From: Paracidobacterium acidisoli
GTDB lineage: Bacteria; Acidobacteriota; Terriglobia; Terriglobales; Acidobacteriaceae
Assembly (NCBI RefSeq): GCF_003428625.2
Contig: NZ_QVQT02000002.1
Location: forward strand, 1-64,000
Reading direction: 5' to 3'
DNA length: 64,000 bases
Shown here: positions 1 through 64,000 of the stretch, one piece after another
How the letters are laid out: the number at the start of each line of letters is the position of its first letter
How positions within the stretch are numbered: position 1 is the stretch's first letter
Made by a program: the position numbers and the translations under genes
Notes under the pieces: generated by a model
Told to the model about the DNA's origin: nothing
Databases searched by the model: none
Seen by the model: only the letters and a program-made list of their open reading frames with translations

Positions 1-14
1 TGGGAAGCCTCACC

Positions 15-85
15 GCTTTGTATCAGGGCACGGCTTCAGCCGTGCCGAAAAGAGATCCGAAAAAAAGGGGCTTCAGCCCCTGCGC
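15..85 (+). repeat. Family A double-hairpin repeat, copy 1
   Basis: The element starts GCTTTGTATCAGGG and holds two hairpins: a 9-bp stem at 27-46 (GGCACGGCT/AGCCGTGCC) and a second at 66-81 (AGGGGCT/AGCCCCT). About 20 unconserved bases separate them. Near-identical arrangements occur at 5403-5471 and 7008-7077, the latter inside mutS. Conserved stems with a variable middle suggest that the structure, not the sequence between, is maintained. Confidence 0.85.
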
Positions 86-108
86 AATATAGCCACAGAA
101 CACTTTTA

Positions 109-191
109 GTCTCGCACCAGCGAGACTCGGTAGAGGCCCCCGGCTTTAGCCGGGGGAATAAAGATGTGAGAAAAAAGGGGCTTCAGCCCCG
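109..191 (+). repeat. Family B hairpin repeat, copy 1
   Basis: The leading hairpin is GTCTCGC-ACCA-GCGAGAC at 109-126, then GGTAGA, then a second hairpin at 137-156 (CCCCCGGCT/AGCCGGGGG) and a third GGGGCT/AGCCCC hairpin ending near 191. The GTCTCGC-N4-GCGAGAC hairpin recurs at 5344-5361 and 11476-11493, each time followed by a purine-rich GG(T/C)AG tract. Confidence 0.75.
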
Positions 192-394
192 GCGTTTTTC
201 GTTCCCATCGGAACACGAGCCCCGGATTGCCGTGTAACGCTTCCGCCCGGCCCTCCACCATCGTGAGTGGTACAAGGGGACGGTCTGACCCGGGGCCATA
301 ATTCTGCTGGCGAAAACCCTGCCTCTGCGATATAGAATGCCTCAATTTTAGTTTCGCCCCCCGAATCTGCGTTCGCATAAGGAGAAACATCACC

Positions 395-916
395 ATGAGC
401 ACATGCGTATCCTGTGGAGCCAATCTCAATCCTGGCGCCGCCTTCTGTGGTACCTGTGGAGCCTCCCAAGCCTCTGCTGCCTGGTCGTCCACCCCATCGG
501 CTGCAGCCGCCACCACACCCTCTGTTCCGATCCCGCCGCCTGCGCCCGCTGCCACCGCTTCCGGCCTTTCCGACAACGGCGCCGGAGCCCTCAGCTACCT
601 CCTCGGCCTGATTACCGGAATCCTCTTCCTGGTTCTCGATCCCTACAAGAACAGCCGCTTCGTGCGCTTCCACGCCTTTCAGTCCATCTTCTTCAACATC
701 GCGTGGATATGCTTCTGGATTGGCTGGTCGGTGATCGGCTTCATCCTTACCGCGATCACGAAGGGTCTCTTCGCCTTCATTCTGCTCCCGGTTAATCTGC
801 TCATCGGGCTCGGGGGACTCGTCCTCTGGATATGGCTGATGTTCAGCGCCTCGCAGGGAAAGACGCCTCGCCTGCCCGTCATCGGCAACCTCGCCGCAAA
901 ACAGGCCGGACTGTAA
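395..916 (+). CDS. Zinc-ribbon membrane protein, DUF4870/Tic20-like
   Basis: A 173-residue protein. Residues 4-21 form a zinc ribbon with two CxxC pairs (CVSC and CGTC). A Pro/Ala/Ser-rich linker follows to about residue 55. The rest is a DUF4870-type membrane region of three hydrophobic segments with the FVRFHAFQS motif typical of that family. The zinc ribbon should face the cytoplasm; its partner is unknown. ATG 395 is chosen because AGGAGA lies about 10 bases upstream and the ribbon begins immediately. It converges with the binding-protein gene, with a hairpin between the two. Confidence 0.85.
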   Translation: MSTCVSCGANLNPGAAFCGTCGASQASAAWSSTPSAAAATTPSVPIPPPAPAATASGLSDNGAGALSYLLGLITGILFLVLDPYKNSRFVRFHAFQSIFFNIAWICFWIGWSVIGFILTAITKGLFAFILLPVNLLIGLGGLVLWIWLMFSASQGKTPRLPVIGNLAAKQAGL

Positions 917-951
917 GCCGTCAAAGCGGGGGATACGAATCAGGGTCCCCC

Positions 952-973
952 CACGTCCGTCTCTGCGGACGTG
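952..973. terminator. Hairpin between convergent genes
   Basis: A perfect 8-bp stem (CACGTCCG/CGGACGTG) with a 6-base loop lies between the stops of the two convergent genes ending at 916 and 985. The plus side continues into a moderately T-rich CCTCTTCCTTT tract. The location and symmetry suggest a two-way terminator; the short T tract makes it uncertain. Confidence 0.45.
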
Positions 974-984
974 AGCCTCTTCCT

Positions 985-2613
985 TTACCTCTCCGGCACC
1001 GCATCCTTCAGAAAGTCGAAGGTCCCCGACGCGGAAGGATGAATATTCCCGAGCCTTCGCGAGTGCACCACGACCGAATCGAGATACCAGAGGTCGATCG
1101 CCGGCATCTCCCTGGCCGCAATCTGCTGAATCTGCCGGTAGTCGTTCAGCTGCTGCGCATGATCCTGCGTCGCCGCCGCGTCCGCGATCAACCGGTCCAT
1201 CTCCGGATTGCTGTAGTACCCGCGATTCGCCCCGTGCGGCGGAAAGCTGCTCGTCGCCAGCGTGTAGCGAAAAATGTCCGGATTCTCGTTGCCGCCGATC
1301 CATCGCGACGGAGCCATCTGAAACGCGCCCCGCGTCAGGTCTGAATAGAACGTCGCAAATTCGAAGCTGCGCAGATCCAGCGCAATGCCCACCGCCGCCA
1401 TCTCCTGCTGAATCGCCGCCGCCATCAGCCGCGTCGTCTCATCCGTCGAGGTCTTCATCGCGATGTGGAAGCGCACTCCGTCCGCTCCGCGCTTATACCC
1501 GGCCGCATCCAGCAGCGCATTCGCCGCCGCCGGGTCATACGGATGCTGATCGGTCTCGCCCGTCCACGCCCAGTGCTCCGGCGGCAGCAGACTCTCCGCC
1601 ACCCGCGCCTCATCGCGCCACAGCGCATGAATCATCAGCGGCCGGTTGATCGCCAGCGCAATCGCCCGCCGCACCCGCGCGTCCTTCAATATCGCGTCAT
1701 GCGTATTGAAGACGATGTAATTCAGCACCGTCCCCGGACCCTCTTCCACCGCCAGCTTCGGATCGCGCTTCAGCGCATACACCATGTCCGCCGACAGCGC
1801 ATTGCTCGCCACATCCGCCGAGCCCTTCTGCAGCTCCAGCGCCCGCGTCGTCGCATCCGGAACCACCTCGAACACCACCCGCCCGATATGCGGCAGCCCG
1901 CCCCAGTAGCTCTGCGCCCGCTCGATCACCACATCGCGGTCGATCTCCTGGCTCACAAACCGGAACGGCCCGCTGCCCACCGGATTCCGGAAGAAATCCC
2001 GCCCGCTGCCGTAAGGCACAATCCCGATCGCGCCCTCGCTCAGATTCCACGGCAGCGCCGGATCGGGCTCCTTCAGATGAAAGATCACCGTCGCCGCATC
2101 GGGAGCGTCAATATGATCCACGCTCGTATACGACCCCGTCTTCACCGTCGTCACCGTCCCGTTCAGCATCGAGTCGATCGTCCACTTCACATCGCGCGAG
2201 GTCAGCGGCCGTCCGTCGTGAAAGCGCACGCCGCTGCGCAGATGAAAGACCCACGTCTTCGGATCGGGCTGCTCCCACTTCACCGCCAGCCCCGGCTCCA
2301 GCCCGAAGTGCGCATCGCGCCGCACCACCGCGTCAAAGAGCAGCGAATCGATATGCTCCGCCTGCGCATCCGTCCCGACCCGCGGATCAAGGCTCGCCGG
2401 GCTGCTCTCGATCAACATCACCACCGTATTGGGATCAGGCCTGCTCCGCGCACACCCTGCAACGAAAAGCCCGCATACGAGAACGCACGGCAGGAAAAGA
2501 CCAATCGCCCTGCGAAGCAGAGCCCGGGGATACAGAATGCGGAAAAAGAGGGGCTTCAGCTCCGGCCTGAAGCTGCGCCCTGCGCCCTGCGATCTGCGCC
2601 CTGTTTCACCCAT
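985..2613 (-). CDS. Peptide-binding lipoprotein of an ABC transporter (SBP family 5)
   Basis: A 542-residue extracytoplasmic solute-binding protein of the DppA/OppA type. It has a lipobox (VAGC, Cys about 54), the family opening with 'SSPASLDPR', and the body motifs RSGVRFHDGRPLTSRDV and NTHDAILKDARVRRAI. ATG 2613 is the only canonical start before the lipobox and overlaps the stop of anmK (ATGGGTGA), suggesting coupling. That start gives an unusually long stretch (about 35 residues) before the hydrophobic core. The DNA there is repeat-like (GGGCGCAG units and an AGGGGCTTCAG half-hairpin), so a non-standard start nearer the core cannot be excluded. Next to nagZ and anmK, binding of murein peptides is likely. 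No permease genes are adjacent. Confidence 0.85.
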   Translation of the reverse strand: MGETGRRSQGAGRSFRPELKPLFFRILYPRALLRRAIGLFLPCVLVCGLFVAGCARSRPDPNTVVMLIESSPASLDPRVGTDAQAEHIDSLLFDAVVRRDAHFGLEPGLAVKWEQPDPKTWVFHLRSGVRFHDGRPLTSRDVKWTIDSMLNGTVTTVKTGSYTSVDHIDAPDAATVIFHLKEPDPALPWNLSEGAIGIVPYGSGRDFFRNPVGSGPFRFVSQEIDRDVVIERAQSYWGGLPHIGRVVFEVVPDATTRALELQKGSADVASNALSADMVYALKRDPKLAVEEGPGTVLNYIVFNTHDAILKDARVRRAIALAINRPLMIHALWRDEARVAESLLPPEHWAWTGETDQHPYDPAAANALLDAAGYKRGADGVRFHIAMKTSTDETTRLMAAAIQQEMAAVGIALDLRSFEFATFYSDLTRGAFQMAPSRWIGGNENPDIFRYTLATSSFPPHGANRGYYSNPEMDRLIADAAATQDHAQQLNDYRQIQQIAAREMPAIDLWYLDSVVVHSRRLGNIHPSASGTFDFLKDAVPER

Positions 2614-3766
2614 AACAGATCTCGCCCAGCACCACCGCCCGCTTCGCGCCCGTCGCCGACGGAAGATTTCCTGGCCTGTGAAACCACGTCTCCCACGCCA
2701 GCAACGCAAACGCCACCGCCTCCTTCGCGTCGACCGGAATGCCGGAATCTCCGCTCGTCCTCACCGAACACCCCAGCGGCTCCAGCCGCTCCCGCAGCAT
2801 CCGCATCAGCGTGCCGTTCCGCGCTCCGCCGCCGGCAACGATATAGTCCACCGCCGCGCGCCCGGTCAGCGGCTTCACCCATCGTTCCACGGCCATCCGG
2901 ATACTCTCCGCCGTCAGCGCCGCCGCCGTCGCCACCGCATCCGCGGGCTCGCCGCCCGCCCTCTCGCACGCATGCAGAAACCGCTCCGTGTACGCCGCCC
3001 CGAACTGTTCGCGCCCCGCGCTCTTCGGCGGCTTCATCGCGAAATACCTCTCCCGCAGCGCCGCCTTCACCACCGAATCCAGCACCCGTCCCCGCGCCGC
3101 CACGCGCCCGTCTTTGTCGAACGCCCTGTCGAAGAGCCTCTCCATCAGCGCATCGATCACCATATTCGCCGGACCGGTATCGAAGGCGATCAGCCTCTCC
3201 GGCCCCGCTCCTGCCGGAATTACCGTCAGATTCCCAATGCCTCCCAGGTTCTGCAGCACCCGTGCCCGTTTTGTATCCGTGAACAGCACATAATCCAGCA
3301 GCGGCACCAGCGGAGCGCCCTGTCCGCCCGCCGCCATATCCGCCGGCCGGAAATTCGACACCACCGGAACCCGCATCTCCGCCGCAATCAGCGCCGGCTC
3401 GCCCAGCTGCCACGTGCACGCGACGCTCCGCCCCGCATACGGCTGCGCAACGCCCTGGTGATACACCGTCTGCCCGTGGCATCCCACCAGATCCACCGCG
3501 GCCTTCAGATCCGTGACCGTTGCCCGCACCGCTTCCGCGTAGGCCATCCCCAGCCGCCAGTGCAAACGCGCAAGCTCTGCCGTGGATGTCGATTTCGCAT
3601 CCATCGCCGCCAGCACCGCCGTCCTCAGTGCTTTGGAGAAGGGAAAGGCCCGATGCCCGATCAGCTCGATCCCCGGCCTGCCGGCCCGCGCACCCCGGCG
3701 CGGTGATATCCGCACCACGGCCACATCGATCCCGTCCGCCGACGTCCCGCTCATCACGCCGGCCAC
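2606..3766 (-). CDS. anmK: Anhydro-N-acetylmuramic acid kinase
   Basis: Phosphorylates and opens anhydro-MurNAc recovered from the cell wall, giving MurNAc-6-phosphate. The N-terminal signature VMSGTSADGIDVAVV, the central GCHGQTVYHQG and the LQNLGGIGN and FDTGPANMVID motifs are all characteristic. The open frame extends to 3955, but the added 63 residues are repeat DNA (families C and D) encoding PGTPV-type units. GTG 3766, preceded by AAGGA, gives 386 residues, matching the usual length of about 370. It sits between nagZ upstream and the binding-protein gene, whose ATG overlaps its stop. Confidence 0.9.
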   Translation of the reverse strand: MAGVMSGTSADGIDVAVVRISPRRGARAGRPGIELIGHRAFPFSKALRTAVLAAMDAKSTSTAELARLHWRLGMAYAEAVRATVTDLKAAVDLVGCHGQTVYHQGVAQPYAGRSVACTWQLGEPALIAAEMRVPVVSNFRPADMAAGGQGAPLVPLLDYVLFTDTKRARVLQNLGGIGNLTVIPAGAGPERLIAFDTGPANMVIDALMERLFDRAFDKDGRVAARGRVLDSVVKAALRERYFAMKPPKSAGREQFGAAYTERFLHACERAGGEPADAVATAAALTAESIRMAVERWVKPLTGRAAVDYIVAGGGARNGTLMRMLRERLEPLGCSVRTSGDSGIPVDAKEAVAFALLAWETWFHRPGNLPSATGAKRAVVLGEICYG

Positions 3767-3787
3767 GATGAGGGACTTCCTTTTTGA

Positions 3788-3930
3788 GGAATTGTCATCC
3801 CGACCGGAGCGAACCGGGGTCCCCGGCGCACGCGCAGTTCGTGCGTTGGGGTGGGGAACCGGGGTCCCCGGCGCATGCGCAGTTCGTGCGCTGGGGTGGG
3901 GAAGCGCAGCGGAGGGATCTGCATTTTGCC
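3788..3930 (+). repeat. Family C repeat interrupted by two family D units
   Basis: The left half of family C (GTCATCCCGACCGGAGCG) begins near 3794 and its right half (GCGCAGCGGAGGGATCTGCA) resumes at about 3904. Between them are two tandem 45-bp family D units at 3813-3857 and 3858-3902, each starting ACCGGGGTCCCCGG. The uninterrupted family C form is seen at about 20568-20622. The nesting implies that family D entered family C and then duplicated. Confidence 0.8.
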
Positions 3931-3951
3931 TGAGCATGGAGATTCCACGTT

Positions 3952-5169
3952 TCAAGCGGTTTCACCCTTCGCCACCGTCTCTGCAAACCGCGTCACGCTC
4001 TCGCGCAGTCGGACCATCTGCGCCGTCGAAGGGTGCCGTGGCATGCGCTCCTCCAGCCACTGTTTTTTATGCGCCATTACGCGATGCCATGCAGCATGAA
4101 TGCGCTTCCGAAACGCCGCCGACCGCTCCGCCTCACCCAGCAGTGCCTCCCACGCCCGCACCACGAGAACCGGATCGCGGCAGATCTCGATCACATCCGT
4201 CCCCGCGAGAACCGCCTGTACCGCCGCCTCTTCCATCGAAGCCTGCGTCAGAATGCCGCCCATCTCCATATCATCGGAGATAACCAGCCCGCGAAAGCGC
4301 ATCCGCCGCCGCAAAACGCCTTCAATCCAGAACGAAGAAGTCGAAGCCCCGAATTCGCGACTGCGCCGGGTGCCCAACGCCTGGATTTTCTGACGCGGAT
4401 TGAGTGCATCGGGATAGGCCGCATGCGCCACCATCACAAACGGTAGCACCGGGGTCCCCGGCGCACGCGCGGTTCGTGCGCTGGGGTGGAGTACCGGGGT
4501 CCCCGGCGCACGCGCGGTTCGTGCGCTGGGGCGGAGCCGCTTCGCCAGCGCCCGGTACGGCGCAAGGTCCTGCTCCCACATCTGCTCCCAGCTTCGATGA
4601 ATCTCCGGCATCGCCTCGTGCGAGTCGAGCGTCCCTCCGCCCAGCCCCGGAAAGTGCTTCCCGCACCCGAGCACCTTTTCCGCCGCCAGCCCGTCGAGAA
4701 ACGCGCCCGCATACCGCGCCACCTCGGCCGGGTCCGCCGACACCACCCGCGTCCGCATCACCAGTGCCGACTCCGGCAGCGCCAGATCCAGCACCGGAGC
4801 AAACGCCACATTAAACCCCAGCGCCCGCGCCTCCGCGCCGATCAGCCGCCCGTGCTTTTTGAAGAGCCCTGTCCTGCCCGTCGCAAACACCTCTGCCGGA
4901 GCAGGCATCGGCGCAATCAGATCGCGAAAGCGGTCCACCAGCCCGCCCTCCGCATCGATGCACCGGAACAACGGAGCCCCGGCCGCATCCACAGCCTCAG
5001 CCGATGCACGCAGCAGCGCATGCACCTGCGCCGCCGCTTCGATGTTGCGCCGAAAGAGAATCACCCCGCCCGGCCGCACCGCCCTCATCCACGCCCGGTC
5101 GGCGGCAGAAAGGGAAGTCCCCTCCACGCCCGCAACGATCAGTTGTCCCACCTGCTCCCGCAGATTCAT
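3952..5169 (-). CDS. nagZ: Beta-N-acetylhexosaminidase (GH3, NagZ type) with in-frame repeat insert
   Basis: Releases GlcNAc from GlcNAc-anhydroMurNAc muropeptides in the cytoplasm; no signal peptide is visible. The 405 residues carry KHFPG at 171-175, the Asp-Ser-His dyad of NagZ enzymes at 182-184, and the nucleophile motif SDDMEM near 298-303. Residues 213-242 are two perfect 15-residue units (SARTARAPGTPV core) encoded by two family D repeats. They fall just before the VMVAHAAYPD strand, where other NagZ proteins have a short loop. Without them the length is close to normal. Residues 260-275 are also atypical. It shares strand and pathway with anmK. Confidence 0.9.
   Translation of the reverse strand: MNLREQVGQLIVAGVEGTSLSAADRAWMRAVRPGGVILFRRNIEAAAQVHALLRASAEAVDAAGAPLFRCIDAEGGLVDRFRDLIAPMPAPAEVFATGRTGLFKKHGRLIGAEARALGFNVAFAPVLDLALPESALVMRTRVVSADPAEVARYAGAFLDGLAAEKVLGCGKHFPGLGGGTLDSHEAMPEIHRSWEQMWEQDLAPYRALAKRLRPSARTARAPGTPVLHPSARTARAPGTPVLPFVMVAHAAYPDALNPRQKIQALGTRRSREFGASTSSFWIEGVLRRRMRFRGLVISDDMEMGGILTQASMEEAAVQAVLAGTDVIEICRDPVLVVRAWEALLGEAERSAAFRKRIHAAWHRVMAHKKQWLEERMPRHPSTAQMVRLRESVTRFAETVAKGETA
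4448..4537 (-). repeat. Two tandem 45-bp family D units inside nagZ
   Basis: Units at 4448-4492 and 4493-4537 are almost identical and begin ACCGGGGTCCCCGGCGCACG in plus orientation. Each is nearly palindromic: CCCCGGCGCACG pairs with CGTGCGCTGGGG with one mismatch. Read in all six frames the unit has no stop codon, and 45 is divisible by three. In nagZ the two units add exactly 30 codons. Confidence 0.9.
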
Positions 5170-5382
5170 CCTCTGCCGCCTTCGCCTTCAATTTGTCATC
5201 CCGGCCGAAGTTGCGCCATTCGGCGGCAACGCGGCGGAGGGACCTGCATTTCTCTCCCGCCCGGCAGGAATTTACAGGTGCCCCATATCTGCCCCGCCTT
5301 TGGCAGATATGGGAACGTAAACTCTAACCCATCCCAACCATTCGTCTCGCGCCAGCGAGACCTGGCAGGAGCTCCGGGTTTC

Positions 5383-5514
5383 AGAGGGTGCTGAAAAAGT
5401 CTGCTTTGTATCAGGGCACGGCTTTAGCCGTGCCGTAAGCGGTCGAAAATATATCGGGCTTTAGCCCCTGCAGGTAAGTGTTTCTATGGTATCGGGATTT
5501 TTTCAGCACCCTCT
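5383..5514. mobile_element. 132-bp MITE-like element with 16-bp terminal inverted repeats
   Basis: The left end AGAGGGTGCTGAAAAA (5383-5398) is the exact reverse complement of the right end TTTTTCAGCACCCTCT (5499-5514). No coding capacity lies between. The interior holds a complete family A repeat at 5403-5471. Perfect long terminal inverted repeats on a short non-coding body are typical of a MITE mobilised by a transposase elsewhere. No flanking target duplication is obvious. Confidence 0.75.
5403..5471 (+). repeat. Family A double-hairpin repeat, copy 2
   Basis: It begins GCTTTGTATCAGGGCACGG, with the first stem GGCACGGCT/AGCCGTGCC and the second GGGCT/AGCCC, as in copies 1 and 3. It lies wholly inside the inverted-repeat element at 5383-5514. 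Confidence 0.85.
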
Positions 5515-5568
5515 TCGGCCCGAAGATAAGACCCGCTAAAACCTGAACGCTGCGCCCTGTGCCCTGCA

Positions 5569-8346
5569 TCACTGCCCGCCCTTAATCTCCACCTTCAGCT
5601 CACTCAGCAGATTCAGCGCCTCCAGCGGCGTCAGGGAATTGATATCCGTCTCGTTCAGCCGGTCCAGAATCCGCTGCGACAGCGGTGTAAACATCGTCAT
5701 CTGCAGCGACGGCTCCGTCTCCACGGCCACGTTGTGCCGCTCCGACCGCTCATGCTGCTTCAGCACCTGCCGCGCCCGCTGAATCACCCCTGCCGGCAAT
5801 CCCGCCAGCCGCGCCACGTCGATGCCATAGCTCTTGTTCGCCGGCCCTTCTTCAATCCGGTGCAAAAACACAATCCCCTGCGCCGACTCCTTCACCGCCA
5901 CGCGCAGGTTCTTCAGCTTGGGGAGCTGCTCCGCCAGCAGCGTCAGCTCGTGATAGTGCGTCGCAAACAGCGCCCGCGCCCCGACTTTTTCCTGCAGGTA
6001 TTCAAGCGTCGCCCACGCCAGCGCCAGCCCGTCAAAGGTCGACGTCCCGCGCCCCATCTCATCCAGCAGAATCAGCGACTGCGCCGTAGCCGTATTCAGA
6101 ATCGTCGCCGTCTCCGTCATCTCCACCATGAACGTCGACCGCCCCCGCGCCACGTTATCGCTCGCGCCGATGCGGGTGTAAACCCGGTCGACAATGCCGT
6201 ACCGCATCCGCTCCGCCGGAACAAACGACCCCATCTGCGCCAGAATCACCAGCAGCGCCGCCTGCCGCAGATACGTCGACTTGCCGCCCATATTCGGCCC
6301 TGTAATCAGCAGCAGATTCGGCGCAGCCACGTTCCCGCTTCCATCCAGATACAGATCGTTGGGCACAAACCGCCCTTCGCCCGCATCCTCCATCAGCCGC
6401 TCGATCACCGGATGCCGCCCCGCCGCAATCTCCATCACGCACGAAGAATCCAAAACAGGCCGCGTGTAATTCCGCATCGCCGCCAGATGCGCGAAGTTCG
6501 CCACCAGATCGATCTCGGCCACCACCGTGCTCGTCCGCCGAATCCGCCCCGCGTTCTCCATTAGCCGCGCCCGCAGCGCCGCGAAGATGCGCTTCTCGAT
6601 CTCGACCGAGCGCTCCTGCGCCGTCAGAACCTTGGTCTCGTACTCCTTAATCTCCGGAGTCGTAAACCGCTCCGCATTCACCAGCGTCTGCTTGCGCTCA
6701 TAATCCGCGGGAACATTCGCCAAATTAGATTTCGTGATCTCGATGTAATACCCAAAGACGGAGTTAAACCGCACCTTCAGCGATCCGATTCCCGTCCGCT
6801 GCCGCTCGCGCTCTTCAATGGCCGCAATCGCCGACCGTCCGCTGTGCCCAATCGTCCGCAGCTCATCCAGCTCTGCGTCCATTCCGGGCTGGATCACACC
6901 GCCATCGGCCAGCGTCAGCGGCGGCTCAGGCACGATGGTCGCCATAATCGCCGCGCAAAGATCCTCGAGCGTGTCGAGATTCTGTCCGGCACGCGCCCAG
7001 AACAAATGCTTCGTATCAGGGCACGGCTTTAGCCGTGCTGATTCCGCTTCAGAAAATGCGGGGGCTTTAGCCCCTGCGGCCAGCCTTCCCACCGTGCCCT
7101 TCACATCGGGCAGATGCTTCAGCGACGCCGCCAGCGACAGCACATCCCGCGGCCCTGCGCTGTCGAGCGAAATCCGCGCCAGCAGCCGCTCTAAATCCAG
7201 AATCCCCGCCAGCCCGCGCCGCAGTTCCTCGCGCAGGATCAGATCCTGCCGCGCCGCGTCCACCGCCTCATACCGCTCGTGGATACACGCCTTATCCAGC
7301 AGCGGCCGCAGAATCGCCGCCCGCAGCATCCGCTTGCCCATCGGCGTCGCGCACGCGTCGAGAGCATAAAACAGCGTCGTCTCCCGCCCCGCATCATGAA
7401 ACAGCGGGTCCAGCAATTCGAGATTGCGTACCGTCACCTGATCGAGGTGCAGAAACTCCGCCCGCCGGTAGAACCGCAGCGAATCGACATGCACCGCTTC
7501 GCTCTGCTGCGTCGTCCTCACATAGTGGACGATCGCCCCCGCCGCAACCGCCGCCGCGCGATGCTCCGCCAGCCCAAAGCCTTCGAGCGACTTGCTCCCC
7601 ATCTGCCGTTCTAAAAGCGGCAGGGCAAAATCGGGAGTGAACACCCAGTCCTCGACCGGCGTCCGCGTCTTCACCCGCTCCAGTGCTTTCGTGAATTCCC
7701 CATCCTTCGCAAACAAATCCGGGGTCCCCGGCGCGCTCGGTTTTGGCGCGCTGGGGTGAAGAGAAGAAGCCCCGCCCGGCAGAATCACTTCGCTCGGATT
7801 CAGCTTCAGCAGCTCATCCACGCACAGCGCCAGCGCATTCGCGCCCGAAAACTCCGTCGCCCGAAACTCCGCCGTCGAAAGGTCCAGATACGCGAGCCCG
7901 GCCGTCCGCTCCACGCCTTTGCTGCCGGCCTTCGCCTCAGAAGCGTCCGCATACACCGCCGCAAGATAGTTGTTCTGCTCCGGCCCCAGTGCCGAATCGA
8001 TCGCCGTCCCCGGCGACAGCACCCGCGTCACCTCGCGCCGCACAATCTTCTTCGTCAGCTTCGGGTCTTCCATCTGCTCGCAGATGGCGACGCGATACCC
8101 CTTGCGCAGCAGCCGCGTCAGATACGCCTCCGCCGCATGGTAGGGAACCCCGCACATCGGCTGTGTCTTCTCGCGGTCCCGCGCCGTCAGCGTAATCTGC
8201 AGCTCGCGCGCCGCAACCTTCGCGTCTTCATAAAACAGCTCGTAAAAGTCCCCCATGCGAAAAAACAGCAACGCATCGGGATTCTGCTGCTTCGCCGCAT
8301 AATACTGCCGCATCAGCGGCGTCTGATTGTCCGAAATCTCACTCAC
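5569..8346 (-). CDS. mutS: DNA mismatch repair protein MutS, with two in-frame repeat inserts
   Basis: Recognises base mismatches and recruits MutL. The 925-residue protein has the mismatch-reading FFRMGDFYELF near the N terminus, Walker A GPNMGGKSTYLRQ, and the ATPase motif DEMGRGTSTFDG, so it looks functional. It is about 50 residues longer than usual. Two segments explain this: about residues 195-209 (PSAPKPSAPGTPD, a family D unit) and about 424-447 (APAFSEAESARLKPCPD, a family A repeat). Both keep the frame. The start is GTG 8346; the family's opening region follows at once. A toxin-antitoxin pair lies upstream. Confidence 0.95.
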   Translation of the reverse strand: MSEISDNQTPLMRQYYAAKQQNPDALLFFRMGDFYELFYEDAKVAARELQITLTARDREKTQPMCGVPYHAAEAYLTRLLRKGYRVAICEQMEDPKLTKKIVRREVTRVLSPGTAIDSALGPEQNNYLAAVYADASEAKAGSKGVERTAGLAYLDLSTAEFRATEFSGANALALCVDELLKLNPSEVILPGGASSLHPSAPKPSAPGTPDLFAKDGEFTKALERVKTRTPVEDWVFTPDFALPLLERQMGSKSLEGFGLAEHRAAAVAAGAIVHYVRTTQQSEAVHVDSLRFYRRAEFLHLDQVTVRNLELLDPLFHDAGRETTLFYALDACATPMGKRMLRAAILRPLLDKACIHERYEAVDAARQDLILREELRRGLAGILDLERLLARISLDSAGPRDVLSLAASLKHLPDVKGTVGRLAAGAKAPAFSEAESARLKPCPDTKHLFWARAGQNLDTLEDLCAAIMATIVPEPPLTLADGGVIQPGMDAELDELRTIGHSGRSAIAAIEERERQRTGIGSLKVRFNSVFGYYIEITKSNLANVPADYERKQTLVNAERFTTPEIKEYETKVLTAQERSVEIEKRIFAALRARLMENAGRIRRTSTVVAEIDLVANFAHLAAMRNYTRPVLDSSCVMEIAAGRHPVIERLMEDAGEGRFVPNDLYLDGSGNVAAPNLLLITGPNMGGKSTYLRQAALLVILAQMGSFVPAERMRYGIVDRVYTRIGASDNVARGRSTFMVEMTETATILNTATAQSLILLDEMGRGTSTFDGLALAWATLEYLQEKVGARALFATHYHELTLLAEQLPKLKNLRVAVKESAQGIVFLHRIEEGPANKSYGIDVARLAGLPAGVIQRARQVLKQHERSERHNVAVETEPSLQMTMFTPLSQRILDRLNETDINSLTPLEALNLLSELKVEIKGGQ
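7008..7077 (-). repeat. Family A repeat inside mutS (copy 3)
   Basis: It has the same order as the intergenic copies: GCTTCGTATCAGGG, then stem GCACGGCT/AGCCGTGC, a variable spacer, then GGGGCT/AGCCCC and CTGC. On the mutS coding strand it is read through without a stop. It interrupts the region between VGRLAA and AGQNLDTL in the MutS core. Confidence 0.85.
7720..7762 (-). repeat. Family D unit inside mutS
   Basis: A single diverged unit, CCGGGGTCCCCGGCGCGCTC followed by GGTTTTGGCGCGCTGGGGTG in plus orientation. It encodes PSAPKPSAPGTPD, clearly related to the nagZ insert PSARTARAPGTPV. The two copies therefore use the same reading frame of the element. Confidence 0.8.
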
Positions 8347-8426
8347 AGGAATACGTCAGGATACAGCGAAGCTCGCAGGAGAGATACTCGCCGGTAAGTT
8401 TTGAAGAAGTTGAGCCCTTGCCTGCA

Positions 8427-8717
8427 TTAATACCCGGCTTCGCGGCCGTGGCGAACCGCCAGAATCACGACCCGCAGTCCGTCGTAGTGATAGAGCGCCA
8501 CATACCCGCCATCGCCAAATTCAACCACCCATTCGCGAAACTCCGCAGGCAGTTCTTCGACAATGCGGCCCGCTTCCGGATGATGAGCCAGCAGCTTCAC
8601 GCCCTGCCGAATCGCTCCCACGGCCCGCTTCGCAGCGTCCTTGTTTTTGGAGACCAGAAAAGTATGCAGCCGCGCCACATCCCTCAGAGCGGCAGGTGAC
8701 CAGATCAGTCGTGGCAC
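8427..8717 (-). CDS. RelE/ParE-family toxin
   Basis: The 96-residue protein has the ParE fold signature: an N-terminal WSPAALRDVARL, the central LAHHPEAGR turn, and the C-terminal YVALYHYDGLRVVILAVRHGREAGY strand pair. Family members either poison gyrase or cut mRNA on the ribosome; which applies here cannot be told from sequence. The start is GTG 8717, overlapping the end of the antitoxin gene by 13 bases, the usual toxin-second arrangement. Confidence 0.85.
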   Translation of the reverse strand: MPRLIWSPAALRDVARLHTFLVSKNKDAAKRAVGAIRQGVKLLAHHPEAGRIVEELPAEFREWVVEFGDGGYVALYHYDGLRVVILAVRHGREAGY

Positions 8718-8989
8718 GCAGGAGCTTCCGCTTCTTCGCCTGCTTCCAGCTTTGCCAGCCAGGCATCAGCCTCTTCAGCCGTCGCGTGCAGCCCGGTCGC
8801 CTGATAATCGGCCCAGGCCGCCAGCGCATCCCGGCGCAGCTTCTCCCGCTTTTCTTCCCGCTCCACATACTGCTCAATCGCCTCCCGCATCACCCAGTGC
8901 GGAGTACGCCGGCGAGCAGCCGCCAGCTGCTGCACCCGCTCCCTTGTTTCGGGAGTAAGCTTCAGACTCGTGGTGGAGGAAAGACGCAT
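8705..8989 (-). CDS. Ribbon-helix-helix antitoxin (CopG/ParD type)
   Basis: 94 residues. The N-terminal strand STTSLKLTPETRERVQQLA followed by helix WVMREAIEQYVEREEKREKL matches ribbon-helix-helix DNA-binding antitoxins. The acidic C-terminal half (EEADAWLAKLEAGEEAEA) should bind the toxin. It is the first gene of the pair, with an inverted repeat just upstream that could be its own operator. Confidence 0.85.
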   Translation of the reverse strand: MRLSSTTSLKLTPETRERVQQLAAARRRTPHWVMREAIEQYVEREEKREKLRRDALAAWADYQATGLHATAEEADAWLAKLEAGEEAEAPACHD

Positions 8990-8993
8990 AGAA

Positions 8994-9024
8994 GAGTAGT
9001 CCTGAGTGTTACCTTACACTACTC
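8994..9024 (-). promoter_or_regulatory. Inverted-repeat operator upstream of the ParD-like gene
   Basis: GAGTAGT (8994-9000) and ACTACTC (9018-9024) form outer arms, with inner GTGT/ACAC arms nested between. The repeat starts 5 bases upstream of the antitoxin ATG, where antitoxins normally repress their own transcription. Assigned by position and symmetry only. Confidence 0.5.
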
Positions 9025-9147
9025 CGGCAGGAATTTCCCGACAGAAATAAGTGGCGGGGCCGCGTGCGCCTGTGCAGTCGGCACCGGCGCAGCCCCCCGT
9101 GTGACCGCCCCACACCTCGTATACTGAGAGATAATCTTTCGGACCCT

Positions 9148-9963
9148 ATGTTCCTGCTCTGGCTCAGAGTTGCCGTCCTCTTCTATGGTCTGGCCGCCAT
9201 CACCGTTATTCCCGGTGTGCTCGGCAGCCGTCCGCTCTGGCGCCGCCTCGCCATGCCGCTCGCCCTCGGAGGATGGCTCTTTCACTTCGTCTCCTCGGTC
9301 GAAATGCTCATCGCGGCGCATCGCTGGATGCCGGTCGGTCCCCGTGAGATCGCCGCCACGCTCGCGCTGCTCATCGTGACGGTGTTCCTCTTCATCGCCT
9401 GGCGCTACCGCACCATCTCCTTCGGACTCTTCGCGCTGCCTCTGGCCTTTCTGCTCACCATCGTCCCCGCCATCGGACCCGGCCGTTACACCTTCAGCTC
9501 GCCGCTCGTCCGCAACGGCTGGATCATCTTTCACGTCACCGCGCTGCTCGCCGCCTATGCCGCGCTGCTCTTCAGCATGCTGTCGAGCATCCTCTACCTC
9601 GCGCAGGAGCGCCGCCTCAAGAACCGCCAGTCGCCCGGCTTCGTCTCCTGGCTCCCGCCGCTCAACACCATGGAAGAGATCTCGCAGACCACGCTCGTCA
9701 TCGGCTTCGTCTGCATGACCGCCGGCCTCTTCGCCGGCTCCCTCATCGCGCAGGAGCAGGTCGGAGCCGCCTACTTCGCCGATCCCAAGGTTCTGCTCTC
9801 CTTCGTCATGTGGGCGCTCTACGTCGCCCTGCTCTTCATTCGCCGCAGCACCGGCCTGCGCGGACGCCGCGCCGCGTGGCTGTCCTCGGTCGTCTTCGTG
9901 GCTATCATCTGTGTCTGGGCTGCCAATCTTCTCAGCTCCGTGCACCGGTTCAGCCTGCCATGA
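9148..9963 (+). CDS. hemX: HemX/CcsA-family membrane protein
   Basis: A 271-residue protein with about eight hydrophobic segments, of the cytochrome c assembly (CcsA/HemX) superfamily. Adjacent hemA makes HemX the better name: in other bacteria HemX controls the level of glutamyl-tRNA reductase. ATG 9148 begins directly at the first membrane segment; the upstream 28 codons look non-coding. Its TGA overlaps the hemA ATG (ATGA), so the two are translationally coupled. Confidence 0.85.
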   Translation: MFLLWLRVAVLFYGLAAITVIPGVLGSRPLWRRLAMPLALGGWLFHFVSSVEMLIAAHRWMPVGPREIAATLALLIVTVFLFIAWRYRTISFGLFALPLAFLLTIVPAIGPGRYTFSSPLVRNGWIIFHVTALLAAYAALLFSMLSSILYLAQERRLKNRQSPGFVSWLPPLNTMEEISQTTLVIGFVCMTAGLFAGSLIAQEQVGAAYFADPKVLLSFVMWALYVALLFIRRSTGLRGRRAAWLSSVVFVAIICVWAANLLSSVHRFSLP

Positions 9964-11381
9964 AGATCCTGCTCACCGGCCTCAACCATAAAACCGCGCC
10001 CGTCGAGCTGCGCGAGCGACTCGCCATCTCGCCCGAGTCGCTGCCCGAGGCCACCCGCGCTCTGCTCGCCCATCCCGGCGTCGACGAAGCCCTTATCCTC
10101 TCCACCTGCAACCGCGTCGAGCTGCTCATCTCCTGGAGCGGGTCAGGGAGTGAGTCCGGGAGTCAATCAGGGTCCGAGCCAGAGAGTGGATCAGCACGCG
10201 AATCCGCAGCCGAGCCCATCCTCGAGCGCTTCCTCACCGGCCACTTCTCCGTCGACTCCGGCAGCCTCACTCCGCATCTCTACCATCACCGTGACCGCCA
10301 GGCCGTCGAGCATCTCTTCCGCGTCGCCTCCAGCCTCGACTCCATGGTCGTCGGCGAGGCGCAGATCCTCGGCCAGGTCAGGTATGCCTACTCCGTCTCC
10401 CGAGAGAGCGGAGCCATCGGCTCACACCGCGGCGGCCCGCTCGACAAGCTCCTCCAGGCTACCCTCTCCACCGCGAAGCGCGTCCGCACCGAGACCGCGA
10501 TCGGAGCCTCCTCCGTCTCCATCGCCTCCGTCGCCGTCGATCTCGCCCGCCGCATCTTCGGCTCCCTCGACGGCCGCCGCATTCTCCTCGTCGGCGCCGG
10601 CAAAATGAGCGAGCTCGCCGCCCGTCATCTCATGCACCACGGCGCGCGCCATCTCGTCGTCGTCAACCGCACCTTCGAGCGGGCCGTCCGCCTCGCCGAG
10701 CGCTTCCAGGGCAAGGCCCATCCGTGGGACGACCTCCAGACCATCGCCCCGGAGGCCGACATCCTCATCGCCTCCACCGGCTCCGCCACGCCCATCATCG
10801 CCACGCGCCACGCCAGCTCCTTTCTGCACCGCCGACGCAACCGGCCCATGTTGTTCATCGACATCGGCGTGCCGCGCGATATCGACCCGGCCATCAACCA
10901 GCTCGACAACGTCTTCCTCTACGACATCGACGACCTGCAGTCCGTCGCCGCCTCCAACCTCAGCCATCGCAACGACGAGGCCGAGCGCGCCGAGGCCATC
11001 ATCGTCGAAGAGGCCCGCCGTTTCGAGCAGCGCGCCCGCACCATCGACCTCGCCCCCGCCATCGTCGATCTGCAGACCGCCATCGAAGACCTCCGCCAGG
11101 CCGAGCTGCGCCGCTCCCGCTCGCGCCTTCAGTCCCTCACCCCCGAGCAGCACTCCGCCGTCGAAGCCCTTACCCGCGGCCTCATGAACAAATTCCTCCA
11201 CCTGCCGCTGACGGCTTTAAAAGCCGCCGCCCGCGAGGGCGACACCGCCGCGCTGGAGACCATCCGCCACATCTTCCAGCCGGAAAGCAAAGAAGAGAGC
11301 AGCGGAGAGAGCAGGGAAGCCGCCCCGCCGAAGTCCGAACTGATCCCCTCCGATCCTCAGCCCTCAGAAGTCAAAAAGTAG
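9960..11381 (+). CDS. hemA: Glutamyl-tRNA reductase
   Basis: First step of C5 tetrapyrrole synthesis: glutamyl-tRNA to glutamate-1-semialdehyde. The 473 residues include GLNHKTAPVELRERLA at the N terminus, the catalytic Cys in STCNRVELL, the LDSMVVGEAQILGQ motif, the NADPH site LLVGAGKMSELAARHL, and DIGVPRDIDP. Between VELLIS and ILERFL, about residues 58-80 are a Ser/Gly/Glu-rich low-complexity insert made of degenerate GGGAGTCAGG-like DNA, not normal for HemA. The last 30 residues are also low complexity. ATG 9960 overlaps the hemX stop. Confidence 0.95.
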   Translation: MKILLTGLNHKTAPVELRERLAISPESLPEATRALLAHPGVDEALILSTCNRVELLISWSGSGSESGSQSGSEPESGSARESAAEPILERFLTGHFSVDSGSLTPHLYHHRDRQAVEHLFRVASSLDSMVVGEAQILGQVRYAYSVSRESGAIGSHRGGPLDKLLQATLSTAKRVRTETAIGASSVSIASVAVDLARRIFGSLDGRRILLVGAGKMSELAARHLMHHGARHLVVVNRTFERAVRLAERFQGKAHPWDDLQTIAPEADILIASTGSATPIIATRHASSFLHRRRNRPMLFIDIGVPRDIDPAINQLDNVFLYDIDDLQSVAASNLSHRNDEAERAEAIIVEEARRFEQRARTIDLAPAIVDLQTAIEDLRQAELRRSRSRLQSLTPEQHSAVEALTRGLMNKFLHLPLTALKAAAREGDTAALETIRHIFQPESKEESSGESREAAPPKSELIPSDPQPSEVKK

Positions 11382-11954
11382 CCGGGGCGCATGTTGCCGG
11401 GGGTGCCCCATCTTCGCCGCCCGTCGTTGGCGGCTAAGGTGGGATGAATGCAGTATTGACCTGTTGCCGCCTGTCGTCTCGCGTCAGCGAGACCCGGTAG
11501 AAGCCCCCGCAATCGGGGTCCCATGGCAATCTGACCCGCGACCTTCTGTTTCCATTCCTTTGCCGGTTAGAGCCGGACTTATAAAATTCCCGATAAATCC
11601 CTGGTAATATCCGTATTACATCTTCTTAATTTCCAGTAACGCCCAGCGGTGCATGGCACCGCAGAAGTCCCTGCAGACGGTATCTCTTCCGCCAGGCCGG
11701 CGCGACTCGGGAAGATATCGCCCCATCTGTGAAATTCCGTCAAATAGTAACAAAGTAGTAGACACAGGCGCTGACTTCAGGGTAATGTTCCGGTGCGACT
11801 GGCGGAAGCATGCCTGCTGTTTCAGGCGCCGAATCGAACCCTCCTTCTGCTGCGATTCAACCGTCAGCGCCGTGTCCTGTTTATCTGCAGTCTTTATTAC
11901 CGTATTGGTTCCTCGATCCGTTGCCGCTCCACCTCTCGCCGCTGGAGGTCAGTC
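11382..11954. other. Spacer between hemA and the surface-protein gene
   Basis: No gene is supported. It contains a family F hairpin element (about 11400-11446, GGTGCCCCATC to GGTGGGAT) and a family B hairpin (11476-11493). The region 11570-11640 is AT-richer than its surroundings and is a plausible place for a promoter of the downstream gene, but I could not pick clear boxes. A strong GGAGGT ribosome site is at 11944-11949. Confidence 0.55.
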
Positions 11955-14900
11955 ATGCTCTCGTTCTGTCTTCGTGCCCTGAAGTGCAACTCCGGGCGTC
12001 TTTTTCAGACTCTTCTCTTCGCCATCCTCTTCTGCGTCTGCCCGCTCATAGCCCAGGCTCTGCCCAGCTATGTTGTCACCACCGCCGCTGACGCCACGAG
12101 TGGCACCGCCTCCGACTGCACCGATCAAAGCCAGCCTGGCGCTACGCGCGACGCCGCCTGCAGCCTGCGCGATGCTCTGGCCGCCTCTGCGGCCTCCTCC
12201 GGCGGCAACATCACCTTCGACGCCACCGTCTTCGCCGCCGGCCAGTCTGCTTCGGCGCGCACCATCACTCTGGGCAGCGCCGGAACCCTCAATATTCCAT
12301 CCGGTACCTCCATCGCCGGTCTCACCAGCGGCAGCGGCGCAACGCTGTCCAATCTGGTCACCGTGGACGGCGCCGGCTCCTACACCGTCTTCATGACGTC
12401 CAGCGATGTGACCGGAGCCGCCATCTCCGCACTGAACATCGCCAATGGATCAGGCGAAAACGGCGCCGACATCAACAGCAGCGGTACGCTGACAATCACG
12501 GACTGCACCATCTCCGGCGGTTCCACCGGCGCAGGCAATGGCCCGGCGGGAGGCGGTATAGCCAACGCGGGCACCATGACCCTGATCGGCAGCGCCGTCG
12601 TCGGAAACTTCACCGGCGGAGTGATCACGAATCCCTCCTTCCCCTACGGCACCTCCGGCGGCGGCATCTTCAACACCGCCACCATGACCATCATCAACAG
12701 CATTATTGCGAACAACAGCGTCACCGGCCCCGGAAACGGCGGCGGCATCAACAATGCCGGCACGCTGAACATGACAGGAAGCACCGTTACCGGAAACACC
12801 GTGGATGGCTCGTCGAACGACGTCGGGGCCGGCATCGTCGGCGGCGTCACCACCGGCTTCAACAACCTCATCACCGGAAACACCATCACCGGCAGTGGAA
12901 CCGAAGACGACTGCGAGTTCGGAAGCTGCGGCACCAACGGCACAGACGGAAATGTCATCGGCGTGGCCGTGCCGCTGGCTCCGCTCGGCAGCTATGGTGG
13001 TCCCACTCCGTCCGCGCCGCCGCTGCCCGGCTCGGCCGCCCTCTGCGCCGGCCTCGTCGCCGACATTCCCACCGGCATCACCACCGATCAGCGCGGCTTC
13101 CCCCGCACCACCACCTATGGCGGAACGCCATGCGTCGATGCCGGAGCTGCGCAGACCAGCTATTCCCTGGCCTTCAGCACCAACCCGCCCGCCACCGTGG
13201 CGGCCAGTGTAGGCTTCACCGCCGCGATCCAGCTCAGTGACCACGGCAGCCCGTTTCCTGTAAACGGAATCAGCATCCCCATCGCGCTCGCCGCGGGCGA
13301 TAACGGCGCGCTGAACGTCAGCACCCTCACCACCGGCACAAACGGCATCGCTGCATCCGGCTCTCTGCAGGTCAGCGCCGCAGGCGGAGGAGATATGCTC
13401 ATCGCCACGCTGCCGCTCACCACCACGCCGCCGCCGGCCTCGCTCACCGCACCTCTCAGTGTTACCGCCACCAGCACGCCCTTTGACGTCACACCCTCGA
13501 CCACCATTCAGGTGACGGTCTCGGCATCGCCGGCCGGGGCGCAGTTCACGGTCGATGGCACCACGTACACAGCTCCGGTCACGCTGACCTGGGTCGTCGG
13601 CTCGCAGCACACGCTCGCCGCCACGTCGCCGCAGACCTCCGGCGGCGCGCAGTACACCTTCGCTTCGTGGAGCGATGGCGGAGCCCTCAGCCACACCGTC
13701 ACGGCGTCAGCCTCCACCACGCAGTACACCGCCGCCTTTACCGCGGCCTATCTGCTTACCATCTCCGCCAACCCGTCGTACGGCGGCACCGTCACCCCAG
13801 CCTCCGGCGCGTACTACGCCGCGAATGCTGTGGTGAACATTACAGAAACACCGAACAGCGGATACACCTTCACGGGCTGGACGGGAAGCGTCGCCTCACC
13901 CTCCAGCGCCTCCACCACCGTGGCCATGACCGGGCCGGAGTCCGTGACCGCCAACTTTGAGACGACTCATACCTATGTCGTCACCGTAAATACCGACGAC
14001 GCCACCGGAGCCGCCTCCAACTGCACCAATCAGAGCGCTCCCGGCGCCACGCGCGACGCGAGCTGCGGTCTGCGCGATGCCCTGGCCGCGGCTGCAGCCT
14101 CTTCCGGAGGCAACATCAGCTTCGACGCGACGGTCTTTGCCGCCAGCCAGCCCGCCTCGGCCAGAACCATCAACACCGGCCCCGGAGGCTCGCTGAACCT
14201 CTCGGCCGACACCATCCTCACCGGCCCCGTCACCGGCAGCGGTTCCACGCTCGCGCAGCTCGTCATAATCGACGGCAATAACGCCGCCTCAGGAGTGGCT
14301 CAGAGCATCTTCACCGTGAACAGCGGTGTCACTGCCACCATCTCGGGCCTCATCCTCACCGATGGAAACAGCTCCAACAGCACCGGTGGCGGCGGCATCT
14401 ACAACCAGGGCACGCTCACCGTCGCCAACTGCCTCATCACCGGAAATACCGCCAACGGCAATGGCGCCGGAGTAGACAACGAGGGCACTCTTACCCTCAC
14501 CGGCACTTCGATCACCGGCAATCAGAGCGTCAACATGGGCGATGTGGTCCCCATCGGTAACGGCGGCCTCTTCAACGACACCAATGCCACGGCGACCATC
14601 CTCGACAGCAATATCTCTTCGAATACCTCCGATCCCTTCTCCCAGAATGGCGGCGGCATCGAGAACAACGGAACACTCACGCTGATCGACAGCATCGTCA
14701 ACGGCAACGACATCCCCTACAGCCCTCCGGATAACCCGAATTTTTCACAGACTCCGGAAGGCGGCGGTATCTACAACCAGGGCACGCTCACTGTCCGCGA
14801 CAGCACGATCGCTCAAAACAGTGACCACGAGAACACGACCGGCGGCATCTACAACCAGGGCTCGATGGTGATCACCAACAGCATCATCGGCGATAATTCC

Positions 14901-16541
14901 TCATCTGTCACAGATGCAGACTGCGGCGGCAATAACTGCCCGGCAAACGGCACAGACGGCAACGTCGTCGGTCCGGGCGCCTCATCCACGACCCCCGGCA
15001 GCGCTGCCCTCTGCGCCGGCATCGTCGCCGACATTCCCTCCGGCATCACCACCGACCAGCGCGGCCTGCCTCGCACCACCACGTACGCGACCTCCGGTGG
15101 CGGCGTCACCTGCGTCGATGCGGGAGCCATCCAGTCAAACTATTCGCTCACCTTCAGCACCGAGCCTCCATCCACCGTCTCGCCGAATGCCAGCTTCACC
15201 GCGGCGCTCCAGCTCAGTGAAAGCGGCAGCCCCTATGCTGTGCAGGGCGTCGCCATCCCCATCGCACTCGGAGCCGGTGACAACGGCACCCTGACTCCCT
15301 CCAGCCTCACCACCGCAGCCACAGGCATCGCATCGTCATCCTCTCTGCAGGTCAGCGCTCCCGGTACCGGAGACACCCTCGTCGCCGCGCTGCCCATCAC
15401 CACCACGCCGCCGCCGGCCTCGCTCACCGCGCCCATCAGCCTCAGCGCCGCCAGCACCCCCTTCAGCGTCTCCGCGTCCTCGCAGACCATCACCTTCCCG
15501 GCGCTTCCCGCCACCGCCGCCTTCGGAGCCGCGCCCATCGCCCTCGCCGCCACCGCCAGCAGCGGACTCCCCATCACCTACTCCGTCACCGGTCCGGCGA
15601 GCATCAGCGGCAGCACCCTCGTCCTCACCGGAGCAGGCACCGTCGTCGTCACCGCCTCGCAGAGCGGCAACGGCAGCTACTCCCCGGCCACGCCCGTCGC
15701 GCAGACCATCACCGTCACCCAGGCCGCCACCACCACCACGCTCACCTCGTCCAGCCCATCCGCCGGCGTCGGAGCCTCCATCACCTTCACCGCGATGGTC
15801 GCCTCCACCACCGGCACCGTGCCCACCGGCAGCGTGCAGTTCCTCGACGGCTCCAGCGTCCTCGGCTCTGTTTCGCTCAACGCGCAGGGCTCGGCCGCGT
15901 ATACCACCACCAGCCTCGCCGCCGGCACGCACACCATCCACGCCGTCTACTCCGGAGACGCCAACTTCTCCGGCTCCACAGGCTCCGTCACGCAGCAGAT
16001 CACCGCCGCCGTTACTCCGTCCTTCACGCTCACCGCCAGTCCCTCCACGCTCAACCTCGCTGCCGGACAGAACGCCCAGAGCACCATCACGCTCACGCCC
16101 TCCGGCGGCTACTCCGGTACCGTCACCTTCAGCTGCACCGGCGTGCCCCAGGACTCCCTCTGCACCTTCAGCCCCACCACACTCACCGCCAACGGCTCCA
16201 ATACGCCGCTCACCACCACCTTCATCATCGCCACCCTCGGCCATAATCACGGCACCGTCAGCCTGCTGCACTCCGGCCCCGGCGGTTCTGCAACAGGAAT
16301 GCTCTACGGTCTGCTGCCCGGCAGCCTGCTCGCTCTCTTGCTCGGCTGGCAGAGAAAGCGTCTCAGCGCCTCCACCCGCAGAGTGCTGTGGATGCTCGTC
16401 CTCGCCATCGTGGCCTCCGGCGGCATCGCCTGCGGTGTGCCCATGTCGACCCCTCCCGGCACCTCCACCGTGACCATCAAAGCCGCGGCTTCCGGCGGTG
16501 CCTCGCAGTCGATCACCATCACCGTAAATATTTCGAAATAG
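11955..16541 (+). CDS. Giant secreted beta-helix/Ig-like surface protein
   Basis: 1528 residues with a signal peptide (core LLFAILFCVCPLIA). Two copies of one module follow: a CSLRDA/CGLRDA (CSLREAI-like) opening with SGGNI(T/S)FDATVFA, a Gly/Asn/Thr-rich parallel beta-helix, and a closing TTDQRG(F/L)PRTTTY. Between the copies is an InlB-type repeat (GYTFTGWTGS). Ig-like domains follow, one with PTGSVQFLDGSSVLGSV. The C terminus has two membrane helices around a basic loop (QRKRL), an IACG cysteine, and a short final strand segment. ATG 11955 is chosen for the GGAGGT site 5 bases upstream and the signal peptide. Probably a cell-surface adhesin or glycan-binding protein. It splits the heme operon. 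Confidence 0.85.
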   Translation: MLSFCLRALKCNSGRLFQTLLFAILFCVCPLIAQALPSYVVTTAADATSGTASDCTDQSQPGATRDAACSLRDALAASAASSGGNITFDATVFAAGQSASARTITLGSAGTLNIPSGTSIAGLTSGSGATLSNLVTVDGAGSYTVFMTSSDVTGAAISALNIANGSGENGADINSSGTLTITDCTISGGSTGAGNGPAGGGIANAGTMTLIGSAVVGNFTGGVITNPSFPYGTSGGGIFNTATMTIINSIIANNSVTGPGNGGGINNAGTLNMTGSTVTGNTVDGSSNDVGAGIVGGVTTGFNNLITGNTITGSGTEDDCEFGSCGTNGTDGNVIGVAVPLAPLGSYGGPTPSAPPLPGSAALCAGLVADIPTGITTDQRGFPRTTTYGGTPCVDAGAAQTSYSLAFSTNPPATVAASVGFTAAIQLSDHGSPFPVNGISIPIALAAGDNGALNVSTLTTGTNGIAASGSLQVSAAGGGDMLIATLPLTTTPPPASLTAPLSVTATSTPFDVTPSTTIQVTVSASPAGAQFTVDGTTYTAPVTLTWVVGSQHTLAATSPQTSGGAQYTFASWSDGGALSHTVTASASTTQYTAAFTAAYLLTISANPSYGGTVTPASGAYYAANAVVNITETPNSGYTFTGWTGSVASPSSASTTVAMTGPESVTANFETTHTYVVTVNTDDATGAASNCTNQSAPGATRDASCGLRDALAAAAASSGGNISFDATVFAASQPASARTINTGPGGSLNLSADTILTGPVTGSGSTLAQLVIIDGNNAASGVAQSIFTVNSGVTATISGLILTDGNSSNSTGGGGIYNQGTLTVANCLITGNTANGNGAGVDNEGTLTLTGTSITGNQSVNMGDVVPIGNGGLFNDTNATATILDSNISSNTSDPFSQNGGGIENNGTLTLIDSIVNGNDIPYSPPDNPNFSQTPEGGGIYNQGTLTVRDSTIAQNSDHENTTGGIYNQGSMVITNSIIGDNSSSVTDADCGGNNCPANGTDGNVVGPGASSTTPGSAALCAGIVADIPSGITTDQRGLPRTTTYATSGGGVTCVDAGAIQSNYSLTFSTEPPSTVSPNASFTAALQLSESGSPYAVQGVAIPIALGAGDNGTLTPSSLTTAATGIASSSSLQVSAPGTGDTLVAALPITTTPPPASLTAPISLSAASTPFSVSASSQTITFPALPATAAFGAAPIALAATASSGLPITYSVTGPASISGSTLVLTGAGTVVVTASQSGNGSYSPATPVAQTITVTQAATTTTLTSSSPSAGVGASITFTAMVASTTGTVPTGSVQFLDGSSVLGSVSLNAQGSAAYTTTSLAAGTHTIHAVYSGDANFSGSTGSVTQQITAAVTPSFTLTASPSTLNLAAGQNAQSTITLTPSGGYSGTVTFSCTGVPQDSLCTFSPTTLTANGSNTPLTTTFIIATLGHNHGTVSLLHSGPGGSATGMLYGLLPGSLLALLLGWQRKRLSASTRRVLWMLVLAIVASGGIACGVPMSTPPGTSTVTIKAAASGGASQSITITVNISK

Positions 16542-16705
16542 CTTTTACTGCGCATATCCCGAAATAACCACGCGGCGGATTCTTCACCGGATTCCGCCGT
16601 CTCTCCTCATCGCGTGAAAAGAGATTGCACCGGTGTCACGGCCGTACCCTGGACGCACACATCAGGGAGCGATAGCCTGAATCTGGATCAATCACTGCTT
16701 TCCAA

Positions 16706-17656
16706 ATGTCCGACACATCGCGCAATTCGTCCTCTGCGCCTGTCAGCCTCCGTATCGGCTCGCGCGGCTCGCAGCTCGCGCTCTGGCAGGCAAACCACAT
16801 CGCCGCGCAGCTCCGCGCCGCCGGTCACACCGTCTCCATCGAGATCATCCGCACCACCGGCGACGCCCTGCAGAACCTGTCCTTCTCCCAGGTCGGTTCC
16901 AAAGGCATGTTCACCAAAGAAATCGAAGAGGCGCTCTTCGACGGCCGCATCGACCTCGCCGTACACAGCCTCAAGGATCTCCCCACCGAGCTCGCCCCGC
17001 CCTTCATCCTCGCCGCCATCCCGCCCCGCGCCGACGCCCGCGACGCCTTCCTCTCCGTCCATCACCGCAGCTTCGAGTCGCTGCCCTCCGGCGCCCGTGT
17101 CGGCACCAGCAGCCTCCGCCGCCAGGCGCAGCTCCGCCGTCACCGCTCCGACCTCGACTACATCGAATTCCGCGGCAACATCGACACCCGCATCCGCAAG
17201 CTCCTCGAAGAGCAGGCCGACGCCATCATCCTCGCCTCCGCCGGTCTCGACCGCCTCGGCCTCACCGCCTACCGCCGCGAATGCTTCTCGCCGCTCATCC
17301 TCTGCCCCTCTGCCGGGCAGGGAGCTCTCGCCATCGAAGCCCGCTCCGGCGACGCCTCCACCCTCTCCGCTCTCGCCTTTCTCGACCACGCGCCCACCCG
17401 CTACGCCGTCACCGCCGAGCGAGCGGCCCTCGCCGCCCTCGGCGGCGGCTGCCAGGTCCCCATCGGCATTCACTGCTTTCCCGCCGAGCGGGGATACAGC
17501 ATCACCTCCGCCGTCGCCGCGCCCGACGGCTCGCAGCTTCTCCGCATCGAGCTTGAAAATCAGGTGATCGAATATCCCTCCGAGCTGGGCCGCATCCTCG
17601 CCGGCCGTCTCCTCGAGCAGGGAGCCCGCCGGCTTCTCGAGGCTGCCCCGTCATGA
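16706..17656 (+). CDS. hemC: Porphobilinogen deaminase (hydroxymethylbilane synthase)
   Basis: Joins four porphobilinogens into hydroxymethylbilane. The 316 residues carry the opening LRIGSRGSQLALWQA, the LFDGRIDLAVHSLKDLPTE segment with its catalytic Asp, the RRQAQLRRHRSDL arginines, and GGGCQVPIG with the cysteine that holds the dipyrromethane cofactor. ATG 16706 gives a short Ser-rich lead. Its TGA overlaps the hemD ATG by four bases. Confidence 0.95.
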   Translation: MSDTSRNSSSAPVSLRIGSRGSQLALWQANHIAAQLRAAGHTVSIEIIRTTGDALQNLSFSQVGSKGMFTKEIEEALFDGRIDLAVHSLKDLPTELAPPFILAAIPPRADARDAFLSVHHRSFESLPSGARVGTSSLRRQAQLRRHRSDLDYIEFRGNIDTRIRKLLEEQADAIILASAGLDRLGLTAYRRECFSPLILCPSAGQGALAIEARSGDASTLSALAFLDHAPTRYAVTAERAALAALGGGCQVPIGIHCFPAERGYSITSAVAAPDGSQLLRIELENQVIEYPSELGRILAGRLLEQGARRLLEAAPS

Positions 17657-18474
17657 CCGCCTCGCCCTCGCTCACCGGTGAGCCCATGCCTCTCCCCCTG
17701 CAGGGACATTCCGTGCTCGTCACGCGCGCGCGGCATCAGGCCGGACGCCTCACCGCCGAGCTCCAGGCCCTCGGCGCATCGGTCATCGAAATCCCCACCC
17801 TGGAGATCGCGCCGCCCGCCTCGTACGAGCCGCTCGATCAGGCCCTCGGCCAGCTCCAGCGCTACGACTGGCTCATCATCACCAGCACCAATACCGTGCA
17901 GGTCCTCCGCGAGCGCATGGCCGTCCTCGGCCTCACCCGCGCCTCCTTCGCGCATCTTGAGATCGCCGCCGTCGGCAGCGCCACCGCCGAATCCCTCCGC
18001 GAAATCGGCTTTCGCGTCTCCTTCATGCCGAAGGAGTATGTGGCCGAGTCCCTCATCGACGCCCTCGGCGATCAGATCCGCGGCCAGAGCGTCCTGCTCG
18101 TCCGCGCCGCCATCGCCCGCGACCTCATCCCCGATGCCTTCCGCGAAAGGGGAGCCGAGATATCCGTCGTAGACGCCTACACCACCATCGTTCCGCGCTC
18201 CTCGGTCGAGCGCATTCAGGAGCTCTTCGCCGCCAAAGAGGACCTTCCCGGCGCCGCGACCTTTACCAGCTCCTCATCGGTCACTAATTTCTTTGCGCTG
18301 CTCTCCGAAGCGGGCATCCGCCGGCAGCCGCCCGCGATGAAGGCGATCTCCATCGGCCCCGTCACCAGCCAGACCCTGCGCAGTTATCAGTGGGAGCCCG
18401 CCGCCGAAGCCGATCCGCACACCATCGCCGGCCTCGTCGCCGCCGTGAAGAAGGGACTGGCTAACAGGGAATAG
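17653..18474 (+). CDS. hemD: Uroporphyrinogen-III synthase
   Basis: Closes hydroxymethylbilane with inversion of ring D. 273 residues with the two-lobed HemD layout: SVLVTRARHQAGRLTAEL and YDWLIITSTNTVQVL in lobe 1, and AATFTSSSSVTNFFALL and KAISIGPVTSQTL in lobe 2. This family is poorly conserved, but position right after hemC with an ATGA overlap makes the call firm. An internal ATG at codon 12 would also fit as the start. Confidence 0.92.
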   Translation: MTASPSLTGEPMPLPLQGHSVLVTRARHQAGRLTAELQALGASVIEIPTLEIAPPASYEPLDQALGQLQRYDWLIITSTNTVQVLRERMAVLGLTRASFAHLEIAAVGSATAESLREIGFRVSFMPKEYVAESLIDALGDQIRGQSVLLVRAAIARDLIPDAFRERGAEISVVDAYTTIVPRSSVERIQELFAAKEDLPGAATFTSSSSVTNFFALLSEAGIRRQPPAMKAISIGPVTSQTLRSYQWEPAAEADPHTIAGLVAAVKKGLANRE

Positions 18475-18846
18475 GGATTAGAAAACAGGGCGCAGAGCTC
18501 AGGTCACAGGGCGCAGAAATCGGGATTAGCGATCAGGCATTAGCGATCAGAAAACAGGGCTCAGGGCGCAACGCACAGGGCAATTGCTCAATCTGTCATC
18601 CCGACCATAAAGAGGGTTATGATCATCCCGATCGAGTCCGCCGCCATGTAGCGGCACATGGAAGTAAAGCCTGACAGCGCGAGGGCGAGGATCAGCGCAG
18701 CGATGAGCCGGCTGGAGAAGCATCTTCCATAAAGAGAGTCATTGTCACCCCAACCATAAAGAAAGTTATTGTCATCCCGACCGAAGGAGCAGCCGTCAGG
18801 CAGCTCCGCAGCGGAGGGATCTGCAGTTTTCGCTAATCGCTGATCG
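18475..18846. other. Spacer rich in family C and family E repeats
   Basis: No gene is supported between hemD and nth. From 18478 to about 18590 there are degenerate short units such as ACAGGGCGCAG and GATTAGCGATCAG (family E). From about 18593 come fragments of family C (TCATCCCGACC at several places), ending in a better copy at 18773-18825 with AGCGGAGGGATCTGCA. CGCTAATCGCTGATCGCTAAT follows just before the nth stop. Confidence 0.7.
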
Positions 18847-19713
18847 CTAATCCCTGCCTTCCCCCGACTCCCACGTCTTGTCCGGAGCATGGCACAACCT
18901 CTCCAGCGGACAATCCACGCACTTCGGCTTGCGCGCCACGCAGAGATTCCGTCCGTGGTGAATCACTTCATGCGAAAACGCAATCCAGCGATCGTGCGGC
19001 AGAATCTGCATCAGCTCCTGCTCCACCTTCTTCGGGTCATCGGAGTGCGTCAGCCCCAGCCGGTTCGAGATGCGCAGCACATGCGTATCCACCACCACCC
19101 CTTCGGCCTTCCTGTACGCCACGCCCAGCACCACATTCGCCGTCTTCCGCGCCGCGCCCGGAACCGTCAGCAGCTCCGCCATCGTCTGCGGAACCTTCCC
19201 GCCGAAGTCGCTCACGATCTTCTTCGCCGCGCCCAGGATCGACTTCGCCTTGTTGTGATAAAAGCCTGTCGAGCGGATGATCTCCTCGATCGCGGGCAGG
19301 GAAGCAGCCGCCATTGCCTTCGGCCCTGGAAATGTCCGAAACAGCTCCGGCGTGACCATGTTCACGCGCGCATCGGTGCACTGCGCCGAGAGAATCGTCG
19401 CCACCAGCAGCTCCCACGCATTGCGGTGCACCAGCGCGCACTCCGCGTTGGGATAGGTCTTCGCCAGAATCCGCAGAATCTCCGCAACCCGCTCCGGCGC
19501 CAGATCGTTTCCAGCGGCCACCTTCTTCTTTCCCGTCGGCCTGGGAGCCTTCGCCTCGGCTGCCTTCTCCGCCGCGCCTGTCTTTCGCGCTTTTCCTGTG
19601 CTCTGCGCCCTGCGCCCTGAGCCCTGTTCAGGTCCTGCGCCCTGCGCTCTGTACCCTGTGCTCTGTCTTTCTGTACCCTGTTTGCGCCCCGTGCTCTTTT
19701 TCTCCGCTGCCAT
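18847..19713 (-). CDS. nth: Endonuclease III (base-excision DNA glycosylase)
   Basis: Removes oxidised pyrimidines and nicks the abasic site. The core has LLVATILSAQCTDARVN, the helix-hairpin-helix VPGAARKTANVVLGVA (usual GVG replaced by GAA), the catalytic Asp in VVDTHV, and the iron-sulfur cluster C-x6-C-x2-C-x5-C near the end. With ATG 19713 the protein has 288 residues, about 75 more than usual. The extra N terminus is partly encoded by family E repeats (Gln/Gly/Arg-rich) and then is Lys/Ala-rich. GTG 19521 would give 225 residues, close to the family norm, so the true start is uncertain. Confidence 0.93.
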   Translation of the reverse strand: MAAEKKSTGRKQGTERQSTGYRAQGAGPEQGSGRRAQSTGKARKTGAAEKAAEAKAPRPTGKKKVAAGNDLAPERVAEILRILAKTYPNAECALVHRNAWELLVATILSAQCTDARVNMVTPELFRTFPGPKAMAAASLPAIEEIIRSTGFYHNKAKSILGAAKKIVSDFGGKVPQTMAELLTVPGAARKTANVVLGVAYRKAEGVVVDTHVLRISNRLGLTHSDDPKKVEQELMQILPHDRWIAFSHEVIHHGRNLCVARKPKCVDCPLERLCHAPDKTWESGEGRD

Positions 19714-19868
19714 GCAGGCCATTGTAAGAGCTTTTCTGCGTCCTGAACTCTGCGCCCTGCGACCTGAGCCCTGCACCCTAATCCCTAATCCCTGATCCCT
19801 GATCCCTGATGCCCAATCGCTAATCCCGATTTCTGCGCCCTGTGACCTGAGCCTGCGCCCTGTCCCGG
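19596..19868. repeat. Family E degenerate CCCTGCGCCCTG / AATCCCTGATCCCT tract
   Basis: A long patchwork of 8-12-base units: CTGCGCCCTG, GAGCCCTG, GTACCCTG, and near 19780-19830 AATCCCTGATCCCTGATCCC and CCAATCGCTAATCCC. Complementary units (CAGGGCGCAG, GGGATTAG) occur at 18478-18590. The tract covers the divergent nth/dedA promoter region and runs into the nth open frame. The units are too irregular for a CRISPR and look like slippage-grown simple repeats. Confidence 0.7.
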
Positions 19869-19882
19869 TATACTCAACTCGA

Positions 19883-20530
19883 ATGAGCGAAAAGATCGTC
19901 GCCCTTCTGGCCCACTTCATCATTGCCGTCATCTCCGCCTCCGGATATGCCGGCGTCGCCCTCCTCATGGCCATCGAGTCGGCCTGCATCCCCCTCCCGT
20001 CCGAGATCATCATGCCCTTCGCCGGTTATCTGGTGCACACCGGCCAGCTGAAGCTCATCGGCGTCGCCGTCGCGGGAGCCCTCGGCTGCAACATCGGCTC
20101 GCTCATCGCCTACTGGATAGGAGCCATCGGCGGACGCCCCTTCATCGCAAAATACGGCCGCTTCATTCTGCTCAACCATCACGACCTCGACCGCGCCGAG
20201 CACTTCTTCAACCGCTACGGCGGCATCACGGTCTTCATCGGACGCCTTCTTCCCATCATCCGCACCTTCATCGCCCTGCCCGCCGGCATCGCCAAAATGC
20301 CGCAGCTCCGCTTCCACGTCTATACCTTTCTCGGCTCGCTGCCCTGGTGCTACGCCCTCGCCTACGCCGGCATGAAGATGGGCCAGGCGTGGGACAGCGA
20401 TCCGCGCTTCAAGGCCATCTACCACCGCTTCCACCTTGCCGTGGAGATTCTGGTCGTCGTTGCCTTCGTCTGGTTTGTCTGGACGCACTGGAAGAACCGC
20501 GTCCGCCCCGAAGACGCAGAAGCTGCATAG
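19883..20530 (+). CDS. DedA-family membrane protein
   Basis: 215 residues with the DedA (SNARE-associated) layout: a membrane segment, the re-entrant ESACIPLPSEIIMPFAGYL with the family acidic residues, and FIGRLLPIIRTFIALPAGIAKM carrying the conserved arginines. Two more membrane segments follow. DedA proteins help recycle lipid carriers or keep membrane potential, and some are undecaprenyl-phosphate flippases. The exact lipid here is not known. It diverges from nth across the family E tract. Confidence 0.9.
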   Translation: MSEKIVALLAHFIIAVISASGYAGVALLMAIESACIPLPSEIIMPFAGYLVHTGQLKLIGVAVAGALGCNIGSLIAYWIGAIGGRPFIAKYGRFILLNHHDLDRAEHFFNRYGGITVFIGRLLPIIRTFIALPAGIAKMPQLRFHVYTFLGSLPWCYALAYAGMKMGQAWDSDPRFKAIYHRFHLAVEILVVVAFVWFVWTHWKNRVRPEDAEAA

Positions 20531-21132
20531 TCAGTGGGAATATCCGGAAAACACCTTCTTACTTTGTCATCCCGACCGAAGCGGAGCGTAGTGAAGCGCA
20601 GCGGAGGGATCTGCTTTTCTCTCCCGGAGTCATCCGGATGCCCCCGCCCGGATGCCCCGGCCGCGGCCTGTCAAGCCCTTCTTTCTCTAACTTGCACAAT
20701 CCACGCCGCTTCGGCCTTCAAAAAGCTGGCATGTTTTTTCTCTTCGGTCCTTACAATAGGGACAGCGCCTCTCACTCTTCCTCTCTGCCATGTCGAGACG
20801 CCCGTATCGTTTAAAATGAGCGACTTAGCCGGGGATAACCGAGGTAATCCCTCCACAAAGCGCAGAAAATAAACGGGTTACAGCAACCACCCCTCACAAA
20901 AATCAAACTCTTCGGCATCATTCCCGTCTCGCTGCGCGGGACGAGAGCCCGCGTGCCCGTCCGCCCTTCTTCTGAAATCCGGAAATCCCCATTCAACTGC
21001 CGATTCCCGCCGTTGAACCTTTCCGTAACCGGTGCAGTAGCCAACCCGCTTTGCCAAATCGGACCATGCGGCAGAAACTGATTGCTTGGACTGAGAAGGC
21101 TTATTCAACCGAAGGACGGTACTCGAAGCAAG
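20531..21132. other. 600-bp spacer before inositol-phosphate synthase
   Basis: A family C repeat sits at about 20566-20622 (TTTGTCATCCCGACCGAAG to GGAGGGATCTGCTTTTCTC), the cleanest copy in the window. From 20640 to 21132 I see no gene with believable coding character, no tRNA fold, and no named riboswitch. CTCGCTGCGCGGGACGAGAG near 20927-20946 may fold as a hairpin. Confidence 0.5.
20566..20622 (+). repeat. Family C repeat, most intact copy
   Basis: Runs TTTGTCATCCCGACCGAAGC, then GGAGCGTAGTGAAGCGCAGC, then GGAGGGATCTGCTTTTCTC. The same opening and ending frame the nested copy at 3794-3930, a diverged copy at 5197-5256 and fragments at 18593-18825. It lies directly after the dedA stop. Confidence 0.8.
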
Positions 21133-22455
21133 ATGTCAGAAGCCACTGCAGCGAAGATTCAGCCAGCCACCGGAAAGCTCGGCGTCATGGTCGTCGGTAT
21201 GGGCGCCGTAGCCACCACCCTCATCGCCGGCGTGGAGGCCGTCCGCAAAGGCCTTGCCAAACCCATCGGCTCGCTTACCCAGATGGGCACCATCCGCCTC
21301 GGCAGGCGCACCGATAACCGGGCCCCCCTCATTAAGGATTTCGCCCCGCTGACCGACCTCAACGACATCGTTTTCACCGGATGGGAGATCTTCCCCGAAG
21401 ACATGTACGAGGCCGCGGCGCACGCCCAGGTGCTCGACAACGACCATCTGAACAGCATCAAGCCCTTCCTGCAGAGCATCCGCCCCATGCCCGGCGTCTT
21501 CGACCAGCACTACGTCAAGCGCCTCAACGGCACGCACGTCAAGAAGGGCCGCAGCAAGTGCGACCTCGCCCAGCAGCTCCGCTCCGACATTCAGACCTTC
21601 AAATCCCAGGTCGAGCGCGTCGTCGTCATCTGGTGCGGATCGACCGAGATCTTCCTTGAGCCCTCCGCCGTTCATCAGACCGTCGAGGCCTTTGAGAAGG
21701 GCCTGCTCGAGGACGACCCGAACATCGCGCCCTCCCAGATCTATGCCTACGCCGCGCTGAAGGAAGGCGTCCCCTTCGCCAACGGCGCGCCGAACCTCAC
21801 CGTCGACCTGCCCTGCATGATCGAGCTGGCCCGCGCCAACGGCGCTCCCATCTGCGGCAAGGACTTCAAAACCGGACAGACCTTCATCAAGACCGTTCTC
21901 GCCCCCGCCTTCAAGGCCCGCATGCTCGGCCTCAGCGGCTGGTACTCCACCAACATCCTCGGCAACCGCGACGGCGAAGTCCTCGACGATCCGGAGTCCT
22001 TCAAAACCAAGGAAGAGTCCAAGCTCGGCGTCCTCGACTACATCCTCCAGCCCGAGCTCTATCCCGATCTCTACAAGGAGATCTACCACAAGGTGCGCAT
22101 CAACTATTACCCGCCCCGTGGTGATAACAAAGAGGGTTGGGACAACATCGACATCTTCGGCTGGCTCGGCTATCCCATGCAGATCAAGGTCGACTTCCTC
22201 TGCCGCGACTCGATCCTCGCCGCGCCGCTCGCGCTCGATCTCATCCTCTTCCTCGACCTGGCCCAGCGCACCTCGTCGCTGCGCCATCTCGGTATTCAGG
22301 AGTGGCTCAGCTTCTACTTTAAGTCGCCGCAGTCCGCTCCCGGCCTCTACCCCGAGCACGACCTCTTCATCCAGTCGATGAAGCTCAAGAACACCCTCCG
22401 CCACATCATGGGCGAAGACCTGATCACCCACCTTGGCCTCGAATACTACGACTGA
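21133..22455 (+). CDS. ino1: Inositol-3-phosphate synthase
   Basis: Converts glucose-6-phosphate to 1L-myo-inositol-1-phosphate with NAD. 440 residues: nucleotide site VMVVGMGAVATTLIAGVEAV near the N terminus, VVVIWCGSTEIF, GAPICGKDFKTGQTFIKT with the conserved lysines, and WYSTNILGNRDGEVLDDPESF. ATG 21133 is chosen because the NAD-binding strand follows after about 15 residues; the frame upstream is not coding-like. A strong terminator follows the stop. In bacteria the product feeds inositol lipids, compatible solutes or thiol redox compounds. Confidence 0.93.
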   Translation: MSEATAAKIQPATGKLGVMVVGMGAVATTLIAGVEAVRKGLAKPIGSLTQMGTIRLGRRTDNRAPLIKDFAPLTDLNDIVFTGWEIFPEDMYEAAAHAQVLDNDHLNSIKPFLQSIRPMPGVFDQHYVKRLNGTHVKKGRSKCDLAQQLRSDIQTFKSQVERVVVIWCGSTEIFLEPSAVHQTVEAFEKGLLEDDPNIAPSQIYAYAALKEGVPFANGAPNLTVDLPCMIELARANGAPICGKDFKTGQTFIKTVLAPAFKARMLGLSGWYSTNILGNRDGEVLDDPESFKTKEESKLGVLDYILQPELYPDLYKEIYHKVRINYYPPRGDNKEGWDNIDIFGWLGYPMQIKVDFLCRDSILAAPLALDLILFLDLAQRTSSLRHLGIQEWLSFYFKSPQSAPGLYPEHDLFIQSMKLKNTLRHIMGEDLITHLGLEYYD

Positions 22456-22473
22456 GACCGCTGCAAACGCACA

Positions 22474-22498
22474 AATGGCGGGCACTATGCCCGCCATT
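22474..22498. terminator. Rho-independent-like hairpin after ino1
   Basis: AATGGCGGGC and GCCCGCCATT form a perfect 10-bp stem with a 5-base loop, 18 bases after the ino1 stop. It could also serve the convergent CDGSH gene. The trailing plus-strand sequence GCTGTTTC is only weakly T-rich. Confidence 0.7.
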
Positions 22499-22522
22499 GC
22501 TGTTTCAGGACCGACCTCGTGC

Positions 22523-22744
22523 TTACGCTTCCGTCGGCTTTACCGGGCTCTCCACCGACTGAAAGCCGATCTTGTTGTGCGATCCGTCGCAGAAAGGCTT
22601 GTTCGCCGAAGCGCCGCAGCGGCACAGCGAGAATGCCGGCTTCGCGGCCACATCCCACTCGTTGCCCTCTGCGTCCACCAGCTTCACCGGCCCTTCGATC
22701 CGCAGCGGTCCATTGGGACGAACCGTAATCTTCACCTCAGACAT
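22523..22744 (-). CDS. CDGSH iron-sulfur domain protein
   Basis: 73 residues with one complete CDGSH motif: C-x-C-x10-C-D-G-S-H (CRCGASANKPFCDGSH). The three Cys and one His bind a redox-active 2Fe-2S cluster. The N-terminal half is the beta-rich VKITVRPNGPLRIEGPVKL typical of small bacterial members. No membrane segment is present, so it should be cytoplasmic. Function in bacteria is little known; electron or cluster transfer is likely. Confidence 0.93.
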   Translation of the reverse strand: MSEVKITVRPNGPLRIEGPVKLVDAEGNEWDVAAKPAFSLCRCGASANKPFCDGSHNKIGFQSVESPVKPTEA

Positions 22745-22881
22745 GCAACATTCCTCAGAATGAATTGGAATCCGTCCTCAGTCTACAGCCACCGGAGGAA
22801 GCGCCTCGCCTGGTACGCGACTTGAAGGAGCGCCCGAGAACCAGATGCAGGAGTGGCAATCGCGCAGCGATTGCGATTGCC

Positions 22882-22912
22882 GGACGGCCAGTCCTGTCTG
22901 GACGGCCAGTCC
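22882..22912 (+). repeat. Direct repeat of GGACGGCCAGTCC
   Basis: Two exact 13-base copies with an 18-base period. They lie beside a GCAATCGC hairpin. Purpose unknown; could be a fragment of a larger dispersed repeat. Confidence 0.6.
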
Positions 22913-23210
22913 CACTTGACCGCCGCAGGACTCAGGCATAACTTCTGAGGTACACGGGAAAGGAGGATGATCCAGTCTATGAAGAATTCTGATGGCAGTA
23001 GTTGTATGACTCAACGTGAGGTGACTGAGGCTTAGAGCCGCCTTCGGCTCCAGTCCTGGCGAAAGCCGCATCCATCGCCGAGGCCCACTCATGGTAAGCG
23101 AGGGCGCCTCAGGTCAATCTCCACAGCTCACCGGGACAGAAGGCTCGCGTGCCGAACAGGCAGCGGGCCTTTCCCTTTATCGGCGGGTCCAAACCCTGGG
23201 CATAACTTAT

Positions 23211-23234
23211 GACTATGGTAAAATGACCATAGTC
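23211..23234 (+). promoter_or_regulatory. Perfect 9-bp operator palindrome of the Phd/PIN module
   Basis: GACTATGGT and ACCATAGTC are exact inverted copies separated by 6 bases, 16 bases before the antitoxin ATG. The left arm contains TATGGT, which resembles a -10 box followed by AAAATG, so a bound dimer would cover the promoter. Phd/VapB-type antitoxins normally repress their own operon at such sites. Confidence 0.7.
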
Positions 23235-23250
23235 GTAAAGGAATTTCACC

Positions 23251-23601
23251 ATGAAAACCATGCCTGCTGGAAGCTTCAAGACCCACTGCCTGTCGGTGAT
23301 CGATGACGTCTACCATGGCCATGGTGAAGTCATCATCACCAAACACGGCAAACCGATGGCAAAACTGGTTCCGCTGGAGGAGAAGCCGGAAAGTATCTTC
23401 GGTGCTCTTGCGGGGAAAATTGAGATTATCGGTGATCTGGTAGAGCCCATCACCGAACCATGGGAAGTGGATGACGACTTCTTTCCTCACGGAACTCCGG
23501 AACGGGCAGCCATAGAAGCGCGGAACAAAGCGGTGCAGAACAATGCTGATTCTTCCGGGCAGGAATCCATTTCATCCAAAGCGACTGAGCGTAGCCATTG
23601 A
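23251..23601 (+). CDS. Phd/YefM-family antitoxin
   Basis: 116 residues. The N-terminal half AGSFKTHCLSVIDDVYHGHGEVIITKHGKPMAKLVPLEE is the Phd/YefM DNA-binding fold with the usual 'ITKHGKPMA' strand. The C-terminal half is acidic then polar and should wrap the toxin. AAAGGA precedes the ATG. The stop overlaps the toxin start (TTGA), so the two are translated together. Confidence 0.9.
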   Translation: MKTMPAGSFKTHCLSVIDDVYHGHGEVIITKHGKPMAKLVPLEEKPESIFGALAGKIEIIGDLVEPITEPWEVDDDFFPHGTPERAAIEARNKAVQNNADSSGQESISSKATERSH

Positions 23602-23990
23602 TTCTGCTCGACACGCATGTTGTTGTCTGGCTGCTGGGTAGTCCTGGACGGCTCTCTCAGCTGGCAAAGGACGCCATAAAAGAGGCGCACCAAAGAAAGG
23701 CTGTGATCGCCGTTTCCAGCCAGTCTCTGTATGAAACAGCGCGCGGGGTGGTTCGGGGCAGAATCCAGACACATATCCCTGTCGAGGTTTTTCTGCGAGA
23801 GATTGAATCGCGGTTTTCTGTTCTCCCTCTGACCAGAGAGATCGCTCTCCTGGCGGCATCGTTTCCTTCTCCATTCCCCGGCGATCCTGCCGACCGTATC
23901 ATTGCCGCAACAGCATTGGCGGAGGGCTTCTCTCTGGTAACGGCGGACGAGAATATCCGCCGCTCCGGCCTGGTACGAATCATCTGGTAA
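23598..23990 (+). CDS. PIN-domain RNase toxin (VapC-like)
   Basis: 130 residues with the PIN acidic quartet visible: Asp in [11 protein letters not shown], Glu in ETARGV, Asp in [12 protein letters not shown] and Asp in VTADENI. It should cut RNA when freed from the antitoxin. The start is TTG 23598, overlapping the antitoxin stop by four bases; no other start fits the opening MILLDTH. Confidence 0.92.
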
Positions 23991-24016
23991 AGCCGCTTCC
24001 GCTCTACAATACAGCT

Positions 24017-24787
24017 ATGGAACCTCTCGTCATTGCAGGTCGGGCCTTTCAGTCCAGGCTTATCGTCGGCACCGGAAAGTACAGGGATGGCGCCGAGACG
24101 CAGGCAGCCATTGAAGCCTCGGGCGCGGAGATGGTGACCGTCGCCGTCCGGCGCGTCAACCTCGACCGCTCGAAGGAATCGCTGCTCGACTTCATCGACC
24201 CGCAGCGTTACTTCCTGCTTCCGAACACCGCCGGCTGCTATACCGCCGACGAGGCCATCCGCGCCGCTCGCCTCGGCCGCGAAGTGGGGCTCTCCGACTG
24301 GGTCAAGATCGAAGTCATCGGCGATCTGGCCACCCTCTATCCCGATGTTCAGGCAACCCTTGAAGCGACGCGGGTGCTGGTGAGGGAAGGCTTTACCGTT
24401 CTGCCCTATACCTCTGATGATATTGTGTTTGCGAAACGTCTCATTGACGCCGGAGCTGCCGCCGTCATGCCTCTCGCCGCACCCATCGGCAGCGGTCTCG
24501 GCATTCAGAACACGGCGACGCTCCGCATCCTCCGCGAACTGATCACAGAAGTGCCGCTGATCGTCGACGCCGGAGTCGGCACGGCTTCGGATGCGGCGCT
24601 CGCGATGGAGATGGGTGCGGATGGTGTCCTCATGAACACCGCCATCGCCGCGGCGGCGGACCCCATCCTTATGGCAGAAGCCATGCAGCACGCCATCCTC
24701 GCCGGACGTCAGGCGTATCTTGCCGGCCGGATGCAGCGCAAACTCTATGCCACAGCGAGCTCGCCGCTCGAAGGCGTCTCACGCTGA
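24017..24787 (+). CDS. thiG: Thiazole synthase
   Basis: Forms the thiazole ring of thiamine from deoxyxylulose phosphate, dehydroglycine and ThiS thiocarboxylate. 256 residues with the Schiff-base lysine in WVKIEVIGD, the PYTSDDIV and [13 protein letters not shown] phosphate-binding loops, and [20 protein letters not shown]. No thiS, thiH, thiO or thiE gene is adjacent and no TPP riboswitch is visible upstream, so it stands alone here. Confidence 0.95.
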
Positions 24788-24844
24788 GCGAACTCCTGTT
24801 GTCACTGTCTCGGGACCGGTCTCTCAGGTAAACTCGAGTCGAAT

Positions 24845-25357
24845 ATGCGTGTCTTTGGCATCGATTGCGGCACCGAAATCACCGGGTACGGCGTGGTCGA
24901 ATGGAACGCTGCCGCTCGCGATCCGCATCTGGTCCCCATTGCTGCGGGCGGTATCCGTCCGCCGAAGAAGTCGGGCCTGCCGCAGCGCCTTGCCTTTGTT
25001 CACGCTGAAATTGCTTCTCTGTTGCAGATTCACCAGCCCGATGTCGTCTCCATTGAGGAAGTCTTCTACTCGGTCAATGCCAAATCCGCATTGAAGCTTG
25101 GGCACGTCCGCGGAGTGGCTTTGCTCGCTGCAGCCAATGCCGGCCTGCCTGTTGCCGAATATGCTCCTCTGACCATCAAATCCACCGTTACCGGATATGG
25201 TCTGGCGCAAAAGGAACAGGTGCAGTTCATGATCGCGCGGCTGCTCGGTCTCGCCGCTGCCCCCGAACCGGCCGATGCCGCAGATGCGCTGGCAATTGCA
25301 ATCTGCCACGTACATCATGCCCAGACGCTGGCTCGGCAGAGTGTTTCCGTTATCTGA
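24845..25357 (+). CDS. ruvC: Holliday junction resolvase RuvC
   Basis: Cuts Holliday junctions in recombination. 170 residues with the four acidic catalytic positions in FGIDCGTEITGYG, VSIEEVFYSVNAKSALKLG and EPADAADALAIAICH. ruvA and ruvB are not next to it; yebC, a frequent neighbour, is about 11 kb away. The following gene starts five bases after the stop. Confidence 0.95.
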   Translation: MRVFGIDCGTEITGYGVVEWNAAARDPHLVPIAAGGIRPPKKSGLPQRLAFVHAEIASLLQIHQPDVVSIEEVFYSVNAKSALKLGHVRGVALLAAANAGLPVAEYAPLTIKSTVTGYGLAQKEQVQFMIARLLGLAAAPEPADAADALAIAICHVHHAQTLARQSVSVI

Positions 25358-25361
25358 CTTT

Positions 25362-26045
25362 ATGAAACTTCTACCGCTGATCGCACTGGGAGCGCTTTGC
25401 CTGATACCGCCGGCGGCGTCTGCTCAGAACCCGCCGGCGCAGATCACATACACCTTCGAGAATCAGCGGCTGCAGCCTTCCAGCTACACCCTCGTTCTTC
25501 ATGAAGATGGTTCAGGGCGCTTCGACTCTCTTCCCGGTCCGGCCTCTGTGGATGCTTCCGACGAACAGGTGGCGCCTGCGCGTCTCGATCGCGACATACA
25601 CATTAGCGACTCACTGCGCACCGAGCTCTTCCAGTACGCCCGCGCGCATCACTTCTTTGCCGGAAAGTGCGACCGTGGACAGAAGAAGCTGGCATTTACC
25701 GGAAAGCGGACGCTGACGTATGCCGGTCCCGATGGTCACGGCACATGTGATTTTGACTGGGCATCTGATGCGACGCTGCAGCGGCTCTCCGATCAACTTG
25801 TTTCGGTCGCCTATACGCTGGAGATTGGGCGGCGGCTGGATGTGGAGCTGAAGCACAACCGGCTGAGCCTTGATGCCGAGCTCGAGAATCTGCAAAGCAC
25901 AGCAAAAGACCAGCGCGCTGCCGGACTGGATAATATCGCCCCAGTCCTCGAGGCCATTGCTGGTGACGACGCAGTGATGCAGCGTGCACGGTATCGTGCC
26001 CGCACCTTACTGAACGCAGCCGCTGGTGAAACCGCTCATCGTTGA
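25362..26045 (+). CDS. Secreted protein of unknown function
   Basis: 227 residues, not recognised. A clear signal peptide (LLPLIALGALCLIPPAASAQ) is followed by a beta-rich part (ITYTFENQRLQPSSYTLVLHEDGSGRF) and a helical C-terminal half. Two cysteines (FAGKCDRG, GTCDFDW) could form a disulfide. ATG 25362 is chosen at the signal peptide; the longer frame overlaps ruvC. It is five bases from ruvC, so probably cotranscribed, but nothing ties it to recombination. Confidence 0.7.
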   Translation: MKLLPLIALGALCLIPPAASAQNPPAQITYTFENQRLQPSSYTLVLHEDGSGRFDSLPGPASVDASDEQVAPARLDRDIHISDSLRTELFQYARAHHFFAGKCDRGQKKLAFTGKRTLTYAGPDGHGTCDFDWASDATLQRLSDQLVSVAYTLEIGRRLDVELKHNRLSLDAELENLQSTAKDQRAAGLDNIAPVLEAIAGDDAVMQRARYRARTLLNAAAGETAHR

Positions 26046-26262
26046 TGACGCCGCGATTCCATATCCGTAAATCTGCCCGTTTTTCGCATGGTCAGAGTGC
26101 CTTTACTCAAAATTGCGAAACATACGGCGTTTTGAAACGTTTATAGAGTGTTGGGGCAGGGAAGCAGATGAACAGCAATACCGCCGGGCGAAGAATAGAG
26201 GAGCGTTTTCCGTCGTCCGGCATCTTCAGAATCAGACGGCAGCGCGTCGAAGGAGGTGTCCG

Positions 26263-27864
26263 GTGAGGCACCTGAAGCGAAACAAATGGGTCCGAATGGC
26301 ATCGAGGCGTCGATCCATTCTTCTGGCGGCTTTACTGGCCGCGTTTCTTTCGGCTGTCGTGGCGCTTCAGGCACAGGACACTCAAAGTGCGCCTCCTCCG
26401 CCACCGAGTGATCAGGCGCAGCAGCAGCCTGCACCGGAAAGCAATATTCGCACCGTTCGCCTCAGCAGTGTCGAGGGCACAGTACAAATCTTCAGCGGTG
26501 ATCAGCTCGACTTCAGCCAGGCATACAGAAATATGCCCATCGTCGAAGGGATGCGCATTGCAACTGCTGATGATGGACGCGCCGAGATCGAGCTCGAAGA
26601 CGGTAGTGTGGTTCGCGTTGCGCCTGACAGCTCTGTAGCCTTTCCGCAGCTCAGCCGCGCAGCCGACGGTAGTTTCACGACCGGGATCGAAGCCGTCAGC
26701 GGTCTCAGCTATTACGAGCTGAACGGCCAGTCCGCGCAGTATCGTGTGCACTTTGGGGCAAACGCTGTCACGCCGTCGGTGAACTCGGTTTTCCGCATTG
26801 ATCTCGACAATACTCCTGCCGAACTTGCCGTGATGCACGGCACGGTTCACATCGAAGAAGGCCCGTCTCAGACAGCGGATGTGCATACCAACCAGACTCT
26901 GCGCTGCAGCATGGAAGACGGCGGCGGACCGTTTACTCTGGTGCAGAGTATCGCCGCAAATTCCTGGGACCAGTGGAACTCGGACCGAGATCAGATTCTG
27001 GCCCAGCTTGATGCGAGCGAGACCCTGGCACGCGCAGGCTCCGATAACCCCGATGATCCGGGCTGGAGCGATCTTGACTATTACGGGGACTGGTACGACA
27101 TTCCTGGATACGGTCAGGCGTGGGCTCCCTCCGGAGTCGATCAGAACTGGGATCCTTTTGGCGTGGGCTACTGGGGCTACTACAGTGGAGTTGGGTACAC
27201 ATGGATCTCCGGCTACTCGTGGGGATGGTGGCCGTATCACTGCGGCGCATGGAGCTGGTTCGATGGTTTCGGCTGGCTCTGGTTTCCAGGAAACTGTGGC
27301 TGGGGTCCGCGCGGGGGAGGATGGTATCCCTACGCAACCGTATGGCGGGTGCCCCATGGATATCGTCCGCCGGAGCGGCCTGTGCCCATCCTTAGTCCAC
27401 GCAAAGGTCCGGGCAGGATTCCGCATCCCGAGCCTTTGGTCGCTGTGAATCGAGGAGATCAGTTTCGGCAGGGATTTCGTACTTTAGGTGCGGGCCGACC
27501 GGAACCTCGGACTTTCGGCTTCGAAGGAAAAACCATTGTCCCCATTGCACGGACGATTCATCCGCAACAGCCAGGGCCACTGGGAGAAGGTTTCACAAGG
27601 ACTGTCGAACGAGCGCATCCTGAGATCCTGAGAAATGGCGGCAGCCTTCGCAATCCGGATGTTCACTTTCCGTCGGCTTATGGCTCGCATCCGCCCGAGG
27701 TGCAGCCGCGCTATCCGGCTGGAGCGCCGCCCCGCAATATAGAAGTTCCCGGCGGCAGAAACCCGAATTCTGGTATTGCAGCGCCCCATCCACAGCCACC
27801 ACCGGCACCCCCGAGAGCTGGAGGTGGGGCCGCTCATCCGGCAGGCGGACCGCCTCATCGATAG
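26263..27864 (+). CDS. FecR-domain secreted protein with Gly/Trp/Tyr-rich segment
   Basis: 533 residues. Signal peptide (LLAALLAAFLSAVVALQAQ), a Pro/Gln linker, then a FecR-type domain (VEGTVQIFSGDQ, GMRIATADDGRAEIELEDGSVVRVAPDS, ELAVMHGTVHI). A tract of GYGQAWAPSG, GYWGYYSG and GYSWGWWPYHCGAW follows, resembling the YXGWAWXP-type region of DUF6600 proteins. The tail is Pro-rich. No membrane anchor, so it is probably periplasmic or at the cell surface. GTG 26263 is chosen for the AGGAGGT site 5 bases upstream and the signal peptide. No sigma or TonB gene is adjacent. Confidence 0.85.
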   Translation: MRHLKRNKWVRMASRRRSILLAALLAAFLSAVVALQAQDTQSAPPPPPSDQAQQQPAPESNIRTVRLSSVEGTVQIFSGDQLDFSQAYRNMPIVEGMRIATADDGRAEIELEDGSVVRVAPDSSVAFPQLSRAADGSFTTGIEAVSGLSYYELNGQSAQYRVHFGANAVTPSVNSVFRIDLDNTPAELAVMHGTVHIEEGPSQTADVHTNQTLRCSMEDGGGPFTLVQSIAANSWDQWNSDRDQILAQLDASETLARAGSDNPDDPGWSDLDYYGDWYDIPGYGQAWAPSGVDQNWDPFGVGYWGYYSGVGYTWISGYSWGWWPYHCGAWSWFDGFGWLWFPGNCGWGPRGGGWYPYATVWRVPHGYRPPERPVPILSPRKGPGRIPHPEPLVAVNRGDQFRQGFRTLGAGRPEPRTFGFEGKTIVPIARTIHPQQPGPLGEGFTRTVERAHPEILRNGGSLRNPDVHFPSAYGSHPPEVQPRYPAGAPPRNIEVPGGRNPNSGIAAPHPQPPPAPPRAGGGAAHPAGGPPHR

Positions 27865-27896
27865 TGCAGGAATTTCCGTACACGGTTCGCCTGGTT

Positions 27897-28718
27897 TTAT
27901 CGGATAAGAGCTATCGAATTTTGTCCTTTGATCTCCCGGTACAGAGCGGCGCTCTGCTCCAGAGTCAGTTCTTCCGCACGGGCCGTTGACGAAACGCAGC
28001 CCTTTTCGAAAGCGGTTGCGATCGTTTGTGCTTCCAGTCCCGCGATGCGCAGGTTTTTCGCGAGCATTTTTCGCTTCTGCGCAAATCCTGCCCGAAGAAA
28101 GGCGAAGAAGCCCTCCGCATCGACCTTCAGCTCTTCAAATCGAGGCGCCATCGTTAGCCGGATCACCGTCGAATGCACCTCAGGTGGCGGAGAGAATGCA
28201 TCGGGCGGCAGAGTCATAAGTTTCTCCACCTGCGCAAACATTTGTGCGGTCGCAGACAACACTCCATATTCGCTTGTACCCGGAGTGGCCAATACCCGCT
28301 CGGCTACTTCGCGCTGTACCATGATCACCGCACGATGAATCACCGCGGAATAACGGAACAGATGTAACAGGATGTCTGACGTAATGTAGTACGGCAAATT
28401 ACCGATGACCTCGAGCTTTGCTTTATCTGTTTGCAGCTCGCCAAAATCAACGTCAAGTACATCGGCTTCCATAATTTTGACGTGCGTCTGCGCTGCAAAG
28501 CGCTGGCGAAGCTGTGCTGCCAGCAATGTGTCGAGTTCAATGGCGATCAGCTGCTGCGCCCGTGCCGCCAGAATCTCCGTAATGGCACCGCGGCCTGGTC
28601 CGATTTCGACAACAGCTCGTTGTGACAAATCTCCGGACGCGGCCGCAATGGCCTCGCATGCCTGCAGATTCACAAGAAAGTTTTGTCCGAGTTTAGATCG
28701 CCTGGTGTTTTGCGGCAT
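27897..28718 (-). CDS. rsmA: 16S rRNA dimethyladenosine methyltransferase
   Basis: Dimethylates two adjacent adenines near the 3' end of 16S rRNA during small-subunit assembly. 273 residues with SKLGQNFLVN, the SAM site VEIGPGRGAITEIL, the catalytic NLPYYITS, and PPEVHSTVIRL. ATG 28718 starts MPQNTRRSKLGQNFL, matching the family; the frame runs 14 codons further without support. It diverges from glgA. Confidence 0.95.
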   Translation of the reverse strand: MPQNTRRSKLGQNFLVNLQACEAIAAASGDLSQRAVVEIGPGRGAITEILAARAQQLIAIELDTLLAAQLRQRFAAQTHVKIMEADVLDVDFGELQTDKAKLEVIGNLPYYITSDILLHLFRYSAVIHRAVIMVQREVAERVLATPGTSEYGVLSATAQMFAQVEKLMTLPPDAFSPPPEVHSTVIRLTMAPRFEELKVDAEGFFAFLRAGFAQKRKMLAKNLRIAGLEAQTIATAFEKGCVSSTARAEELTLEQSAALYREIKGQNSIALIR

Positions 28719-28834
28719 CGATAAACAGGTAGGCTGAAAATGGTGTTTCTGTGCCCGCATTGCCTGGCTCAGGGCTGCAGGTTAGACTCATTCTTCCGGC
28801 CTTCCTGCATCATATTTCACCGGAGAATCTTCTT

Positions 28835-30289
28835 ATGCACATTGTTTTCGCAGCGTCGGAGTGTGCTCCTTACGCCAAAACCGGTGGTCTTGCCGACGTA
28901 GTCGAAGCATTGCCCCGCGAAATTGTTCGTCTTGGTCATCAGGTTACGGTCTATTTGCCCTATTACCGGCAAGTGGCGGCGCGCCTGCCTGAGAAGAAGA
29001 TCGTTCTCCGCAGCATTACCATCCCCTTCCGTTATTACAACCGTTTCGTTGCGATTCTGGATGGAGGCAAACAGGATGGCGTGCAGTTTTACTTTGTAGA
29101 CTGTCCGGAGCTTTTCGACCGCGAGTCTTTTTACAGCACGCCGAGTGGAGACTATGGAGATAACTGGGAGCGTTTTGGTCTCTTTTCCCGAACCGTTTTG
29201 GAGGCTTCCAAGCAGATAGCCGTCCCCGATGTTTTTCATGTGCATGACTGGCAGACGGCGATTTTGCCAGTGTATCTGCGCACAGTGTATTCCGGAGATC
29301 CTGCTTTCAGCAGTACGGCTGCCGTTCTTACCATTCACAATGCCGGCTATCAGGGGCTCTTCCCGCCTGCAACCACCGAAAACCTGCTCTTTCCCTGGGA
29401 AATATTCCACATGGACCGTGTAGAGCAGTACAACAACTTCAACTTCCTTAAAGGCGGCATCGTTTATTCCGATGCGCTGACGACCGTCAGTCGCAAATAT
29501 GCCGAGGAAATTCAGACTCCCGAATTCGGCAATGCGCTGGACCCGATTCTGCGCCGGCGTGCAGAGGATCTGCACGGAATCCTTAACGGTGTTGATTACA
29601 CCAAGTGGAATCCTGCCACGGATCACAATATCGCCGCGCATTTCACGCCGGAAAATCTTGCGGGAAAGGCCGATTGCCGTCGCGATCTGCTGCACGCGTT
29701 CGGCGTTTCTCATGTTGGCGAGGCGACCCCGATTCTCGGTATCGTCTCACGCCTCGCGACCATGAAGGGGTTTGATCTCTTTGCCGGTATTGCCGATCGC
29801 TTAATGAAAGAAGACATCACTCTGATCGTGCTCGGCACCGGCGAGCCATATTACGAAAATCTCTTTCGCGATCTTCAGTCGCGATTTCCGGATAAGGTTC
29901 ATGTGCGCATTCTTTTCGACGAGATGCTGGCGCACAAGGTGGAAGCCGGCTCGGATATTTTTCTGATGCCGTCGCGCTATGAGCCGTGCGGTCTGAATCA
30001 GATTTACAGCCTTAAATATGGAACCGTTCCGGTCGTGCGTGCGACTGGCGGTCTTGATGACACGATTGCGGAGTGGGAGCCGGTTGCGGAGTCTGGTACA
30101 GGTTTTAAATTCCACGGCTATGAACCTGAAAATTTTCTCGCTGCTATTCATCGTGCCCTGACGCTGTTTACCGACAAGGCGGCATGGAGCAAGCTGATGC
30201 GCAATGGCATGATGAAGGATTTTTCCTGGTCCGGTCCTGCTGCTGAATATGTGAAGGTTTATACGGACGTTGCCAGGAGAAGAAGTTAA
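28835..30289 (+). CDS. glgA: Glycogen synthase (GT5)
   Basis: Extends alpha-1,4-glucan from ADP-glucose. 484 residues with the ADP-glucose site KTGGLADVVEALP, HVHDWQTAILPVYL, TIHNAGYQGLFP, and the catalytic SRYEPCGLNQIYSLKYGTVP followed by ATGGLDDTI. ATG 28835 has GGAGA about 10 bases upstream. No other glg gene is adjacent; the GH13 enzyme at 42.7 kb is a possible partner. Confidence 0.95.
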   Translation: MHIVFAASECAPYAKTGGLADVVEALPREIVRLGHQVTVYLPYYRQVAARLPEKKIVLRSITIPFRYYNRFVAILDGGKQDGVQFYFVDCPELFDRESFYSTPSGDYGDNWERFGLFSRTVLEASKQIAVPDVFHVHDWQTAILPVYLRTVYSGDPAFSSTAAVLTIHNAGYQGLFPPATTENLLFPWEIFHMDRVEQYNNFNFLKGGIVYSDALTTVSRKYAEEIQTPEFGNALDPILRRRAEDLHGILNGVDYTKWNPATDHNIAAHFTPENLAGKADCRRDLLHAFGVSHVGEATPILGIVSRLATMKGFDLFAGIADRLMKEDITLIVLGTGEPYYENLFRDLQSRFPDKVHVRILFDEMLAHKVEAGSDIFLMPSRYEPCGLNQIYSLKYGTVPVVRATGGLDDTIAEWEPVAESGTGFKFHGYEPENFLAAIHRALTLFTDKAAWSKLMRNGMMKDFSWSGPAAEYVKVYTDVARRRS

Positions 30290-30309
30290 CGGGAGCCACA
30301 TGGCGTTTT

Positions 30310-30344
30310 TGCCCGGGCGTACTTTTGTTTTTCTGCCCGGGCAG
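30310..30344. terminator. Hairpin between glgA and the DinB gene
   Basis: TGCCCGGGC and GCCCGGGCA arms flank a 16-18-base loop rich in T, in the 59-base gap between convergent genes. TTTTT runs lie on the plus side just before the left arm and inside the loop. The long loop makes it a moderate candidate. Confidence 0.5.
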
Positions 30345-30348
30345 GATA

Positions 30349-30864
30349 TCAGCCGAAATGTCCATCATCCGCTGAAGGTCCATAGATAGACGGAACGGAA
30401 GCATCGTTCAGGCGAAGGTAGACGGTAAGCTGTCCGCGATGATGTGCAAGATGATTGAAGACCGAGTCCCGAATGACCTGGTAGCGCGGCTCCTCGCTCA
30501 CAACCATTCCGCCGACTTTAAAACGCCAGGGCATCATCAGATGCCGATCGTTGGTTTTTTCCAGCGCTTCCTGCGCGGCGGAGACGTGCTTTTCCAGGGC
30601 ATCCACCAGCTCGCGGCTGGTGTGCAGTTCAGGAGGCGGCATATAACCCGGGCTGCCGGCGGGCTTCATATCCAATTCTTCCTGATTCACTGTGGTAACA
30701 ATCCATGACGGCAGACTTGATACCAGAGTGGCCAACTGCCCCAGTGACATCGATTTCGGATGTGGTTTCCAGTCCGACCGGCCATCGGGGATACGCTCCA
30801 GTGCTCGCCTCGTAGCGTTCGCTTCCCGCGCCAGTTCATCCAGAAACAAATCAGTCATCTTCAT
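30349..30864 (-). CDS. DinB-family four-helix protein
   Basis: 171 residues of the DinB/YfiT-like fold. The metal histidines of helix 4 are present in FNHLAHHRGQLTVYLR. The expected first histidine, usually in the 'LxxHV' position of helix 2, appears replaced in LGQLATLVSSLPSWI, so metal binding may be altered. Family members include thiol-dependent S-transferases that use small thiols; the substrate here is unknown. It lies head to head with the WYL regulator at 31017, a common pairing in which the regulator controls the DinB gene. Confidence 0.85.
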   Translation of the reverse strand: MKMTDLFLDELAREANATRRALERIPDGRSDWKPHPKSMSLGQLATLVSSLPSWIVTTVNQEELDMKPAGSPGYMPPPELHTSRELVDALEKHVSAAQEALEKTNDRHLMMPWRFKVGGMVVSEEPRYQVIRDSVFNHLAHHRGQLTVYLRLNDASVPSIYGPSADDGHFG

Positions 30865-30925
30865 GGTGTGATCCTTTCCGCGATGGGCTCTTTAGCCCGC
30901 ACTATGGAAGTTAACGGCGCATATA

Positions 30926-30946
30926 TGTCACCCTGTGTCATAATTT
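30926..30946 (+). promoter_or_regulatory. TGTCA-N5-TGTCA direct repeat in the dinB/WYL divergent region
   Basis: Two TGTCA copies at 30926-30930 and 30936-30940 have a 10-base period, one helical turn. The second runs into CATAAT, which resembles a -10 box for the rightward gene. A regulator bound to one face could act on both promoters. No similar pair was seen elsewhere nearby. Confidence 0.35.
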
Positions 30947-31016
30947 CCAGGATTTTAAAAAATATTTCTGACAACCAGCGGATCGGAATGTGTGCTGGTC
31001 ATCCGGCGAGGTGCTT

Positions 31017-32549
31017 ATGAGGGCTGATCGACTGCTCTCAGCCTTATTGCAGCTTCAGGCTCACGGCCAATTGACCGGTAAAGAGCTGGCGAAGCGGCTT
31101 GAAATCTCGGAGCGCACTGTACACAGGGACATGGAGGCTCTCAGCGCCGCGGGGGTTCCGGTATATGCCCTGCGTGGCGCCAGCGGAGGCTGGCAACTCG
31201 ATGAGAACTGGCGGATGCACGTCCCCGGTCTGGATGACGCAGAGTTGCGTGCGCTCCTGATGTCACAGCCTCGCGTTCTTGGTGATAAGCGGCTTGCCTC
31301 GGCCGCGGAGCGGGCACTCGGCAAACTGCTGGCGTCACTGCCTTCAGCCATGCGGGATCGCGCTGTTTCCATGCGGGAGCGTCTTTATGTGGACCCCACG
31401 GCATGGACCGGAACTTCGGAGGATCTCTCGCTTCTGCCGGTCGTACAGGATGCTGTCTCCGGGGACCGAAAACTCAGATTCACCTACCGCAAGAGACGGA
31501 GCCCGGTTCAGCGGGATGTTCCGCAATCGGATGGCTGTCAGCAGGAATGGATTGTCGAGCAGCGGACGGTCGATCCGCTGGGGCTGATTGCCAAAGGCAG
31601 CACATGGTATTTGTATGCACGTACTCCGGCTGGATTCAGAACTTATCGAATCTCCCGAATGCAGGAGGTGACGATACTTGACCTTGCCTGCGAACGGCCA
31701 GCCGATTTTGATCTGACAGAGCAATGGAAGATGTCGACGGAGCGCTTTCAGGATGAGGTGAGGCGGGATGCAGAGGCATATCAGCGCACTCTTGCCGCGA
31801 AGCGAGAGGCCGAGGCCCGCGTGGTTCAGGAGATGGAGATAGCCCGGCAGGTGCAGGCGCGGCTTTTCCCCCAGTCACAACCAAGGCTCCGGACCCTTGA
31901 TTATGCCGGCATTTGTCTTCAGGCTCGTCAGATAGGCGGCGACTACTATGACTTCCTTGGTCTCGGCCGCGACCGGCTCGGGCTGATCGTCAGTGACATT
32001 GCCGGGAAGGGGATTGCTGCTGCTTTGCTGATGGCCAATCTGCAGGCAAACCTGCGTGGTCAGGCTGCTCTTGCGTGGGATCATCCTGAGAGTCTGCTTC
32101 ATTCCGTGAATCGGCTTTTCTTCGAGAACACGGATGACAATGCTTATGCCACGCTCGTCTTTGCAGAGTACGAAGACACTTCACAGCGGCTGCGTTATGT
32201 GAACTGTGGCCACCTGAGCGCGCTGCTGCTCAGGAGTGACGGGGCTATCGAACGCCTGGATTCGACCTGCACGGTGCTTGGATTATTCCAGGAATGGGAG
32301 TGCGTGAGGGGCGAGACCACACTCTCCGCCGGCGATCTGCTGTTGCTGTATACCGATGGTGTTACTGAAGCATCCGGCTTACAGGGAGAGGAATTTGGCG
32401 AACACCGTCTTATTGAAGCTTTGCGGCGTCATCGGAGCATGATCGCGTCAGAACTGCTTTCGGCTATTGTGAGCGAAATTCGCCGGTTCCATCCGGGCGA
32501 ACAGCATGACGATATTACGCTGATTGTTGCGCGCTGTGGATCAGCATAG
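31017..32549 (+). CDS. Fusion of a WYL transcriptional regulator and a SpoIIE/PP2C phosphatase
   Basis: 510 residues in one uninterrupted frame. Residues 1-60 are an HTH_11/DeoR-like winged helix (LTGKELAKRLEISERTVHRDMEAL). Residues about 135-220 are a WYL domain with W197-Y198-L199. About 240-285 is a charged coiled coil. The rest is a SpoIIE-type PP2C phosphatase: GGDYYDF 307-313, SDIAGKG 326-332, VNCGHLSALLL, LLLYTDGVTEA and DDITLIV, so the metal-binding aspartates are all present. YafY-type regulators normally end in a WCX region; here the phosphatase replaces it. ATG 31017 starts MRADRLLSALL as in the regulator family. A ligand sensed by WYL might control dephosphorylation as well as transcription; this is inference. 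Confidence 0.9.
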   Translation: MRADRLLSALLQLQAHGQLTGKELAKRLEISERTVHRDMEALSAAGVPVYALRGASGGWQLDENWRMHVPGLDDAELRALLMSQPRVLGDKRLASAAERALGKLLASLPSAMRDRAVSMRERLYVDPTAWTGTSEDLSLLPVVQDAVSGDRKLRFTYRKRRSPVQRDVPQSDGCQQEWIVEQRTVDPLGLIAKGSTWYLYARTPAGFRTYRISRMQEVTILDLACERPADFDLTEQWKMSTERFQDEVRRDAEAYQRTLAAKREAEARVVQEMEIARQVQARLFPQSQPRLRTLDYAGICLQARQIGGDYYDFLGLGRDRLGLIVSDIAGKGIAAALLMANLQANLRGQAALAWDHPESLLHSVNRLFFENTDDNAYATLVFAEYEDTSQRLRYVNCGHLSALLLRSDGAIERLDSTCTVLGLFQEWECVRGETTLSAGDLLLLYTDGVTEASGLQGEEFGEHRLIEALRRHRSMIASELLSAIVSEIRRFHPGEQHDDITLIVARCGSA

Positions 32550-32565
32550 AGCAGCTTTCAGAGTA

Positions 32566-32597
32566 AGGCGAGTTGCTCCGAATAAAGCAACCCGCCT
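32566..32597. terminator. Two-way terminator hairpin
   Basis: AGGCG-A-GTTGCT pairs with AGCAAC-C-CGCCT around an 8-base loop, one mismatch in twelve pairs. It sits in the 69-base gap between the convergent genes ending at 32549 and 32619. Confidence 0.6.
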
Positions 32598-32618
32598 GGT
32601 ACAGACATCTCTATATCG

Positions 32619-33476
32619 TCAGTGAATCCGGATATCGCCAGAGCCGGTTTCGATCCGTACCGTAGGTCCACCGCCGTTCACATCTCCCATAATGTGATGG
32701 TGCTCCAGACTTCCGTGCGTGCTGATGGGCGGATCACTGTGGACCGAGCCCGATCCGGTCGAGGCATCCAGCGAGAATTTGGCGTTTCCGACATTAAGCG
32801 TTACCGAGCCGGAACCAGTCTGAAGCTTCCAGTTTGTCGTCGGCTGCCCGTTCACCTCGATGTCGCCGGAGCCTGTCTGCGTATATAAGGCGCCCTGCAC
32901 TCCCTGCAGATGAATCGATCCGCTTCCGGTCTGAGCTTTTACGTCATTGGCCGCATGCATTTCTGCATGGATATCGCCTGAGCCGGTTTGGAGTGCCACC
33001 CTGCCTGTCAGCCCACTGGCTTCGATCTCTCCTGACCCGGTATTCGCACGAAGAGGTCCACCCAGGTTCAGCAGTCGCAGATCGCCTGAGCCTGAATTTG
33101 CCTCCAGCTCAGAGCCCCGTGGAGTCGTTACGTCGTAATCGATCGAAATGTTGTGATAGTTGGTGTGTTTGCCCACCGTGATAACGTTGCCGGACTGTTC
33201 AATCGGGGGGTGCGCCACCACATCATTAACACGATCCTGAGCGGAACCGAAATCTCCCCAGCTCCCCGCGTGAACGTGGCCGACAATATGAACTTCTCCA
33301 TCCGGCCCTGACGACACATGAATGTACCCCGAGCCGGTATTCAGGCTGAGAATTACCTGCCCGCTCACTGAAAGCGTTTTGTCGAATGCTCCATCTGCCG
33401 CCAGCGCTGCAAGCGGCGTAACTAGCATGGCCAGAGTGGTTACCACCATTCCCCATCGATTCCTGCAGAAGCTCAT
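32619..33476 (-). CDS. Secreted DUF4097-like beta-strand repeat protein
   Basis: 285 residues with a signal peptide (VVTTLAMLVTPLAALAA). The body is a beta-helix of short repeats ending in TGSG(D/E/S)I: SGSGDLRLL, NTGSGEIEA, QTGSGDIHAE, QTGSGSIHLQ, QTGSGDIEVN, STGSGSVHSD and ETGSGDIRIH. This is the layout of DUF4097/DUF2807-type 'putative adhesin' domains. No membrane anchor, so secreted or outer-surface. ATG 33476 is chosen at the signal peptide, with GGGG upstream. Function unknown. Confidence 0.8.
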   Translation of the reverse strand: MSFCRNRWGMVVTTLAMLVTPLAALAADGAFDKTLSVSGQVILSLNTGSGYIHVSSGPDGEVHIVGHVHAGSWGDFGSAQDRVNDVVAHPPIEQSGNVITVGKHTNYHNISIDYDVTTPRGSELEANSGSGDLRLLNLGGPLRANTGSGEIEASGLTGRVALQTGSGDIHAEMHAANDVKAQTGSGSIHLQGVQGALYTQTGSGDIEVNGQPTTNWKLQTGSGSVTLNVGNAKFSLDASTGSGSVHSDPPISTHGSLEHHHIMGDVNGGGPTVRIETGSGDIRIH

Positions 33477-33670
33477 AGTCTGCCCCTTTTTCCATACGAT
33501 TCGTGGTGCCTGGCTGGGCTGTCGCACACCTGCCACCGCCTGTTACTGGACATACGGAAGAACCTGGATACAGGTTCCCGGAAATAATTGGACACGCGGC
33601 GAAACTGTATTTTTGCATAATCTTTGCCCGGCCACTTGCATCTCTGCGTAGTACGCGTTATCCATCAAAG

Positions 33671-34726
33671 ATGGAATACAGACAGCTTGGACGATCGGGT
33701 CTGAAGGTTTCCGCGCTTAGCTTTGGTGCGGCCACTTTCGGCGGCGGTAATGAATTTTTTCGCGCATGGGGACAAACGGATGTGGATGAGGCTCGGCTCC
33801 TCATCAATCTTTGTCTCGATGCAGGCGTTAATCTCTTCGACGTGGCCAACATCTATTCCTACGGTCTTGCTGAAGAGGTTCTGGGCAAGGCTATCGAGGG
33901 CAAGCGGGATCAGGTTCTGATTTCCACCAAAGCTACCTTCCGCATGGGCGAAGCGGCGAACAATGTCGGCTCCTCGCGGTATCACCTGCTGCAGCAATGC
34001 GACAACAGTCTGAAGCGTCTGGGCACCGATTACATCGACATCTACCATATGCATGGCTTCGATGCGGCCACGCCTGTCGAAGAGACTTTAGATGCCTTGA
34101 ATACGCTGGTGCACAGCGGCAAGGTCCGATACATCGCATGCTCCAATTTTTCCGGCTGGCATTTGATGAAATCTCTCGCCGTTTCGGAGCGTTATGGGTG
34201 GGCGCGCTATGTTGCGCATCAGGTGTACTACTCGCTCGTTGGCCGCGAATACGAGTGGGAACTGATGCCGCTTGGTCTGGAGCAGGGTGTTGGGGCTCTG
34301 ATCTGGAGCCCGCTTGGCTGGGGCCGTCTCACCGGTAAGATTCGTCGTGGTCAGCCGCTTCCCGAACAAAGCCGTCTGCACAAAACTGCCGAGATGGGAC
34401 CGCCCGTCGACGACGAATATCTTTATACGGTTGTCGATGCCCTTGAAGAAGTCTCCAAAGAGACTGGGAAATCTGTTCCGCAGATTGCCCTTAACTGGCT
34501 TCTGCAGCGTCCTACTGTCTCGAGCATCATCCTTGGCGCGCGCAATGAACACCAGCTTCGCCAGAATCTTGAGGTGGCAACATTCACCCTTAGCGCTGAA
34601 CAGGTGAAGAAACTAGACAAAGCCAGTGAACGGACGCCGATTTATCCCTACTGGCATCAGCGGCAGTTCGCCGAACGCAATCCGCCTCCTGTCCCTGTCT
34701 ATAAGGGCGGAAATTCCAACGAATAG
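33671..34726 (+). CDS. Aldo/keto reductase
   Basis: 351-residue NADPH-dependent reductase of the AKR superfamily. Catalytic positions are visible: Asp/Tyr in FDVANIYSYGLAEEVLG, Lys in LISTKATF and His in IYHMHGFD. The nucleotide-binding C-terminal part has SSIILGARNEHQLRQNLE. It starts MEYRQLGRSGLKVSALSFGAATFG, typical of the YajO/Tas-like subgroup. Substrate not predictable. A strong hairpin terminator follows. Confidence 0.9.
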   Translation: MEYRQLGRSGLKVSALSFGAATFGGGNEFFRAWGQTDVDEARLLINLCLDAGVNLFDVANIYSYGLAEEVLGKAIEGKRDQVLISTKATFRMGEAANNVGSSRYHLLQQCDNSLKRLGTDYIDIYHMHGFDAATPVEETLDALNTLVHSGKVRYIACSNFSGWHLMKSLAVSERYGWARYVAHQVYYSLVGREYEWELMPLGLEQGVGALIWSPLGWGRLTGKIRRGQPLPEQSRLHKTAEMGPPVDDEYLYTVVDALEEVSKETGKSVPQIALNWLLQRPTVSSIILGARNEHQLRQNLEVATFTLSAEQVKKLDKASERTPIYPYWHQRQFAERNPPPVPVYKGGNSNE

Positions 34727-34738
34727 CATAAGCTGCGT

Positions 34739-34782
34739 TTTCTCTGCCCACCTCTTTACTTCCAGGAGAGTGGGCAGAGAAA
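34739..34782. terminator. Strong hairpin terminator after the aldo/keto reductase
   Basis: TTTCTCTGCCCAC and GTGGGCAGAGAAA form a perfect 13-bp stem with an 18-base loop. The stem starts with T-rich bases on either strand, so it may work in both directions for the convergent GH39 gene. Confidence 0.7.
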
Positions 34783-34843
34783 GAGTGCAATGACGAAACA
34801 AAGCTCTTCGGGCATTTGCTCCGTGGCGGGCGCCGTCCTTCTG

Positions 34844-36391
34844 TTATTTCTTTATCTCTACCAACAGCAATGCATTTGGCTCCAGCTTTAATTCCAGTTG
34901 TTCATTCTCGATTCTGCGCTCCTGGGGTGGAGGCAGTGCGCTCTCCTGATTCAGCGAATCAACCTGCTTCACGGTGGGATACTGCGGGCTTCCTGTCTTT
35001 CGGTAGAGTCCCAGGGTATTTCCATGCTCATCATCCACACGGCTTACTGCAGCGGTGGCTCCGGCAGGGAGTCCTGTAAGCTTCAGCACAATCTCTTTTG
35101 GAGAGCCTTTTACCAGGCCGCCCTCCTGCGGATCTACCAGGTTCCATACGGCAATTGCCAGCGATCCATCGCTTCTCCGGGTCACGATTGCGTCTCGCGA
35201 TGAGTTTGCCAGCCGTTCATCGCCGAGCTTATGCAGCAGGCTGAAATCGTAATAACTCGCTTTTTTAATGCCCCCTTCCGCGATCAATCCAAAATTCCCT
35301 TCGAAGGGCTGGGCAATCGGACCGCCCTCCTCGAAAACATCCGAGAAGGTCCAGAACGACATCATCGTTACCAGCCCGTCGCATTCGCGCACAGTATTTG
35401 CCAGAGCCGGACCGACAAATGTCGTATCGCGAATGGCATCGTGCCCGGGCACATTCCATTCCGTCCACAGAAGCGGCAGGCTGGGCATTGACGATGCCTG
35501 AATCTGTTTTTTCACCATTCCGATTGCCCGGCACACCCGGTCGTCCATCGGAATCTCTTCATGTGTGTGGAAGAGGTTCCACACCGTGTCATCGGCATAG
35601 CCGTGCGTGGAAACGAAATCGACGGGAACATGATTTTCAGACGTGTACTTAAGGAATTCAGGCACCCATTGTGCTGCCGCTGTTGCAGGGCCTCCTACGC
35701 GGAGCCTGCTGCTGACTCCCTTGATATCGCGTGCTGTGTGTGCATACAACTCGAAGTAGCTGTCCTGCCGGGGAATGCCGCCCCAGAAATCAATATTCGG
35801 TTCGTTCCAAACTTCGAAATACCACTTCGATACTTCATCGACGCCGTATCTATCGACCAGATGCTGCGCGAGATGCGTAATCAATCCATCCCATCGCTCC
35901 CAGCTTTTTGGCGGCGACACGTTGGGTTTGTACCAGAAGGCATGCAGCGCATCCGGATTGAAGGCCAGCTTTCTGGGCATAAAGCTGATCTCGACTATGG
36001 GTCTGACGCCGGCTTTCAGCAGGCCGTCGTAAATCTGATCGACGTACTGAAAGTTATAGACCGGGTTTCCATGTTCATCTTCGGTATAGATACCATTCTC
36101 ATCATCCAGAATCCCGTGGCCGCGCACGTAGCTCAGGTCCGTCACCTGCTTCACCGCGCGCAGATCGTCGCGCCAGCTTTCACGCAGCATCAGATTAGCT
36201 CGCCCCGAGCCAAACATCTCTTCCCAGAAGTGGGGAAAAGGAGCTGACTTCGCATTTACATCGATCTCGACCTGTTCTCTCCCGGGAAATGACTGCGCCT
36301 CTACCTGGTGCAGGCAACCGCAAAAGCATAAAGACAGGAGGATGGCCAGAATCCAGATTCGATGAGCAGATCGCTGAAGCTGCGGTTCCAT
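34844..36391 (-). CDS. Secreted GH39-type glycoside hydrolase
   Basis: 515 residues with a signal sequence (WILAILLSLCFCGC; the CGC may be a lipobox). The catalytic barrel matches GH39 beta-xylosidase/iduronidase-like enzymes: acid/base Glu197 in VWNEPNIDFWGG and nucleophile Glu311 in LLWTEWNVPG, with VSTHGYADDT between. A C-terminal beta domain (LAIAVWNLVDP, LKLTGLPAGATAAVSRVDD) is the usual accessory. It probably acts on plant or fungal polysaccharide in the periplasm or outside. Substrate uncertain. Alone in its transcription unit. Confidence 0.88.
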   Translation of the reverse strand: MEPQLQRSAHRIWILAILLSLCFCGCLHQVEAQSFPGREQVEIDVNAKSAPFPHFWEEMFGSGRANLMLRESWRDDLRAVKQVTDLSYVRGHGILDDENGIYTEDEHGNPVYNFQYVDQIYDGLLKAGVRPIVEISFMPRKLAFNPDALHAFWYKPNVSPPKSWERWDGLITHLAQHLVDRYGVDEVSKWYFEVWNEPNIDFWGGIPRQDSYFELYAHTARDIKGVSSRLRVGGPATAAAQWVPEFLKYTSENHVPVDFVSTHGYADDTVWNLFHTHEEIPMDDRVCRAIGMVKKQIQASSMPSLPLLWTEWNVPGHDAIRDTTFVGPALANTVRECDGLVTMMSFWTFSDVFEEGGPIAQPFEGNFGLIAEGGIKKASYYDFSLLHKLGDERLANSSRDAIVTRRSDGSLAIAVWNLVDPQEGGLVKGSPKEIVLKLTGLPAGATAAVSRVDDEHGNTLGLYRKTGSPQYPTVKQVDSLNQESALPPPQERRIENEQLELKLEPNALLLVEIKK

Positions 36392-36735
36392 AACGCTCCT
36401 TTATATTCGCTGCTCTTGTTCCCAGCGGGAAATAGTACTTCTTATGGCACCGGTATGCTTCTTTCGATGCCCATAAATGTCCGAATCGATGCCGGGAATG
36501 AAAGTGGATCAGGTGACTATGCCTCACCGAAGAGCTTCTGATTCCTGTTACAGAGGCAGGGAATGCCGATCTGTTCCTTCAGTTTTGCTGCTTACGGTTG
36601 TCTGTCGCCGGTACAGGTTCGTCCATGCGCGAAGGCCTGATATATACTTTTAAGTTGCGGGACGTACTCTGAAGTCACCTCTTTTCCTGTACTTCGCCGC
36701 AAAATCATCTCCAGCAAAATGCTTCCGAGGTCCTC
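36392..36735. other. Divergent spacer between the GH39 gene and yebC
   Basis: No gene is supported. The sequence is markedly AT-richer than the flanking yebC. CTGATATATACTTTTAAG near 36638-36655 could hold a -10 box for yebC, and GAGGTCC precedes its ATG. No hairpins, repeats or RNA genes stand out. Confidence 0.45.
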
Positions 36736-37485
<750 letters not shown>

Positions 37486-37508
37486 CGGCCGTAGTCATAT
37501 CATCCGGC

Positions 37509-37528
37509 AGGCCGCCCATCGGCGGCCT
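37509..37528 (+). terminator. Terminator after yebC
   Basis: AGGCCGCC-CATC-GGCGGCCT is a perfect 8-bp stem with a tetraloop, followed by TTGCTTTG, 23 bases after the yebC stop. Confidence 0.7.
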
Positions 37529-37559
37529 TTGCTTTGCTCCGTGGAGAGAACGGATTTAA

Positions 37560-38300
37560 ATGCGCAAACAGCTTTTTGCTTTTTTTTTCGCTGCCCTGTT
37601 TGGGATTTCACTGACAACAGTCCCCAACGTCCATGCGCAGTCCGCGCACGTATCAACCGGGTCAGGTGATCGGTCAGCTGACGCGGTTCTTGCTGCACGG
37701 CCGTGGGAGTGGGGACCATTCTTTCAGGGCGGTGTCGGGGTAGGCGAGCGCTCGGACTTTTCCTTTACCAGCGCAGGCGTGCGTCTGGGTAAAGTGATTA
37801 CCGACCAGCACCTGGGAGGCTTCTTCCGCGGGCAGTTCGAGTATGCGGGAGAGATCATGCCGTATTGGCAGGCATTTACACCTCCTCCACATCTCCAGGC
37901 GGAAAAATTTGTCGATCCTGCTACCGGCCTGACAACTTATGTCAATGAGCCAGTGGGCGGCGGCACATATACCGGTGTCAGTATTACGCCGATCATTCTG
38001 CGCTGGAACTTTAAGCCGCACGGAAGGTTTGTTCCCTGGTTTCAGGGGGCCGGCGGTCTGATTTATACGACACATAAGTTTCCGCCCGATGTTCTGGTTC
38101 ATCACGGAACCCCAGGTGCTACCAGTGTTTTTAATTTCAGTCCGCAGGGCGGCGGCGGCTTTCATTACTTTGTAAGGCCGAAGGAGTCGATTACCTTCTC
38201 CGCAAACGCTATCCATATCTCCAGTGCTTCGCTGGGAGACAGAAACCCAGGCGTCAATGCCAGCATACAGTTCCAGATTGGCTATACCTGGTGGAAGTGA
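37560..38300 (+). CDS. Lipid A 3-O-deacylase-like (PagL/acyloxyacyl hydrolase) outer-membrane protein
   Basis: 246 residues with a signal peptide (FFFAALFGISLTTVPNVHAQ) and amphipathic strands ending in an aromatic/Lys C terminus (GYTWWK). The C-terminal AIHISSASLGDRNPGVN matches the PagL active-site region, where His and Ser of the catalytic triad lie two residues apart. The expected downstream Glu is not obvious, so activity is uncertain. It would trim an acyl chain from lipid A in the outer membrane. Confidence 0.75.
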   Translation: MRKQLFAFFFAALFGISLTTVPNVHAQSAHVSTGSGDRSADAVLAARPWEWGPFFQGGVGVGERSDFSFTSAGVRLGKVITDQHLGGFFRGQFEYAGEIMPYWQAFTPPPHLQAEKFVDPATGLTTYVNEPVGGGTYTGVSITPIILRWNFKPHGRFVPWFQGAGGLIYTTHKFPPDVLVHHGTPGATSVFNFSPQGGGGFHYFVRPKESITFSANAIHISSASLGDRNPGVNASIQFQIGYTWWK

Positions 38301-38336
38301 AGCAGGGCAGAGTGCACGGGAAAGGCTCAGAACACA

Positions 38337-39278
38337 ATGTCTGATGCTCTTGTCGAGTGCGTTCCCAATTTTTCAGAAGGCCGAAATGCCGTCATTGTTG
38401 AATCGATCGTTTCCGCAATGGCGGTAGAGGGTGTGTCTCTTCTGGACTGGTCGCTCGATTCGGACCACAATCGCTCGGTGGTCACCATAGTCGGGCCGCC
38501 GGCCGGTGTGCTCGAGTCCGCCGTTCGCGGAGCGGGCCGTGCCGCCGAGCTGATTGATCTGACGTCTCAGAGAGGGGTTCATCCGCGTATCGGGGCCGCG
38601 GATGTGATCCCATTTGTTCCGGTACAGGGCATTTCGCTGGATCAGTGTGCGCTGCTGGCGCGTCAGGCCGGCCAGCAGATATGGTCCCGGTACGGTGTGC
38701 CGGTCTATTTCTATGAAGCCGCAACCGCCCGCCCGGACCGGGTTTTGCTGGAGGAGGTTCGCCGAGGGCAATTTGAAGGTCTGCGCGAGGCGGTAAAGAA
38801 AGAAACAGCCCGTCAGCCGGATGTTGGCGGTCCTGATCTGCATCCAACCGCAGGAGCTTCCGCTGTCGGCGCGCGCCGTTTTCTTATTGCCTATAATCTT
38901 TATCTTGACATTCCTGATGTTGCTGTTGCCAGAGCTATTGCAAAGGAAATCAGGCAATCCGGAGGCGGGCTTACCGGCGTAAAAGCAATGGGGGTGCTGG
39001 CCCATGGGCGGGCTCAGATTTCAATGAATATCACTGATTTCATGAGAACACCGGTCGGAAAGGTGTACGCCATGGTGAAATACAAGGCTGCTCGCTACGG
39101 AGCTTCGGTAACAGAGGGCGAGCTTATCGGTCTTATCCCGGAAGCCGCGATTGAGCGGGACAGCGAGTGGATGCGTCTATTTAAGGAGTTCGACTCCGAC
39201 AGCCGGATCATCGAGCGCAGACTGGAGCGCCCGCTTTCCTGGCCCGCATCTCTGCCAGCCGGTTCGGGTCTAAGATGA
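38337..39278 (+). CDS. ftcD: Glutamate formimidoyltransferase
   Basis: Moves the formimino group from formiminoglutamate (histidine breakdown) to tetrahydrofolate. 313 residues: VECVPNFSEGRN at the start, DHNRSVVTIVG, the catalytic His in GVHPRIGAADVIPFVPV and GGLTGVKAMGVLAHGRAQISMN. Only the transferase domains are present; no cyclodeaminase domain is fused. No hut genes are in the window. Confidence 0.92.
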   Translation: MSDALVECVPNFSEGRNAVIVESIVSAMAVEGVSLLDWSLDSDHNRSVVTIVGPPAGVLESAVRGAGRAAELIDLTSQRGVHPRIGAADVIPFVPVQGISLDQCALLARQAGQQIWSRYGVPVYFYEAATARPDRVLLEEVRRGQFEGLREAVKKETARQPDVGGPDLHPTAGASAVGARRFLIAYNLYLDIPDVAVARAIAKEIRQSGGGLTGVKAMGVLAHGRAQISMNITDFMRTPVGKVYAMVKYKAARYGASVTEGELIGLIPEAAIERDSEWMRLFKEFDSDSRIIERRLERPLSWPASLPAGSGLR

Positions 39279-39333
39279 CAATGGCGGTCAACGGAATGAT
39301 CCGGTACCGCCGGTAATGTGGAGGAAAGTCTTC

Positions 39334-40305
39334 GTGAAACACGGTAAGCGATACGGAAATATCCTGAGCATGACTTTGATTGCCGCTTTGGCCTTCTCTG
39401 TCTCTGTAATGCCCGCCTCTGCAGCGCAGCTCGATAACGATGCGCGTTCAGCCATTCCCCTGAATGTTCAGCAGCTTATCGTGATTGACTACCGTGCCAT
39501 GCAGAATTCGACGGCAGCGATGGATCTCAAAGCGCGTGTCCTGCCTCCGGAGCTGAAACAGCTCGAAGATGCACTGAAGAGTTCAGGCTTTAATGAGAAC
39601 CATGATGTAGAGATATTGGCCTTTGCCGCTTACCGTGCGGGAAATGGCGACAGCACCAAAGTCGTTGGAATTGCTCAGGGGCAGTTCTCGGTGGCCGATA
39701 TTCTGGCAAATTTCAAGAAAAAGAAGATTAAATTCACTTCCATTCGTAACAACCATCTTTATCCGATGGGTTCCAGTGGGATGCTTGTGACCTTTCTTAA
39801 CCCGACAACGATGCTTTTCGGTTCCAATGACGCCATTCGGCCTGCACTCGACGCTCGCGATGACCTCGCCCAGAACTTTATGGATAACAGCGCGATGATG
39901 ACGGCGATGCAGTCGGTCGATTCCGAGCCTCTCTGGAGCATTCTCGATCAAAAGGGAACGCAGTATATGATGCGCTCTCTTTTGGGGCAGGCTTCTCAGC
40001 TTGCCGATTACGATACCGTCAAAAAGCGCCTGTTAAGTTCGAGCTACACCATGAACTTTGACAATGGAGTTAAGTTCAGCCTCTATGTCATTACACCGGA
40101 TACCTTTACGGCCGCCACGATGTCCTCTCTGCTCAATGCGGCAGCTATGTATGAAAAAGTAAGTGGGACGCCTACAGAGAAGCAGGCCGTCGACAGCACC
40201 ACGATCAACTCTGCTGCGGGTAAGCTCGAGGTCAGTTTTGCGGCTTCCGATAGCCAGTTTTCGAGTCTGTTGCAGTCGCCGCTCTTCCAGTCAGTGGTGA
40301 AGTAA
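39334..40305 (+). CDS. Secreted protein of unknown function
   Basis: 323 residues, not recognised. Signal peptide (LIAALAFSVSVMPASAAQ), then alternating helices and strands with no cysteine and a low-complexity-free body. The motif VQQLIVIDYRAMQNS and GNGDSTKVVGIAQGQFSV suggest a globular domain like those seen in conserved acidobacterial secreted proteins, but I cannot name it. GTG 39334 is preferred to ATG 39316: GGAGGA lies 8-9 bases before the GTG and directly downstream of that ATG. Confidence 0.65.
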   Translation: MKHGKRYGNILSMTLIAALAFSVSVMPASAAQLDNDARSAIPLNVQQLIVIDYRAMQNSTAAMDLKARVLPPELKQLEDALKSSGFNENHDVEILAFAAYRAGNGDSTKVVGIAQGQFSVADILANFKKKKIKFTSIRNNHLYPMGSSGMLVTFLNPTTMLFGSNDAIRPALDARDDLAQNFMDNSAMMTAMQSVDSEPLWSILDQKGTQYMMRSLLGQASQLADYDTVKKRLLSSSYTMNFDNGVKFSLYVITPDTFTAATMSSLLNAAAMYEKVSGTPTEKQAVDSTTINSAAGKLEVSFAASDSQFSSLLQSPLFQSVVK

Positions 40306-40328
40306 TAAGAGCAGCTCTGCGGAACTCA

Positions 40329-41006
40329 TTATCTCACCAGACTCTGGCTGTGTGCGACTGAAACTCCGGACCGGGAGAATTCTCTCTCGATACTGGCGAC
40401 GGAATCGTTGAGATCGATTGCCATGCAGGCATCAGGAAGGATCACGGAAGCAAAACCGGCGCGCCGCGCGTCGACAGCGGAGAAGCCGACGCAGTAGTCA
40501 TAGGCCAGCCCGGCACAGAAAACGCGTGCGAATCCACGATCCCGAAGATAACTGGCAAGTCCTGTGGATGTGGTGTGGTCATTTTCGAAGAAAGTGGAGT
40601 AAGAATCGATTTCCGGGCGAAAGCCTTTGCGCAGGATCAGTTCTGCCTGAGGCAGGTGCAGGGTTGATGGAAAATCCGCTCCTGACGTTCCCTGAACGCA
40701 GTGATCAGGCCACAACACCTGTACGCTGTGGCCGGTCTGAATGGACTCAAATGGCTGCTTTCCTGGATGTGACGATGCGAAGGAGATATGTCCCGGAGGG
40801 TGCCAGTCCTGAGTGAGAATGATATGGGCGAAACGGACTGCAAGGCGATGAATGACTTCAATGACATGATCTCCGTGCGGAACGGGAAGACGACCTCCCG
40901 GGCAAAAATCATTCTGAACATCCACGACAAGCAGGACATCCTGGTCAGTTAATTGAATCCTGTTATGCGAACCATCGAATGTCTTCATGACGAAGCTCCG
41001 GCTCAT
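40329..41006 (-). CDS. pncA: Nicotinamidase (isochorismatase-like)
   Basis: Hydrolyses nicotinamide to nicotinate in NAD salvage. 225 residues with the catalytic Asp in LLVVDVQNDFCPGG, zinc-site Asp/His in TQDWHPPGHISF, the Lys in ILRKGF, and the nucleophile Cys in GLAYDYCVGFSA. ATG 41006 shares one base with the stop of the upstream gene (TGATG); ATG 40988 is an alternative. The coupling ties it to the RMD1-like membrane protein. Confidence 0.93.
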   Translation of the reverse strand: MSRSFVMKTFDGSHNRIQLTDQDVLLVVDVQNDFCPGGRLPVPHGDHVIEVIHRLAVRFAHIILTQDWHPPGHISFASSHPGKQPFESIQTGHSVQVLWPDHCVQGTSGADFPSTLHLPQAELILRKGFRPEIDSYSTFFENDHTTSTGLASYLRDRGFARVFCAGLAYDYCVGFSAVDARRAGFASVILPDACMAIDLNDSVASIEREFSRSGVSVAHSQSLVR

Positions 41007-42118
41007 CAGAACGGCTTGCCGCGAAAAAGAAAGACGAGCTCGATGATGAGAATGATGACCACGGTCAATTCCAGGAAGAATGCGCGTCCCTGATTGAACT
41101 GATCGACCATAAAGCGGTAGAGGTCTTCTGCCGTTCGGATTTTCTCCGAAACAAGATCTTTGTAGTCGGGCACGCCCACGCGGGCTGCCGCCAGTTTGTA
41201 AAGACGAGCGGAGAACATATCGCTAAGAAATTTGATCGCATTATCGGCGTGTTCGGTCAGCTCAACGACGTCGAGCAGCACGGTATGCAGGCGGGTTGCT
41301 GAGCGCGCCAGACGCCAGCGGGCAAGAAGACCGGTGCCGTTGTCCAGCGAGTCGTAGACGGTTTCGAGCTCAGCGGTCAAAAGCTCATCGTAGTGGCGGA
41401 ATTCCAGCAGCTGAGAATTGGCATATTCCAGCAATTGAACCGCAGTGTCCGCTCCGGGACCGGTGTCGTAAAGAAAAGCGCAGTTCCAGCCGATGACGGC
41501 AAGATCACAGGCGTAGTACGAGATGCGCGACTGGAGGACTTCGTTGATCTCACCTTCGGCCAGTGCAGCCACTTCACCGCGAACGACCTGGGCAATGCGA
41601 CTTCCGTCGGCTGTGATCATCTGGCTGGCTGAAGGTGAATCTGTCATCTCCTGTACATGGAAGATGAAATAGTCTTCGCTGAGCCATTCGGTGGTGTAGG
41701 GCTTGACCAGCGCCGGGGCGGCACGTTCAAGCCGCTGACGCACGATACGGCCGGCATGGGCTGAGAAATCAACATCCCATACCCACCGGCTGGAGAGGCG
41801 GACCAGAGTTTCCCAGTCACCTGAGAAGGGAAGCTCCAGTACGACGCTGATGATGCCGTAATCATAGTATTTAATTTCAACATCGAGGCGTTCGCCGCTT
41901 TCGAGCACCATCGGCTCGATCGTTTCCACGACAGGCGGGCGCTGATAACGGATGTATCCAGGGGCCGGATGCTTCAGGCTTGGCTGCTGAACAATACGTG
42001 CAGAAATGATCTGCTGGAGCTGATCGAGGCGAATTTCCTCACAGATATCGAACTGAATGAGAACGATCACGAAGCCATTCAGGGAAACTGGTGCGGACTG
42101 AGCGGCGACCTCTGGCAT
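41006..42118 (-). CDS. RMD1/DUF155-like membrane protein
   Basis: 370 residues, cytoplasmic except for one C-terminal membrane segment (FFLELTVVIILIIELVFLF). The middle has YACDLAVIGWNCAFLYD and LLEYANSQLLEFRHYDELL, and a helical pair-rich part (ARLYKLAAARVGVPDY) precedes the membrane anchor. This layout fits the RMD1/Sif family known from yeast mitochondria; function in bacteria is undefined. I am moderately sure of the family. ATG 42118 has GAGGT upstream. It overlaps pncA by one base and diverges from the Nudix gene. Confidence 0.55.
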   Translation of the reverse strand: MPEVAAQSAPVSLNGFVIVLIQFDICEEIRLDQLQQIISARIVQQPSLKHPAPGYIRYQRPPVVETIEPMVLESGERLDVEIKYYDYGIISVVLELPFSGDWETLVRLSSRWVWDVDFSAHAGRIVRQRLERAAPALVKPYTTEWLSEDYFIFHVQEMTDSPSASQMITADGSRIAQVVRGEVAALAEGEINEVLQSRISYYACDLAVIGWNCAFLYDTGPGADTAVQLLEYANSQLLEFRHYDELLTAELETVYDSLDNGTGLLARWRLARSATRLHTVLLDVVELTEHADNAIKFLSDMFSARLYKLAAARVGVPDYKDLVSEKIRTAEDLYRFMVDQFNQGRAFFLELTVVIILIIELVFLFRGKPF

Positions 42119-42165
42119 GGAAATGACCTCGCGTGTATCGCATGATAGCAATGAGGCAGGTCATT

Positions 42166-42624
42166 ATGACGAAACGGAGCGCCGGGCTGCTGATGTTTCG
42201 GCGGCGTGAGCAGGGGATCGAAGTCTTCCTGGTACATCCAGGCGGGCCGTTCTGGGCAAAGAAGGATTTGGGAGCATGGTCAATTCCGAAGGGTGAGATC
42301 GCCGAAAATGAGGATGGAATGGAGGCGGCCAAGCGCGAGTTTGCCGAGGAGACCGGCATGCAGCCGGAAGGGATTTTCTTTGCGCTGGGAGAGGTTCGAC
42401 AGGCTGGCGGCAAGGTTGTCACAGCCTGGGCGATGGAGGGGGATTTTGATCCCTCCACGTTAGTAGCCAACACCTGCGCGATTGAATGGCCGCCGCGGTC
42501 CGGGCAAAAGATGAAGGTTCCGGAGGTCGATCGTGGAGAATGGTTCTTACTGGAGACCGCGCGCGAAAAAATCCTTAAGGGACAGGGGGTCCTGCTGGAT
42601 ATGCTGCTCCGAATAGTGAACTGA
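42166..42624 (+). CDS. Nudix hydrolase
   Basis: 152 residues with a complete Nudix box, G-x5-E-x7-RE-x2-EE-x-G: GEIAENEDGMEAAKREFAEE then TG. It opens KRSAGLLMFRRREQGIEVFLVHPGGPFW, typical of the subgroup acting on diadenosine polyphosphates or similar nucleotides. ATG 42166 gives the compact family start. Substrate uncertain. Confidence 0.92.
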   Translation: MTKRSAGLLMFRRREQGIEVFLVHPGGPFWAKKDLGAWSIPKGEIAENEDGMEAAKREFAEETGMQPEGIFFALGEVRQAGGKVVTAWAMEGDFDPSTLVANTCAIEWPPRSGQKMKVPEVDRGEWFLLETAREKILKGQGVLLDMLLRIVN

Positions 42625-42760
42625 GACGCCGCACCATGTATGATGAGCCCGCTGCTTCTTTCCTCGAATGAGTCATTTACGGGTTTACAGTGGCTGATAT
42701 AGCAGAGTGCGGAAAACGGGCCGACGGATCAGGCTTACTTCTGCATCTCAAAGGAAAGTC

Positions 42761-45700
42761 ATGATGGAGTTTCACATTTCGCGCGAAGCCCGGGATCGCT
42801 ATCAGGTCAGCGATATGCTGTTTAACTTTGTTGGCAACGTTATTTTTGGCGATCTCTCGGCCTGCCGTGAACTGGCATATCGCATGAACGAGGTGCGCGG
42901 TACGGCGAACGATCCGGAACGCACGATTCATCCTGGGGCGCTCTTTGCCATGGGACTGATCGATGAGATCAGCCACGCGCTCATCGCCCATTACCGCAAA
43001 CAGCGCGACCCCGAGGTGACGCGTGCTGCTCTTGACTGGTTTGGCGCGAAGGTCGGAGAAGAGCATCTCGATCAGCTGTTGCGAGCTTTTGTGCGGGAGT
43101 TTCCAAACGTTGCGATTTATCGCGGTCAGCAAAAACCGGATGAGTGGCTGGAAGGCTCAACAGCAGATGGCATGTCTCATCGTGAGGCCGTGCTGGAAGA
43201 GCTGATTTTGTTATGGCTGGCGAATCGCAACCCGGCATTTCAACCCTTTCGTGAGCTTTACGACGATACAAAGCTGGCACAAAATACTGCGTATTCGCAG
43301 ATTACGACTGAGCTGAGCAGCTATTTTGCCACCCGTCCCGATACAGGTCTGGGCCGCGGCAGCCTTCTTGATCTGCTGCAGGCACCGATGGAAGCTGCTC
43401 CGGATTCACTGAGTGGGCAGCTGGCGTGGATTCGTCAGAACTGGGCTACGGGGCTGGGCAGTGCACTGGGCGAGGGACTGCGTCGCGTGTTGTTGGCTGC
43501 GGACGTCCTGAAAGAGGAAGAAGTCGCTGTCTGGATGCGGTTTCATCCGGCGTCGGAGCAGTGGCACCACGATCCATTTCCTGCCGGCAGCGTCCATGCA
43601 GAGGTTCCGTTTTACGAGCGAGCCGCGGGCGAGAGGCCTGGCGATCCGGAGTATGAGCGTTTCAGCCCCGATGTGGACTGGATGCCGAATGTCGTCATGG
43701 TCGCCAAGAGCACCTATGTCTGGCTGTCGCAGCTTTCGCGTCAATACAACCGCGCAATTGAACGGCTGGATCAGATTCCGGATGAAGAGCTGGATCTGCT
43801 TTCGCGCCGCGGACTGAATGCGCTGTGGCTGATTGGAATATGGGAACGAAGCCCGGCTTCGCAGACGATCAAACGACTTTGCGGGCAGCCGGATGCGGTA
43901 GCGTCGGCATATTCACTCAGCAGCTATCACATTGCCTGGGACCTGGGAGGGGAAGAGGCTTATCATAACCTGCGTGAGCGCGCGGCGCAGCGCGGCATTC
44001 GGCTCGCGAGTGATATGGTGCCGAATCACATGGGCATCGATTCACCCTGGGTGGTCGAGCATCCGGATTGGTTCTTGTCTCGGTGGGATTCGCCGTATCC
44101 GGCATACAGCTTCAATGGACCCGACCTGTCGAGCGATCCGCGTGTCGAGATCAAAATTGAGGATCATTATTACAACCAAAGCGATGCCGCTGTCGTGTTC
44201 CGCCGCCGCGACAACCATACGGGCGAAACCCGTTACGTGTATCACGGAAACGATGGGACCAGCTTTCCCTGGAACGATACCGCGCAACTGAATTATCTGC
44301 GTGCCGACGTGCGCGAACAGGTGATCCAGACAATTCTTCATGTGGCGCGGCAGTTTCCCATTATTCGCTTTGATGCAGCAATGACACTGGCCCGCAAGCA
44401 TGTACAGCGACTGTGGTTTCCGCTCCCGGGAACAGGAGGATCGATTCCTTCGCGCGCAGAATCGAGTATGACTCTGGAAGAGTTCGATGCGGCGATGCCG
44501 CATGAGTTCTGGCGTGAGGTGGTGGATCGCGTCGCTGCCGAGGTCCCCGGCACGTTGTTGCTGGCAGAAGCGTTCTGGCTGCTGGAGGGATATTTTGTTC
44601 GCACTCTCGGGATGCATCGTGTCTACAACAGCGCGTTTATGAATATGCTGCGCGACGAGGAAAACGCAAAGTATCGCTCAGTTATTAAAAACACAGTTGA
44701 ATTTGATCCGGATATTCTCAAGCGTTATGTGAACTTTATGAGCAATCCGGATGAGAGGACGGCAATCGATCAGTTTGGGACGGGTGATAAGTACTTTGGC
44801 GTATGCACTGTGATGTCGACATTGCCGGGGTTGCCGATGTTTGGCCACGGCCAGATTGAAGCGTTCACGGAGAAGTACGGTATGGAGTACAAAAGTCCAC
44901 GCTACGAAGAGGCACCCAACGAAGGCCTGGTGGAGAGGCATCAGCGTGAGATTGCTCCCCTGCTGAAGAACCGCGAGGTGTTTGCTGAGAGCGCGGAGTT
45001 CTCACTGTTTGATTTCTATAAGGATGATGGAACTGTAGACGAAAACGTCTTCGCCTATTCCAACCGCCTTGGAGATCGGCGGGCGCTGGTCATCTTTCAT
45101 AACAAGTATTCCGATACGACGGGCACTTTACATCGTTCAGCAGCGGGTATAGATAAAGGAACAGGCGCGCTGCATCAGCGTTTTTTGCATCAGGCACTGG
45201 GGTTGAATGCAGAAGATGGACTTATCTTTGCATATCATGACAATGCTACAGGGCTTCATTATCTGCGGCGCTCATCGGAGCTGACCTTTCAGGGATTGCG
45301 GCTGCAGCTGCGGGCATATCAGTACCACGTATTTCAGCATTGGCAGGAACTGCGTACGACCGATGAATACCCCTGGGACGCATTGTGCGATGAATTGAAT
45401 GGGCGCGGAGTGTGGAATCCCGATGAGGCGCTGTCGAAGTACAGGCTCCGGCCACTACATGAAGCGTTGCAGCAGGCTCTCGATCCGGCGCTGCTGCGCT
45501 GTCTGGCCGATATTGCCGAGTTTGAAGACGTGGAACACAGCAGGCATATCTCTCGCGCGAGCCAGCCACCGTGTAATCGCGACGAGGCTCTGAATGGGCT
45601 TGTAAAGCGAGCGGGGAAGTTCTTCACCGAAGCGAACGCCGCTCTGCGAACAGATGGAGAGACGGCAGGAACGTCATGGCGCTATGAGGCCGCGCAGATG

Positions 45701-46501
45701 TACAGCAGGCTGCTCATGGCGGCGACCAGGATTCCGCAACTGGAAGACGCTTTTGCTGGTGGATGGCCTGTGGATGCGCGTGCGGTTCTCCCCAGCCGCA
45801 GCCCGAGAGTGAATGCGATCCTGATCTGGGCTCCGGTGGCAGCCTGGTGTCTGGTGGAGGCCCTGGTTAAAACACATCCCATCGAGGAGGCCACCACAAT
45901 CTTCGATCGCCTCTATCTGCGTTCGGCGCTGGCAGAGAGCTTTCATCCGCTGGGTCTTAACGGCGACGATGGCTATCGTGCCGCCGCTCGTATCCGGATA
46001 CTGCTGAACGGCAAAGAAAGGCAGACTACTCTTAATCTTAACTGGAATGATCCTGACGTCTCCTGGTTGACCGGCCTGCACGAGGTGAACGGCATCCGCT
46101 GGTTCAACAAAGAAGCCCATGAGCAACTGCTGTGGTGGACCTGTCTGCCGGAATTGACGGAAATGCTGATGCAGAAGACAGAGAAAAAAGCGGCCGCCTC
46201 TGCAAAAGACTCAACCCTGGCATCAGCTATAGCCAAACGAATAACCGATGCGACAGAAGCAGCAAAGAAAGCGGGGTACCGGCTGGACCGGATGCGCGTA
46301 TCATCAAAGGTTTCGGCAGAAGTGGAAGGCAATATCGCCGCGGAAGGCAAGACAACGAAGATTGAAACCAAAGAGAACGCTCTGCCGCCGGAAGATTTGT
46401 CAGACCAGCAGGCCATGCAAAATGACAAAGCGGCTGGGACTTTATCGCAGACAGACGGCAGCGATGAAGGAGAACCCGGGCAGAACCGAAAAGTAAACTG
46501 A
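42761..46501 (+). CDS. Large multidomain GH13 alpha-glucan-active enzyme
   Basis: 1246 residues, cytoplasmic (no signal). Residues 1-300 are a helical region of unknown function. The GH13 barrel follows: region I DMVPNHM (418-424), nucleophile Asp538 in IIRFDAAMT, acid/base Glu603 in LLAEAFW, and region IV FMSNPDE with Asp664, where the usual NHD is NPD. All three carboxylates are present. After about residue 800 is another helical and mixed region, ending in a 100-residue charged tail. ATG 42761 follows AAAGGA; earlier codons are unlikely. It may remodel glycogen or trehalose-like glucans together with glgA, but the exact reaction is unknown. Confidence 0.8.
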   Translation: MMEFHISREARDRYQVSDMLFNFVGNVIFGDLSACRELAYRMNEVRGTANDPERTIHPGALFAMGLIDEISHALIAHYRKQRDPEVTRAALDWFGAKVGEEHLDQLLRAFVREFPNVAIYRGQQKPDEWLEGSTADGMSHREAVLEELILLWLANRNPAFQPFRELYDDTKLAQNTAYSQITTELSSYFATRPDTGLGRGSLLDLLQAPMEAAPDSLSGQLAWIRQNWATGLGSALGEGLRRVLLAADVLKEEEVAVWMRFHPASEQWHHDPFPAGSVHAEVPFYERAAGERPGDPEYERFSPDVDWMPNVVMVAKSTYVWLSQLSRQYNRAIERLDQIPDEELDLLSRRGLNALWLIGIWERSPASQTIKRLCGQPDAVASAYSLSSYHIAWDLGGEEAYHNLRERAAQRGIRLASDMVPNHMGIDSPWVVEHPDWFLSRWDSPYPAYSFNGPDLSSDPRVEIKIEDHYYNQSDAAVVFRRRDNHTGETRYVYHGNDGTSFPWNDTAQLNYLRADVREQVIQTILHVARQFPIIRFDAAMTLARKHVQRLWFPLPGTGGSIPSRAESSMTLEEFDAAMPHEFWREVVDRVAAEVPGTLLLAEAFWLLEGYFVRTLGMHRVYNSAFMNMLRDEENAKYRSVIKNTVEFDPDILKRYVNFMSNPDERTAIDQFGTGDKYFGVCTVMSTLPGLPMFGHGQIEAFTEKYGMEYKSPRYEEAPNEGLVERHQREIAPLLKNREVFAESAEFSLFDFYKDDGTVDENVFAYSNRLGDRRALVIFHNKYSDTTGTLHRSAAGIDKGTGALHQRFLHQALGLNAEDGLIFAYHDNATGLHYLRRSSELTFQGLRLQLRAYQYHVFQHWQELRTTDEYPWDALCDELNGRGVWNPDEALSKYRLRPLHEALQQALDPALLRCLADIAEFEDVEHSRHISRASQPPCNRDEALNGLVKRAGKFFTEANAALRTDGETAGTSWRYEAAQMYSRLLMAATRIPQLEDAFAGGWPVDARAVLPSRSPRVNAILIWAPVAAWCLVEALVKTHPIEEATTIFDRLYLRSALAESFHPLGLNGDDGYRAAARIRILLNGKERQTTLNLNWNDPDVSWLTGLHEVNGIRWFNKEAHEQLLWWTCLPELTEMLMQKTEKKAAASAKDSTLASAIAKRITDATEAAKKAGYRLDRMRVSSKVSAEVEGNIAAEGKTTKIETKENALPPEDLSDQQAMQNDKAAGTLSQTDGSDEGEPGQNRKVN

Positions 46502-46586
46502 AAGCATGACTGTTACCAAAGTGAAGAGGCAGTCAACATGGGAAGTGTGTATTTGTTGGCAATGTCGTGGACGTAATGGATTGCCC

Positions 46587-46615
46587 TTGACCGCTCTTAC
46601 GCGCTGATCTAAAGT
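46587..46615 (+). promoter_or_regulatory. Sigma-70-like promoter of the giant-protein cluster
   Basis: TTGACC (46587-46592) and TAAAGT (46610-46615) are separated by exactly 17 bases, close to TTGACA-N17-TATAAT. They lie 48 bases before the ATG of the 2552-residue protein gene, leaving an AT-rich leader. No comparable pair is seen inside the cluster. Confidence 0.5.
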
Positions 46616-46662
46616 TCTTCTGAAATAATTTGTAGAAATTTAGCGTAAGCGGGTGATAAGCA

Positions 46663-49600
46663 ATGCCCCTACGTCTGCCTTGGTGCGTGAAATCTGCACC
46701 TGTTTATTTTCTCGTCATCCTGATTTCAGGCTTTTTGGCAGGCGGCTTTCGGGCTGCTGCTTACGATGGCTCGATTTCAGGCTCTTCCCCCGAGCGCTCC
46801 GTTCTCCCACCAACTGTGGCAAGGCGGCAGGCGCAGAATCTTCCGTTGCTGTTTTTAAAAGATCCGAATGGCGTGCCAGGGGCAGACGGCGCATACAGCG
46901 GCCTCAACAGCGAATACGCTTTATGGGTGCGTCAGACGGGATTTTCCGTCGTTACTACCCACGTCGAGAATCACATCGCAGGCGTGCAGCTGCGGTTTGC
47001 AGGTGCAATGCCTGCAGGAGCGATGCGCGCGGAGCAGTCACCGACAAAGCTGAATGAATACATCGGTTCCGACCGATCAAAGTGGCAGGAAAATCTGCCG
47101 ACTTACCGACGGCTGATCACGAGTGAGATTTATCCAGGCATTCATGTGGAGTATTACGGCACGGGATCGCATCTGGAGCATGATTTTGTAATTGCGCCGG
47201 AAGCGGAGCCGGCGCGGGTCGTGATCGATGTGGGCGGCGCAGAGAAAATTGCGCGTGAAGCAGATGGATCATTGAGGCTGATGACGCGGTCCGGTGTCGT
47301 GAATATGCTTCGACCGCAGGCTTACCAGACAAATAAGGATGGAAGCCGGAGATCGATAGCTGCAGAGTATGTTGTTGCGGGAAATTCGATCCGTTTTCGG
47401 CTTGCCGATTACGACAGGCATCGCGAACTGATTATCGATCCGGTAATTGTGTGGTCGACATTTCTGAATGCTTCAGGCACTCTGTCGACCGGAACAACGG
47501 TGACCGGAATTGTTTCAGACGCGAGCGGGAATCTGTACCTGACAGGAAACGTGACGTCCACGGCGGCCTCAACAGCATTCGACAGTGCCGGTTTTTTCGG
47601 GCCCGGCAGTGCTGTTGCGAATGAAGATGGAAACAATCCGAGTGACAACACGGCGGATGCATTTGTCGCTGCATTACCGGCGAATGGTGAGGGCGCAGAA
47701 GCTTCGTGGGTGACGATTATCGGCGGGACTCTGGGCGCGACGTCTTCAGCAATTACGCTTGCTCCGACGACGCCCGGGCTGATTTATTTCGGCGGCAGCA
47801 CGGCGTCGGTCGATTTTCCTGCGACTTCAGGGGCATACTCGACTTCACGAGGGAGCATTGCCTCCGTGGGATGGATTGCAAGCCTGAATCTGAACGGCGC
47901 AATCCAGAGTGCGACGTTTGTTCCCGCCAGCTCGGGGACGACGGTGACCATAGCGGGCCTGGCAGTGGATTCGTCAGGGAATGTTACTGCGGCTCTGGGA
48001 GTAGATCCGACAGGCACGTTTCCGACGACGGCGAATGCGCTGGGATACACGACGAACCCCGGAGCCGCAGTGCTGGTGCTGAATGGAACACTGACAGGTA
48101 GCGCACAGCTGGCGACGTATTTGGGAGGGTTTACAGGAACAACGACGCTGGCATCGGTTGCCGTGGATGGACTGGGTGGAATTTATCTGGCCGGCGAATC
48201 GACCGGAGATTTCCCGGAGGCAGGTGCATTCTCACAGACGAACAGCTTTGCGCACAACAGCAGCGATGGCAGTACCGGGGACGTATTTGTTGCGAAGATT
48301 ACGCCGCCGGTCGGCGCAGCGACAACATACGGTGTGGCCTATGCTGCATGGCTGAGCGGAAGCGCGGCGGATGAGGCTTCCGGCCTGGCACTCGACGCGG
48401 CAGGGAATGCTTATGCCTTTGGCACTACAGCATCGAGCGATCTGAGAGCAAATTTCACCTATACGAATACTGCAGGTCCGGTAACAGCGCCGACTGCGGG
48501 CACGCTCAACGGCACGGCGATGCAACTGGTATTTCCAGCAAAGAGTACGGGCGGTACACCGGGCGGCTACTTGGCAAAGGTGGACGCAACTGGAAAACCA
48601 GTGGGTTTTACCTATCTTGGTGGCGATGGATCAGATTTTTTGCAGGGCGGCACACTGGACAGCAACGGAAATGTCGTTCTGGTAGGCAGCACAGATTCCA
48701 CGTCGGGCAAGTTTGTTCCTTCGGTTGCGGCCACGTTGCCTTCCGATATGCAAAATGCCGCTGGCACACACGCGTTCGCAGTGCAGATAAAAGGTGATCT
48801 GTCGGCAGGCTTGTACGATGCAAATCTGGGCCCGGTGGGGACTGGTCCGGCAACTGCCGCAATCACAGCCGATGCACAGGGACTGTCGTATGCTGCGCTG
48901 AACCTGACAGGTGTCGCGTATGCCTCGGCATCTGGCCTGCAAAGTGGGCAGGGAAGCAGCGCATCGACGCCTTATGTCGCAGCGCTGGCTGCAGCAACTC
49001 CGGGAACGGGGGCGGGGTTCAGGGTCGCGTCAGCGACCAACAATTATGGAGCGAACGGGCTTGCAGCTGGTGACGCTGTCTCGTGGATCTGGACACTAAC
49101 AGGACAAAACGGCGGTGCCAAAGATGTAGTCGTCAACCTGCCGGTGACTGCGAGCGCGAACAGTGCATTTACTGTCACCGGTGCAACCGGGACGGCATCT
49201 CCGGGCTCATGCGTGACAGGCGCGGGAGGACTCACATGCATAATTCCGTCACTTGGTGATGGCAGCAGCGTTACAGTCACTGCAGCGCTGACGCTGGGCG
49301 CCTCGGGTGGCCCTGCCGCCGGATTAACACTGATGGCAACCGGATATGACGCGGAAGGCGATCAGATTTCTCTGAACCAGGCAAGCGCGCCGCAACTGAG
49401 TCTGAGCATTGCGCAGTCGTCGGCTACTGTGTACGCGGCTGCATCGCAGACCGTGGCTCTGGCATTCAGCGGTACTGCTGAGGAGACATACACCTTCAAG
49501 GTGAGCAATGCGTCGGGCTATGTGGGAAGCAACGTTGTGATCACGCCGTCGCTACCTGCAAACTTCGTCGCAGTGACGGTCTCTCCGTCGACCTGCACCG

Positions 49601-52600
49601 CAATGACATGTTCTATCGCAACACTGGCCGCAAACGGCAGCAGCTCCTATTCGATCACCGGGTACTACAGCGACTCAGCACTGTTTCCGGACGCGACACC
49701 GGTGACGGTATTGCAGGATGTGAATGCCACTGCGGTTGCCACCGGAACGACGGCTGTAGATACGACAAAGGTGACCACAACGGTCAATCGAGGGTTCAGT
49801 ATTGGCAACTTCAGCGTGTCCGGTCCCGGTGCGTCATCCTTTGTTCTCGGTACAAATATTGCGCTGACGTACAACCTGACGAATACAGGTCCAGGTGCTG
49901 TCTATGGATTGCAGCTTGGCAACACGCTGACGGTCGGCGGGTTGACCATAAATGTGGTTTCGACAGGCAGCGGAATTTCCTGCAGCAGTTTTGGAAGCTG
50001 CACGATTCCGGTGCTGCCGGCCGATGGCGTGGCACATGCCTTCACCGCCACTGTGGTCTTTCCTGATGGCCCAGCCCCTGTCAATGCATCACTAGGATCG
50101 GGAACACCTGTAACGGTCGGCAGTACAATCACGGTTCCAACGGGCTTTACCGAGATATCAGGCAGCAATACGGGGAGCCTGGGTCCGATCACCGTGGAGC
50201 GATCGGCACATTTGAAAGTAAATACATCCCAGAGTGCTTATTCCGGTGCACAGACGGCGTTCAATCTGGGAGACACAGTCACCTATACGGTGACCGTGAC
50301 AAACTCTGGACCGAATCAGACAGGCACGACAGATACACTGCAGCTGACGCCTCCCTCAGGCAGTGCAGCTTTTACGGTCACGAATATCGCCGTACCTGCG
50401 GGAGGAAGCTGCGGGACGGGATCAAACCCGCTGTGTACTCTGCCGTCGATTCCGGCGAATCATTCTGTGACATTTACGGTGCAGGGTTCCTACGCGGATA
50501 CAGCAACCAATGCCGCGGTAACCGGGGCCGTGATCCCAGAGGCATTTTCGGCGGTCAGCACATTGAGGAGCGCGTCGGATTCGAATGCTGCGGGAACCGC
50601 TTCGGGCGATAACACGGCGACGGTGAACAGTCCGGTGCATCGCACGGCCACACTGGTGATTCCGACACCGACTGCGACGGGTGGCAGCCTGTCATGCCCG
50701 GCAGGTCAGTCGCCGTGCGTGTATATGGCCAATACCATTGCGTCTCCATATGGGCCAAACGATATCGCGAGCTACACAGTGCAGGTAAGTAACAATGGAC
50801 CTGACATAGCGACGGGCGTCAGTTTCACACTGCCGCTGCCGCAGGCGCTGAATGGAGCAACGGCACACATTGTGAATGTAACGACCGGACCAGTGGAGAC
50901 ACCTGGTACGCCTGCATTTGGAAGCGCCGTGAGTTGTACCGCAACAGCGGCGTCGATCAGCTGTTCAGGCGGAAATCTGCCGGTGGGAACGAATGTGCTG
51001 ACGGTAACCTTCGCCGGTACGTATGATGCTGCGACGGTTCCCACCGCGTCGACTGCAGTCGCTGCGGCCAGCACTGCAACGGTATCGACGACAGCAGCGA
51101 GTGCGGGCCAGCCGGCAAGCGGATCAACAACTGTAGCGAGCGCGCTCCCCTCGATATACGTGGCGCGGGCGGTTCATCTGAAGCTGACGAAGACGCGGAA
51201 CATCGCGATCGATATACCGGCGGCGACGTTCGCAATTCGAACAGATGGCAATGGGCAACCGGTAATCAATCTGGATGAGCATCCAGGCCAGCTGATAGCA
51301 GGAGCTAATGACGCTCTGGAGTTCGATTTCACACTGAGCAACCTGGGTGCGAATGCGGCTCCGGCAGGATGGACAACCGTGACGGAGATGCTGCCTCCGT
51401 ATTTTGAAATTGTCACAGCTCCGAATCCATCCGTGGCGAGTTGTGTCGTTGCAGGGGCCACCATTACGGCAGGTTACATGACGGGCGCAGGCGGTGCTGC
51501 GATGAGCTGCACTCTGTCGGGCAGTCTCGCGGGTGGCTCTGCGCTCAGCCCCGCCGGTGCATGCACGGTAAATGCGGCGTTCCTTTGCTATCAGGGAAAG
51601 TTTATCGATGGAAAGGGAGCGGCAGCAGATATTACAGGATCACCCGTCAGCGGATGGACTCCTGAGATTCCGCTGATTGCAGCATCCTCGAAGGCGGTGT
51701 CGACGAACGGGATGACTTTGGTACCAGATGCAGTCGATCCGGTGAGTAACAGCGATGCTGCCAGCGGCACTATTCCTTTCAGTGTGCAGAGAGTCGTGCA
51801 TTTGCATGTGCTGAGCTCGAAGATCATGCAGACGAATGAGACGGCACTGGCACCGGTGGGCGGTGTGAGTGGAGCCGGTATCGCCGAGGCTCAGACCGCA
51901 GTGCAGGGCGGGGCTGTGGCGAATTATCTTCGGTATGAAGCGACAGTGGTGAACGATGGGCCGAACTGGTCGGTACAACCGCAGCTGACTGCGGCGACAG
52001 ATAAAAACTTTACGCTGGTGGGCGAGCCGCTGAATGGCGCAGTGATTGCCTATGCCTCTACGGCTGCGGCAGGTTCGGGCACGAGTACTGGTCAGGCACT
52101 TGGCCCGCTGAGCCAGATGAGCAGTGCAGCGGAGCTGTTTGATTTTGATGGATTTTATGGCCTGTCAGCGTTTGCCAATGAGAACTGCGATGTGCAGACG
52201 GGCGCCCCGGCGAATTCATTATGTGGAACCACAGCTCAGACGCAGGCCTTTGCCTTTGGCAGTGTTGCGGATGCAAAGGCGGAGGATAACAGGAATGGCA
52301 ATGTGCCGCTGCCTCCGCTCCTGGCCATTCTGCCGGTGACAGTGGTGAACACGCCCGTTGGAAGCTCATTTACGCTGCAGCCGTATGATCCTGCGCAGAC
52401 TGCAGGAAGCAATGTGCCGCTGACGCTGACGATTCCGGCGGTTAGCCAGGCCGGAATTACCAGCGTGGAGCAGGTAAAAGCTTCACAAAGTGACGGCGAT
52501 TTACCGGTGGCCGCTGCGGCAACAGCTGCTTACGCGAAGGGTGCAAAGCTATATGTGTATGGCTCTCCGTCGACAAGTAATGCAACGCAGCCCGGACCGT

Positions 52601-54321
52601 ACTACTACGAATCGGCCAGCGATGCTGCGATTACCGGAATGACGACGGTGTGTATCGCGAATCCTCCTGAGGTTTTTGTAAAGCCGGAACGGGCACTGCT
52701 GTGGGCACTTCAAGGTGTGCCTTCCGGAACAATGCAATCGGGAGCAATTTCTGTACAGTCAGATGGAGTATTCAATGTTGCACCTCCAAATGCTTCTGTG
52801 CCGATTGCTGAGATTAGCGGAGCAACTGAGCAGGAGCAGTTTACCGACGGCTATCCGACCGTGACTGCCGGAGGGAAGAGTGTTCTGAACAGTGCTCTGG
52901 GTAAGCCTTTCTGTGGAACGGTAGACGGATACGCGAATGGAGCGCTGAGCTATCCTGCGAGTGGCAATGTGACAGCGAGTGGCTCGCCGATGAAGCTGGC
53001 ACTCCTGGAGCCGCTGAATTTTGCTCCCACATTCGGTACGAACGCAGCGCTGTCGACACCGACGGGAACAAGCGGTGGTAAGGGTGTGACGGCATCCACA
53101 TATACTCTCGATCTGTCGATCGCGAGTGGTGGGGTATTCGATTACAACGACGGCGAGCCATGCTACCTCGGTGGGCAGCGAACGGCATGTCACGATAACA
53201 ACTATCTGACGACATGGTTGTTTACGGGGAATAATCTGCTGCAGCCTCCACAGCCGGTGAGCCCTTCGGCTTCTCTGGTTTCGCTGGGAGGATCGGCAGT
53301 TCCGATATATGCGTATCCGGGCACGAATAATCCGATGGCCCCATTCAGCCAGGTTCCGTCGGCAGGAAAGCAAAGCGTGACGCTGCTGACCGGCGCGAGC
53401 CTGAATGTGGTGGTCACGGATCAGATCGGCAGTCAGACGTTTAATCAGGAGAGCTTCTGCGACCCCAATGTGCAGGGAGCGGGGTATGCATATCTGGCGG
53501 CTTCGAGTTGCAACGCGCAGGCGATCGCAGCGAGCACTCCGTCACAATCGCAGGCGCTGCCGCTAACGAAGAACAATGTTACGGTTCCAGGCGCGGAGGT
53601 TTTGTATCTGCCGAGTCCTGGTGGTGCAGGCGGCGGAGTGACAGTCGGCGGATATCTCGATCCGGATGTCCAGGTACCGAATGAGCCTGCAAGCTGCGCA
53701 GCAAGCGAGAGTAACTGCGTTTCTGCTGGTTATGCCGTTCCAACAATTCAGGCGGGACAGAGCCAGGCGTTCGCGTGGGAAAGCCTGTATTTTCTGGCGA
53801 GCGGGAATGCAGGAGTGCCCTATCAATTGAGCTGTGCGAGCGTGAGCACGCTCGGTGGCTCAGCAGTGCAATTCACGTCTGTCTCTGGTTCAAGCTGGGC
53901 AGCGAGCTCGCTCGGGATTACGTGCGCGTTGAATCCAACAGGTTATACATTTACGAACAGCACAATTCCCGGTGTCGTAATTGGTACGACGGCGACGGTT
54001 GCCAGGATGGAGCGACCGGCGATCGGAGGAAGTCCCGGGCTGCCGAGCAAGTTTTTCCTGTCGTTGCTCGCACCATGGATGATTGTTCCACTGACCTTCC
54101 GTCGAAAGTGGATGCAGGGAAATACCAGATTCATGGTAGTGGTGTGGCTGCTGGCCGGACTGGCCATGTGCACAGGCTTAATGGCCTGCGGAGCGGGACC
54201 GAGTGTGCCGGCAACGACGTCAGGCCTTGCGGCAACCCCTTCGGGAACATATGCGATTGCGGTGAATTATTCAGGTGGTGGCGCTTCAGGAACGCACTAC
54301 TTCTATATAACGGTGAAGTAA
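46663..54321 (+). CDS. Giant secreted protein: SBBP beta-propeller, DUF11 repeats, C-terminal hairpin
   Basis: 2552 residues. Signal sequence (FLVILISGFLAGGF), then a DUF7948-type N domain (NLPLLFLKDPNG, YPGIHVEYYGTGSHLEHDFVI, DPVIVWSTFL). SBBP-like propeller repeats follow (SDASGNLYLTGN, DGLGGIYLAGES, LDAAGNAYAFGT). About residues 780-1900 hold DUF11-type repeats, several opening with a (V/A)HLK/ATL strand after an 'SGDNTATV'-like end. A long tail without known motifs follows. The C terminus has two membrane helices around FRRKWMQGN, a MACG cysteine, and a short final strand segment, as in the protein at 11955. Probably a surface adhesin or matrix protein. First gene of the kinase cluster. 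Confidence 0.85.
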   Translation: MPLRLPWCVKSAPVYFLVILISGFLAGGFRAAAYDGSISGSSPERSVLPPTVARRQAQNLPLLFLKDPNGVPGADGAYSGLNSEYALWVRQTGFSVVTTHVENHIAGVQLRFAGAMPAGAMRAEQSPTKLNEYIGSDRSKWQENLPTYRRLITSEIYPGIHVEYYGTGSHLEHDFVIAPEAEPARVVIDVGGAEKIAREADGSLRLMTRSGVVNMLRPQAYQTNKDGSRRSIAAEYVVAGNSIRFRLADYDRHRELIIDPVIVWSTFLNASGTLSTGTTVTGIVSDASGNLYLTGNVTSTAASTAFDSAGFFGPGSAVANEDGNNPSDNTADAFVAALPANGEGAEASWVTIIGGTLGATSSAITLAPTTPGLIYFGGSTASVDFPATSGAYSTSRGSIASVGWIASLNLNGAIQSATFVPASSGTTVTIAGLAVDSSGNVTAALGVDPTGTFPTTANALGYTTNPGAAVLVLNGTLTGSAQLATYLGGFTGTTTLASVAVDGLGGIYLAGESTGDFPEAGAFSQTNSFAHNSSDGSTGDVFVAKITPPVGAATTYGVAYAAWLSGSAADEASGLALDAAGNAYAFGTTASSDLRANFTYTNTAGPVTAPTAGTLNGTAMQLVFPAKSTGGTPGGYLAKVDATGKPVGFTYLGGDGSDFLQGGTLDSNGNVVLVGSTDSTSGKFVPSVAATLPSDMQNAAGTHAFAVQIKGDLSAGLYDANLGPVGTGPATAAITADAQGLSYAALNLTGVAYASASGLQSGQGSSASTPYVAALAAATPGTGAGFRVASATNNYGANGLAAGDAVSWIWTLTGQNGGAKDVVVNLPVTASANSAFTVTGATGTASPGSCVTGAGGLTCIIPSLGDGSSVTVTAALTLGASGGPAAGLTLMATGYDAEGDQISLNQASAPQLSLSIAQSSATVYAAASQTVALAFSGTAEETYTFKVSNASGYVGSNVVITPSLPANFVAVTVSPSTCTAMTCSIATLAANGSSSYSITGYYSDSALFPDATPVTVLQDVNATAVATGTTAVDTTKVTTTVNRGFSIGNFSVSGPGASSFVLGTNIALTYNLTNTGPGAVYGLQLGNTLTVGGLTINVVSTGSGISCSSFGSCTIPVLPADGVAHAFTATVVFPDGPAPVNASLGSGTPVTVGSTITVPTGFTEISGSNTGSLGPITVERSAHLKVNTSQSAYSGAQTAFNLGDTVTYTVTVTNSGPNQTGTTDTLQLTPPSGSAAFTVTNIAVPAGGSCGTGSNPLCTLPSIPANHSVTFTVQGSYADTATNAAVTGAVIPEAFSAVSTLRSASDSNAAGTASGDNTATVNSPVHRTATLVIPTPTATGGSLSCPAGQSPCVYMANTIASPYGPNDIASYTVQVSNNGPDIATGVSFTLPLPQALNGATAHIVNVTTGPVETPGTPAFGSAVSCTATAASISCSGGNLPVGTNVLTVTFAGTYDAATVPTASTAVAAASTATVSTTAASAGQPASGSTTVASALPSIYVARAVHLKLTKTRNIAIDIPAATFAIRTDGNGQPVINLDEHPGQLIAGANDALEFDFTLSNLGANAAPAGWTTVTEMLPPYFEIVTAPNPSVASCVVAGATITAGYMTGAGGAAMSCTLSGSLAGGSALSPAGACTVNAAFLCYQGKFIDGKGAAADITGSPVSGWTPEIPLIAASSKAVSTNGMTLVPDAVDPVSNSDAASGTIPFSVQRVVHLHVLSSKIMQTNETALAPVGGVSGAGIAEAQTAVQGGAVANYLRYEATVVNDGPNWSVQPQLTAATDKNFTLVGEPLNGAVIAYASTAAAGSGTSTGQALGPLSQMSSAAELFDFDGFYGLSAFANENCDVQTGAPANSLCGTTAQTQAFAFGSVADAKAEDNRNGNVPLPPLLAILPVTVVNTPVGSSFTLQPYDPAQTAGSNVPLTLTIPAVSQAGITSVEQVKASQSDGDLPVAAAATAAYAKGAKLYVYGSPSTSNATQPGPYYYESASDAAITGMTTVCIANPPEVFVKPERALLWALQGVPSGTMQSGAISVQSDGVFNVAPPNASVPIAEISGATEQEQFTDGYPTVTAGGKSVLNSALGKPFCGTVDGYANGALSYPASGNVTASGSPMKLALLEPLNFAPTFGTNAALSTPTGTSGGKGVTASTYTLDLSIASGGVFDYNDGEPCYLGGQRTACHDNNYLTTWLFTGNNLLQPPQPVSPSASLVSLGGSAVPIYAYPGTNNPMAPFSQVPSAGKQSVTLLTGASLNVVVTDQIGSQTFNQESFCDPNVQGAGYAYLAASSCNAQAIAASTPSQSQALPLTKNNVTVPGAEVLYLPSPGGAGGGVTVGGYLDPDVQVPNEPASCAASESNCVSAGYAVPTIQAGQSQAFAWESLYFLASGNAGVPYQLSCASVSTLGGSAVQFTSVSGSSWAASSLGITCALNPTGYTFTNSTIPGVVIGTTATVARMERPAIGGSPGLPSKFFLSLLAPWMIVPLTFRRKWMQGNTRFMVVVWLLAGLAMCTGLMACGAGPSVPATTSGLAATPSGTYAIAVNYSGGGASGTHYFYITVK

Positions 54322-54377
54322 AGATTCCTGATGCGCTTTGGGAGAGAGGTTTTGAAATTGTCGGGAGAAACACTGCG

Positions 54378-57300
54378 GTGAGTTCGTCCCCTGTCACGCA
54401 TTTCGACAAGTACGAAGTAACTGGCACACTGGGCCAGGGCGGGATGGGTGTTGTCTACAAAGCTGTGGACAGAAAAGGCATCCGCGGGCGTGAAGTGGCG
54501 ATTAAGACGCTGACGAATCGCACCGAAGAGAATCTGCGGCGCTTCGAACGGGAAAAACAGGCTGGTTTCCTTACTCACCCCAATGTCGTTCGTGTTCTGG
54601 ATGCGGGGGAGCAGGATGGACTGCCGTATCTGGTACTGGAGTTTGTTTCCGGCGAGCCTCTTGATTCGATTCTGAAATCAGGCCGCGCTATGCCAATGCT
54701 GCAGCGGCTGAAAATCATTCGCAGCGTGTGCGACGGGCTCTATTACTGTCACCAGAATGGTGTAATTCACCGTGATATTAAGCCGGCAAATGTGATCGTG
54801 CAGCAGGATGGCACTTCGACCATTATTGACTTCGGAATCGCCAGGCGAATCGATCAGCCGGATAACGGACCGGAGTATGACAGCACGCTGACTCAGGTGG
54901 GCAGCGTAATCGGAACGCTGCATTATCTCGCCCCGGAACGGTTTCGCAACCAGTGCGATGGGCGTGCCGATGTTTTTTCGACGGGCGTGATGCTGTATCT
55001 GTTGCTGACCGGCGAACTGCCGTTTTCAGGCACGGATGCAGGACAAGTGCAGCTGAAAATACTCAATGAGTCGTATGCCTCGCTGCAGTCGATTTTGCCG
55101 AATGCGCCGGAAGTGCTGGATCAGATCGCGGCGCGGTCGCTGGCAAAAAATCCGGATGAACGGTACGCAACGGCCGAAGAGATGTCTCTCGATCTCGCTG
55201 GAGTAATCGAAACAATGCAGCGCGAGCAGGTGGGAGATCTCTTCCGCACGGCACAGCGCGCATATGAATCCGGCGATCTGGTGGGCGCAAAAGATATTGT
55301 GCTGCAGATCACAAGGATTGATCGCGATCATCTGCAGGCCCGCCAGCTGCGCGTAAAGCTGGATAATGAGCTGGCTGCACAGGAGCGCCGTGAAAAGATG
55401 CGCGTTCTGACCTCTGAAATTGAAGATGCCCTGCGCGAGCGCCGGTATGACGATGCGCTGAGCAAAGTAGAAGAAGCGCTGAGTTGGGATGCAAAAAATG
55501 CAACCCTGTTGCAGATCAGGGAAGAGATTACCGAAAAGCGACGCCGTGCGAATCGTGTGAATGATCTTATTTATCGGGCGGATGAAGCAAGAGCGCGCGG
55601 CGACTATGACCAGGCTCTGGCGCTTGCATCGGAGGCCGCCGGACTTGATCCCGCAAATTCGTCCGTGATTCTTGTGCAGAAGGAGATTGGCCGCGAAGCA
55701 CAACAGGCGGCACTGGCAGGGAAGCGCCGTACGATTCTTGAGAATGCACAGAGAGCATTCGACTCACGGCAGTTTACTGAGGTACTGAGGATACTGAGCG
55801 AGGCACAGACGCTGGGTATTCAGTCGGCGGATATCGATCAGCTGCGTCAGGATGCGGAGGCCGCTGCTGAACAACAGCACCGCAGAAGAATACTGGAGCA
55901 GATTGAGGAGCAGATCGACGTAAGCATTCGCGCGGAACAGTATTCGGATGCTCTGGATAAGCTGAATCGAGCACTGGAAAAACTGGCAGGCGAGCCGTCG
56001 CTGCTGCGCAGAAAAGCACAGGTGGAACGTCATCTGGAGGAGACAGAGACACAGAAGCTGGTGGAAACAACACAGCGAGCTGTGCAGGAAGCACTGAGCC
56101 GCTCTCCGGAAGAAGCACTGCAGATTGTGAGTGCCGCGCTAAGCAGGTATCCGTCAGACACGCGCCTTCTGGACATGCAGCGGAGCGTGCGGCAGCAGGT
56201 GAAGCGGCAGGCATCGGGCGCGCAGCGTGCAGAGTCACTGAGGCAGGCCAATACAGCGCTAAGTCAGAAGCGATTCGGTGAGGCGATTGAGATTCTGGAA
56301 GGGCTGAGGGCAGAGTTTGGTCATTCACCGGAACTGGATGAGTTACTGGATATTGCGCAGACGCAGCAGAAGGAATATACGCGGCAAAGGATGGTGCAGG
56401 ATACGATCCTGGAAGCGGATCGACTGACGGGTACAGGACGCTTCAATGAGGCAGCGCAGGTACTGGAAGCTGCTTTAGCAACAACCTCTGATGCATCGCT
56501 GCAGCAATTGCTGGAAAAAGCGAGAGAACGCGAGAAAGAGGGTGGACGCAGGATTCTGGCAGCGTCGGAACGAGTAAGCGAACTGATTGACGCGGGTCAG
56601 TACGATGATGCATTGCGAGCGATCGAAGCTGTGACAAGGCAGTTCGGAGTAATTCCTGAGCTTGAATCGTTGCAGGACAAGGTACGCGCGGCAATCGAAC
56701 GCGAAGCAGCTCTGCATACGGCGAAAGAATCTGCCTCGGAAGCGTTGCGGGCGGGTGAACTAAGTAAAGGGATAGATGTTCTTGAGGGAGTTCGTCACGC
56801 ATACGGTGAGTTTCCGCAATGGAAATCTGCAATTTCCGAATACAGGATGAATGCAGCCAGAGTTGCCGACCGGGTTGTGGAGCAGGCGGTGCGGCAATCG
56901 CGCGAAGCCCTGCTGACAAAGAAACATGAAGAGGCGGCACAGGGACTGCAGGCGGCTCAGCCTGCGCTGAAATTTGCGTCAGATTCGGCAACCCAGGAAT
57001 GGCAGCGGTTAGTGGAAGCAGCAGCCAAAGCAGGGGTAACTGTTGAGCAGGGCTCTGGTACCGGAAATGTTGTTATTCGCAAGGGCCTGAGTCGCTGGAT
57101 GCTGATTACAGCGGTGGTCGTTGTGTTGCTCGCTGGCGGTGCACTGGCGTATTTTCTTCGTCCGGCGAGTCCGATTCATGTGCTGGAGATCGGGGTACAA
57201 ATCAATGCTCAGCCCTGGGCTCACATTGATCGGATGGTACGCTCAGCAGGCAATGGATCAGAGGAACATGTAATCAATCAGGACACGCCAATGCTGGTGA

Positions 57301-57452
57301 ATCTTCCAGCGGGAAGTTATGAGGTCTTTTATACGAAGCCGGATGGCACAAAGGGAATGGGACGGTGTGAAGTCAGCTCAGCGCAAAACACATGCACCGT
57401 GAACACGGGCTATCAAATGGATATCGATAGCCTGGTTGAGGGGCAAAAATGA
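54378..57452 (+). CDS. Transmembrane Ser/Thr protein kinase with long TPR-like region
   Basis: 1024 residues. Kinase domain about 10-275: GQGGMGVVYKA, the Lys in VAIKTL, HRDIKPANV, IDFGIARR and APERF, all intact. Residues 276-890 are helical pairs resembling degenerate TPRs (repeated 'AxxxYDxALxxxxxA' units). One membrane helix at about 907-927 (WMLITAVVVVLLAGGALAYFL) leads to about 97 outside residues with PAGSYEVFYTKPDGTKG, similar to a PEGA domain, and two cysteines. GTG 54378 is chosen; the open frame upstream overlaps the previous gene. It starts 57 bases after the giant-protein gene and overlaps the next gene by four bases. Confidence 0.9.
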   Translation: MSSSPVTHFDKYEVTGTLGQGGMGVVYKAVDRKGIRGREVAIKTLTNRTEENLRRFEREKQAGFLTHPNVVRVLDAGEQDGLPYLVLEFVSGEPLDSILKSGRAMPMLQRLKIIRSVCDGLYYCHQNGVIHRDIKPANVIVQQDGTSTIIDFGIARRIDQPDNGPEYDSTLTQVGSVIGTLHYLAPERFRNQCDGRADVFSTGVMLYLLLTGELPFSGTDAGQVQLKILNESYASLQSILPNAPEVLDQIAARSLAKNPDERYATAEEMSLDLAGVIETMQREQVGDLFRTAQRAYESGDLVGAKDIVLQITRIDRDHLQARQLRVKLDNELAAQERREKMRVLTSEIEDALRERRYDDALSKVEEALSWDAKNATLLQIREEITEKRRRANRVNDLIYRADEARARGDYDQALALASEAAGLDPANSSVILVQKEIGREAQQAALAGKRRTILENAQRAFDSRQFTEVLRILSEAQTLGIQSADIDQLRQDAEAAAEQQHRRRILEQIEEQIDVSIRAEQYSDALDKLNRALEKLAGEPSLLRRKAQVERHLEETETQKLVETTQRAVQEALSRSPEEALQIVSAALSRYPSDTRLLDMQRSVRQQVKRQASGAQRAESLRQANTALSQKRFGEAIEILEGLRAEFGHSPELDELLDIAQTQQKEYTRQRMVQDTILEADRLTGTGRFNEAAQVLEAALATTSDASLQQLLEKAREREKEGGRRILAASERVSELIDAGQYDDALRAIEAVTRQFGVIPELESLQDKVRAAIEREAALHTAKESASEALRAGELSKGIDVLEGVRHAYGEFPQWKSAISEYRMNAARVADRVVEQAVRQSREALLTKKHEEAAQGLQAAQPALKFASDSATQEWQRLVEAAAKAGVTVEQGSGTGNVVIRKGLSRWMLITAVVVVLLAGGALAYFLRPASPIHVLEIGVQINAQPWAHIDRMVRSAGNGSEEHVINQDTPMLVNLPAGSYEVFYTKPDGTKGMGRCEVSSAQNTCTVNTGYQMDIDSLVEGQK

Positions 57453-58495
57453 TGCTGCGAAAGTCCGGTGGCCTTTGTTTACTGGCAGCGTTCCTGATGG
57501 TTACTCCGCAGACGTTGTTCGCTGGCCAGGAGAGCGCTCCGCCCTCGCTGAGCGGACTGGCGGGCGGCTATATCAAGCGGGGTGACGATGCGTTGAGCAA
57601 TAAGGATTACGACAAAGCTCGCCAGTATTATCAGCTGGCACTGAATCCAGGATTCCATGCCACTCAGGATCAGATTGATTATGCGACGAAGAAAAAGCAG
57701 GAAGCGGAAAACCTGCAGCGGGAAGCAAATCTGACGCCTGCGGAGAAAAGTCTGGACGCAGGCAAAGATGCTTATCGTAAAGGGAATCTGGCACAGGCAA
57801 AAACCTCGCTTCTGCAGGTTCAGTCCGGCACCGATCAGTATGAGGATGCGCAACAGTATCTTTTCAAAATCAACCTCTATGAAAAGGCACAGGGGCTGGA
57901 AGCACAGAGCCCTAAAGTCGCGATCGATATCTATGATCAGTTGATTGCAGATCCTTCCTTTCCTCTCAATGCTCAGGTAAAGGCGCGAATTGGCGAACTG
58001 CAGACTACAGCAGCTAAGGCGGCGGTGCCTGCCCGCTCTGTATCGGTGGTGAAAGACCCTAAAGCTCTTTTAGCAGAAGCGCATGCTTTACAGGACAAGG
58101 GTGATCTGACGAAAGCTAAGGCCGTGTTCCAGGAAGCATTGGGTATCGATGCGAAAAATGCTGAGGCGCTGGCAGGGCTGAAAGCGATTGATGATGCGCT
58201 GCGTGCGAATGCAGATCTGCAGCTGAAAGAGGGAATCAAGGAATTTCTGACCTGCGATTATCGCGGCGCAGAAGATTCGCTGAAGCAGTATCTCGATTCT
58301 GGCGCAGGCCATGCGGGCGCCGCGCACTTTTTCCTTGGAGCGGCGGAGACGGCAGAGACTTTGCAGGGACAGACGGATCAGCGATTGCGTACTGACGCGG
58401 GGAAACAATTTTCGCAGGCGAAGAGTCTCGGATATCGGCCGGTGCCAGGCAGCGTGTCTCCCAGAATTCTGAATGTATGGAAAGGCAGCGTATAA
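57449..58495 (+). CDS. Exported TPR protein
   Basis: 348 residues with a signal peptide (LCLLAAFLMVTPQTLFAGQ) and TPR-like helical pairs: KRGDDALSNKDYDKARQYYQLAL, GKDAYRKGNLAQAKTSLLQV, AHALQDKGDLTKAKAVFQEALGIDAKNAEALAGL. It should act outside the cytoplasmic membrane, the same side as the kinase's small C-terminal domain. The ATG overlaps the kinase stop (ATGA), so the two are coupled. The kinase TPR region and this protein probably share an origin or a partner. Confidence 0.85.
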   Translation: MMLRKSGGLCLLAAFLMVTPQTLFAGQESAPPSLSGLAGGYIKRGDDALSNKDYDKARQYYQLALNPGFHATQDQIDYATKKKQEAENLQREANLTPAEKSLDAGKDAYRKGNLAQAKTSLLQVQSGTDQYEDAQQYLFKINLYEKAQGLEAQSPKVAIDIYDQLIADPSFPLNAQVKARIGELQTTAAKAAVPARSVSVVKDPKALLAEAHALQDKGDLTKAKAVFQEALGIDAKNAEALAGLKAIDDALRANADLQLKEGIKEFLTCDYRGAEDSLKQYLDSGAGHAGAAHFFLGAAETAETLQGQTDQRLRTDAGKQFSQAKSLGYRPVPGSVSPRILNVWKGSV

Positions 58496-58565
58496 AGCGC
58501 AAGCCAGGGAACAACGCACAAAAAGTTACGAGAAGAAGTCCGAATAAATCGGACGGAGCGTGCAA

Positions 58566-61500
58566 ATGAAAGACTGGTTGAAGGCGTGCATTCTGCTTAT
58601 GTTTGCAATGACTGCAGTAACTGCTGCGATGGCGCAGACCTCCATTGTGTCGGGGCAGGTAGTCGATGGTGCAAAAAAGCCAGTTGCCGGTATCCGGGTT
58701 CGCCTGATCAATCCTTCGCTGCCTTATAAAGAAGTAGTCACGGATGAAAATGGCGTCTACACATTTGAGGATGTGCCTCCGCTCTCTGATTACTCAGTGG
58801 AGGTGATGGGGAAGATAACGATTCAGTCGATTGCGTTTGAAGTGCCGATCGATAATCCCAAGCTCGTGCTTCCGGACATTGTGTATGAAGAGCCCGCCGT
58901 GCCTGCAGTAGCGGCGCAGGCTCCCGTTCAGGCGAGTTCGTCTCAGCGTGCGACCGCACCAGCACCTTCAACAGCTTCGGGCGGAATCACGATCACCGCA
59001 AATCCTGTACAAAATTCTGCGACTGTTCAACCATTGCCAGTCCGACAGAACGTTTCGAAGCAGCGACAGCCTGCAGTGCAGCCCGTGTTTCTCACGTCTC
59101 TGGGCGTCAACGTCTCGGGCACGCAATTGCGCGTGCTGCCGCTTTACAATCGGAACTTCCTTGCTCTGGGAAATCTGTCTCCTGGTGTGCACGATGTTCC
59201 GCAGGGATCAGCGCTCGAGGGAGCGGCTTTCAGCATCTCGGGCTCTCCACCGTACGCGACGAACTTTCTGATCGATGGGCACGGCAACATTGCATCAAGT
59301 ACAGATCAGGCGATTCCGTTTCAGGTAAACGAAGGTATTCAGGAGTTTCGTATTACCTATGCCAACCAGGGTGCCCAATATGGTGGCGCATCGGGTGGTG
59401 TGGTAGACGTGGTGACGAGTCGCGGACGCGGAAGTCAGAGCGGGGCCTGGCATGGCTCGATCTTCGGCTATTACAACTCGGACAGTCTGAACGCTGGAAG
59501 CCCGATTTCTGCTTATTCCGGCACTACTTTTGCCAAAGCTGTGGCCTATGCCGGGCCGATGAATTCGCCGACATATACTGCAGCAGGAAGCTATTCCGCA
59601 TTCGACTGTATCAGCGATGTGGCGGCGAACTGTGCGAGTCCGAATTTGTCGGCCGTGGATGCAGGTACAAAGTGGCTGTCATTTGCCCCCACTACCTACA
59701 ATGCAATGGCAAGTCTGCTGGGAAGCGGGTTGATCGGTGCAACTCCCTGTGGCGGAGCGCCATGCGGCAATTTCCAGCCCTGGGACGCAGCAGGCGCTCT
59801 GGCGCAATATGACAGCAGAGTGCTCCCGGTACAATCTCGTCAGTTTGGAGCGAACCTGGGAGGTCCGCTGCTTAGTCGCAGGGTCTTTCTCTTCGCGAGC
59901 TACGAGGGCACGCTGATCAACAATGCAAATCCGATTTTTGAACGGGTTCCGACAGGAACAGATCTTGCGAATGCGGCGGCAAACGACAACACAGGGCTGG
60001 CAAGCCGCTATCTGGGATTGTATCCAAAGGCAAATATCACTGGTGGCGGGTCATCAAGCGGTGGCTGGAACATTTTCAACTTCTATCGTGGTACTGCGCC
60101 GAACTTTACACATGTGCACAATGTACTGGTGCGTCCGGATATCATTCTGCCGCACGAGCAGAGCCTGAGTCTTCGATATACCGGGCAGATCCTCGATCAG
60201 TTGCATGATGACAACCTGCCGGCGCAGGTGGACTATGCCGGAAATGGCGCAGAGCGCTTCGCTCAGAATCAAAGTGCGGCGCTTAGCCTGAGTGGAAGAT
60301 TGTTCGGGGGCGCAAGCCGGTATGGAAATAATGAGCTGAGAATCGGGTTTACCCAATTTCGCCTCGACGAGCTGCCGCAGGATCGTCATTCGGGCGCAAA
60401 TGCATATTTGCCGACATTTGTTCTGAGTGGTGTCGATTCACAATATGCAGGTGCAAAGAGTGGAACGCCTGGTGCATTTGGCGGGTGGTTTGATTCCTTC
60501 TGGGCATCGTGCGGCGGTACTGTTGGTTCGGGGCATTGTCCAAACTACAGCCAGCCGGCGGCTGCGTGGCAGTCTCCCTCGCCGGTAACTCCTTCACTTG
60601 ACGGAGAATTTCCAATGGCACGGCTGGGAGCTCCTCTGGTAGCCCCGTCGCAGCATCGTGACAGCGAATTTCAGTTATATGACCTGCTCTCGCTGAAATT
60701 AACGAACAGACATATTTTCAATGTCGGCGGCGACCTGAGATACAACCAGAATTTTCTTTACGACGGGAGCCTGACACGAGGTCTGGTGGTATCAAACAAT
60801 CTGGGCGAATTTACCTCGGACAGCGAAACGTGCATCTCATGCGGCAAAGCATTTGTACGACCCTCATTCGATTATGCGCTGCGTCAGCCCACTCCATACA
60901 TAGGAGATTTGCGGAGCTGGACAGGCGGAGTATTTGCTGAGGATCGATTTACGCCCAATCGGAAACTTCTGATCACGCTGGGCGTGCGCTATGAATATTT
61001 CGGACAGCCTCTTGAACAGAAAGGCCGGTTGTGGAATTACATCAACTCCACCAATGGTCTGGTACGTGAGGGTACAACGCAGGCTTTCGATGCATTTGGC
61101 AATGCATGCTCGGGGGCGCAGTCCTCGCTGGCATCTGTTTACGCTGCCCAGCAAATTGCCTTTTCTTCTACCGGATGCGGTCAGGGTTCGCCGGGGTTCA
61201 ATCTGCCGACAGACAAGACAAGTGTTGCCCCACGATTCGGTCTGGCATATGCCCCTGATGCGGAGAGAAGGCGTGTCTACCGCATCGGCGGAGGACTATA
61301 TTATGATCGCCTGCCTGCGAGTTATACGCTCCAGCTGCTTCGCAACAGGCCGACGCCTTTCGACATCAACGCACCATCGGCGCTGTATGGACAGAACTTC
61401 GCCTCCTCTTACTGTGGCGGAATAAATACGCAATGCGGACTGGGTAACGGCGCGCTTGCATTGCTCAGTGGAGGCGTTGCAAATGGCGTTGAGGCGGCGT

Positions 61501-62792
61501 ATCAGGTAGCTAGCGGCGCGGGACCTCTGTTTGAGCGTGACCAGACGCGGCTAAAGAACCCTATGGTGTTCGAATACACAGCCAGTATCGAACAACAGGT
61601 TGGACGCAACGTGGTGTTTGAGCTGGCATATGTCGGATCAGAAGGGCATCGTCACCCGGCTATCTATGACAGTAATTTCCTGAATGAGTTTTATTGCCAG
61701 TCAGGAGTTGCAGCAAGCAATTCCATTAAAAATACGTGTTTGCCAAATACGTTCTTTCCGGTCTTTACCGAATCCAACTTCGGCTATTCGCACTACAACT
61801 CGTTTATTGCAAGGGTAAGGACAGAAGAGTGGCATGGGTTGAGCCTGGATGTTTCCTATGCCTATGCAAAATCGCTGGATGATATTGCGGGAAGCCAGTT
61901 TCCTGCAGTCGTTGATTCGGTCTGGAACCAGTTGTTCGGAAGGCAATTTTACGGGATGGGTAATCCAGCTGCATTTGGACTGGCAGCGAATACTGCAGCC
62001 TATGGGGATCGCGGTCAATTCGAATCAGGCTGTACGGCCCAGCAGTGTCTTGCCCAGGCGGTACTGAATGCGCATGTTCCTTCTGTGGATACGCTTAACT
62101 CAGCGCTGACAACCACAGGAGCACGGCCAGTGATTACCAGCCATTACAGCATTCCGCAGAATCCGCTGAACCTGAATGCAGATTATGCTCCCTCGGATTT
62201 TGACATTCGCCAGCGAGTCGCCGGAGATTTTATCTACAACATCCCATCAGGACATCTGCCAAGGCTGATGCGGGATTTTACCCTTAGCGGAATTCTTCTG
62301 GCTGAAGGTGGTCAACCATTCACGATCTTTGCCGGGCCGGCATATGGGCAGATTACACAGATGGTGAAGCTCAACGGTCCAGTACATATGGACAGAAATC
62401 CGAACGGCTATTTCAGTTACAAACCCGGCGCTATTTCTCTGATCGGAACCAACTATCTGAATGGCTGTTCCAGCCTGTATGCAATTTCATGTCTGTATTC
62501 GAGTACCCCGCAGGGAGCGGGGCCGATTCCGGGAGCAGATCGCAGAAATTCATTCTACGGCCCCGACTACATCTCGCAGGATATTGCGCTGCAGAAGATA
62601 ACGACACTTGGAACAGACTCCGTCAGGCTTGTGCTGCGGGGCGAGGTCTACAATCTTTTCAACCATGCAAACTTTGATAATCCGATCAGCAACTATAGTC
62701 CGGACGGAGTTCAGATTAACCCCGAGTTTGGATTGATTCGGTCATCGCATCCGCCGCGCCAGACGCAGTTTGGTGCACGCCTGGAGTTCTGA
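58566..62792 (+). CDS. Oar-like TonB-dependent receptor
   Basis: 1408 residues. Signal peptide (CILLMFAMTAVTAAMAQ), then a carboxypeptidase-regulatory-like domain (SGQVVDGAKKPVAGIRVRL, DENGVYTFEDVPPLSDYSV), a Pro/Gln/Ala linker, a plug-like part (PPYATNFLIDGHG, GASGGVVDVVTSRG) and a long beta barrel ending in ...QFGARLEF with the terminal Phe of outer-membrane barrels. No clear TonB box. Members transport glycans or peptides, or act in adhesion. ATG 58566 with GGAG about 7 bases upstream is preferred to GTG 58560. 70 bases separate it from the TPR gene. Confidence 0.9.
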   Translation: MKDWLKACILLMFAMTAVTAAMAQTSIVSGQVVDGAKKPVAGIRVRLINPSLPYKEVVTDENGVYTFEDVPPLSDYSVEVMGKITIQSIAFEVPIDNPKLVLPDIVYEEPAVPAVAAQAPVQASSSQRATAPAPSTASGGITITANPVQNSATVQPLPVRQNVSKQRQPAVQPVFLTSLGVNVSGTQLRVLPLYNRNFLALGNLSPGVHDVPQGSALEGAAFSISGSPPYATNFLIDGHGNIASSTDQAIPFQVNEGIQEFRITYANQGAQYGGASGGVVDVVTSRGRGSQSGAWHGSIFGYYNSDSLNAGSPISAYSGTTFAKAVAYAGPMNSPTYTAAGSYSAFDCISDVAANCASPNLSAVDAGTKWLSFAPTTYNAMASLLGSGLIGATPCGGAPCGNFQPWDAAGALAQYDSRVLPVQSRQFGANLGGPLLSRRVFLFASYEGTLINNANPIFERVPTGTDLANAAANDNTGLASRYLGLYPKANITGGGSSSGGWNIFNFYRGTAPNFTHVHNVLVRPDIILPHEQSLSLRYTGQILDQLHDDNLPAQVDYAGNGAERFAQNQSAALSLSGRLFGGASRYGNNELRIGFTQFRLDELPQDRHSGANAYLPTFVLSGVDSQYAGAKSGTPGAFGGWFDSFWASCGGTVGSGHCPNYSQPAAAWQSPSPVTPSLDGEFPMARLGAPLVAPSQHRDSEFQLYDLLSLKLTNRHIFNVGGDLRYNQNFLYDGSLTRGLVVSNNLGEFTSDSETCISCGKAFVRPSFDYALRQPTPYIGDLRSWTGGVFAEDRFTPNRKLLITLGVRYEYFGQPLEQKGRLWNYINSTNGLVREGTTQAFDAFGNACSGAQSSLASVYAAQQIAFSSTGCGQGSPGFNLPTDKTSVAPRFGLAYAPDAERRRVYRIGGGLYYDRLPASYTLQLLRNRPTPFDINAPSALYGQNFASSYCGGINTQCGLGNGALALLSGGVANGVEAAYQVASGAGPLFERDQTRLKNPMVFEYTASIEQQVGRNVVFELAYVGSEGHRHPAIYDSNFLNEFYCQSGVAASNSIKNTCLPNTFFPVFTESNFGYSHYNSFIARVRTEEWHGLSLDVSYAYAKSLDDIAGSQFPAVVDSVWNQLFGRQFYGMGNPAAFGLAANTAAYGDRGQFESGCTAQQCLAQAVLNAHVPSVDTLNSALTTTGARPVITSHYSIPQNPLNLNADYAPSDFDIRQRVAGDFIYNIPSGHLPRLMRDFTLSGILLAEGGQPFTIFAGPAYGQITQMVKLNGPVHMDRNPNGYFSYKPGAISLIGTNYLNGCSSLYAISCLYSSTPQGAGPIPGADRRNSFYGPDYISQDIALQKITTLGTDSVRLVLRGEVYNLFNHANFDNPISNYSPDGVQINPEFGLIRSSHPPRQTQFGARLEF

Positions 62793-62813
62793 GGATCGAG
62801 GCCGGGTACCGCA

Positions 62814-62891
62814 ATGAAAGAGACTGACAAAGAGTATGGTGCGGACGTAGACTACGCCCAATTGTATTCAGAGCCCGAGAAACAGAGCTAA
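62814..62891 (+). CDS. Possible 25-residue peptide upstream of the YkgJ gene
   Basis: ATG 62814 to TAA 62891 encodes MKETDKEYGADVDYAQLYSE followed by PEKQS. It is acidic and hydrophilic with no membrane segment. The stop is one base before the ATG of the next gene, an arrangement that fits a translated leader or a small coupled gene. The ribosome site is weak (GAGG about 12 bases upstream). Chance is possible at this length. Confidence 0.35.
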   Translation: MKETDKEYGADVDYAQLYSEPEKQS

Positions 62892-62892
62892 A

Positions 62893-63732
62893 ATGACTAC
62901 GCTGCCGGAAAACCCATATTTGCCCGAAGATATGTCATCGCCGATGGTCGAAGTGCATTTCGAGCTTCGGGTGGGCGTGGGGACACTAAAGGCTAAAGTC
63001 GATGTTCCGGCCGGGCAAACCACGATGACTGGCCTGTTGCCCATCCTGCAAAATCTGGAAACCGCGGTTATCGATAAGGTTGTGCATGAGGCAACTGCAT
63101 CCGGACATTCGATTTCGTGCCGCGCAGGCTGCGGAGCATGTTGCAGACAATTAGTCCCGGTAAGCATTTTCGAAGCGGAAGCTCTTTTCCAGTGGTTCAG
63201 CGATCTGCAGGAGGAACAGAGAGAAATGATTGAGCAGCGGTTTCATCAGGCGCTGCTCGCTCTGCGGGAGAATGGAATTCTGCAGCGGCTTCTGGACGAA
63301 GAGTGGAGCAAAGACGAGGAATCGGTTACAAGGCTGGCCATCGATTATTTTCATGCAAGAGTAGCATGCCCGTTTCTGCAGAACGAGAACTGCAGCATTC
63401 ATCCTATTCGCCCGCTGAGTTGCCGCGAGTACCTTGTAACCGGACCGCCGGCACTTTGCGATGATCCGTCCATCCACGACGTACGTGGTGTGAAGTTTCC
63501 ATTTACGCTGTCACGGGCTTTATACCGGTTAGGGCAGGAACTGGAGCACGATAATCGCGGATGGATTCCTATGGTCTTTTTGCTGGCATGGGGGAAGAGC
63601 GGGCTTCATCCGGGAGAGCACTTTACCGGAACCGGGCAGGAAGTGCTTCGTATCTTTATGGAGCATCTGGCGACAATGGCTTCGACAGACAAAGGCGGAA
63701 AAACTTCTGCCGGACTCATGCAGGCAACCTAG
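62893..63732 (+). CDS. YkgJ-family cysteine cluster protein
   Basis: 279 residues. The metal-binding signature CRAGCGACCRQL (C-x3-C-x2-CC) near residues 76-87 and a second set, ACPFLQNENCSIHPIRPLSCREY, match YkgJ zinc/iron-chelating proteins. The flanks are helical with no membrane segment. Some relatives act on flagellin lysines or in metal handling; the role here is unknown. A short possible leader gene is directly upstream. Confidence 0.85.
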   Translation: MTTLPENPYLPEDMSSPMVEVHFELRVGVGTLKAKVDVPAGQTTMTGLLPILQNLETAVIDKVVHEATASGHSISCRAGCGACCRQLVPVSIFEAEALFQWFSDLQEEQREMIEQRFHQALLALRENGILQRLLDEEWSKDEESVTRLAIDYFHARVACPFLQNENCSIHPIRPLSCREYLVTGPPALCDDPSIHDVRGVKFPFTLSRALYRLGQELEHDNRGWIPMVFLLAWGKSGLHPGEHFTGTGQEVLRIFMEHLATMASTDKGGKTSAGLMQAT

Positions 63733-63770
63733 AGATCGGTTAACAGACCTCCAGGTTATGCAGCGTCAAT

Positions 63771-64000
63771 CTATTGTGTTTTTACGGTGTCTCCGATCTG
63801 AGGTTTGCCGCTTCCACTGAAGCTCCCAACAGCGGAGTTGGCGTCGACGGAAGTGATAGTTAGCTGCCCAAGCTGATTTTCGATCGTGCGCAATGGCTTA
63901 CCTGTGGTCGGATCTTTAATAACACGGACAGGATGCGAAACGATCAGCTTATCGCCAACCTTCAGCCCCGCGGAACTGCCCACATTAATGATGACATCGG
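63771..64000 (-). CDS. Partial gene: C terminus of a CsgG/FlgT_C-like protein
   Basis: Only the last 76 codons are in the window; the gene continues beyond 64000. VIINVGSSAGLKVGDKLIVSHPVRVIKDPTTGKPLRTIENQLGQLTI resembles the small beta domain at the end of CsgG-family and FlgT-like proteins ('INVGSxxGVKVGDxxxV' with a 'DPxTG' turn). Too short for a firm call. It converges with the YkgJ gene. Confidence 0.5.
   Translation of the reverse strand, partial: DVIINVGSSAGLKVGDKLIVSHPVRVIKDPTTGKPLRTIENQLGQLTITSVDANSAVGSFSGSGKPQIGDTVKTQ

Follow-up and report, generated by a model that had tools for sequence, protein, structure and literature searches.

A widespread REP-like hairpin module inserted in frame, as a tandem pair, in nagZ of Paracidobacterium acidisoli

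The window analysed in this study is a stretch of 64,000 nucleotides (G000:C8:1-64000) from the 5.0 Mb genome of Paracidobacterium acidisoli. On its minus strand lies nagZ (3952..5169), which encodes a GH3 beta-N-acetylhexosaminidase-like protein (Pfam Glyco_hydro_3, E 1.9e-50; beta-hexosaminidases were matched among the solved structures, best E 2.4e-36) and carries an insert of 30 codons. The insert consists of two tandem copies of a 45-bp hairpin unit, both on the plus strand, at 4448..4492 and 4493..4537, which are identical at 43 of 45 positions and are matched at E 4.1e-12 and 7.7e-12 by a covariance model (CM) built on 24 copies of the unit. Two further tandem 45-bp units on the plus strand (3813..3857 and 3858..3902, both CM matches) are found upstream of the AnmK domain, in the loop of a palindrome (GTCATCCCGACC..GGAGGGATCTGCATTT, 3794..3926, plus strand, recognised from the sequence) of the type called B below, and unit-free forms of this palindrome are present elsewhere in the genome. 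A diverged 45-bp unit (7718..7762, plus strand, CM E 5.3e-8) contributes 15 codons to mutS (5569..8346, minus strand), whose Pfam matches run from MutS_I to MutS_V. A 42-mer of the unit has four occurrences in the window within three mismatches, as opposed to none in 100 dinucleotide shuffles, and no curated covariance model of Rfam 15 gave a match up to E 10 between positions 3500 and 8000. The anmK reading frame (2606-3955, minus strand) is open through both units at 3813-3902; since its AnmK Pfam match begins only at residue 64, the true start of anmK is probably downstream of the units.

The original prediction held that the two tandem units add exactly 30 codons to nagZ immediately before LPFVMVAHAAYPD and leave the active-site motifs intact, and both statements are borne out. 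Alignment to 14 orthologues taken from other genera shows NagZ to be longer by exactly 30 residues, which lie between AKR and LPFVMVAHAAYPD; the peptide, of which one possible cut is LRPSARTARAPGTPV-LHPSARTARAPGTPV, directly precedes LPFVMVAHAAYPD and occurs in none of the 14. The KHFPG and SDD stretches, which are presumed to have a catalytic role, are retained. An AlphaFold2 model of the protein (mean pLDDT 82.6, pTM 0.85) has an intact barrel, beside which the insert is modelled as coil whose pLDDT falls below 50 at residues 213-220 and 225-238, and judging by this model the insert probably adds a short floppy stretch to the protein. It is inferred that the insert is translated and that its effect on the enzyme is near-neutral. 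The idea that it is an old feature of the NagZ family or a local low-complexity linker can be given next to no credence: a disordered prediction for the insert is all that agrees with it, whereas the alignment found the peptide in 0 of 14 orthologues, so that the ancient family feature envisaged by the original prediction as an alternative did not appear, and the identical type of unit is present at other sites throughout the genome.

Searching the whole genome with the CM at a threshold of E <= 0.01 gave 77 matches at 65 sites, 11 of which hold more than one copy; the absence of other copies, which had been named as evidence against a mobile element, was thus not observed. Matches are 45 bp (46), 39 bp (19) or 31-44 bp (the other 12) in length. 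Those on contig C9 are all on the minus strand and those on C10 and C11 all on the plus strand. At least three of the 65 sites are clearly in genes, namely nagZ, mutS and moeA, and their units have a common orientation and frame, reading L[RH]PSAxxxxAPGTP. In moeA, identified by the Pfam domains MoeA_N, MoCF_biosynth and MoeA_C, the unit (C11:440152-440196) adds exactly 15 residues which are absent from 22 of the 22 relatives covering the site. The mutS insert falls in a variable stretch inside the MutS_II Pfam match, where relatives differ from one another, and its peptide is absent from 24 aligned rows representing 23 other genomes. Two other candidates agree with the unit mainly at its left end and are regarded as doubtful: one, with a model E of 5.4e-5, is in a murE-like gene with Pfam Mur ligase domains (C12:483091), and the other, found by a pattern match alone, is in a carboxylesterase gene (C8:114042).

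The unit has the ends CCGGGGTCCCC on the left and GGGGTGG on the right, and the stem between them varies yet keeps its pairing. It folds on the plus strand as a hairpin with a 12-bp stem, which agrees with the near self-complementarity noticed at the outset, and the stem covaries. A structure alignment was made for part of the loci, with 107 copies drawn from 63 sources; in it 97.1% of cells are paired, compared with 83.0% when partners are shuffled, and 200 cells carry double-sided changes, compared with 61.5 after shuffling and at most 36 when the structure is slid by one to three columns; since this alignment was fitted to the structure, these figures are favoured by it. An ungapped test free of alignment bias was made with 68 distinct cores (56 different left arms) among the named-genome matches listed, and pairing at the seven outermost positions of the stem is 0.903, compared with 0.545 for shuffled partners. 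Within genome G363 there are ten different left arms in ten cores, with 0.957 paired as against 0.636 shuffled; G310, G261 and G177 are above all of their own shuffles, and G336, with four cores, equals its best shuffle. Because the stems of P. acidisoli itself are alike, the contrast is absent there (0.950 versus 0.923). The wobbles are G-U rather than A-C, which suggests from the sequence that the strand in the family orientation may be the one that folds. Poor stems, with four or fewer of seven pairs, were found in five of the 84 named copies listed: L216, L222 and L254 look like chance matches, and the L222 sequence is that of an ordinary cytochrome oxidase; L210 and L240, in contrast, may be genuine copies whose stem is shifted.

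Two other properties assigned to the unit at the outset hold in part. Each unit in the tandem is indeed free of stops in all six frames, but this openness appears to be mostly a matter of composition rather than a special property, since 33% of 2000 dinucleotide shuffles of the unit and 226 of the 543 45-mers in the window that contain 33 or more G+C are open as well; among the genome's own copies of 39 or 45 bp it is seen in 47 of 65. A length divisible by three is likewise found in 65 of the 77 own matches (those of 45 and 39 bp), but as a family-wide rule it fails in nine of ten distinct cores from G363, four of four from G336 and nine of nine from G261, and overall in 32 of the 68 named cores listed, with length taken as core plus 4.

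A location inside genes, as in nagZ, mutS and moeA, is the exception, and the usual one is the loop of another palindromic repeat. At 56 of the 65 sites in P. acidisoli a unit or a tandem lies between both arms of such a repeat; arms were assigned by reading the flank listings, and a few are imperfect. Host palindrome A (CCCCACCTT..AAGGTGGG) accounts for 40 of these 56 sites, B (GTCATCCCGA..GGGATCTGC) for eight and C-type palindromes (CCGGGC..GCCCGG or CCCCCGGC..GCCGGGGG) for eight. Empty forms were surveyed in 354,229 bases of the same genome, where a single place may count twice, once per strand. Three readings show palindrome A empty, with a loop of 9 nt (CGCGAAGCT in one, CGCGCAGCT in two), and filled A loops are mostly 48 and 54 nt, and also 99 nt, that is, 9 plus 39, 45 or 90; one A reading of 49 nt that had been labelled empty is in fact a diverged unit. 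In palindrome C the empty loop is 4 nt long (26 readings on both strands), as against 43 nt (4 + 39) when filled; six 43-nt C readings were labelled empty, and the four of them listed are other-strand units or a diverged unit. Whole-unit presence and absence is therefore seen in palindromes A and C. In B presence and absence are also seen, with empty loops of 15-26 nt, but a 21-nt empty loop and the nearest filled one (65 nt) differ by 44 and not 45. No filled and empty pair was seen between close relatives, the relatives compared being without a second species of the same genus.

In five readings (L064, L065 and L076) the loop of palindrome A is occupied by another hairpin, 21 nt long and similar to CGCAGCCTGTCGTTGGCGGCT; of the four readings listed, two represent one place. 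The loop thus accepts more than one module. Genome G003 has units within the loops of other units (L097, L098 and L099). In L097 an M28 peptidase-like reading frame (2536-4164) contains nested units, apparently in frame, upstream of the matched domain. Outer arms of at least 8 bp are present around ten of the 75 named copies listed (about 1% expected), where some copies are mutual relatives so that the ten are not all independent, and four of 31 copies from the class (0.3% expected); P. acidisoli itself gives no discrimination in this count.

Such a distribution could in principle arise with no enzyme at all, if replication errors at hairpins (slippage, template switching between arms and recombination between host palindromes) spread the units and only rarely reached genes. 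A tandem arrangement is frequent (11 of 65 sites), and the G363 stems, which differ and nevertheless pair, are what arm-to-arm correction would give. However, the nearly fixed ends recur in unrelated phyla at tens of copies, whole units are present or absent in two unrelated palindromes, and the copies in nagZ and moeA have no host palindrome, and this explanation is considered improbable. Recombination between host palindromes could still have spread copies that already lay within them.

The distribution beyond P. acidisoli was assessed in several ways. A pattern of exact ends matches 79 of 399 genomes of the class, P. acidisoli included, and the reversed control gave zero among the matches listed. 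The CM found matches in 14 of 41 genomes, again with P. acidisoli included, among them 64 in G003 and 74 in G033. A scan of named genomes returned at least 117 stretches, some of them outside Acidobacteriota. Fifteen genomes were picked from these matches for whole-genome counts with exact ends, in which the reversed pattern gave 0 throughout and at least one match among those listed is without a clear stem. The counts were 67 in a member of the Defluviitaleaceae (L198), 76 in Desulfarculus (L208), 51 in a member of the Propionibacteriaceae (L209), 41 in a member of the Oscillospiraceae (L232), 26 in a deltaproteobacterium (L266), 17 in a member of the Clostridiales (L242) and 1-12 in the nine others. 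The unit thus has copies in unrelated phyla.

In-gene copies were also screened elsewhere. At least 64 copies have a spanning reading frame, and 34 of these, in 33 frames, pass a filter on codon-position G+C; thirty of the 33 frames were scanned against Pfam (L215, L185 and L186 were left out). Eleven of the 30 were accepted by eye as a recognised protein interrupted by the unit: a pyrimidine nucleoside phosphorylase, folP, a 3-hydroxyacyl-CoA dehydrogenase, a GH3 enzyme, priA, an Lhr-like helicase, a molybdopterin oxidoreductase, mnmA, carB, gcvPB and a protein with carboxypeptidase-regulatory domains. The remaining 19 were dropped as terminal extensions, for want of domain support around the copy, or as chance. 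Comparison with solved structures gave, for the phosphorylase, chain 1brw_A, which is without 14 residues at about the place of the unit; for folP, the alignment to the best solved chain is split in two around residues 76-99. The carB (L244) and gcvPB (L212) genes, from other acidobacteria, seem to carry a composite of host palindrome and unit, in frame.

An integrase-core reading frame in G002, presumably of IS3 type by its motif, contains the unit as SDN-TGVPSDRSRSLGWN-GPEF, with a Pfam match only downstream of the unit. Together with this frame, the eleven genes elsewhere and the three of P. acidisoli make a set of 15 in-gene copies. The frames used in this set are antisense HP..GTP in six, sense GVP in five, antisense PP in three and sense PGSP in one, and the other two frames are not used. 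That 11 of 15 copies fall in two given frames has P 0.0018, or about 0.03 when any pair of frames is allowed, for genes that were accepted by eye; a bias for two of the six reading frames is suggestive only.

If the units are moved by an enzyme, its type has to be considered. The unit could be the REP proper of an acidobacterial RAYT/Y1 transposase (REPtron) which was lost from P. acidisoli after spreading the copies. A unit is found 30-324 bp upstream of the Y1 domain at four of 20 Y1 loci (two in G177, one in G261 and one in G003, three of them on the same strand), compared with none of 61 background loci, and class 3 Y1 genes of Acidobacteria have been described as flanked by high-copy atypical hairpins (PMC6006769). 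Nevertheless, 16 of the 20 Y1 loci are without a unit, the background loci come partly from copy-free genomes, and a single unit among five Y1 loci is no surprise in the copy-rich genome G003. The four unit-bearing Y1 proteins do not form one clade (4 changes, with 500 of 500 shuffles as low), and the GTRG foot is absent 5' of the hairpin. All of the 12 copy-bearing genomes examined have Y1_Tnp, and so do 11 of 12 relatives in which the model gave no match; being as common where copies are missing, its presence lends no support. In P. acidisoli, whose genome is 97% complete, no Y1_Tnp was found despite the 77 unit matches.

The Y1 genes at L318, L319, L323 and L325 are bounded by hairpins like AGCCCC..GGGGCGACAC and TAGTGTCGC..GGGGCTC, some of these loci also have CCCAGG..CCTGGG palindromes, and units lie near or within some of them. 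Since some of the units at Y1 loci lie in or close to palindromes linked to Y1, their association with Y1 may be accounted for by the host palindrome. Overall, a Y1 (RAYT-type) transposase as the mover is possible but weakly supported, and the REPtron explanation as a whole is judged unlikely.

A second type of enzyme, a DDE transposase moving the unit as a classical miniature inverted-repeat transposable element (MITE), appears very unlikely. Direct repeats at the ends are seen weakly, with 4-bp diagonal matches at 37% versus 26% (z 5.7), which would be in line with such an element, but perfect repeats are few: 4 of 118 (0.5 expected), or 14 of 118 (3.2 expected) for the best 3-bp variant, which is one base off. 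Moreover, the ends are not mutual inverted repeats, the left being CCGGGG and the right, read inward, CCACCC.

The reading favoured here, with a probability of about 0.7, is that the unit is a REP-like palindromic element, very small and non-autonomous, which is copied as a whole unit mostly into palindrome loops and occasionally, in frame, into genes. The lineage-specific in-frame inserts in nagZ, moeA and mutS are observed directly, as are host palindromes with and without units, the covariation of the stem and the copies in unrelated phyla. A proposed course of events can be described as follows. The unit would be copied around the genome as a whole, entering mostly the loops of other palindromic repeats and sometimes those of its own kind; a hairpin or single-stranded DNA would serve as the target, which is probably the reason for the loop preference. 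Movement would depend on an enzyme supplied in trans, and one acting on single strands might be guessed. Genes would be entered occasionally, and the copies that persist there would be those in frame, adding a disordered loop to the protein. In nagZ, either one copy would have entered and then been duplicated, or a second would have entered beside the first.

A broader interpretation, which is tentative and to which somewhat less than an even chance is given, is that these units belong to an undescribed bacterial superfamily of mobile hairpins of about 36-48 bp, whose ends are almost constant and whose stems covary freely, and which cross phyla, preferentially target hairpin loops (those of each other and of palindromes beside Y1 transposase genes included), use machinery other than that of canonical GTRG-REP/RAYT systems and feed short disordered inserts into conserved proteins, favouring two of the six frames.

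One short element is seen here in two roles, as a nested module in intergenic palindromes and as a source of in-frame insertions in housekeeping enzymes. Filled and empty loops offer a direct handle on target choice, and covarying stems combined with nearly fixed ends point to the part that a mobilising enzyme must read. If the preference for hairpin loops is true, REP-like spread becomes testable in a family of very simple anatomy, one of whose genomes, that of P. acidisoli, seems to be without the expected transposase.

Among known systems, the small dispersed repeats of Nostoc are tens of bases long, dispersed and inserted within other repeats, as the present unit is, but have another sequence and belong to another lineage. 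With the REPs of REP/RAYT systems (REPtrons) the unit shares a short imperfect palindrome (about 20-65 nt), hairpin folding, high copy number, a location mainly outside genes and sometimes within them, and tandem or clustered arrangement. REP hairpins have a tetranucleotide foot on the 5' side, either GT[AG]G or CGTC, according to two accounts (PMC3733652, PMC6006769). The unit, in contrast, has the ends CCGGGGTCCCC and GGGGTGG and is without either foot 5' of the hairpin: in the consensus of 24 copies, CCGGGGT precedes the stem and GTGG is seen only 3' of it, and further copies show the same ends but were found by the ends themselves. It also differs in sitting in the loops of other palindromes and in a genome without a detected Y1 gene.

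Within Acidobacteria, the class 3 TnpA-Y1 hairpins, which have the foot CnGA, are partly acidobacterial and number about 600 in Solibacter usitatus (PMC6006769), resemble the unit as high-copy, atypical hairpins and are linked to Y1 genes; the CnGA foot is not evident in the unit consensus, a comparison made by description only. REPs have been counted in Granulicella aggregans, and the available part of that account does not name the unit motif (PMC12306157). The original prediction knew of no equivalent in this group. For the unit family itself this holds to the extent that no bacterial-repeat study of it was found in the open-licence literature; the letters of the unit occur in 24 papers, none of which, as judged by titles and the beginnings of abstracts, deals with bacterial repeats. 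REPs within genes of other bacteria, many of them DNA repair genes, and Y1 genes with terminal repeats in Acidobacteria are, however, already described (PMC3733652).

The Rickettsia palindromic elements come close in behaviour, since a palindromic unit likewise lies in frame in unrelated genes, is absent from orthologues and is apparently tolerated, although the present unit is about 36-48 bp and belongs to other lineages, the two being compared by description; RPE-1 is longer than the unit (PMC3733652). The part of that account covered here, which makes no mention of acidobacterial in-gene copies, describes intragenic REPs of Opitutus, Thauera and Rickettsia in frame in housekeeping and DNA repair genes, often as dimers or groups adding 20-30 residues (PMC3733652). 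Those REPs carry a GTAG or CGTC tag, which the unit does not. In conclusion, the insert in nagZ is genuine and lineage-specific, and consists of a widespread hairpin module of REP-like character inserted in frame.
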